In this document: positions 1 through 36,489 of the stretch, one piece after another
Position numbering within the stretch: the first letter of the stretch is position 1
How the letters are laid out: every line of letters starts with the position of its first letter
Assembly: GCA_947456055.1 (NCBI GenBank)
Contig: CANGSR010000007.1
Location: 1-36,489 of the forward strand
Direction: 5' to 3'
DNA from: Chitinophagaceae bacterium
GTDB lineage: Bacteria; Bacteroidota; Bacteroidia; Chitinophagales; Chitinophagaceae
Length of the DNA stretch: 36,489 bases
Made by a program: the position numbers and the translations under genes
The notes under the pieces: generated by a model
Told to the model about the DNA's origin: nothing
Database searches by the model: none
The model's input: only the letters and a program-made list of their open reading frames with translations

Positions 1-1
1 A

Positions 2-1036
2 CCTTACCAGGGTACTCAACAATTGTTTGTAGCCAGTGTAGGTAGCGACAGGGAGATGATTAGCAGCCCTATTGAGAATGTTACTAAGGGTAAATGGGAC
101 ATAAATGGTGTGATAGGCGAGGCTGGTGGAATGATTATTGTTTCACGCAGCGATATGAACCATGCAAGCGAAATATTTGCTGTAAAGCCTAAATATGGCG
201 ATATGATAGAACTGACTCATGAAAATGACAAGGTTTATAACCATATCACCATGAGCAAAACGGAATTGCGTTCTACACCTACTTCAGACGGGGCAACCTT
301 GCACAGTTGGGTTATCTATCCTCCAGATTTTGATAAAACTAAAAAGTACCCAACATTGTTATATTGCCAGGGTGGACCACAAAGTGCCTTGTCGCAGTTC
401 TATAGTGTACGCTGGAATTTCCAGTTGATGGCTGCACAGGGTTATATTATTATTGCGCCAAACCGCCGTGGTATGCCAGGTTGGGGTGTGAAGTGGAATG
501 AGGAAATTAGTAAGGATTGGGGAGGCTTGCCTATGCAGGACTACCTGACTGCTATAGATGATATAAGTAAGGAGAGCTATGTAGATAAGAGCAGGCTGGG
601 TTGTGTAGGTGCAAGTTATGGTGGTTATAGTGTGTTTATGCTGGCTGGTATGCACAACAACAGGTTCAAAACCTTTATTGCCCATGATGGTCTGTTTGAT
701 TTGAAAAGCTGGTATGGTACAACCGAAGAAATATGGTTTGCCAATTGGGATATTGGTGGCCCATACTGGAAATCACCAGCCCCAAATGGGTATGATAAAT
801 TCAACCCAAGCAACTATGTGAGTAAGTGGACAGCCCCAATCATGATTATTCAGGGTGGCCTTGATTTCCGTGTGCCAATAGAACAGGGTCTTGAAGCTTA
901 CCAGGCTGCAAGGTTGCATAATATTAAGTCGAAATTGTTGTACCTGCCTAACGAGAACCATTGGGTATTACATCCCCAAAATGGTATAGCCTGGCAGAGA
1001 GAGTTTTTTAAATGGCTTGATGAGACGTTGAAATAA
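2..1036 (+). CDS. S9 family (DPP-IV/acylaminoacyl-peptidase-like) serine peptidase, C-terminal part; 5' truncated by window
   Basis: Frame is open to the window start (PYQGTQQLFVA...), so the ATG at 23 is internal. Nucleophile motif GASYGGYS, acid motif GGLDFRVP and His motif NENHWVL complete the catalytic triad order. Confidence 0.92.
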   Translation, partial: PYQGTQQLFVASVGSDREMISSPIENVTKGKWDINGVIGEAGGMIIVSRSDMNHASEIFAVKPKYGDMIELTHENDKVYNHITMSKTELRSTPTSDGATLHSWVIYPPDFDKTKKYPTLLYCQGGPQSALSQFYSVRWNFQLMAAQGYIIIAPNRRGMPGWGVKWNEEISKDWGGLPMQDYLTAIDDISKESYVDKSRLGCVGASYGGYSVFMLAGMHNNRFKTFIAHDGLFDLKSWYGTTEEIWFANWDIGGPYWKSPAPNGYDKFNPSNYVSKWTAPIMIIQGGLDFRVPIEQGLEAYQAARLHNIKSKLLYLPNENHWVLHPQNGIAWQREFFKWLDETLK

Positions 1037-1041
1037 TATTG

Positions 1042-1076
1042 ATAAAACGGGTGCTGGTCACCCGTTTTATATTTTT
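1042..1076 (+). terminator. Rho-independent terminator
   Basis: Perfect 12-bp stem ATAAAACGGGTG (1042-1053) / CACCCGTTTTAT (1059-1070), 5-nt loop, then ATTTTT. Lies just after the S9 peptidase stop, between convergent genes. Confidence 0.85.
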
Positions 1077-1094
1077 ATAGAAATGGTTAGTTTT

Positions 1095-2195
1095 CTAAAA
1101 CAAACTCAATTGTACCGATGCACCTTTTGGCTCCTTAGGTGCCTGGTCACGGAAATTAGATAGGGATATACCAAGGAGGCGGATTTTGACTTTTTCGAGG
1201 TCGGTGGAGGCAAGTAGTTGTTTTGCTGTACCAGAAATGGTCTCGAAATCATCAATAAAATAGGGGAAGGACAGGCTGCGGGTAATTTGCCTGAAGTCGG
1301 CATATTTAATTTTAAGGGTTATTGTCCTACCTTTTAGTTCATAGTTTTTCAATCGGCGGCAAACAGTTTCTGCCAGGCGGTCGAGTTCCCGGTTCATATC
1401 CTCAACTAAGGTGAGGTCAAATTCAAAAGTATCTTCTGCAGCTAGTGATTTGGTTTCCCGGTCTGATACCACAGGGCGGTCATCGATGCCTCTTACAATA
1501 TGGTAATAGAATCTGCCCGCTTTGCCAAAATACCTGGTAAGCTCTTCTTCGCTTAGTTTTTTAAGGTCGGCACCGGTATGCCAGTTGTGGCTTCGCATTT
1601 TATCGGCGGTTACCTTACCCACCCCGTAAAACTTAGATACGGGTAGGTTTTCCATAAATTCTTCAATCTGTGCCGGGCTAATAAATGTCAGTCCATCGGG
1701 CTTGTTCATGTCTGATGCAATCTTGGCTACAAACTTATTGATGGAGATACCCGCCGAGGCGGTTAGATTAAGCTCGGCTTTTATGGCTGCTTTTATTTGG
1801 CGGGCAATTTCTATGGCAGAGCCTATGCCTTGCTTATCTTCGGTTACATCAAGATATGCCTCATCCAATGATAGAGGTTCTATCAGGTCGGTATAACGAT
1901 GGAAAATCTCCCTGATATGGCCTGATACTTCCTTATAAGCAGGAAAACGGGGTCTTACAAAAATTACATCAGGACATAGCTGCACGGCTCTTTTGGAGGG
2001 CATTGCAGACCTTATGCCGTATTTGCGTGCCTCATAGCTTGCTGCGGCTACCACGCCACCTCTGCCCTGTGGTAGTCCGCCAACCACCAATGGCAGACCT
2101 CTATATTGTGGGTTGTCTCTTTGTTCCACCGATGCAAAAAACGCATCCATATCAATATGGATTATTTTACGTTGTTTGGGTGGCAGGGCATTCAT
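1095..2195 (-). CDS. dinB: DNA polymerase IV (Y-family)
   Basis: IIHIDMDAFFASVEQRDNPQYRGLPLVVGG, SLDEAYLDVT, SAGISINKFVAKIASDMNKPDGL; C-terminal VQLSLF resembles the beta-clamp binding motif. Confidence 0.96.
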   Translation of the reverse strand: MNALPPKQRKIIHIDMDAFFASVEQRDNPQYRGLPLVVGGLPQGRGGVVAAASYEARKYGIRSAMPSKRAVQLCPDVIFVRPRFPAYKEVSGHIREIFHRYTDLIEPLSLDEAYLDVTEDKQGIGSAIEIARQIKAAIKAELNLTASAGISINKFVAKIASDMNKPDGLTFISPAQIEEFMENLPVSKFYGVGKVTADKMRSHNWHTGADLKKLSEEELTRYFGKAGRFYYHIVRGIDDRPVVSDRETKSLAAEDTFEFDLTLVEDMNRELDRLAETVCRRLKNYELKGRTITLKIKYADFRQITRSLSFPYFIDDFETISGTAKQLLASTDLEKVKIRLLGISLSNFRDQAPKEPKGASVQLSLF

Positions 2196-2287
2196 GATTA
2201 TCCAAAAATAATCAAAAGGGTGAAATGAATTTGGGAGGGAATGAAAATGTGAGTATTTATGTAAGATTGATTTGGATACATTCGTAA

Positions 2288-2965
2288 TTAACTCCTAAGC
2301 TTCTTCCACCAGGGTTTTTCTGGAGTCAGGTTTAAAGGGAGGTTCTTATTGTTGGGTTGCTGTTGGTTCAATTCTAATTTTATATCCCAATATTTTGCTG
2401 ACATTTTTCGTTGTTTACATTTAGGGCAATCCCTATTAATTGCGATTCTTGAATCTGAATAATGGATTTTTTGCTTTTCTATTGCTTCTATTAGTTTACT
2501 ACGAACAAGGTTGGTTTCGACGGAATTTTGAAAGTCTTCAATCTTTAATAAATCCATGAAATTATCCTTCTGTAGATAGTTATTAATAATATTGGGTAAT
2601 ATTTTGCGGGGTAAGAAGTACTCCAGGTTATAAAGATTGATTTCGGCGTAGGAACAATTATCGCAGACAGAGCCTTGAATCTGGTTGTCGTAATGGCTTG
2701 AAGTGCTTTTGTTGTAAAGCATATTCCAAGCCCTATTTAATAGTAAATCGAATAAGATGCTTTGCCATATGCCTTTAGGGTTTTGTTCGCCAATGGTTAG
2801 ATCATTTATTGAGCCCATACCACCAAAATGACTTTTGAATCCCCTTGTGGATTTTTTGGTGTCCCAGTTGTAGATGTCTTTATTGATAAGGTTAGCCCAA
2901 TGGGTGTCACCTGACAACCGGAGTAATTCATAAAGGAGTTCCAGTATTTTCCTATAATTTTCCAT
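2288..2965 (-). CDS. Hypothetical protein with two CxxC pairs
   Basis: 225-aa ORF in an otherwise unassigned gap; CDNC and CPKC motifs; no family recognised. Confidence 0.65.
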   Translation of the reverse strand: MENYRKILELLYELLRLSGDTHWANLINKDIYNWDTKKSTRGFKSHFGGMGSINDLTIGEQNPKGIWQSILFDLLLNRAWNMLYNKSTSSHYDNQIQGSVCDNCSYAEINLYNLEYFLPRKILPNIINNYLQKDNFMDLLKIEDFQNSVETNLVRSKLIEAIEKQKIHYSDSRIAINRDCPKCKQRKMSAKYWDIKLELNQQQPNNKNLPLNLTPEKPWWKKLRS

Positions 2966-3051
2966 TTGGTAATAACTCTCCCCTAGGTCAATAATGAATG
3001 TTATCTGATTGCGATACTAAAATAGTACTTGTTAACCAGGATTTTGTTGTT

Positions 3052-3432
3052 CTATTTTTTAATCTTCTCTTTATAGATTTCCAATGCTTTGGTGATTAAT
3101 TCTGTTATAGCAGGTGATTCAATTTGGTCAGCAGATTTTATGGGTATATAGCGGGATATTTTACCGCTTCCTTCTAATAGTTTGGTAGGGTCGGGGAGTT
3201 CGGTACCACGGTTGAAGCCGAGTTTAAGTCCTTTTTTGGATGGGATGAGTACACAGATTAGCTCTACATATTTTTGTCCATAGCAATAGGCGACCATTTT
3301 GGCTTTTATATCCAGTTGTTCGGTAATGCCGGGCAGATTGGTTATTAGTAGTTGCCTTAACTTTTGGGCATGTTGAAAGACTTTTTCATCATATTCTGAA
3401 AGGAATTCTTCTATTTCGGGGTTGGGGGTCAT
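3052..3432 (-). CDS. DUF1801-like small protein
   Basis: 126 aa; pattern EEFLSEYDEKVFQHAQKLRQLL...LDIKAKMVAYCYGQKYVELICVLIPSKKGLKLGFNRGTELPDP..LLEGSGKISRYIPIKS is typical of the DUF1801 fold. Confidence 0.75.
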   Translation of the reverse strand: MTPNPEIEEFLSEYDEKVFQHAQKLRQLLITNLPGITEQLDIKAKMVAYCYGQKYVELICVLIPSKKGLKLGFNRGTELPDPTKLLEGSGKISRYIPIKSADQIESPAITELITKALEIYKEKIKK

Positions 3433-3456
3433 TGGGGAATTGTTTTATCAAAAATA

Positions 3457-4281
3457 CTATTTCAGTTGCACATGTAAATGGTCATCGTGCCTTACAGCAT
3501 GGCACCCATGAAATCTTATTTTGGGGTGGGAAAGGTGTAGCCGGGCAACCAGATGGGGCTCAATAAAGATTTTACCAATACCATCCTGATTAGCCCAAAG
3601 TAGCACCAGTTCTTTGGTTTTTGATTCATTAAAAGTGAAACTAGCTTTGTTGCTTTGGGGTATAATATGATTGAGCATACTATATTGCCAATAGCCCTTA
3701 TTCCCACAATTCAGTGCGGTATTTGTTTCGTTGGGTAATGGTTCTTCACTTATTCCATATCCAATAGGGGAGGGTACCACATTGGTTGATTGACCGGTTT
3801 TGGTAGCATTATAGCAAAAAGATAGGTCGAGCTTTTTACCATCGTTATGGCTGAGGTGTGGAAATAATGGATACTTGTTGATAAAAGGAAAGCTTGCATC
3901 GAGGTAATTGAGAACTGTGCCGGGATATTTATTTGCTATCTCATTAGAAACCTTATATGCAGCATTGAGCAATTCTGGTTTTACATAGTTGCGGTTTAGG
4001 ATCACTGTCCAAATTGTAGCAGGCCTTAAATTATTTGTGGTACGCAATGGAACCCTGCCGAATGGGCGGGCAAAAATAGGGACAATAATAAAAGTGAAAA
4101 TGAGGTAAAGGCATAGAAATGAGGTAAACTTCATCAATCGCTTTGTTAACCCATTTTGAATTCTTTTATTGATATGAGGATAGGTAAACATGTTTACCAG
4201 ATACACTAATCCCCCGACTTGACTAAGTATGGTTAGCAGGCAGAAGACCAGAATTCTCCTTGTAATTTTAATTAGTGACAC
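3457..4281 (-). CDS. Membrane-anchored putative MepA/LAS-type murein endopeptidase-like protein
   Basis: Two hydrophobic N-terminal segments, then SHNDGKKLDLSF (HxxxxxxD-like) and C-terminal VRHDDHLHVQL, resembling the H-D-x-H-x-H metal motif of LAS peptidases. Confidence 0.6.
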   Translation of the reverse strand: MSLIKITRRILVFCLLTILSQVGGLVYLVNMFTYPHINKRIQNGLTKRLMKFTSFLCLYLIFTFIIVPIFARPFGRVPLRTTNNLRPATIWTVILNRNYVKPELLNAAYKVSNEIANKYPGTVLNYLDASFPFINKYPLFPHLSHNDGKKLDLSFCYNATKTGQSTNVVPSPIGYGISEEPLPNETNTALNCGNKGYWQYSMLNHIIPQSNKASFTFNESKTKELVLLWANQDGIGKIFIEPHLVARLHLSHPKIRFHGCHAVRHDDHLHVQLK

Positions 4282-4331
4282 TTATGTAAATATGGGAAAG
4301 TTTGGGGAGAAAGTATCAGAAATTATTAAAC

Positions 4332-7300
4332 TCACAATCCCTTCTTATAAACCATCCTTAACAACGAAGGCAATACCACCAGCAACAAAGGCAATGCTAT
4401 AATAAATCCACCAATTACTGATACAGCCAATGGCTGGTGTAATTGGGCACCGGCACCTATGCCCAAGGCAAGGGGTAGGAGTGCGATAATGGCACCTATA
4501 GCGGTCATAAGTTTTGGGCGGAGGCGGGTGGAGATGGAGTAAATAATGGCTTCATCTACAGTTTTGTCCCTGAGTGCATCTCTGAATTGCAGGAAGGTGA
4601 AAATGGCATTTTCGCCTATTATGCCCACTATCATTATCAGTCCGGTATAGCTGCCTACATTCAGTGGGGTATGGGTTAATAGGAGGGCAATATAGCTGCC
4701 TGATATACCTAATATTGCCAATGTAATAATCAAGAGGGCAGCCCTGAAATCACGGAATAAGAATAGTATAGATAAGAATACCAACAGGCTAGCTGCTATC
4801 AATATCATCAACAATTCCTGAAATGATTTTTGCTGGTCGGCATAGCTTCCGCCATAATCAATATGGTAGCCCTGGGGTAGGGAGATTTTCGAATTGATCT
4901 GATTTTTGATTTCAGAAATGGTACTGCCCAAATCACGTTTTTCGAGCCTGCCTGTTACTGCCACCATAGATTGCAGGTTTTCCCGCTGAATTTCAGCATC
5001 GCCTGAGTCTATATATACGGTTGCTAATTTGTTGATAGGTGTTAGTTTGCCATTGGGAAGGAATACCTGAAGCTTTTGTAGGTCGGCTGCACTTACCTGC
5101 CGGCTGCCGGGGTAGAGGCTTCGGATATTGGATAATTGTTCCTTTTCCTGGATAGTACCTAAAATATTGCCTTCCAATGAGTTTTGTAACTGGTATTGAA
5201 GCCCGGCGGGAGATATTCCATATTGGGCGCATTTGGCATAGTCAGGTACCACCCTTATTGATGGCCCGGCAATTACAATGCCATTAAAAACATCCGCTGT
5301 GCCTTTTACACCTGATACTATATCTGAAACCTGGTGCGATAGGTCGAGTAGTTTTTGCCTGTTATCGCCAAATATCTTAATCTCAATAGGTTGCACGGAG
5401 GTCATAAGGTCGCCCAGCATATCACCTATTACCTGCCCGAAATCTATGCGCAGGGAGGGCTGGGAGGCTTCTACTTTTTTGCGTAGTTCACTAATCACCT
5501 CCTCGGTTTTAAGTGAACGGTCTTTTTTGAGTTGTATTAGGTAATCACCACGGTTGGGTTCAGTGATAAAGAAGCCCATTTGGGTACCGGTACGACGGCT
5601 ATAGGTGGCAACGTCGGGTATGGAAACAATTATTTTTTCTACCTGGCGTAATATCCTGTCGGTCTCCTCAAGTGAGGTGCCAGGCGGGGAACTATAATCG
5701 AATACGATACTGCCCTCATCCATTTCGGGCATGAAGCCGGTTTCTAGTTTGGGTAGGATGAGCACTATTGAGGTGATTAAGCAGCCAATTATTAAGAGGC
5801 TAATCCATGGTTTGCGGATAAAAAAGGATACCCATGCCTGTTGTTTTACCAGATGTTCGGGTTCAATATTTTTTGATTGGCTATTTTGGCTGTCAGACTT
5901 TTCTCTGGTGAACACCAAATATATTACCGGTAGGAATAGCCATGTAACAAAGAAAGAGCATACCAGGGTGATAATCATGGTATTGGTCATTACCTTGAAA
6001 TAGGCTCCGGCCACTCCACTCATCAATGCAAATGGCAGGAAAATAACAATGGTGCTTACCGATGAGCCAATCATGGCAGGTAATAAATACTTAATGGCTT
6101 TAAGCACCAGTGATTTCCCTGACTCGCCAGGATGCTCTTCATGGGTACGGTGAATTTGTTCCACCACTACAATAGCATCATCAATTATAAGCCCAATAGC
6201 TGCTGCTATAGCGCCAAGGGTCATAATATTGAAGGTGTACCCCAATACATAAAGTACTACAAGGGTAAGGCAAAGGGTAACAGGGATAGTAATGAGTATG
6301 GTAGCACTTGCCTTTAGCGAACGTAGAAAAATGATCGCCACTAGTATAGCCAAGGCTAGTCCTATCCATAAACTATCGGTAACGCTTTTTACAGAGTCAT
6401 TTACAAAATCAGCCTGCAAATAGTAGGGGCGCAGGGTAACGTCTTTGGGGAGTAGTTTTTTTAATGATGCTACCTTTTGTTCAATCTCTTCAGATACTTT
6501 TATGAGGTTGGCGTTGGGCTGCTTCATAACTGCAACTAGAAATCCATCCTTGCCATTAGCATTGATTTTTATATACTCAACTGCTTCATGAATTTGTACA
6601 TCTGCAAAATCTTTGAGCAAAACCACCCTTTTGCCATCATTCCTCACTACAATATTCTGGAGGTCTTCAATATTTCTTACTGTGGCATCTGTAACAGTAA
6701 GGTAGAGGTAGCGGTAATCAGACAGGTACCCATTTGATTTAATGAAGTTTGTCTGGGCCATGGCGGCTGATAGAGTATCGGGCGAAATGGATAAGGAAGC
6801 CATTTTTTCCTTGTCGAGGGTAAGCCAGTATTCCTTTTGCTTACCGCCTATGATTCGGATTTCAGATATGCCATTTGCTTGCGATAGGTAGGGCTTTATG
6901 GTGTATAGTGCCAGTTGCCTTAACTCTATTGGTGACCTGCTATTGCTTTCAAGGGTATAGCCCATTACCGGTAAAATGGATGGATTCATCTTTTCTACGG
7001 TAATCTGGATGTCGGGAGGCAGTTGGTTTTTTATGGCATTTATCTTCGATTCTATTCTTTGTTGCCCAAGGTCGATATTGGCATCCCAATTCATATAAGC
7101 CGAAATTTCGCAACTACCACGGCTGGTGGTATTACGAATCATATTCAATTCGGGTACCTGCTTGATAACATTTTCCAGTGGCTTAGTTACGGTTACCATC
7201 ATTTTGGCAACGGGTAACTGACCAGCATCTGCAATAATTTTTATTTTTGGAAAGGTAATTTCGGGAAACAGGGAGGTTTGCATTTTTGAATAAGCAAACA

Positions 7301-7370
7301 TGCCCCCTAAAATCAACAGTGTGATTAAAACGGTCAGCGGACTTTTATAGGAAACAAAGAAATTCTTCAT
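4332..7370 (-). CDS. RND efflux transporter inner-membrane component (HAE1/AcrB-like)
   Basis: 1012 aa; GLIIDDAIVVVEQIHR proton-relay TM4, PGTSLEETDRIL, C-terminal RLRPKLMTAIGAIIALLPLALGIGAGAQLHQPLAVSVIGG. Confidence 0.95.
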   Translation of the reverse strand: MKNFFVSYKSPLTVLITLLILGGMFAYSKMQTSLFPEITFPKIKIIADAGQLPVAKMMVTVTKPLENVIKQVPELNMIRNTTSRGSCEISAYMNWDANIDLGQQRIESKINAIKNQLPPDIQITVEKMNPSILPVMGYTLESNSRSPIELRQLALYTIKPYLSQANGISEIRIIGGKQKEYWLTLDKEKMASLSISPDTLSAAMAQTNFIKSNGYLSDYRYLYLTVTDATVRNIEDLQNIVVRNDGKRVVLLKDFADVQIHEAVEYIKINANGKDGFLVAVMKQPNANLIKVSEEIEQKVASLKKLLPKDVTLRPYYLQADFVNDSVKSVTDSLWIGLALAILVAIIFLRSLKASATILITIPVTLCLTLVVLYVLGYTFNIMTLGAIAAAIGLIIDDAIVVVEQIHRTHEEHPGESGKSLVLKAIKYLLPAMIGSSVSTIVIFLPFALMSGVAGAYFKVMTNTMIITLVCSFFVTWLFLPVIYLVFTREKSDSQNSQSKNIEPEHLVKQQAWVSFFIRKPWISLLIIGCLITSIVLILPKLETGFMPEMDEGSIVFDYSSPPGTSLEETDRILRQVEKIIVSIPDVATYSRRTGTQMGFFITEPNRGDYLIQLKKDRSLKTEEVISELRKKVEASQPSLRIDFGQVIGDMLGDLMTSVQPIEIKIFGDNRQKLLDLSHQVSDIVSGVKGTADVFNGIVIAGPSIRVVPDYAKCAQYGISPAGLQYQLQNSLEGNILGTIQEKEQLSNIRSLYPGSRQVSAADLQKLQVFLPNGKLTPINKLATVYIDSGDAEIQRENLQSMVAVTGRLEKRDLGSTISEIKNQINSKISLPQGYHIDYGGSYADQQKSFQELLMILIAASLLVFLSILFLFRDFRAALLIITLAILGISGSYIALLLTHTPLNVGSYTGLIMIVGIIGENAIFTFLQFRDALRDKTVDEAIIYSISTRLRPKLMTAIGAIIALLPLALGIGAGAQLHQPLAVSVIGGFIIALPLLLVVLPSLLRMVYKKGL

Positions 7371-7489
7371 TGGTTAATGATGATTAATTTTGGATTTTGT
7401 ATTCTTGCATTTAGGGTTTTGTTTTCAAATTTTACTCTGATTTTGTCATTTAATTTAAGATTCTTATTTTCACAATTGAGATATCTTTT

Positions 7490-7828
7490 ATGTCTGTTGC
7501 AGTATCATATATCCATCTGTTTCAATTGCTCAAAGCCAAAATAGGTGAGCAAGATGCTGAATCATTGGTAGAATTTGTTGATACTAAGGTTAAAGAAGGT
7601 ATAAAGGAGGCAAATGACCAAAATCTTAAAGTATTGGCTACAAGAGAAGATTTTGTAAATATTAAGCAGGAAATTACCAACATGCGCCATGATGTAAAGC
7701 AGGAAATGGCACTACTAAAAGTGGAAATTGCCAATTCCAAATCTGAAATGATAAAATGGATGTTTTTGTTTTGGATAGGACAACTTGCTGCTTTCATTGC
7801 AATTGCGAAATTTTTCTTGAGTAAATAA
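7490..7828 (+). CDS. Small coiled-coil protein with C-terminal transmembrane segment (DUF1640-like)
   Basis: 112 aa; heptad-rich NIKQEITNMRHDVKQEMALLKVEIANSKSEM followed by IKWMFLFWIGQLAAFIAIAKFFL. Confidence 0.7.
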   Translation: MSVAVSYIHLFQLLKAKIGEQDAESLVEFVDTKVKEGIKEANDQNLKVLATREDFVNIKQEITNMRHDVKQEMALLKVEIANSKSEMIKWMFLFWIGQLAAFIAIAKFFLSK

Positions 7829-7861
7829 TTTTACATTCTATTCTAAACAAGGTTATAGTTT

Positions 7862-8830
7862 TTACTTCTCCACCACCACTTTAGCAGTATCAGGTAAGCC
7901 ATAATTGCCTATGAGGAGGAATTTGTCATTTTCCTTGAATGTTGGTTCCATTATCTCAACCATTCCATTAGTTTCAATACCTTTTTTAACTGTAACCTTT
8001 ACTGCTGTAGTTGAATCGGTTAATTGCATTACCCAAAATTCGGTTTGGACATCATTAGTAAGTAGTGCAGATTTTGGTAGGGATATGGCTTTGGTTTTAT
8101 TTGATTTTAGTAGTCGAACTTTAGCTATCAGGTTTTCGGGTATGTTTTTTATTCCGGCAACCCTTATTTCTATACTCTGTGTTTGGGATGCTGGGTCTAC
8201 ATTGGGCATTGCTCCTGATACTGTCCCTTTTAGGTTTGTTCCATCTGCCAATAAAAGGTCTACTGTTTTATTAGCACCCAAATATTCTCTTAATTCATAA
8301 GGGAGATTAAGCAGAAACACGAAACTGTTTTCATTGCTTATTTGCGCCAATTGTTCGCCTTCCTGCACATAGTCGCCTATTTGGTGGCTAAGCTGGGTAA
8401 TATATCCGCTGGTGCTTGCAGTGATTTTATTGATGCCACTAAATTTGAATCCAGGGTCTAATTTGGTTACTGAGTTATTTAGACTTTTTGCCTCCTTAGT
8501 TTTTAATGTAAATAGTTCCTGACCTGCATTTACATATTTACCTGGTTGGATATTTACTGCTTCAATATAGCCATTGATGTTGGCTTTTATATAGTTTTTT
8601 TGCAGGAAGGTAGCAGTTGCATTCAGGTCTATATATTCAGTAAGTGGGGCAGTGCTAATACCGGTTATAGTCACGGGTGTCCCTGCAACAATATGTGTTT
8701 CCTCGGGTGCTTCTTTTTTCTCAGGATTTTTACAAGAAACTATAAGAATTAAAGCAAGGAAAATACTAATAAAGTATACACCTGTGAAAGAGTTCTGCCT
8801 TTGAAGAAATATGCTATTTGATAATTTCAT
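7862..8830 (-). CDS. RND efflux periplasmic adaptor (membrane fusion protein), lipoprotein
   Basis: Lipobox-like LILIVSCKN near the N-terminus; VNIQPGKYVNAGQELFTL and SGYITQLSHQIGDYVQEGEQLAQI barrel/lipoyl halves; located with RND and TolC genes. Confidence 0.9.
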   Translation of the reverse strand: MKLSNSIFLQRQNSFTGVYFISIFLALILIVSCKNPEKKEAPEETHIVAGTPVTITGISTAPLTEYIDLNATATFLQKNYIKANINGYIEAVNIQPGKYVNAGQELFTLKTKEAKSLNNSVTKLDPGFKFSGINKITASTSGYITQLSHQIGDYVQEGEQLAQISNENSFVFLLNLPYELREYLGANKTVDLLLADGTNLKGTVSGAMPNVDPASQTQSIEIRVAGIKNIPENLIAKVRLLKSNKTKAISLPKSALLTNDVQTEFWVMQLTDSTTAVKVTVKKGIETNGMVEIMEPTFKENDKFLLIGNYGLPDTAKVVVEK

Positions 8831-8833
8831 TGT

Positions 8834-10090
8834 TTAGCGGTTCCAGTAGTTAAGTTGGGTAATGATTTGCATCCTGCTGATATTGTTTTGGGTGAGCAGG
8901 TTTTTGGCGGACAGGTAATTATTGATGGCAATAACTAAATCGGGTATACGGGCATCTCCTGTTTCCAGGAGTTTGTTATTGGCTTCAATAAGTCCATCTG
9001 CGTATTTTATCTGCTCATTAATATCATTAATCAATGATTCTGTACCAGATAGTTGTTGCCTGAGCATGGCAATTTGCTGGTTATATTGGGTGGTGAAATA
9101 ATCTCTATATGTGGTATTGGTATTTTGTGCCAAGGCAATTTTGTGTTGCAGCATTTGTTTTTGATGACCATCATAAATGGGGACTACCAGATTAATTCCT
9201 ACACTAAAGCCGAAGTTTTTGTAAGCCTGATACAGAAAAGACGAACTATAACCTGCATTGGCAAAAGTGCTGAATTTAGGTTTATAGTTATAATTCAGGA
9301 TGTTCAGATTGTTCACCATTGCCAGGTTATCGTTTATATAGTGCATAAACCATGAGGATGACCTGGCATTAGGCAATTGTTCTAATTTGATTTCAGGAGC
9401 ATCTAATTCCACTAATGTAGTATCGAAAATCCCAGCCAGGTAATTAAGGGTGGATAGGTTATTTCTGAATTGGATATTTAATTGTTTTAGTTGTAGTTCC
9501 TGTTGTTTTAGAGTGACCAGAAAGGTGAGATAATCTGTTTGTCGGTAAATATTACTTTCAGTTAGCTTTCTTAGGATTTCCTCCTGATTTTTGAGCAATT
9601 TGATGATATCGGTATTGAAGTTTAGTTGTTGCCAATCGCCATAGGTGGTGAGGTATTGGGTGGTGATGCTTCTTTTCAATTCCTGCTCAGTGAGCTTTTG
9701 GGCAATTTTTACAGAATCATTCAGTATGGTGAAACTCCTGGATTGTTCAGTGATGTTTTTCTTGCCTACAAAAGTTTTATTCACATTGACAACCTCTGTA
9801 AATGAAGCAATATTGGAGAGGGCAGGGTCGTAACCAAACCCTTGTAGTACTGGAGCAAGGGAATTTGATGCTATACCACTAATCTGAGGTTTGTATGTAG
9901 CTCTAAGTTTTTGACTATCAATAGTATTAGATATAAGCTGGTTGTTGAAGTCTTTTAATAAGGGGCTGTTGGCAAGGGCAGTCGTGATATAATAATTTAG
10001 ATTTTTGTTTTGGGCATGGCCAACATTGGCTATGCAACAACAAATGGATAAGCAAAGAATGAATGCCTTTATTTCTTGCACTAATTTCAT
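8834..10090 (-). CDS. TolC family outer membrane efflux protein
   Basis: Signal peptide, long helical Q/N/L-rich repeats (LKQQELQLKQLNIQFRNNLSTLNYLAGI), 3 nt upstream of the adaptor gene. Confidence 0.88.
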   Translation of the reverse strand: MKLVQEIKAFILCLSICCCIANVGHAQNKNLNYYITTALANSPLLKDFNNQLISNTIDSQKLRATYKPQISGIASNSLAPVLQGFGYDPALSNIASFTEVVNVNKTFVGKKNITEQSRSFTILNDSVKIAQKLTEQELKRSITTQYLTTYGDWQQLNFNTDIIKLLKNQEEILRKLTESNIYRQTDYLTFLVTLKQQELQLKQLNIQFRNNLSTLNYLAGIFDTTLVELDAPEIKLEQLPNARSSSWFMHYINDNLAMVNNLNILNYNYKPKFSTFANAGYSSSFLYQAYKNFGFSVGINLVVPIYDGHQKQMLQHKIALAQNTNTTYRDYFTTQYNQQIAMLRQQLSGTESLINDINEQIKYADGLIEANNKLLETGDARIPDLVIAINNYLSAKNLLTQNNISRMQIITQLNYWNR

Positions 10091-10169
10091 TGGTGCAAAT
10101 TAAGTTAATGATTCTGTAGGAATTTTGAATGAATAAGCCCAATCGCAATATTGAGGAGCGGGATTGTTA

Positions 10170-10649
10170 TTAAATTTTTATTACCTCAAGTTTGTCGGGG
10201 CAAATTGCTAGTAATTCGGTAATGTTTTTATTTAGTATTGGGTGATTAAAAGTTGGAGCAATTTCAACTAGTGGCACAAGGGTAAATCTACGATCCTGTA
10301 GGTAGGGGTGGGGTATTACCAGATTTGGCAGTGAGAGAATTGTTTTATTGAAAAAGAGTATATCAATGTCTATTGTTCTTGCACCCCATTTTATTTCTCT
10401 TTTTCTTCCAAGGCTTATTTCTATTTCCAGGATTTCATTGAGTAATTCTATTGGGGCAAGGTTGGTTTGAATGGACAATACCATATTTAGAAATGCAGGC
10501 TGTTCATTGATTCCCCAGGCGGCGGTTTCGTAAATTGAGGATGCTTTAAGTATGGTGCCGCATTTATTGCCAATTTGGTTTATTGCTTGTTGTAGCCAAT
10601 CCTGACGGTTGCCTATATTACTGCCTAATGATAGGTATGCTTTATCCAT
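10170..10649 (-). CDS. folK: 2-amino-4-hydroxy-6-hydroxymethyldihydropteridine diphosphokinase
   Basis: AYLSLGSNIGNRQDWL, FLNMVLSIQTNLAPIELL, EIEISLGRKREIKWGARTIDIDILFFN, IPHPYLQDRRFTLVPLVEIAP. Confidence 0.97.
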   Translation of the reverse strand: MDKAYLSLGSNIGNRQDWLQQAINQIGNKCGTILKASSIYETAAWGINEQPAFLNMVLSIQTNLAPIELLNEILEIEISLGRKREIKWGARTIDIDILFFNKTILSLPNLVIPHPYLQDRRFTLVPLVEIAPTFNHPILNKNITELLAICPDKLEVIKI

Positions 10650-10655
10650 TTACGG

Positions 10656-10663
10656 CAAAGGTA
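10656..10663 (-). promoter_or_regulatory. Bacteroidota -7 element TACCTTTG upstream of folK
   Basis: Minus-strand TACCTTTG matches TAnnTTTG; its last base is 7 nt from the A of the folK ATG (10649). Confidence 0.55.
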
Positions 10664-10773
10664 ATTTCAATCCGGAATTTGGATAGGTAATTTTATTTGA
10701 AATCTGGGTTGGATAATTGCCCTGCATAGGGTAGTTAAGATGGTATTTGAATCGGTTTTGGACAAAAATGATT

Positions 10774-10796
10774 AACCCCAGCCAATGGCTGGGGTT
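10774..10796 (-). terminator. Terminator-like hairpin downstream of the lectin gene
   Basis: Perfect 10-bp stem AACCCCAGCC (10774-10783) / GGCTGGGGTT (10787-10796), 3-nt loop; minus-strand continuation AATCATTTTTG is T-rich. Confidence 0.6.
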
Positions 10797-10832
10797 AAGT
10801 TCTATGGTATGGTTTAGATTTGGTATAGCGAA

Positions 10833-10860
10833 CTTATTACTTTGTGAAAGAAGTAATAAG
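10833..10860 (-). other. Second hairpin immediately 3' of the lectin stop codon
   Basis: Perfect 10-bp inverted repeat CTTATTACTT (10833-10842) / AAGTAATAAG (10851-10860) with 8-nt loop. Confidence 0.5.
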
Positions 10861-10865
10861 GGGGA

Positions 10866-11687
10866 TTAGGCTCCTTCTGATGTTCCTTTAAAACCAATTG
10901 GGCCTTCACCAGCATAAGTGCAAGTGCCATTGTTGTTCTTAATATCCAGAGCGTGAATGCGTTGGTTATCACGGCCACCAATTAGCCATTGGCCAGCAGC
11001 ATGCCAAGGAGCACTAGAACCACCCCACTGGTTTTGAACATTGTATGTATTGCCCATTACCCATGTGGCCTTAACGCCAATTGGGCCTTCGCCAGCATAT
11101 TCCATTGCGCCATGTAGATTATGGCCATCGCCTGTAAGATTGATGAAATTAACACCTTGGTTGTCACGTGAAGTTAAAATCCATGTACCACCAGCATGCC
11201 AAGGAGCGGCGCTACCACCCCATTGATTCTCAACATTATCATGTTGTTTTGTAGTATTATTAGCCTTGAAACCGATAGGGCCTTCACCAGCATAGGTGTT
11301 AGTTCCTGCTAAGTTATGGCCATTGTCATGTGAAGTAACATGTAAAGCTACACAACGTTGATTGTCACGAGCACCAATTACCCAATGACCACCATAGTGC
11401 CAAGGAGCACTAGGACCACCCCATTGGTTCTCGGTATTGTAAGTATTGCCACAGATTAAAGTAGCCTTAAACCCGATAGGACCTTCACCTTGGTAAGTGA
11501 TAGTGCCATGGAAGGTGTGACCATTGTCATCTGATTTGATATCAATAGCTACTAAGCCCTGATTGTTACGATAACCTAAAACCCAAGCACCGCCTTCGTG
11601 CCATGGAGCCTGATCGCCACCCCATTGATTTACTACATGATAATTGTACATAAAAAAGTGAAAAAATGTTGTTGATTTCCTACTCAT
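10866..11687 (-). CDS. OAA/MBHA-family (Oscillatoria agardhii agglutinin homologue) mannose-binding lectin, four tandem repeats
   Basis: Four repeats of (V/T)xNQWGGxxAPWHxGGxWxxxxRxNQ...TYxGEGPIGFK, the hallmark of the OAAH lectin family. 273 aa, the same four-repeat organisation as Myxococcus MBHA. Start may instead be the internal ATG at 11651 (MYNYHVVNQWGG). Confidence 0.93.
   Translation of the reverse strand: MSRKSTTFFHFFMYNYHVVNQWGGDQAPWHEGGAWVLGYRNNQGLVAIDIKSDDNGHTFHGTITYQGEGPIGFKATLICGNTYNTENQWGGPSAPWHYGGHWVIGARDNQRCVALHVTSHDNGHNLAGTNTYAGEGPIGFKANNTTKQHDNVENQWGGSAAPWHAGGTWILTSRDNQGVNFINLTGDGHNLHGAMEYAGEGPIGVKATWVMGNTYNVQNQWGGSSAPWHAAGQWLIGGRDNQRIHALDIKNNNGTCTYAGEGPIGFKGTSEGA
10869..11651 (-). 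repeat. Four tandem ~65-aa lectin repeats within the CDS
   Basis: R1 11457-11651, R2 11256-11456, R3 11061-11255, R4 10869-11060; each carries NQWGG..APW and GEGPIG(F/V)K. Confidence 0.92.
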
Positions 11688-11693
11688 TTATTT

Positions 11694-11804
11694 AGGCTTT
11701 TCGGATTCCGCCCCTGCTTTTAACGCCTGTGCAGCCAGGCCCGTTGATTAAAGTGGTAACAGAACTCCACCGTTTGCAAACTATTTTTTAGTGGCTTTAA
11801 GCCT
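11694..11804 (-). ncRNA. Putative structured 5' leader of the lectin mRNA (candidate cis-regulatory RNA)
   Basis: GC-rich island in AT-rich intergenic DNA. Closing helix AGGCTT (11694-11699) / AAGCCT (11799-11804) encloses hairpins GCCTG/CAGGC (11725-11729/11736-11740), GTGG/CCAC (11753-11756/11767-11770) and CGG/CCG (11702-11710). No named RNA family recognised. Confidence 0.35.
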
Positions 11805-11821
11805 TATTATTTATTTCCTCT

Positions 11822-11842
11822 TAACAAATCTACTATTTGTTA
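11822..11842. promoter_or_regulatory. 8-bp dyad overlapping a candidate -7 element upstream of the lectin
   Basis: TAACAAAT-CTACT-ATTTGTTA inverted repeat; minus strand reads TAGATTTG (11825-11832), matching TAnnTTTG. No clear -33 TTTG at the expected spacing. Confidence 0.35.
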
Positions 11843-12235
11843 TAAAAAATTTATCTCTAGAATTAATAGATAACAATTTGGTAAATTACCTACAAGTAAT
11901 AGACATGATAAAAGTATTTATTATTACTTTGTCATGGCATATAACTATTATCGTATTTTTATAAACTGCTGCAAATTTATATTGACATCTTTTTTCCCAC
12001 AAGGGTATTTTCACTGATTTGGTAGGGTATTATGCACGTATCCAAAAAGGTGTATTCACGGCTGAAATTAAAGTGTGTTTTTTCTAATTGTTTAATACTC
12101 GAATGTTTTTGTTTCTTTATTTGTCAATACCTGAATTTAGGAGGAGGCCCAGGATTAATAATTGGATTTTGGGTTATTTATTGTGAAAATTTAATTTCAT
12201 AGTACTATCAGGTGTAGTCAAGCTTATATAGATAC

Positions 12236-12275
12236 TTAAAAAACAAAACAGGCTCTCCGTTTTACGGAAAGCCTG
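12236..12275 (-). terminator. Rho-independent terminator of the thiolase gene
   Basis: CAGGCTCTCCG (12249-12259) / CGGAAAGCCTG (12265-12275), one mismatch; minus-strand tail TTTTGTTTTTTAAG. Confidence 0.85.
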
Positions 12276-12301
12276 CCTTAAATGTGTAATATTGTTTTTA
12301 G

Positions 12302-13507
12302 CTATACTCTTTCAAGAATCACCGCATAGCCTTGACCAAGGCCAATGCACATTGTAGCCAAGGCATACCTTTTTTGTTGTTTTCTTAATTCGTAGGCGGC
12401 GGAATAAATAATCCTTGCGCCAGACATACCCAATGGGTGGCCAATTGCAATAGCACCACCATTAGGATTGATACGTGGGTCATCGTCTTTCATGCCTAGT
12501 TCACGGATACAGGCTAGGCTTTGGGCTGCAAATGCCTCATTGAGTTCTATTATATCAATATCATCAAGCGATAATCCTGCTTTGGCCAATGCATTTCTGG
12601 TGGCACCTACTGGGCCAATACCCATGATGCGTGGTTCAACACCCACTACGGCTGAGCTAACTATTCTTGCAAGTGGCTTCAAATTGTATTTCTCAACAGC
12701 CTCACCAGAAACAACATACAATGCTGCTGCACCATCATTTAGACCTGATGCATTACCGGCAGTAACTGTACCCACCTTATTGAATGATGGTTTTAGTTTA
12801 GCCAGGATTTCAAGGGTGGTAGTTGGTTTAATGAATTCATCATTTTTGATGAAAGTAGAATCGCCTTTTTTTGATGGGATTTCAACCGGGATAATTTCTT
12901 CAGCCAATCGACCTGATTTCATAGCGGCTGTGGCTTTCATTTGGGAGTTATAGGAGAATTTATCCTGGTCTTCACGGCTGATATGGTACATTTCTGCCAG
13001 ATTTTCAGCGGTAATACCCATAGAATCTGTGCCATACATGGCATGCATTTTGGGGTTGATAAAGCGCCATCCGAAACTGGAATCGAACATTTGTGCATCC
13101 TGGCCAAAAGCTGAGGAAGTTTTAGAAATCACCCATGGGCCACGGGTCATATGCTCTACGCCACCGGCAACAAAAACATCACCATCTCCTGCTTTGATTG
13201 CTCTGGAAGCTGCAATAACAGCCGACATACCTGAGGCACAAAGGCGATTAATGGTTTCGCCTGGAACGGTATAGGGTAGTCCAGCTAATAATAATGACAT
13301 ACGGGCCACATTCCTGTTATCGTCACCAGCCTGGTTTACGCAGCCCATTATAACATCATCAATAGCTTCGGCTGGGATTGATGGGTTTCTGGACACTACT
13401 TCTTTTATTACCAGGGCAGCCAAATCATCGGCCCTAACCGGAGATAATACACCTTTTAGGTTCCCAACAGGGGTGCGGACGCCATCTATTATATATGCTT
13501 CTTTCAT
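12302..13507 (-). CDS. Thiolase (acetyl-CoA C-acyltransferase)
   Basis: NRLCASGMSAVIAASRAI (nucleophile Cys), GGVEHMTRGPW, ELNEAFAAQSLAC, NPNGGAIAIGHPLGMSGAR, TMCIGLGQGYAVILE. Confidence 0.96.
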   Translation of the reverse strand: MKEAYIIDGVRTPVGNLKGVLSPVRADDLAALVIKEVVSRNPSIPAEAIDDVIMGCVNQAGDDNRNVARMSLLLAGLPYTVPGETINRLCASGMSAVIAASRAIKAGDGDVFVAGGVEHMTRGPWVISKTSSAFGQDAQMFDSSFGWRFINPKMHAMYGTDSMGITAENLAEMYHISREDQDKFSYNSQMKATAAMKSGRLAEEIIPVEIPSKKGDSTFIKNDEFIKPTTTLEILAKLKPSFNKVGTVTAGNASGLNDGAAALYVVSGEAVEKYNLKPLARIVSSAVVGVEPRIMGIGPVGATRNALAKAGLSLDDIDIIELNEAFAAQSLACIRELGMKDDDPRINPNGGAIAIGHPLGMSGARIIYSAAYELRKQQKRYALATMCIGLGQGYAVILERV

Positions 13508-13551
13508 TTGTGCTTTTTTATGTGGATATTAGAATAAACTTTTGGAGGATG

Positions 13552-13559
13552 CAAAGTTA
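13552..13559 (-). promoter_or_regulatory. -7 element TAACTTTG upstream of thiolase
   Basis: Minus-strand TAACTTTG matches TAnnTTTG, about 45 nt upstream of the thiolase ATG. Confidence 0.45.
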
Positions 13560-13725
13560 TGGCTAATTGGGACAATTTTATTGGTGGGGTAAATTGGGGT
13601 ATATATTGCAATTATGGGCAAATCGAATTAAACATAAACCCAGTTCGAGTTGGTGATTTAGGGATGTCTGTATTATAATTGGGTTTTCAGTGATGCAGGT
13701 ATTCAGTAATTAGGTGTGAAACAAT

Positions 13726-13733
13726 TATCTTTG
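13726..13733 (+). promoter_or_regulatory. -7 element TATCTTTG upstream of aminotransferase
   Basis: TATCTTTG ends 5 nt before the ATG at 13738, implying a very short leader. Confidence 0.5.
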
Positions 13734-13737
13734 CGCC

Positions 13738-14928
13738 ATGCCTAAAATTTCACATCGTGGTGGCGAAATGCCGCCTTCGCCCATAAGAAAATTAGTACCC
13801 TTTGCTGATGCAGCGAAAAAAAGAGGTACCAAGGTTTACCACCTGAATATTGGCCAACCGGATATTGAAACACCTCAGGTGATACTTGATGCTGTGCGTA
13901 ATACCCACATGAAGGTGCTGGAATACAGCCCAAGTCCGGGATTTGAAAGCTACCGTAAAAAACTAGTTGAGTACTACAAGCGCAATGATATAAATGTAAC
14001 CTCAGGTCAGATTATTGTGACTACCGGTGGTTCTGAAGCAATACTATTTGCTATTATGAGTTGCCTCGACCCCGGAGATGAAATGATTATCCCTGAGCCA
14101 TTTTATGCTAATTATAATGGTTTTTCTACCAGCTCTGGTGTAAAGGTTGTTCCAATTCCTTCTGGCATTGAAGATGGTTTTGCATTGCCTTCAATAGAGA
14201 GTTTTGAGAAAGCAGTAACTAGCAAGACTAAAGCTATAATGATATGTAACCCAAATAACCCAACAGGTTATTTGTATAGTGCAGAGGAACTAAACGTACT
14301 TAGGGAAATATGCCTGAAGCATGATTTGTTCCTATTTAGCGATGAGGCTTATAGGGAGTTCTGCTATGATGGTATGAAGCATATATCTGCACTTTCTTTA
14401 GAAGGTATGGACCAGCACGCAATACTATTAGATACTATATCAAAGAGATATAGTGCTTGTGGAGGCCGTATTGGTGCCTTTGTTACCCGTAACCAATCGG
14501 TTTTGGATACGGCCATGAAGTTTGCACAGGCAAGGTTGAGTCCGCCATCTTTTGCCCAGATATTGGGTGAGGCTGCCGTGGACCTGCCTGCTGATTACTT
14601 TGATGAAGTTCACGCTGAATATACGTCACGCAGGGATTTGCTGGTTAACCGTTTGAAGGCAATGCCGGGTGTAACCTGTCCTTTACCGGGTGGTGCATTT
14701 TATGCAATGGCAAAACTGCCTGTGGCTGACACTGAAAAGTTCTGCCAATGGTTGCTGGAAGAGTTTTCTTACAATGGAGCTACAGTAATGATGGCACCGG
14801 CGGCAGGTTTTTACGCTACGGCGGGTAAGGGAAAAGATGAGGTGCGCCTGGCTTATGTGCTTAACCTGGCTGATATTAATGCAGCTATGGATTGCCTGGA
14901 AGCAGCGTTGAAAGCTTATAAAGGTTAG
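13738..14928 (+). CDS. Pyridoxal-phosphate-dependent class I aminotransferase (aspartate aminotransferase-like)
   Basis: YHLNIGQPDIETPQ, CNPNNPTGYLYS, LFLFSDEAYREF, SKRYSACGGRIGAFV (PLP lysine), LPGGAFYAMAKLP. Confidence 0.96.
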   Translation: MPKISHRGGEMPPSPIRKLVPFADAAKKRGTKVYHLNIGQPDIETPQVILDAVRNTHMKVLEYSPSPGFESYRKKLVEYYKRNDINVTSGQIIVTTGGSEAILFAIMSCLDPGDEMIIPEPFYANYNGFSTSSGVKVVPIPSGIEDGFALPSIESFEKAVTSKTKAIMICNPNNPTGYLYSAEELNVLREICLKHDLFLFSDEAYREFCYDGMKHISALSLEGMDQHAILLDTISKRYSACGGRIGAFVTRNQSVLDTAMKFAQARLSPPSFAQILGEAAVDLPADYFDEVHAEYTSRRDLLVNRLKAMPGVTCPLPGGAFYAMAKLPVADTEKFCQWLLEEFSYNGATVMMAPAAGFYATAGKGKDEVRLAYVLNLADINAAMDCLEAALKAYKG

Positions 14929-15006
14929 TTATTTGAAATTGGAGTCGAAGGTTTAAGATTAGAGAATTATAATAGGGCATAAATATATAGGCTTAGGACT
15001 CAAAGT

Positions 15007-16665
15007 ATGTTGCAGAAATTAGTTATCAACAATTACGCTATTATTGACCATCTGGCCATGGAGCCGGATCCAAACCTTAATACCGTGACCGGCGAAACCG
15101 GTGCAGGTAAGAGTATTATTTTGGGGGCATTGTCACTTATTTTGGGTGAGCGGGCCGACACCTCAGTTTTGATTAACAAGAATGAGAAGTCGGTAATTGA
15201 GGGCTATTTTGATGTAAGCAAAAATGAGGTTTTTAAGAAGGCACTTGACCGAGCAGAACTCGATTATGATGCACAATGCATTATAAGAAGGGAGATAGCA
15301 ACAAGTGGCAAGTCGAGGGCATATGTAAATGATACCCCTGTTACATTGGGTGTTTTGAATTCGCTTACTTCATTATTGGTCGACCTTCACCAGCAATTCG
15401 ACCATTTGGCTTTAGAGGATGATAATTTCCAGATGGAGGCTCTTGATGCTGTGGGGAATAATGTAGCCCTGGCTGAAAATTACAGACAGCTATTTTACCA
15501 GCATAAAAAGATAAAACAAAAACTTGCTGATAATAGAGAGCGCCAAAGCCAATGGCAGAAAGATGCTGATTATAAGCAATATTTGCTCGACGAACTGGTG
15601 CAGGCTGCCTTTAGGGAGGATGAAATAGAACAGTCGGAGCAGCAACTGAAGCAAATGGCCCATGCAGAGCGCATAATAAGTGTTTTGCAGGGTGCAAGGA
15701 TGGTACTAGATGAGGGCGAGCAACCATTGGTAAATGAGTTAAAGCGCATAGGCCAACAAATGCAGGGAATTACCGACCTGATGCCTGAGTTGAAACCCTT
15801 GCATGAACGAATAACTTCTGTTTGGGCCGAACTGAAAGACATTACCAATGAGCTTGAAGAAGAAGAGGGTAGGGTGATACTGGACCCTGCTGTGATGGAT
15901 GAATTGCAGCAAAAAGTAGATATAGGTTATAAGCTACTGAAAAAGCATGGTGCCCGCACCACAGGTGAGTTGCTGGCCATAAAAGCTAAGCTAGAAGATG
16001 AGCTTAAAGCTACCCTTGATATTAATGAGTCCATTGACCGCCTTGCAAAAGAAGAGGGTGCTTTATATAGCCAATTGATGAAGGAGGGTGAAAAGCTGTC
16101 GGCAGAACGTAAAAAGGTGATCAAGCCATTTGCGGGCAGGATTAATGAATTGCTGGTGCTGGTGGGTATGCCCAATGCCAAATTTGATATCAGGGTAGAA
16201 AAGGTAGCACCTACTACTCATGGTATAGACCAGATACATTTTATGCTGGACGCCAATAAGAGTGGACAGTTTCAATTATTACAAAAGGCAGCATCGGGCG
16301 GTGAAATGAGCCGTATTATGCTGTGTATCAAATCGCTTACGGCTAAGGCGTTGCATATGCCTACGCTTATCTTTGATGAGGTAGACACGGGGATATCTGG
16401 TGAGGCGGCAAGGCAGGTAGGGGTATTGTTGCGAGACCTTTCCCAATACCATCAGGTGATATGCATTACCCACCAACCACAGGTGGCAGCCAAGGGTAGC
16501 CGGCATTTTTATGTATTCAAGGAGGCGGATAAGAATGGCCGCCTGAGTACCCAGGTTAGGGTGCTGAAACAGGGAGAACGGGTTTTGGCCATTGCCAAAA
16601 TGATAGGTGGTGAGCAGCCTAGTGAGGCGGCTATGGCCAATGCTAAGGAGCTGGTGGGGGCTTAA
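15007..16665 (+). CDS. recN: DNA repair protein RecN
   Basis: Walker A GETGAGKSIILGALSLILGERAD, VDLHQQFDHLALED, ASGGEMSRIMLCIKS signature, LIFDEVDTGISGEAARQVG, ICITHQPQVAAKG. Confidence 0.97.
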   Translation: MLQKLVINNYAIIDHLAMEPDPNLNTVTGETGAGKSIILGALSLILGERADTSVLINKNEKSVIEGYFDVSKNEVFKKALDRAELDYDAQCIIRREIATSGKSRAYVNDTPVTLGVLNSLTSLLVDLHQQFDHLALEDDNFQMEALDAVGNNVALAENYRQLFYQHKKIKQKLADNRERQSQWQKDADYKQYLLDELVQAAFREDEIEQSEQQLKQMAHAERIISVLQGARMVLDEGEQPLVNELKRIGQQMQGITDLMPELKPLHERITSVWAELKDITNELEEEEGRVILDPAVMDELQQKVDIGYKLLKKHGARTTGELLAIKAKLEDELKATLDINESIDRLAKEEGALYSQLMKEGEKLSAERKKVIKPFAGRINELLVLVGMPNAKFDIRVEKVAPTTHGIDQIHFMLDANKSGQFQLLQKAASGGEMSRIMLCIKSLTAKALHMPTLIFDEVDTGISGEAARQVGVLLRDLSQYHQVICITHQPQVAAKGSRHFYVFKEADKNGRLSTQVRVLKQGERVLAIAKMIGGEQPSEAAMANAKELVGA

Positions 16666-16725
16666 TTTTCCCCTTTATTGTGGTTATTACCCATTATTCA
16701 TACCTTAGGTGTAAAATTATACCTA

Positions 16726-17715
16726 ATGGATATACATCTTTTTGAACAGCTCTATCAGGCAGGCTTTATTAAGAGTGATGCTGTGGAGAAAATAAAGGAG
16801 CAGGAAAGTAAGCGGCTGGTACCTATAGGCAAGGAATTAAAGACAATTTTATCATTGGGTATCTTGTTGTTTAGTTCGGGTCTGGGCATATTGGTTTATA
16901 AGAACATTAATACTATAGGTCATGCTGTCATCATTTCTTTGATAGGTATCCTCATGATGGTTTGCCTGGTTTATTGTTATAAGAAATCAGCTCCCTTTAG
17001 TTTGCTTAGGGTATCCTCTCCAAATATGTGGTTCGATTATATATTGGTGCTGGGTTCTTTATTAATGCTCACTTTTGTTGGTTATATTCAGTACCAATAT
17101 CATTTATTTGGTGCTAGCTGGAATTTGGCGGCTTTTGTTCCGGTAGTGTTCCTGTTTGGTTTTGCCTATTATTTCGATAATATAGTAGTGTTGAGTATGG
17201 CTATTACCAACTTTGGTGCATGGGTGGGTATATCAGTATCACCAGCTAATTTGCTTTCGGCCAATGATTTTAGTAATGATAATGTTATTTATAGTGGCAT
17301 TGCATTAGGGGTATTATTTCAGGTATTGTCCTACTATTCTTTGGTAAGGGATATAAAAGCACATTTTGCCTATACCTATAAGAATTTTGGCATCCATTTA
17401 CTATTTATCAGTTTGCTGGCAGGTATGTTTCATTTCGATGGGTTCTATTTGGTGTTCTTTTTGGTGCTGGCAGTGGCGTTTTATTTTCAATATGTTCAAT
17501 CTATCAAGGAGCGCTCTTATTACTTCCTTTTATTTACACTTATATATGGTTATATAGGTCTTAGCTATGTTGTAGTGCGAATGTTTGGTAATGTTGATCT
17601 GTGGGGCATATTGTTTTACTATTTTATTTTAAGTGGCTTTGGTCTATTATACCTATTGAGGAAACTGCATAATTTATTCACTATAAAAACTCCCGAAAAT
17701 GATAGCGTACAATAA
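16726..17715 (+). CDS. Multi-pass membrane protein (DUF2157-like)
   Basis: Short N-terminal region (LYQAGFIKSDAVEKIKEQE) then many TM segments. ORF track starts at a TTG (16678); first ATG is 16726. Confidence 0.7.
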   Translation: MDIHLFEQLYQAGFIKSDAVEKIKEQESKRLVPIGKELKTILSLGILLFSSGLGILVYKNINTIGHAVIISLIGILMMVCLVYCYKKSAPFSLLRVSSPNMWFDYILVLGSLLMLTFVGYIQYQYHLFGASWNLAAFVPVVFLFGFAYYFDNIVVLSMAITNFGAWVGISVSPANLLSANDFSNDNVIYSGIALGVLFQVLSYYSLVRDIKAHFAYTYKNFGIHLLFISLLAGMFHFDGFYLVFFLVLAVAFYFQYVQSIKERSYYFLLFTLIYGYIGLSYVVVRMFGNVDLWGILFYYFILSGFGLLYLLRKLHNLFTIKTPENDSVQ

Positions 17716-18841
17716 GGGTTGGTTGAAGAATATGTATTTGCAGGAGCAGGCAAGGGAAGCACGGGCTAATAATTGCATCTGTAAGGAAGATTATCAATAT
17801 CTGGTAGAGAATCATCCGGTAGGGTTTCAGACACATAATATCTATTGGCGCATAGGCCATGCACTATTGACTCTATTAGTGCTTTCATTTTCTTCAGGAT
17901 TGTTTTCATGGGTTTTCACTCTGTTTAATAATTTTTCATTCATATTAATTGGTAGTGGTATTGTGTATTATGGCTTACTAGAGTTAATAGTTATTAAACG
18001 AATGAACCATTATAACTCTGGTACAGATAATATGGTTGCCCTGTTGTCTGTAAGCTGTTTGATAGGTGGTTTTTTCTCCATATTCTATACGTACGATAAT
18101 CCGCATTGGCTACCTATAGCATTTTTTACATTTATTATTTGCCTACTTATGGCAATTCGGTTGGTAGATTCTATATTAAGTATGGCAGCGGCTTTTTCAT
18201 GGCTGGCTTTTGTCCTGTTAGCTTATCTCAAGTTGGGCAGTTTTGCTACGGCTACAGCACCATTTGTATTGATGATTGCATCATTGGTTATTTACATTAT
18301 GGCCAATAAATCAAGGTATTCCCGGTCATTGCTACTCTTTAGAAACTGCAATTTGTATGTTGCTGGTCTGGCTTTGGTTTGTTTGTATTTAGCAGGTAAT
18401 TATTATGTGGTGAGTGAACTGGGCAGGGTGTTAATGGATGGAGGGGATAATCGAGCTGGTGGTTTACCTATGGGATGGTTTTTCTGGGGTTGGACAATCC
18501 TAATCCCATTGGCATATATTGGATTGGGAATCGCCAAAAAAGATATTCAATTGATAAGGATTGGGCTGGTATTGGTGGCGGTTGCGGTAGGTACTTACAG
18601 ATATTATTATTCCATTTTAAGCCCAGATAAGGCTCTGATACTTGCCGGTTTTCTATTGGTTTTGGTAGGTGGGGGATTGCTGATGTACCTGAAAATGCCA
18701 AAGGGTGGTTTTACTATTGTAGATGCACCCATATTTAAAGAGGAGAATGAAATAGAAGAGCTATTGAGCGGGCAGGTAATTCAAAAGACTGTTGGGGGTG
18801 ACCATCCAAATGAACAACAGGAAAGTGGCAATTCGTGGTGA
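17699..18841 (+). CDS. Multi-pass membrane protein (DUF2157/DUF4401-like), overlaps upstream gene
   Basis: ATG at 17699 lies inside the preceding ORF (17-nt overlap); N-terminal soluble segment followed by many TM helices. Alternative ATG at 17732. Confidence 0.7.
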   Translation: MIAYNKGWLKNMYLQEQAREARANNCICKEDYQYLVENHPVGFQTHNIYWRIGHALLTLLVLSFSSGLFSWVFTLFNNFSFILIGSGIVYYGLLELIVIKRMNHYNSGTDNMVALLSVSCLIGGFFSIFYTYDNPHWLPIAFFTFIICLLMAIRLVDSILSMAAAFSWLAFVLLAYLKLGSFATATAPFVLMIASLVIYIMANKSRYSRSLLLFRNCNLYVAGLALVCLYLAGNYYVVSELGRVLMDGGDNRAGGLPMGWFFWGWTILIPLAYIGLGIAKKDIQLIRIGLVLVAVAVGTYRYYYSILSPDKALILAGFLLVLVGGGLLMYLKMPKGGFTIVDAPIFKEENEIEELLSGQVIQKTVGGDHPNEQQESGNSW

Positions 18842-19011
18842 TATTTTTAAATTCAGATGCAAAGTAGATTTATTATGTGTTTTTTGGGTTAATTTTATCT
18901 ACATTGAAAAGGATTTTGCCTTTTAAATAGATAGGGTTTACTTACTTTTATCAGGTGGTTTAAATACGTTATTTGGACTTGAACTTATTTGTAAATATTA
19001 AATAATGATTT

Positions 19012-19893
19012 ATGATGGGGCCTTTTGATGAAAACGAAGATGAAGAAAGGGATGATAATGAAGAACATGATGAGGAGTATTATGAGAACCTAAAACTGGA
19101 AAATGAAATTAAGAAGATTAAGCTATCTCTGGAACATGGTACTGACCTATCGGGCCAGCTATCTGAGGCAGAACTGCCGCCTGAGATAGAAGGTAAGTTT
19201 TTGGATTATATAAGTCAGTTTGAGTCGGAATTTGCAAAAAGGAAGACCATAAAGGTATATGAATTGGCAGGTAGCCCGGAATGGAAACCTTCGGCTGAAA
19301 TAGGGGATGATGAAATTGATGAGGAGTTAGCGAAGCTGGTAAAGATTTTGCGCAAAAAAGGGATTTCAGTAGATACGATTTGCGAGGTTGAACCACGCAT
19401 GATGTATCAATTTATAACTGAGGAATTGTTTCATCACGAAACGAATGATATCCAGATACCAGGCATGATTCATGGGTTTATTTATGAGGAATTTCATCCT
19501 AACCATGAGCATGATATAAAGAACAGGTGCAAGGATTTTGTGAGGCAGGTGCTGGATAAAGAAGATGAATGGCAACCTAAATTCTTGAATTTACCTAGTG
19601 AGATAAATACCATAAATGGCATGTTGACTAGTGAGGTACTCATTGAAAGGTTGGGAAATTTCAGGGATGCGTTTAGTTCGTTTACCATAAACGATTATGA
19701 AATAAAATCGGTAGAGGTAGACGGGGATAGTGGTAAACTGACGGGAACGATGGATTATACCGGGGTGATAGATGGTAGCAATGATACTATTGATTTTAAG
19801 GGTGGGTGTGAATTTGGAATGAAGAAAATAGACGATTGGTGGATAATTGATTCGATAATTGTACCCGGCATGGGTTTGGAAAGAAGGCTTTAA
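19012..19893 (+). CDS. Hypothetical protein with highly acidic N-terminus
   Basis: 293 aa; N-terminus DENEDEERDDNEEHDEEYYEN; C-terminus strand-rich with DWWIIDSIIV, possibly NTF2-like. Confidence 0.7.
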   Translation: MMGPFDENEDEERDDNEEHDEEYYENLKLENEIKKIKLSLEHGTDLSGQLSEAELPPEIEGKFLDYISQFESEFAKRKTIKVYELAGSPEWKPSAEIGDDEIDEELAKLVKILRKKGISVDTICEVEPRMMYQFITEELFHHETNDIQIPGMIHGFIYEEFHPNHEHDIKNRCKDFVRQVLDKEDEWQPKFLNLPSEINTINGMLTSEVLIERLGNFRDAFSSFTINDYEIKSVEVDGDSGKLTGTMDYTGVIDGSNDTIDFKGGCEFGMKKIDDWWIIDSIIVPGMGLERRL

Positions 19894-19927
19894 TATTTTG
19901 GAGATTAGTTTAACTGGGTAGCATATT

Positions 19928-20728
19928 ATGAACGAGGTAGAAAATTATATAGAAATAAACAGGTCATTATGGGATGCTAAAACTGGCTTTCATGTTCAGT
20001 CTGACTTTTATAATGTAGAGGGCTTTCAGAAAGGAGCTACCTCCTTAAAGCAGATTGAAATTGATTTGCTGGGCGACATAAAAGGCAAGAAAATATTGCA
20101 CCTGCAATGCCATTTTGGAATGGATACTTTGTCGATGGCAAGATTGGGGGCTAAAGTAACCGGTATTGATTTCTCTGAAGAAGCCATTAAGAAGGCAAGG
20201 GAAATGAATGATGTGCTGGGTCTGGATGCCACTTTTATTGTAAGTGATGTATATAAACTACCTGAAATTCTCCACGAAGAGTATGACTTGGTATTTACCT
20301 CCTATGGTGTAATAGGTTGGCTACCTGATATGGAAAAATGGTCAAAAGTAGCTGCACACTTTGTGAAACCCGGTGGGCAGTTTCTGATAGTTGAGTTCCA
20401 TCCGGTGGTATGGATGTTTAAAACTGATTTTAGCCAAATTGAATTTTCCTACTTCAATAAGGAGGCAATTGTAGAAACATTAGAAGCAACCTATGCCGAT
20501 AAGGATGCCAAAATAGGCCTTAAAGAAATAGGCTGGAACCATGATTTTGGTGAGGTACTTGGTAATCTGCTTAAAGCTGGTTTGCGCATTGAGTCATTTA
20601 GGGAGTATGATAAATCGCCTTACAATTGTTTCCAGAACACGGTAGAGGTGGAACCTGGATTATATCAGATTAAAGGTCTGGAAGGTAAGATTCCGATGGT
20701 GTATAGTTTGATGGCTAAAAAGCCTTAG
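19928..20728 (+). CDS. Class I SAM-dependent methyltransferase
   Basis: KKILHLQCHFGMDTLSMARLGAKVTGIDFSEEAIKKAREM (motif I), YDLVFTSYGVIGWLPD, FVKPGGQFLIVEFHP. Confidence 0.93.
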   Translation: MNEVENYIEINRSLWDAKTGFHVQSDFYNVEGFQKGATSLKQIEIDLLGDIKGKKILHLQCHFGMDTLSMARLGAKVTGIDFSEEAIKKAREMNDVLGLDATFIVSDVYKLPEILHEEYDLVFTSYGVIGWLPDMEKWSKVAAHFVKPGGQFLIVEFHPVVWMFKTDFSQIEFSYFNKEAIVETLEATYADKDAKIGLKEIGWNHDFGEVLGNLLKAGLRIESFREYDKSPYNCFQNTVEVEPGLYQIKGLEGKIPMVYSLMAKKP

Positions 20729-20747
20729 TAATCCTGATGTTCTAAAT

Positions 20748-20755
20748 TATCTTTG
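20748..20755 (+). promoter_or_regulatory. -7 element TATCTTTG upstream of M14 peptidase
   Basis: TATCTTTG ends 7 nt before the ATG at 20762. Confidence 0.5.
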
Positions 20756-20761
20756 CTGCAT

Positions 20762-22507
20762 ATGAGATTTCTGATTTTAAGTTTTTTGGGCTTGGTATGT
20801 CTATTGCCCAACCTTAAGGCATCGCCTGTTGATACCTCATTACTCACTCCTTTTGAAAAGTCGAAAGGAAAGGAATCTGCGACATATGTAGAGGCCAATG
20901 ATTTTTATAAGAAGCTGGCTTCTAAATACAGGAATATCATTACAGGTGATGTGGGCATTACTGATAATGGGTATCCGCTAAAGGTGGTGCTCTATACAAG
21001 GGATGGCAATTTCAAAAAAGAAGAGTGGAAAAAGGATGGTCGACTGATAATTCTAATTAATAATGATATCCACCCTGGTGAACCCGATGGGGTAGATGCC
21101 TCAATGATGTTGCTGCGTGATGCAGTGACAGGAAAAATAGCGATACCTATGAATGTGGTATTGGCTGTAATACCTATGTATAATATTGGGGGGGCACTAA
21201 ATAGGAATAATTACAGCAGGGCCAATCAGAATGGGCCGGAGAGTTATGGTTTCAGGGGGAATTCACGCAACCTTGACCTTAACAGGGATTTTATTAAATG
21301 CGATGCGGCGGAGACTATTGGGCTGGAAGAGCAATTTGCCCGCCTGAATCCTGATATTTTTATTGATAATCATGTAAGTGATGGGGCTGATTACCAGCAT
21401 ATTATGACTTTATTAGCTACCCAGCACGATAAATTGGGTGGGCAAACAGGGGATTATATGTATAAGACATTTACCCCATTGTTATATACCGACATGAAGC
21501 AGAAGGGATATGATATGGTGCCCTATGTAGCTGATTTTAGCAATACACCAGATAAGGGATGGAGGGAATTTTTTGAATCGCCGAGGTTTTCGAGTGGGTA
21601 TGCAGCCTTATTCCAGACTATTGCATATGTGCCCGAAACACACATGTTGAAGCCATTCAAGGATCGGGTTATAGCTACTTATGACCTGATGACTTGCATT
21701 ATAAAAGAGGGATCGGCCAATGTAAAGGAAATAAAAAGGGTAAGGGCTGAGGATAAGGCAGCCAATCTGACGAAGAAAGAATTTGCATTGGATTGGCAGG
21801 TGGATACGGCCAGATATGACACAATAGAATTCAAGGGATATGAGGCTGGTTATAAGCCGAGCCTGGTTTCCGGGCAGCCAAGATTGTACTACGACCATAA
21901 GAAGCCTTATACCAAAAAGGTGCCTTTTTATGACCACTTCGTGCCCACTAAAATGGTTAAGGCTCCAAAAGCTTATATTGTTCCAAGGGCATGGGTGCCT
22001 ATAATATCCATCTTAAGGGCTAGTGGGGTGCATATAGTTAGGTTCGAAAATGATACGGATATAGAGGTGACTGCTTATTATATTGATAAGTACGAGACCT
22101 TGCCACACCCTTATGAAAAGCATTACCTGCATAAGAATGTTCAGGTTACCACAACAAAAAACAAGATGCACTTTTCTGTTGGCGATTATTATATACCTAC
22201 CGACCAGAATGCAAAGCGCTATCTGATTGAGACTTTGGAACCTACTGCCCCAGATGCATTTTTTGCATGGAATTTCTTTGATGGGATTTTACAACAAAAG
22301 GAATATTTCAGCGATTATGTTTTTGAAGATGTGGCAGCAGAATTGGTGCAAAAGGACCCACTGTTGAAAGCACAATTGCAACAGAAAGTAAAGGAGGATA
22401 CTACCTTTGCTAAAAGTGGTGCCGCCCAATTGGATTTTGTTTATCGCCATTCCCGTTATTTTGAACCAAGTGTGAACAGGTATCCGGTGTATAGGGTAGA
22501 GGAGTAG
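20762..22507 (+). CDS. M14 family metallopeptidase (zinc carboxypeptidase-like), secreted
   Basis: Signal peptide MRFLILSFLGLVCLLPNLKA; NNDIHPGEPDG (HxxE), NRDFIKCDAAET, DNHVSDGADYQH. ORF-track start 20753 is TTG; ATG is 20762. Confidence 0.88.
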   Translation: MRFLILSFLGLVCLLPNLKASPVDTSLLTPFEKSKGKESATYVEANDFYKKLASKYRNIITGDVGITDNGYPLKVVLYTRDGNFKKEEWKKDGRLIILINNDIHPGEPDGVDASMMLLRDAVTGKIAIPMNVVLAVIPMYNIGGALNRNNYSRANQNGPESYGFRGNSRNLDLNRDFIKCDAAETIGLEEQFARLNPDIFIDNHVSDGADYQHIMTLLATQHDKLGGQTGDYMYKTFTPLLYTDMKQKGYDMVPYVADFSNTPDKGWREFFESPRFSSGYAALFQTIAYVPETHMLKPFKDRVIATYDLMTCIIKEGSANVKEIKRVRAEDKAANLTKKEFALDWQVDTARYDTIEFKGYEAGYKPSLVSGQPRLYYDHKKPYTKKVPFYDHFVPTKMVKAPKAYIVPRAWVPIISILRASGVHIVRFENDTDIEVTAYYIDKYETLPHPYEKHYLHKNVQVTTTKNKMHFSVGDYYIPTDQNAKRYLIETLEPTAPDAFFAWNFFDGILQQKEYFSDYVFEDVAAELVQKDPLLKAQLQQKVKEDTTFAKSGAAQLDFVYRHSRYFEPSVNRYPVYRVEE

Positions 22508-22516
22508 TTTGAAATA

Positions 22517-22580
22517 ATGGTTAATGGTTAGTGGTAAATGGTTAATTCATTTACCATTGATAATTTACCATTCACAATTA
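22517..22580. repeat. Short intergenic repeat / hairpin built on TAATGGT-like units
   Basis: Heptad TAATGGT units (aatggttaatggtta) plus perfect 9-bp hairpin TGGTAAATG (22532-22540) / CATTTACCA (22548-22556) and further TTTACCATT copies. Confidence 0.6.
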
Positions 22581-22584
22581 ATAT

Positions 22585-22977
22585 TTAGTCTTCCTTAGCA
22601 TCAAACCATACTTCTTTGGTTTCGTTCCAGTCGCCGCTATAGTTGATGGTGAGTTCTTCGCCTGCGTCTATATCCCGGATGGTTTGGATATAGATGGACT
22701 GGTCTTCGTAAATCATGAAGTATTCGCAATTGGATGTGTAGGAATGGTTGTAGATGGGCACCCAGCCCAGGGCCATGCAGCATAGGTTTTGGCCATCGGG
22801 CTGCCATTCAAATATATAATCGTGAAGCAGGGTTTGATCCAGTAGAGAGCGGTCTTTCTCGCTCATTACAATAACCGGTGAGGTTTCAATAATGGTGTCG
22901 GCAGGGATATTTGTATGGGTAAATACTCCCCTTCCTTTGTTAGCGGTTTCACCTATATACAATCTGACATCAGACAT
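22585..22977 (-). CDS. SET domain-containing protein
   Basis: NKGRGVFTHTNIPADTIIETSPVIV, YNHSYTSNCEY, IRDIDAGEELTINYSGDW: SET core motifs including NHS..NC and GEELTINY. Confidence 0.9.
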   Translation of the reverse strand: MSDVRLYIGETANKGRGVFTHTNIPADTIIETSPVIVMSEKDRSLLDQTLLHDYIFEWQPDGQNLCCMALGWVPIYNHSYTSNCEYFMIYEDQSIYIQTIRDIDAGEELTINYSGDWNETKEVWFDAKED

Positions 22978-23218
22978 ATTATTTGTGGTTCAGTTTTATA
23001 TTTGATTTATAATGGCTCACTATTGTAAAGAAGGGAATAATGTTGTAACATCGTGTAAATAAAGTGGTTAAATTAGCTGAATTAATGCAGATTTTGTTGT
23101 TTTAGATTTTAGTAGGTGCATCAAAAGTGGGGAAATTATTTAAAAAATCCGTTAGCTGATTAAAATGTTATTTTTTTAACCTTCTTTTTATATTTTTACA
23201 ACCTTAAAGGTACATGAT

Positions 23219-24061
23219 ATGAATTTTTTCAGGAAGCCCATTATTATAATTGCTTTACTATTGGTAGGTATGCCTAAATCAGGTATAGCGCAATACTTGT
23301 TTCAGGTGGAGCCATTATTTAATTATTTCAGTGATTCCAAGCGTTGGGAAGTCAGCGGAAATTTTATTATGCCACAGGCCACGTTCAATGGGGTTTCCAG
23401 GGTATTAGAGAATGGAAATTATATGGGTGATACCACTGCCAAAAGGCCTCAGGTTGGTTCTGGTATAGGTGGGTCAATTGGTATATCACTACCTTTCAAG
23501 GCTACTGGCCATATTAGCTGCTGGGCAGTAGATGTTGCCCTTATGGGTAATATGTATACCTGGACTGATATCAATCAAACTTTTGGGGTAGATGGTAGCT
23601 ATACAAAGGTAAAGCCAACGTTAAATGCTTCTACATTACAGGTGGCGCTGCCGCTAGGTGTTAGTTATAAAATTGGTAATGACGTTATTGAAACTAAACG
23701 TCTTGCTTTTGCAGCAGCTTTTGGTGCAGGATTGTTGCCTCAGTTGAATATGACTTCTTTGACGGGTGTTTCTGGCGAAAAATCTTATATGGCTTTTGGT
23801 TGCACACCATACGTAAAGGCAGAGGCTGCATTTTTAGCAGGCATGGAGTTTAAGGTAAGGGTTATGTATACAGTGGGTGATATCAGGCTTACAGATGTAG
23901 ACCATGCTTTACCTACAGGTGGTACTGATGGTCCATTCAGGATAGTATCTAATGGCAACCTTATTTTATCATTGGTATTTATGCCTTTCTCAATGAACTG
24001 GCATGAAACTGCATGGTGGAATACTTATGATACCTACAACCAGCATGACCGTCTGAATTAA
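23219..24061 (+). CDS. Putative exported outer-membrane beta-barrel-like protein
   Basis: N-terminal signal (IIIIALLLVGMPKSGIAQ), alternating strand-like glycine-rich segments; no specific family recognised. Confidence 0.65.
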   Translation: MNFFRKPIIIIALLLVGMPKSGIAQYLFQVEPLFNYFSDSKRWEVSGNFIMPQATFNGVSRVLENGNYMGDTTAKRPQVGSGIGGSIGISLPFKATGHISCWAVDVALMGNMYTWTDINQTFGVDGSYTKVKPTLNASTLQVALPLGVSYKIGNDVIETKRLAFAAAFGAGLLPQLNMTSLTGVSGEKSYMAFGCTPYVKAEAAFLAGMEFKVRVMYTVGDIRLTDVDHALPTGGTDGPFRIVSNGNLILSLVFMPFSMNWHETAWWNTYDTYNQHDRLN

Positions 24062-24089
24062 TTTGACAGAAGTTAGAATTTTATATATC

Positions 24090-24116
24090 ATCCCGGCAAT
24101 TGCCGGGATTTTTTTT
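24090..24116 (+). terminator. Rho-independent terminator
   Basis: ATCCCGGCAA/TTGCCGGGAT perfect inverted repeat followed by an 8-T tract. Confidence 0.92.
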
Positions 24117-24161
24117 AGAGGTAGTTACCTCCAATGAACGTGGATTTTTAAATAGTATACA

Positions 24162-25877
24162 ATGAAATCAAGACTTGTTATAGGTGTTTTTGCAATCTTG
24201 TATTTGCCATCAGGCCTATATGGGCAGTTGGCTGATACCACTATAAATCCCTATTCATATAGCAGCAAGAAGTCTTTTGCAGGTAATAATGGCTGTGTGG
24301 TTTGTGCGCATCCGCTGGCATCAAAAGTTGGGCTTAGTATACTGATGCAGGGTGGCAATGCTTTTGATGCAGCAATCGCTACTCAATTGGCTTTGGCCGT
24401 TGTTTATCCTGAGGCAGGGAATATTGGTGGGGGAGGTTTTATGGTAGCACACCTTCAAAACGGCAAATCTGTTGCATTGGATTTTAGAGAGGTAGGGCCA
24501 GGAAAAGCAAAGGAGCAAATGTATATCGATCCTAAAACCAATAAATTGATTCCAGATTTATCACAGGAAGGCCATTTGTCGGTAGGGGTGCCAGGCACGG
24601 TGGCAGGATTGTTTGCGACAATGAAATATGCCCGATTGCCCTTTTCCCAGCTAATTCAACCAGCTATAGACCTGGCAAAAAATGGTTATACTATTACTCA
24701 AAGGGAAGCGGATAATCTGAATAGCACCAAAAGTAAATTTCTGGAACTTAACCAAGTATCCCCCGTATTTGTGAAAACAATCAGCACCTGGCATGCAGGT
24801 GATACCCTAATACAAAAAGACCTTGCCCAGACACTGGAAAATATTAAGAAATATGGTGCTAATGGTTTTTATAAGGGGAACACAGCTACGCAAATAATTG
24901 CTGAAATGGACCGTGGTGGGGGTATCATCAGTAAAAAGGATTTAGCTAATTACAAGTTTAAGGAAAGGACACCATCTGAATTTGACTATAGGGGCTACCA
25001 CATTATTACCATGCCATTGCCTTCGAGTGGTGGAGTACTGTTACAACAAATGCTCAAGATGCTGGAAACAAGGCCAGTGGCGCAGATGGGCTTCCAAAGT
25101 GCAAGAAGTGTACAATTAATAACAGAAGTGGAAAGGAGAGCCTTTGCCGATAGGGCAGAATACTTAGGTGACCCTGATTTTGTGGATGTGCCGGTGGCAA
25201 AGCTGACAAGTGAGGAATACATAAAGAAACGCATGGCTGATTATGATAGTACAAAGGCTTGTGTAAGTGCAAAAGTTAAAGCTGGACTTGTGGCGGAAAG
25301 TGAACAGACGACTCATTTAAGCATAATTGATAAGGAGGGTAATTGTGTATCTATTACTACAACACTTAATGGTTTATACGGAAGTAAAACCGTAGTGGCT
25401 GGAGCAGGATTTTTATTGAATAATGAAATGGACGATTTTAGTGCCCAGCCTGGAACACCTAATATGTATGGTGCAATAGGTGGAAAGGCAAATGCAATAG
25501 CACCAGGTAAAAGAATGCTAAGTAGCATGTCGCCCACAATAGTGCTAAAGGGTGGGAAACCTTTTATGATAGTAGGCACACCGGGTGGCACTACTATTAT
25601 CACCTCAGTACTACAAAGTATTATAAATGTAATTGACTATGGTATGAATGCCAGTGATGCGGTAAATAAGCCCAAATTTCACCATCAGTGGTTGCCTGAC
25701 AGGATAGATATAGAAGACGGATTTCCACATGAATTAAGGGCGCAATTGGAACTAATGGGCTATAAATTGAATGTTCGCAAACCCTGGAGCCGGACAGAAA
25801 TGATAATAGTAACAGATAACCATACATTAGATGCCGCAGCTGATAGCCGTGGGGATGATAGTGTGGAGGGCCTTTGA
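24162..25877 (+). CDS. ggt: Gamma-glutamyltransferase
   Basis: GGNAFDAAIATQLALAVVYPEAGNIGGGGFMV, catalytic TTHLSIIDKEGNCVSITTTLN, NNEMDDF, MLSSMSPTIVLKGGKPFMIVGTPGG. Confidence 0.97.
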   Translation: MKSRLVIGVFAILYLPSGLYGQLADTTINPYSYSSKKSFAGNNGCVVCAHPLASKVGLSILMQGGNAFDAAIATQLALAVVYPEAGNIGGGGFMVAHLQNGKSVALDFREVGPGKAKEQMYIDPKTNKLIPDLSQEGHLSVGVPGTVAGLFATMKYARLPFSQLIQPAIDLAKNGYTITQREADNLNSTKSKFLELNQVSPVFVKTISTWHAGDTLIQKDLAQTLENIKKYGANGFYKGNTATQIIAEMDRGGGIISKKDLANYKFKERTPSEFDYRGYHIITMPLPSSGGVLLQQMLKMLETRPVAQMGFQSARSVQLITEVERRAFADRAEYLGDPDFVDVPVAKLTSEEYIKKRMADYDSTKACVSAKVKAGLVAESEQTTHLSIIDKEGNCVSITTTLNGLYGSKTVVAGAGFLLNNEMDDFSAQPGTPNMYGAIGGKANAIAPGKRMLSSMSPTIVLKGGKPFMIVGTPGGTTIITSVLQSIINVIDYGMNASDAVNKPKFHHQWLPDRIDIEDGFPHELRAQLELMGYKLNVRKPWSRTEMIIVTDNHTLDAAADSRGDDSVEGL

Positions 25878-25899
25878 TGCAACATTAGGCAATTATTGG

Positions 25900-26391
25900 T
25901 TATGGGTAATTAGCAGCATCAGGTTTTACTGTATATTTAGGAATGGCAAAATAGGTCTCCTTACCTTTGTATTTATAAGATAATAATGCTACTCCTTTAT
26001 ATTTTACAGGTGGTTTTGGCGGAGCAATTTTCTTTACATTGGGGTCGCCGGGGGGATTTAATTCCGCATACTGGTTGTGTGCTGTTCCAACCCTGATTTG
26101 GAATTTGACTGATTTTTTAGATTTAAATCTGATGGTATTCCCGGTTGCAGTTTCTTTTTCATCGGTAATTATCAAAGGACAGGCTTCCTGTCCAATCCAG
26201 ATAGTATCTGGATTGGGAGCAGATTTAAATCCCTTAAATTCAATGTCGAAATGGTTGTAAGTTCCCGACCTGCCTGCTGCCCCTCCAAACCATTGTTGTT
26301 CAGACGAACTAATGATTTTTATGGTTTGTCCACGTGAAGTAAAATTGTTGAGTAGGAGGAAGCAAAGTAGTAAGCTAATGGCTGGTTTCAT
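25900..26391 (-). CDS. Hypothetical secreted protein
   Basis: 163 aa with N-terminal signal sequence; no family recognised. Confidence 0.6.
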   Translation of the reverse strand: MKPAISLLLCFLLLNNFTSRGQTIKIISSSEQQWFGGAAGRSGTYNHFDIEFKGFKSAPNPDTIWIGQEACPLIITDEKETATGNTIRFKSKKSVKFQIRVGTAHNQYAELNPPGDPNVKKIAPPKPPVKYKGVALLSYKYKGKETYFAIPKYTVKPDAANYP

Positions 26392-26489
26392 AAATCTATT
26401 ATTCGATTTGCTAAATTAGGCTATTTGTTGTCTTGTTCAGCAAATTTTGATTTGATATTTCATTATGGAAGATATTTAACTTTTATTGT

Positions 26490-26523
26490 AAAAAAAATAA
26501 GGCTACCCTGTTTGGATAGCCTT
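26490..26523 (-). terminator. Rho-independent terminator of the DUF2911-like gene
   Basis: AAGGCTACCC (26499-26508) / GGATAGCCTT (26514-26523), one mismatch; minus-strand tail ATTTTTTTT. Confidence 0.82.
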
Positions 26524-26546
26524 TTAAGTTGATGTAATAGAGTTAA

Positions 26547-27416
26547 TTAATCACGCTCTTGCCTGTGGTGGGCAGATTGCATGTTTATTTCATGAATTAG
26601 TTTTTCGTTATTGCGGTTGTACTCACCTTCCATTGCAGTTCCCTTAGCTACTTCCATAGATTTTTTAGCGGCAGCAATAGCATTTTCTTTATTGCCAAGT
26701 TTGCGCTCAATACGTGCTTTTAGGTACCACATATAGTAAGCCTTAGGCTCGGTCATCAATGCTGTATCAACATAGTTTTTAGCCAGGTCAAGGTTTTTAT
26801 CAGACTCGTAGTAATAATTAGCTGCCTGGAAATAAGGCCTTGAAGGTGGATGATTGATTGCGTTGTCGATATTTTTTTCAACCTGGTCTCTGTTACGGGC
26901 TACAACAGGCAGATAAACTACTGTTCTTTCCCAAACAATAGCAATTTTACAGGTGTTAAAAGTAAGGTCAGTTACATTGATGGTGAATGTTTGGCATTCA
27001 TCTTCCATATGTTCAGGTTTTACTTTGAACCTTGCAATGTCAAATTCTTTTGGGTAACCCTCTGCACCCATGCTGCCCGGGGCAGTAGTTAATACCACTT
27101 CCCATGTTTCTTTACCAGGAATTGAATAAAGGGTATACTCGCCAGCCTTGATTTTTTGGCCACATATTTCCAGGTCTTCACCAGTTTTTATTTTGGTAGG
27201 CGCATTGGCCCCTGTGCGCCATGGTTTGCCAAAAGGTATAAGGTCGCCATAAATTTTGCGGCCCCTCATAGACGGCCTGCTATAGCTAATCTCGATAGAT
27301 GTCAATGAGAAATCCTGGGAGATTTTTGTAGTAGGGCTTAGGGATGGCGTTTTAAGTTGTGAATAACCACCAAATGATGCTGCTATAAGCAACAAGGATA
27401 GAAGAAAACGTTTCAT
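26547..27416 (-). CDS. DUF2911-like secreted protein
   Basis: Signal peptide; SPTTKISQDFSLTSIEISYSRPSMRGRKIYGDLIPFGKPWRTGANAPTKIKTGEDLEICGQKIKAGEYTLYSIPGKETWEVVLT, typical of DUF2911; C-terminal helical repeat. Confidence 0.85.
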   Translation of the reverse strand: MKRFLLSLLLIAASFGGYSQLKTPSLSPTTKISQDFSLTSIEISYSRPSMRGRKIYGDLIPFGKPWRTGANAPTKIKTGEDLEICGQKIKAGEYTLYSIPGKETWEVVLTTAPGSMGAEGYPKEFDIARFKVKPEHMEDECQTFTINVTDLTFNTCKIAIVWERTVVYLPVVARNRDQVEKNIDNAINHPPSRPYFQAANYYYESDKNLDLAKNYVDTALMTEPKAYYMWYLKARIERKLGNKENAIAAAKKSMEVAKGTAMEGEYNRNNEKLIHEINMQSAHHRQERD

Positions 27417-27517
27417 TTAAGTATTGTGTTTGAGTGTGCAAATTACGTTGTAACGTGTATAATAGATGAAAATGGGAAAGTAATTTTTAGAAAATGACAA
27501 TGCTTGGGTCTGGTTGA

Positions 27518-27853
27518 CTATTTTTTGGTCTTCTTTTCTTTCTTTTCAACTTCTATTTTGCTTACATAATCCATCGCCAATTGGGCGTAATATTTCCATT
27601 GGGATGCGTGTTCTTCGCCCATTTGTACCCATCCGTTCATGGGGCGACCATCCATAGGGTCGAATATTTTGGTGCCGGAAAGTTTTAATGCGGCCCTCTC
27701 ATCATCAGCAGGAAGTTTGAATATCATATCGCCTTTGCGGTACATGACGCCTGCCTTGCCATTTAAAGCCTTGATACATAATGCTCCAAACATTTTTCCT
27801 TTTGTAGTATCTGGTATAGCATCTGCTATTTCGTTGAAAATATTTTCGCCCAT
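27518..27853 (-). CDS. TfoX/Sxy N-terminal-like small protein
   Basis: TTKGKMFGALCIKALNGKAGVMYRKGDMIFKLPADDERAALKLSGTKIFDPMDGRPMNGWVQM resembles TfoX-N/YjhX-like MFGxxxxxxNGKxF..L pattern. Confidence 0.65.
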   Translation of the reverse strand: MGENIFNEIADAIPDTTKGKMFGALCIKALNGKAGVMYRKGDMIFKLPADDERAALKLSGTKIFDPMDGRPMNGWVQMGEEHASQWKYYAQLAMDYVSKIEVEKKEKKTKK

Positions 27854-27888
27854 ATATGTTCTTGGTTATATGTAGGAATATTATTTTT

Positions 27889-27896
27889 CAAAAGTA
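27889..27896 (-). promoter_or_regulatory. -7 element TACTTTTG upstream of TfoX-like gene
   Basis: Minus-strand TACTTTTG matches TAnnTTTG, ~36 nt upstream of the ATG. Confidence 0.35.
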
Positions 27897-28111
27897 GCTA
27901 AAAAAGTAGAAAAATTAACCTTGATATTTCGTCCGGTTTTAGTTAAATTGCATAGGCTTAATCGTTGGAAACTGAAAAATATACCATTTCTGCATAGAAA
28001 AAGCATTGGTAATTAGATGCTCAGTAAATATTTGTTATGTGATTAATGTTTTGAATTGTTTGATTTGTCGAATATAAAATTTGCACGTATTTATTGTTGT
28101 TATTTTATTTT

Positions 28112-28139
28112 GTTTTAGTTCGTTTTAGTTCGTTTCTAG
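28112..28139. repeat. Tandem decamer GTTTTAGTTC (2 perfect copies plus a partial third)
   Basis: GTTTTAGTTC GTTTTAGTTC GTTTCTAG in the intergenic region upstream of the PAS kinase. Confidence 0.7.
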
Positions 28140-28283
28140 CTGATAACTATCAATGCAATAGCTGCTAATTATCAGTTATAATTAGAATATATAATTTGAA
28201 ATTTGCAGTTAAACCCGATGGTTTATGGTGGAGTTCTATTATTAAGGTAATGTCAGCTTTTGGTGTGATTTAAATTGTTTATT

Positions 28284-31200
28284 ATGCAGAATGTTTTTGA
28301 TGTATACAAGGCTGTAGTTGATAATATTGAAGACTTTGCCATTTTGCAAATCGATTCTGAAGGGATAATTACATTCTGGAATAAGGGAGCGGAGCGTATC
28401 AGGGGGTACTCAACCAACGAAATGGTGGGCAGCCATTTCAAAATACTATTTACCGGTGAGGAATTAGAAAATAACATCCCTGAAAAATTAATAGAGGAAG
28501 CTACAGAAAAGGGGCACTCGTCCTACCAGGGCTGGAGAACCCGAAAGGATGGTTCCCTGTTTTATGGTGACGTCGTATTTACGGCACTTTTTGATAAGGA
28601 TAATACATTGACAGGGTATACCAAAGTGGTGCATGATATTACCGATTCTATAAATTCAATTGATACAGGTAATAATAAAAGTGCATTAGTTAATGATGTG
28701 AAGGATTTGGTATGGAGCGTAGATAAAAAATTTAGGTTATTGGCATCCAATATCCAGTTTGTGGCCCTGGTGGAACAGATAACAGGCAATCATGTAAGAA
28801 AGGGAGATGATCTTTGCCTGGGTTCACTGGGTAAGAAAAAGCTGCTTGCATTCAAAAAATATTATGATAGGGCATTTGCCGGTGAATCATTTACAATTAC
28901 AGATAACATACTTCATCCCTCAGAACAATGGTTTGAAGTAAGTTTCAGACCGGTATTTTTTGAAAACAAGATAGTAGGTGTGGGTTGTATAGGCCATGAT
29001 ATTACTTCAATAAAGCTAGCCGAAAAACTACAGGAGATTAATGAAAAGCGTTATCGCTCACTCATCGAAAATAGTATTGATGGTATTGTTGTTTTATCAG
29101 CCGAATCGAAACCTGTTTTTATTACACCATCAGTTAAGGCGATTGTAGGATATACCCCATCAGAGTTGATGGAGATGAATTTGTTTAGCCTCATTCATCC
29201 TGACGACATTCCCAGGGGCCAGGCCTTGATTGCGGAGGTTTTTAAAAATCCCGGTGTGCCTTTTGCAGGACTTGTTAAGCAAATGCGCCATAAAGACGGC
29301 AGCTGGAGATGGGTGGAATTTACCATCACCAATATGCTTAATGACCCAAACATTAATGGTATTGTAGAAAATTTCAGGGATATAACCCAGCGTAAAAACG
29401 ACGAAATAGCTCTTGCCAAAAGTGAAGAAAGGCTTAATTGGGCACAGCAGATAGCTCATTTGGGCAGTTGGGAATTAGATTGTAAGAAAGGGGTGGCAAT
29501 ATTGTCTGATGAATTATGCAGGATGTATGGTTTAACTACGGATAATAACCAACATCCATTTGAAGATTGGATAGCATATGTGCACCCTGATGACAGGGAG
29601 GCTGTTAGGTCAATTATTGAAAATGCAGATATTAGCAAATTAAACTCTCAATTATCTTTCCGGGTAATCAATGATTATGGGGAGATAAGAAATCACCAAT
29701 TATCAGCCAGGTATATCCTTGATAATGATAAAAACCTTGTACAGGTACAGGGTATAATCCAGGATATTACAGAAAGTGTACACGCAGAAATAAGCAGGCA
29801 ACAAAGTGAAATAAGATTTAAGTCACTAATTGAAAATAGCAAGGAGGGTGTAGCGATACTATCAGTAGAAGGCGATATTATATATATGTCACCCTCTACA
29901 ACATCAATACTGGGTTATACATCTGAGGAAATGTCCAGTATAAATGTTTTTGACTTGGTACACCCTGATGATGTACTACCTTCTTTACAGGCAATTTCAA
30001 AAGTATTAGAAAATCCAGGCATCCCCATGCCTGGGCATACTGGCCGCATGAGGCATAAAGATGGTACATGGAGGTGGATTGAAGCAATTGTTACCAATTT
30101 GCTACACGATCCATCAATTGGTGGTATAGTTGATAATTTTAGGGATGTAACTGAAAGCAAGATAGCTGAAGAGAAAATAATACATGCCAACAGGCTTTAT
30201 TCATTTATTAGCCAGGTTAACAAGGCAATTATACATATAAGAGATGAGAAGCTCCTGCTTAAGGAGGTTTGTAACATTGCAGTAGAAACAGGCAAATTTA
30301 AAATGGCCTGGATGGGAAAGGTGGTAGAGGGTTACAATAAAGTTGAACCATTTATTTCGACCGGTGATACCAATAATTACCTGGATAAAATAGAAATTTC
30401 AATAAATGATAATGTCCCTGAGGGATTTGGACCCGCAGGTAATGCTTACCGGACAGGTAAAAGTTATTTTTGTAATGATATTCAGTCTGAACATAACATG
30501 GCCAGTTGGCAAAAACAGGCCAAAAAATCTGATTATCGATCTAATATATGTATACCTGTCTTTAAGTCAGGCAAAATAGTTTATACTTTCTCATTGTATT
30601 CAGATGAAGTGAATTTTTTTGATAATGAAGAAGTGAAGTTATTGGATGAGGTAACAGCAGATATTTCATATGCTATTGAAGCCATAGAAAGGGATATTAT
30701 GGCAAAAATTGCTGATGAAAAATTGAAGCAAAGTGCCATCCGACTTAAAAAAGCCCAGGAAATAGCGCATTATGGAGCTTGTGAGTTGGATTTTTCAACT
30801 GGTATTGCTACATGGAGCGAAGAATTATGTAAGATTTATGGATTTTCGCCCGAAAATAGGTACTATAATATGGATCAATGGTTCTCTTTTATTCATCCGG
30901 ATGACAGGGAATATGTAAGTAATGTAACTAAAGTTTCTGATGCAACTTTGAATAATGAAGGTTTCTATCATAGAATAATACGTAAAGATGGTCAGGTAAG
31001 GTATCTGAAAACCCAAAGTGTATATGAGCAATCTATTGACGGCAAACCATTAAGGCTTTATGCAGTTTCATTAGATGTAACTGATGTTAAAGAGGCTGAA
31101 GTAAAATTGAATAATGAAAAATTAAAGCTAAAGCAGGCACAGAAAATAGCGCATCTAGGTAGTTGGGAATTTGATAATGTAATTAAAAAGGCGGTTTGGT

Positions 31201-33500
31201 CGGAAGAACATTGTAAGATATATGGTGTTTCAACTGAGAATAATACTTATACATTAGATGCCTGGCTGTCTTTTGTACATCCAGAGGATAGGGAAAATGT
31301 GGAAATGATTATTGGTACCCATTTGCCTAAATACCAAACCCATAGTTTTTACCATCGAATTATTAGGTTGGATGGTAGTGTGAGATTCTTGTACAGCGAT
31401 TCCTATATAGATTATAATAAAGAAGGCCACCCAATAGGTTTTTATGGTATATCTTACGACATCACCGATCTTAAGGCTACAGAAGAAAAACTAGTAAATG
31501 CTAACAGGCTCTTATCATTTAAGAACCAAATTAATTATGCCATATTGCATGCTAAGGATGAGCAGAGTTTATTTAATGAAGCTTGTAGGTGTGGGGTTGA
31601 ATTAGGTAGGTTTGAATTGGCATGGATAGGTAAGCCAAATGTGGAGACCCGTAGGGTGAGGGTAATGGCCCATGCTAATGCTATACAATATGACCTGGAC
31701 TATTTTTCAAATGTCATTTATGATCCCAAAGGCGCACACGCTAGTGTTATGGCAAGCGGCAAACCATATGTGGTAAATGATTTTACACATGAACCGGAGA
31801 ATAGCAATAGGAGAATATTCACCCGCACAAGAGGTTTCGAGTCTATGCTGGTATTACCATTGAGTAAAAATGGACAGACCATTTATACAATGCACTTCTT
31901 TTCAGCAAAAGCAGGCTTTTTCAATGATGATGAAGTGGTAATCTTATCGGAAGCAGCTAAGGATATTTCATTTGCCTTAGATATGTTTGATAATGAGCAA
32001 TTAAGGAAAATAGCAGAGGATAAGCTGAAGCATAGGAATATTAGGTTGAAACAGGCCCAGGAAATAGCCCACTTCGGAGGTGATGAACTGGATTTTTCTA
32101 CGGGTATAAGTCATTGGTCGGAGCAAATGTGTAAAATATATGGTGTTCCTGTGAAAGATTGTCAGCAAACCTATGATTCCTGGTTGTCTTTTATTCATCC
32201 AGATGACTTGGAGAAGGTAACTAAGATCACTAAAGAGGCCGATGAATTGCTGAGTAATGTAAGCTTTTATCATCGTATAATAAGGAAGGACGGACAAGTA
32301 AGGCATATACATACCAGGCGGCATTTAGAGGTCGATGACTTTAACAGGCCTATTGGTATTTACTCGGTAGCTCATGACATAACAGATATAAAAGAAGCAG
32401 AGGAAGCGGCAAAACAATCGGAGCTTAATATAAGGAAAATTGTGGATTTATTGCCTCAAAGTATTTTTGTGAAAAATACTGCCGGTGAATATGTATTTGC
32501 AAATAATAGTTTTGCGCAACTTGTAGGGTTGAATGAAAGTGAGATTAAATCGAAACAGTTAACTGAGATAATTCCTCCTGGTAATGATATACTTAAGTTA
32601 ACTAATCATGAAATGGAGGTATTGAAAAGGGGGCAGCCATTAACAATACCAAACTACGTATTTGTAGATAATGAAGGTAAATTGCATGTTTTTGATATAA
32701 CTAAAGTGCCTTATGTATTGCCGGGTAGTAGTGAAAAAGCCATCCTGGGAATATGGAGTGATATAACCGATAAGAAAAATGCTGAGTTGGAAAGGAATAA
32801 TATGGTTGCCGATATTATGTTGCGTAATCAGGACTTGGAACAATTTTCGTTTATCGTGTCGCACAATCTAAGGGCGCCAGTTGCCAATGTAATTGGTATT
32901 ACAGATTTATTGCTTAATAAAGATTTCGATAAAAATGAGGAGCGGGATTTCTTGCTTATGCTCTCGAGCTCGGTAGGTAAACTAGATAATGTAATTAAAG
33001 ATCTCAATTATGTGTTGCAATATAAGCATGAGGTGAACGAAAGGCGGGAAAATATTAGTTTCGCACTATTGGTTAGTGAGGTGAAAATTAGTATTCGTAA
33101 GTTGTTTAAGAATGAAGATCTTAAAATTATCAGTGATTTCACATCAGTAAGTGAAATGTTTACAATAAAGAACTATCTTTATAGTATATTTATGAATTTA
33201 ATATCCAACAGTATTAAATACCGACAGCTTGATAAAAAACCAGTAATAGAAATTATCAGCAAAAAGGTGAATAACACGATTGAAATTACTTTCAGAGATA
33301 ATGGGATGGGTATTGATATGGTGAGAAAAGGTGACCAGGTTTTTGGACTGTATAAGCGTTTTCATACTCATACAGAGGGTAAAGGTATGGGCTTGTTTAT
33401 GGTGAAAACCCAGGTTGAAGCCTTAGGAGGTACTATTAGTGTGGAAAGTGAAGTAAATGTAGGAACGACATTTAAAATATTATTTGGAAATATACAATAA
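28284..33500 (+). CDS. Giant cytoplasmic multi-PAS/GAF sensor histidine kinase (about 9 PAS, 2 GAF, HisKA, HATPase)
   Basis: Repeated PAS/PAC motifs (HPDD, NFRDIT, HDITD), two GAF-like blocks (GKFKMAWMGK; GRFELAWIGK), HisKA FSFIVSHNLRAPVAN, N-box NLISNSIKYR, G1 FRDNGMGID, G2 GKGMGLFMVK. ORF-track start 28275 is TTG; ATG is 28284. Confidence 0.95.
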   Translation: MQNVFDVYKAVVDNIEDFAILQIDSEGIITFWNKGAERIRGYSTNEMVGSHFKILFTGEELENNIPEKLIEEATEKGHSSYQGWRTRKDGSLFYGDVVFTALFDKDNTLTGYTKVVHDITDSINSIDTGNNKSALVNDVKDLVWSVDKKFRLLASNIQFVALVEQITGNHVRKGDDLCLGSLGKKKLLAFKKYYDRAFAGESFTITDNILHPSEQWFEVSFRPVFFENKIVGVGCIGHDITSIKLAEKLQEINEKRYRSLIENSIDGIVVLSAESKPVFITPSVKAIVGYTPSELMEMNLFSLIHPDDIPRGQALIAEVFKNPGVPFAGLVKQMRHKDGSWRWVEFTITNMLNDPNINGIVENFRDITQRKNDEIALAKSEERLNWAQQIAHLGSWELDCKKGVAILSDELCRMYGLTTDNNQHPFEDWIAYVHPDDREAVRSIIENADISKLNSQLSFRVINDYGEIRNHQLSARYILDNDKNLVQVQGIIQDITESVHAEISRQQSEIRFKSLIENSKEGVAILSVEGDIIYMSPSTTSILGYTSEEMSSINVFDLVHPDDVLPSLQAISKVLENPGIPMPGHTGRMRHKDGTWRWIEAIVTNLLHDPSIGGIVDNFRDVTESKIAEEKIIHANRLYSFISQVNKAIIHIRDEKLLLKEVCNIAVETGKFKMAWMGKVVEGYNKVEPFISTGDTNNYLDKIEISINDNVPEGFGPAGNAYRTGKSYFCNDIQSEHNMASWQKQAKKSDYRSNICIPVFKSGKIVYTFSLYSDEVNFFDNEEVKLLDEVTADISYAIEAIERDIMAKIADEKLKQSAIRLKKAQEIAHYGACELDFSTGIATWSEELCKIYGFSPENRYYNMDQWFSFIHPDDREYVSNVTKVSDATLNNEGFYHRIIRKDGQVRYLKTQSVYEQSIDGKPLRLYAVSLDVTDVKEAEVKLNNEKLKLKQAQKIAHLGSWEFDNVIKKAVWSEEHCKIYGVSTENNTYTLDAWLSFVHPEDRENVEMIIGTHLPKYQTHSFYHRIIRLDGSVRFLYSDSYIDYNKEGHPIGFYGISYDITDLKATEEKLVNANRLLSFKNQINYAILHAKDEQSLFNEACRCGVELGRFELAWIGKPNVETRRVRVMAHANAIQYDLDYFSNVIYDPKGAHASVMASGKPYVVNDFTHEPENSNRRIFTRTRGFESMLVLPLSKNGQTIYTMHFFSAKAGFFNDDEVVILSEAAKDISFALDMFDNEQLRKIAEDKLKHRNIRLKQAQEIAHFGGDELDFSTGISHWSEQMCKIYGVPVKDCQQTYDSWLSFIHPDDLEKVTKITKEADELLSNVSFYHRIIRKDGQVRHIHTRRHLEVDDFNRPIGIYSVAHDITDIKEAEEAAKQSELNIRKIVDLLPQSIFVKNTAGEYVFANNSFAQLVGLNESEIKSKQLTEIIPPGNDILKLTNHEMEVLKRGQPLTIPNYVFVDNEGKLHVFDITKVPYVLPGSSEKAILGIWSDITDKKNAELERNNMVADIMLRNQDLEQFSFIVSHNLRAPVANVIGITDLLLNKDFDKNEERDFLLMLSSSVGKLDNVIKDLNYVLQYKHEVNERRENISFALLVSEVKISIRKLFKNEDLKIISDFTSVSEMFTIKNYLYSIFMNLISNSIKYRQLDKKPVIEIISKKVNNTIEITFRDNGMGIDMVRKGDQVFGLYKRFHTHTEGKGMGLFMVKTQVEALGGTISVESEVNVGTTFKILFGNIQ

Positions 33501-33506
33501 AGTAAA

Positions 33507-33905
33507 ATGGTAGCGCAGACTAATTATGTAGTAATTGATGATGATCCAATAAACAATCTTATTTGCAATAAGAATCTTCAATTATTATTCCCAAATGATG
33601 ACATAAGGACTTTTACAGATCCGGTGGAGGGATACGATTATATTGTAGATAAGTATAACCAACCTGAAACAGGGAGTATTTTATTCTTAGATATTGATAT
33701 GCCATTTCTGAACGGATGGGATATTTTAGAGAAATTTGCAGGGCTACCAAATATCTCAAATGACAACTTTAAGATTTATATTCTTACTTCTTCTATAGCC
33801 AATGAAGATAAAAAACGGTCTAACAGTAATCCACTCGTGTCAGGGTTTATCGAAAAGCCTTTGAATATGTTTCAGTTGAAACGACTGTTTCCTGAGGCGA
33901 ATTAG
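33507..33905 (+). CDS. Receiver-only (CheY-like) response regulator
   Basis: VIDDDPINNLI acidic pocket, phospho-acceptor FLDIDMPFLNGWD, YILTSS and FIEKPL; starts 6 nt after the kinase stop. Confidence 0.93.
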   Translation: MVAQTNYVVIDDDPINNLICNKNLQLLFPNDDIRTFTDPVEGYDYIVDKYNQPETGSILFLDIDMPFLNGWDILEKFAGLPNISNDNFKIYILTSSIANEDKKRSNSNPLVSGFIEKPLNMFQLKRLFPEAN

Positions 33906-33920
33906 TATAGGAATTAATTG

Positions 33921-33984
33921 AAAAAAACAGGGCAATACTAAGTAAGATTGGCGATATGCCTTACCTACTTAGTATTGCTCTTTT
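33921..33984. terminator. Bidirectional terminator-like hairpin
   Basis: 13-bp perfect stem GCAATACTAAGTA (33932-33944) / TACTTAGTATTGC (33966-33978), A7 before and TTTT after, between convergent genes. Confidence 0.8.
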
Positions 33985-33993
33985 ATATTATGC

Positions 33994-34539
33994 CTAATTG
34001 TTTATTTCGTTTATTTCCAGATTCAACTCGCCTATCAATTTGCTTATATCTACCTTTTTTGAATCACCTAATTCCCTGTCGAGGTCTACAAATCTGAAAT
34101 AGATATTTTCCAGCTCATCATCAGTAAATAGGGTGTAGGCTGTCTGGAATAACTCCTCATTTTCAACTGCGATATGGTCTAGCAGAGCCTCGGTGTATTC
34201 ATCCATTTTTTCAGAAGCAGCTACGTATTGCTTGTGTTCGAAATCGAGCTCAATAGCTCTGAGCATTTCCCTGAACCAGGTATGGTGATCATACATTTCT
34301 TTGAGGATGCCATCGGCCAATAAATCATTTTTCTTAGCCATTTCAGGGAATAGAATTTCTTCTTCCTTGTGGTGGTGGTATTGGTCGGCATATACCCTGA
34401 AGAACCGAATAAGCTCACTAATGGCCAGTTCGTATTCTTCATCGTTTATACCAATAAGGCGTTTTGCGCTACGGGCAGTTTCAATAGCACCTGTAATTAT
34501 TTCGTGCTCGTCGAACAGAACTTTAAGTGAATTATTCAT
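33994..34539 (-). CDS. Hemerythrin (HHE) domain-containing protein
   Basis: LFDEHEIITGAIE, YHHHKEEEILFPEM, MYDHHTWFREM, LLDHIAVENEELF. Confidence 0.92.
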   Translation of the reverse strand: MNNSLKVLFDEHEIITGAIETARSAKRLIGINDEEYELAISELIRFFRVYADQYHHHKEEEILFPEMAKKNDLLADGILKEMYDHHTWFREMLRAIELDFEHKQYVAASEKMDEYTEALLDHIAVENEELFQTAYTLFTDDELENIYFRFVDLDRELGDSKKVDISKLIGELNLEINEINN

Positions 34540-34565
34540 AAATATTTGATTTTGAATTCGTTGAA

Positions 34566-35300
34566 TTACATATTTGCACCAATACTTTTGCCCCCATCTA
34601 CATAAATAGTTTGGCCGGTAATAAATAGAGTATTGTTTGACACAAGGAAGGAAACGGCATTGGCCACATCAGATGGTTTGCCCATACTTTTTGATGGTTG
34701 TGCATTAATCAATTGTTGCAACACATCTTTTTCCAGTTTTTGGGTAAGAGGGGTGTCAATTAGGCCAGGGGCAACTGCATTTACACTTACATTGTATTTA
34801 CCCAATTCAAGTGCTAAAACCCTGGTTAGGGACACGACTCCGGCTTTTGAAGCTGAGTAGTTGCTCTGCCCCCTGTTGCCAAGCCATGCCCTTGATGCAA
34901 TATTGACAATGCGGCCAGAATTCTGTTTCTTCATGGTGATTGCAGCCTCACGGCACATCAACCAGGTGCCCTTAAGGTTTACATTAATCACTGCATCAAA
35001 ATCATCCACGCTCATGTTCCAAATCATATTGTCACGAATGATGCCTGCATTGTTAACAACAGCTGATATGGTGCCATGTATATTAATTATTCTAGCAAAC
35101 AGTTCTTTCACCTGGCTTTCATCTGAAATATTGACCAATTCATATTGGCAGGTACTTGTTGTTAATTCATTTGCCAGTGCTTCTGGATTAGGGTCAAGAT
35201 CTACAGCTACTATATAATATCCATCATCGATTAGTCTTTTGCAAATAGCATTGCCAATTCCTTTAGCTGCGCCTGTCACTATTGCTATGGGCTTTTTCAT
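34566..35300 (-). CDS. Short-chain dehydrogenase/reductase (FabG-like)
   Basis: IVTGAAKGIGNAIC Rossmann motif, VVNNAGI, YSASKAGV catalytic YxxxK, TGQTIYVDGG. Confidence 0.95.
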   Translation of the reverse strand: MKKPIAIVTGAAKGIGNAICKRLIDDGYYIVAVDLDPNPEALANELTTSTCQYELVNISDESQVKELFARIINIHGTISAVVNNAGIIRDNMIWNMSVDDFDAVINVNLKGTWLMCREAAITMKKQNSGRIVNIASRAWLGNRGQSNYSASKAGVVSLTRVLALELGKYNVSVNAVAPGLIDTPLTQKLEKDVLQQLINAQPSKSMGKPSDVANAVSFLVSNNTLFITGQTIYVDGGKSIGANM

Positions 35301-36067
35301 AACACTTCTGTTTTGTTTTTTATTGATAATATCTTTGCTAAAATGCTGATGGCTATTTCATCGGGGCCTTCAGCACCTATTTCAATGCCAATAGGCATAT
35401 TTACCTTGTTCAATTCTTCTATTGAAGCCAATCCCTCTTCAATAAATAGCTTTTTGGTTAGTTCTACTTTTCGATGACTTCCCATCATGCCGAGGTAGGC
35501 ATGAGGTTGTTTAAGGCAATAGGCCAGAATCTGTTGGTCTATTTTATGCCCGTATGTCATGATGCAGATATAGGTTTGCCCGTCATACGGAAGAGTGGGT
35601 AAGATATGCTCATATTCTCCGCATAATTTATTAGCATCACCCATTTCTATTTCCTGGATATAATCTGCTCTGTTATCAATTAGTGTCAGTTCGAAATCGA
35701 AGTTTTTCAACAATTTCACCAGTGCCGCACCTGTGTGGCCAGCCCCGAATATGAATAGTTTGTTTTTTTTCATTACTGGTTCAATATAAATATCCAAATT
35801 GCCGCCACAACTCATTTGCAGGTCCTTGAGTAAGTCATAATGGTAAAGCTTAGGTTTCCGGTTATCAAGAGTAATTAAGGCATCTTCTATAACTTTCCGT
35901 TCTATTCTGCCACCACCTATGGTGCCTATAATCTTGCCATCGGGGTATACCAGCATTTTTGCACCAGCCTCCCTGGGTACCGAGCCCTTGGTATTAGTGA
36001 TAATGCAAATTGCAAACTCACAGTTGCTCTTTTTACCGGCAAGTATATGTTCGAATATTTCGCTCAT
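35297..36067 (-). CDS. XdhC/CoxI family molybdo-enzyme maturation protein
   Basis: GSVPREAGAKMLVYPDGKIIGTIGGGRIE, LQMSCGGNLDIYIEP, FIFGAGHTGAALVKLL, LGMMGSHRKV, PIGIEIGAEGPDEIAISILAKI. Confidence 0.95.
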   Translation of the reverse strand: MSEIFEHILAGKKSNCEFAICIITNTKGSVPREAGAKMLVYPDGKIIGTIGGGRIERKVIEDALITLDNRKPKLYHYDLLKDLQMSCGGNLDIYIEPVMKKNKLFIFGAGHTGAALVKLLKNFDFELTLIDNRADYIQEIEMGDANKLCGEYEHILPTLPYDGQTYICIMTYGHKIDQQILAYCLKQPHAYLGMMGSHRKVELTKKLFIEEGLASIEELNKVNMPIGIEIGAEGPDEIAISILAKILSIKNKTEVL

Positions 36068-36489
36068 GATAGAATTGCAGGTTTCTGGTTAAAAGAGAAG
36101 TACTGACTATAGTCATCGGGGGTATTAATATTTAGGATGCAACGCTCATCATTGGTAACTACCTTATATCTGTTGAAATCGCTTAAAATGTCCCTAAGGG
36201 TGGTTTTATTATCAGTTATGGTCCTTATTTTGTTGAGTATTATGCCTGATAAAAGTACAGGATGCCCTCCCTTATCATAATAGACTGGGGAGATAAAATC
36301 AGCTTTATTCTGGTGTTTTAATAAATCAGATAGCAATTGTTTAGTTACAAATGGATTGTCGATATTTTGTATGAAACAATCTGTATGCTCGCTTAATTGC
36401 TGTAGTCCTAATTGGATGCTGTATATCCTTCCTTTTTCAGGATGGTTGTTATTAATGATGGTAGCATTAGGATATTGCTTTGGATTTAG
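36064..36489 (-). CDS. MobA/MocA-like NTP transferase (molybdenum cofactor nucleotidyltransferase family), N-terminus outside window
   Basis: Frame is open to the window edge (LNPKQYPNATIINNNHPEKGRIYSIQLGLQQL...FIQNIDNPFV), with GRxxSIQxGL pattern; C-terminus PVYYDKGGHPVLLSG. The ATG at 36336 is internal. Confidence 0.85.
   Translation of the reverse strand, partial: LNPKQYPNATIINNNHPEKGRIYSIQLGLQQLSEHTDCFIQNIDNPFVTKQLLSDLLKHQNKADFISPVYYDKGGHPVLLSGIILNKIRTITDNKTTLRDILSDFNRYKVVTNDERCILNINTPDDYSQYFSFNQKPAILS

Follow-up and report, generated by a model that had tools for sequence, protein, structure and literature searches.

A four-repeat OAA-family lectin gene behind a DUF805b RNA hairpin in a Chitinophagaceae genome

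Lectins of the OAA family are sugar-binding proteins that clump cells and have mostly been studied as antivirals. Two forms are of interest for comparison: OAA, PFL and PTL consist of two repeats folded into a single barrel, whereas Myxococcus xanthus MBHA (4fbr), Burkholderia oklahomensis BOA (4gk9) and Solieria filiformis SfL-1 (7umj) consist of four tandem repeats and two barrels. According to the PFL paper (PMC3447791), what the family does physiologically has yet to be clarified. In this work, we analyzed an OAA-type gene within a window (the whole stretch of 36,489 nt under analysis) from a Chitinophagaceae genome and compared both the lectin and the RNA element that precedes it, DUF805b (RF02914), with these described systems. 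The features of the locus are as follows.

10866..11651, minus strand: OAA-family lectin gene, 261 aa from the likely ATG at 11651, as judged from Pfam, NCBIfam, PDB, fold and dN/dS
11457..11645, minus strand: repeat 1 (SBD)
11259..11447, minus strand: repeat 2 (SBD)
11064..11237, minus strand: repeat 3 (SBD)
10878..11051, minus strand: repeat 4 (SBD)
11677..11714, minus strand: DUF805b RNA (Rfam RF02914), hairpin and GAGUAGG, 25 nt before ATG 11651
11715..11794, minus strand: upstream leader common to other genus genes behind the element, unrelated ones included
10772..10798, minus strand: terminator-like hairpin 3' of the lectin gene, whose stem the relative L017 retains despite a pair change

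Membership in the OAA (OAAH) family was defined by tandem repeats of ~66 residues matching PF17882 or NF050073, and the minus-strand ORF at 10866-11687 (273 aa) contains four such repeat copies. The earlier note had claimed four repeats of the OAA/MBHA type and assigned the protein to the OAAH family, and both claims held in the profile and homology searches: the OAA sugar-binding domain PF17882 matched with 8.3e-70 in four stretches, each repeat above the cut-off; the OAA lectin model NF050073 scored 343 bits with a cut-off of 150; and the top PDB match was Myxococcus MBHA (1.3e-108). Because the NF050073 score lies so far above its cut-off and is accompanied by the Pfam and PDB matches, chance resemblance is excluded. 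The lectin is a genuine member of the known OAA family, rare in Bacteroidota, and in itself another member of that family and not a new kind of protein.

An AlphaFold model of the lectin (mean pLDDT 74), built on a shallow alignment of four genus sequences, contains 20 strands, with one OAA-type ten-stranded barrel for every two repeats, and superposes on SfL-1, BOA and MBHA with TM scores of 0.94, 0.91 and 0.89, respectively; the barrels that the earlier note expected from structure prediction were thus obtained. In PTL, the residues that contact the glycan or support the contact form two sets, W10, G11, G12, R95, Q98, E123, G124 and P125, and W77, G78, G79, R28, Q31, E56, G57 and P58 (PMC8166773). 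All of these were found in barrel 1 with identical numbering, and their counterparts were found in barrel 2 (W144 with R227 and E249; W209 with R162 and E188), such that the series W, G, G, R, Q, E, G, P is complete in 4/4 of the published-type mannose-binding sites. As all four sites are complete, the lectin should be tetravalent, and the conserved residues suggest that it binds high-mannose glycans (PMC8166773). Compared with MBHA, BOA and SfL-1, the lectin is alike in its four tandem repeats, two barrels, every glycan-contact residue and the lack of a detected signal peptide, with 54-58% identity in the structural alignment; however, its repeats 3 and 4 are shorter in a strand-loop region, and it sits behind a DUF805b RNA in a Bacteroidota genome. 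Compared with the one-barrel OAA, PFL and PTL, the repeat and the site residues are the same and a single barrel superposes at 1.1-1.2 A, but the repeats number four instead of two.

The start at 11687, with which the ORF had been read before, was not retained, as its first 12 codons overlap the DUF805b RNA, and translation very probably begins at ATG 11651 instead, to judge from the following comparison. The 50 bases 5' of ATG 11651 showed zero differences from L017, the closest relative, whereas 39% of the synonymous sites of the lectin gene differ between the two; the same 50 bases overlap RF02914; and the equivalent later Met is the start in two other genus sequences, the G026 lectin and the G023 remnant, 24-27 nt past GAGTAGG. 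Taken together, the invariant bases, the overlap with RF02914 and the equivalent Met make ATG 11651 the likely start, and 'MSRKSTTFFHFF' would then probably belong to the untranslated leader. The dN/dS of the lectin gene relative to L017 (89% identical) was 0.13, which indicates that the gene is under purifying selection. Downstream, the terminator-like stem shows a change from an A-T to a G-C pair in L017, and a second terminator-like hairpin lies upstream at 12280-12244, after the thiolase gene. Thus, of the previous description as a lone gene between terminator-like signals, the hairpins (10798-10772 and 12280-12244) stood, but regulatory isolation did not, since the RNA is common to other genes. 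An inverted repeat (CTTATTACTTctttcacAAAGTAATAAG) was also observed at 10838-10865 of the window, just past the lectin stop codon, and is unchanged in L017.

The RF02914 match at 11714-11677 scored 39.2 bits, above the gathering score of 35.6, and is conserved in L017. DUF805b is a named Rfam cis-regulatory family, and it may act on the lectin mRNA. Like the Rfam family, the element before the lectin has the hairpin, the conserved loop and the GAGUAGG tail; the differences are that a lectin follows here, whereas in another genome (L187) the element precedes DUF805, the gene it is named after, and that some genus copies carry a longer shared leader. The genome under study contains 15 RF02914 matches at E <=1e-5, 11 of them above the gathering score, and the element was found in 27 of the 35 genus genomes (up to 31 copies each) and in 94/398 genomes of the phylum sample. 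At all four genus lectin loci or remnants, it lies 24-27 nt before the start codon, the copy of the G026 lectin scoring 35.3, slightly below the gathering score. We gathered 144 motif copies with a search pattern in which GAAA(A/G) and GAGTA(A/G)G were the only fixed parts, a few of whose matches are clearly due to chance; in 116 of the 144, an ORF of >=60 aa opens with ATG 12-40 nt downstream, compared with 8.3% for positions drawn at random from these loci, and the distance from motif to start is narrow, as a rule 15-35 nt. The collecting pattern left the stem unconstrained; across the 122 distinct copies followed by an ORF, 410 of the 488 pairs that it could form are present, versus 244 +/- 10 when the 3' arms were reshuffled, an excess whose exact size should not be over-read because the shuffle control ignores relatedness. 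G-C, C-G, A-T and T-A pairs were all observed in the inner stem, and the stem varies by paired changes whereas loop and GAGUAGG stay the same, such that the copies form a covarying hairpin just 5' of coding sequence, as in RF02914.

A subset of the elements, those of the lectin leaders included, share ~75 nt of extra leader upstream of the hairpin, even across unrelated genes (alignment A2: L020, L091, L095, L090, L108, L109 and others). As a structured RNA, this longer leader was rejected, with weak covariation and folding no better than that of shuffles; it may be a promoter, a protein site or the result of recent copying of leaders. Separately, a tandem double motif with two GAGTA(A/G)G ends ~30 nt apart, possibly a two-hairpin form of the element, precedes a single ORF at L053, L096, L111, L112, L114, L123, L126, L128 and L143.

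The genes behind the element (tagged genes) number ~20 per genome. Besides the lectin, about 15 are tagged in its own genome, including several unknowns along with two sulfatases, a lipase-like protein of class 3, a papain-family protease that carries DUF346 repeats, an FG-GAP repeat protein and an Rv2525c-like protein resembling glycoside hydrolases. In other genomes of the genus, the element also precedes genes for kelch-repeat proteins, for more lipases and for GG-leader peptides with LanC-like cyclase genes after them; although the leader match of these peptides was slightly below the cut-off, their position beside the cyclase genes makes them probable lanthipeptide precursors. Elsewhere in the phylum, the tagged genes encode DUF805, a DUF2589 protein, a subtilase, a nitrile hydratase alpha-like peptide and short GG-type peptides. 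They share no single pathway, and many are unknowns; the model of one tagged 490-aa protein family was too poor for use (pLDDT 52). At L100 (G019:C119:49500-60200), five tagged GG-leader peptides follow one another, with LanC-like cyclase genes interspersed among three of them, which to judge from the gene content is probably a lanthipeptide cluster under DUF805b elements. In the literature searched, which excluded the paper that defines DUF805b, no description of a link between OAA lectins and DUF805b was found; we do not claim to be the first to report the gene set.

The lack of a signal peptide on the lectin, already remarked upon before this analysis, was reproduced by a heuristic hydrophobicity test. 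By the same simple rule, which is not SignalP and was applied to the tagged proteins alone, without a genome-wide background, a Sec signal was absent from 92 of the 121 tagged genus proteins and present in 25, and the remaining 4 scored as GG leaders. Many of the leaderless members appear, from our reading of their domains, to be of extracellular type. As for an export system that could serve them, none was found: the T6SS sheath family PF05943 was absent from all 35 genus genomes (0/35), and the tail-sheath family PF04984 from G000, G019 and G026, of which G019 and G026 are 97-99% complete and G000 83%, such that the negative result is weaker for G000. Given the absence of both families, contractile systems fail to account for the leaderless proteins of these motif-richest genomes.

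The closest relative, the 89% identical lectin of L017, comes from a genus MAG labelled 'uncultured Bacteroidetes bacterium', and the gene order thiolase-lectin-folK-TolC is common to the window and this second genus MAG (G023), with 84-89% protein identity, which bears out the earlier claim of a Bacteroidota genome. True OAA members were observed in 3 of the 35 genus genomes. No further genome with an OAA lectin was found in the 399-genome order sample, none in the 398-genome phylum sample beyond two weak PF17882 matches, and none in a further 398 genomes of another order, a search in which the tool warned that nothing had registered. Neither weak match was read as an OAA lectin: that of G079 is a single partial match in a large surface-type protein, and that of G177 (21 bits) lies in a protein with the look of TIR and a formylglycine enzyme. 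In the G026 lectin (48% identity), some positions have changed, with P replaced by Q or E and W17 by F; its gene is located at another genomic place, near ribosomal protein genes. G023 contains a second locus (L019:3743-3961 (-), G023:C898) with a one-repeat remnant that ends out of frame and retains the RNA element, and no further lectin sequence was detected past it in any frame over 1 kb. A mobile-element origin was considered and rejected, no relatives being found among plasmid records, among phage records or, by a scan that detects close relatives only, among viral contigs. An empty site was not demonstrated, as the other genus members have no match to thiolase or lectin within <=1.5 kb of folK.

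With moderate confidence, we proposed that the gene encodes a tetravalent high-mannose lectin that is one item of an RNA-tagged, co-regulated set of probable exoproducts. The product would be soluble and built of two beta barrels of the OAA type, with all four predicted sites for branched (high-mannose-type) glycans complete, and it might cross-link glycan-bearing surfaces, as is thought for MBHA and BOA. Its mRNA would carry the DUF805b hairpin ~25 nt 5' of the start codon, as would those of unrelated genus genes, many of them for extracellular-type enzymes, repeat or lectin-like proteins and putative lanthipeptide precursors, and the element would most likely co-regulate the tagged set post-transcriptionally, through translation or mRNA stability. 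The lectin may then be released without a Sec signal, by lysis or another route, and could attach to glycans belonging to other organisms or to the matrix around it. A broader version, that across the phylum DUF805b identifies a regulon controlled after transcription, whose members are exoproducts with antagonistic or social roles (lanthipeptides, lectins and hydrolases without a leader), possibly with a common Sec-independent release, and that the Bacteroidota OAA lectins are part of it, is speculative and in our view unlikely.

The chief rival to this proposal is a possible, if less probable, reading in which the protein is an ordinary OAA lectin, perhaps horizontally acquired, that serves as an adhesin or in self-aggregation, and in which the RNA, a 5' UTR element common in the genus, does not connect this gene functionally with the others. 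The patchy distribution described above agrees with this, as does the wide occurrence of DUF805b across the phylum before very varied genes; however, all four lectin loci, at three genomic places, carry the element that only ~20 genes per genome carry, and their leaders are similar to the ones in front of other tagged genes. It is improbable that the motif is instead a DNA recombination site of a cassette system with the lectin as one cassette: tandem arrays of unrelated tagged genes do occur (G000:C32, C104, C348; G019:C54), and some leaders are common to unrelated genes, but the narrow spacing to the start codon and the many single copies speak against such a site, as does the conservation of loop and GAGUAGG with paired changes in the stem, with the reservation that a folded DNA site would covary too.

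Two further explanations have even less room than the cassette site. That the lectin is cargo of a contractile injection system (T6SS or of extracellular type) carrying leaderless effectors would suit a protein that, like most tagged proteins, has no Sec signal, but the sheath-family searches described above have already largely refuted it, and we consider it highly improbable. Least credible is contamination of the contig from a myxobacterium or proteobacterium: the nearest solved relatives are Myxococcus and Burkholderia proteins and the source genome is a fragmented MAG, but the same gene order in an independent genus MAG has already refuted it, and the GC content is even over the window and a Bacteroidota RNA element sits before the gene.

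Under our preferred reading of the lectin as part of a co-regulated tagged set, its position behind a named and widespread RNA element means that whatever acts on that RNA should control the lectin too, and the rest of the tagged set hints at what the lectin works together with. Elsewhere in the window, the plus strand encodes at 28275-33905 a histidine kinase of 1741 aa that has two GAF domains and many PAS domains, and a response-regulator-like gene follows it. The SET domain is better known in eukaryotic methyltransferases; a small stand-alone SET-domain protein of 130 aa (PF00856, 8.7e-17) is encoded at 22588-22977 on the minus strand.
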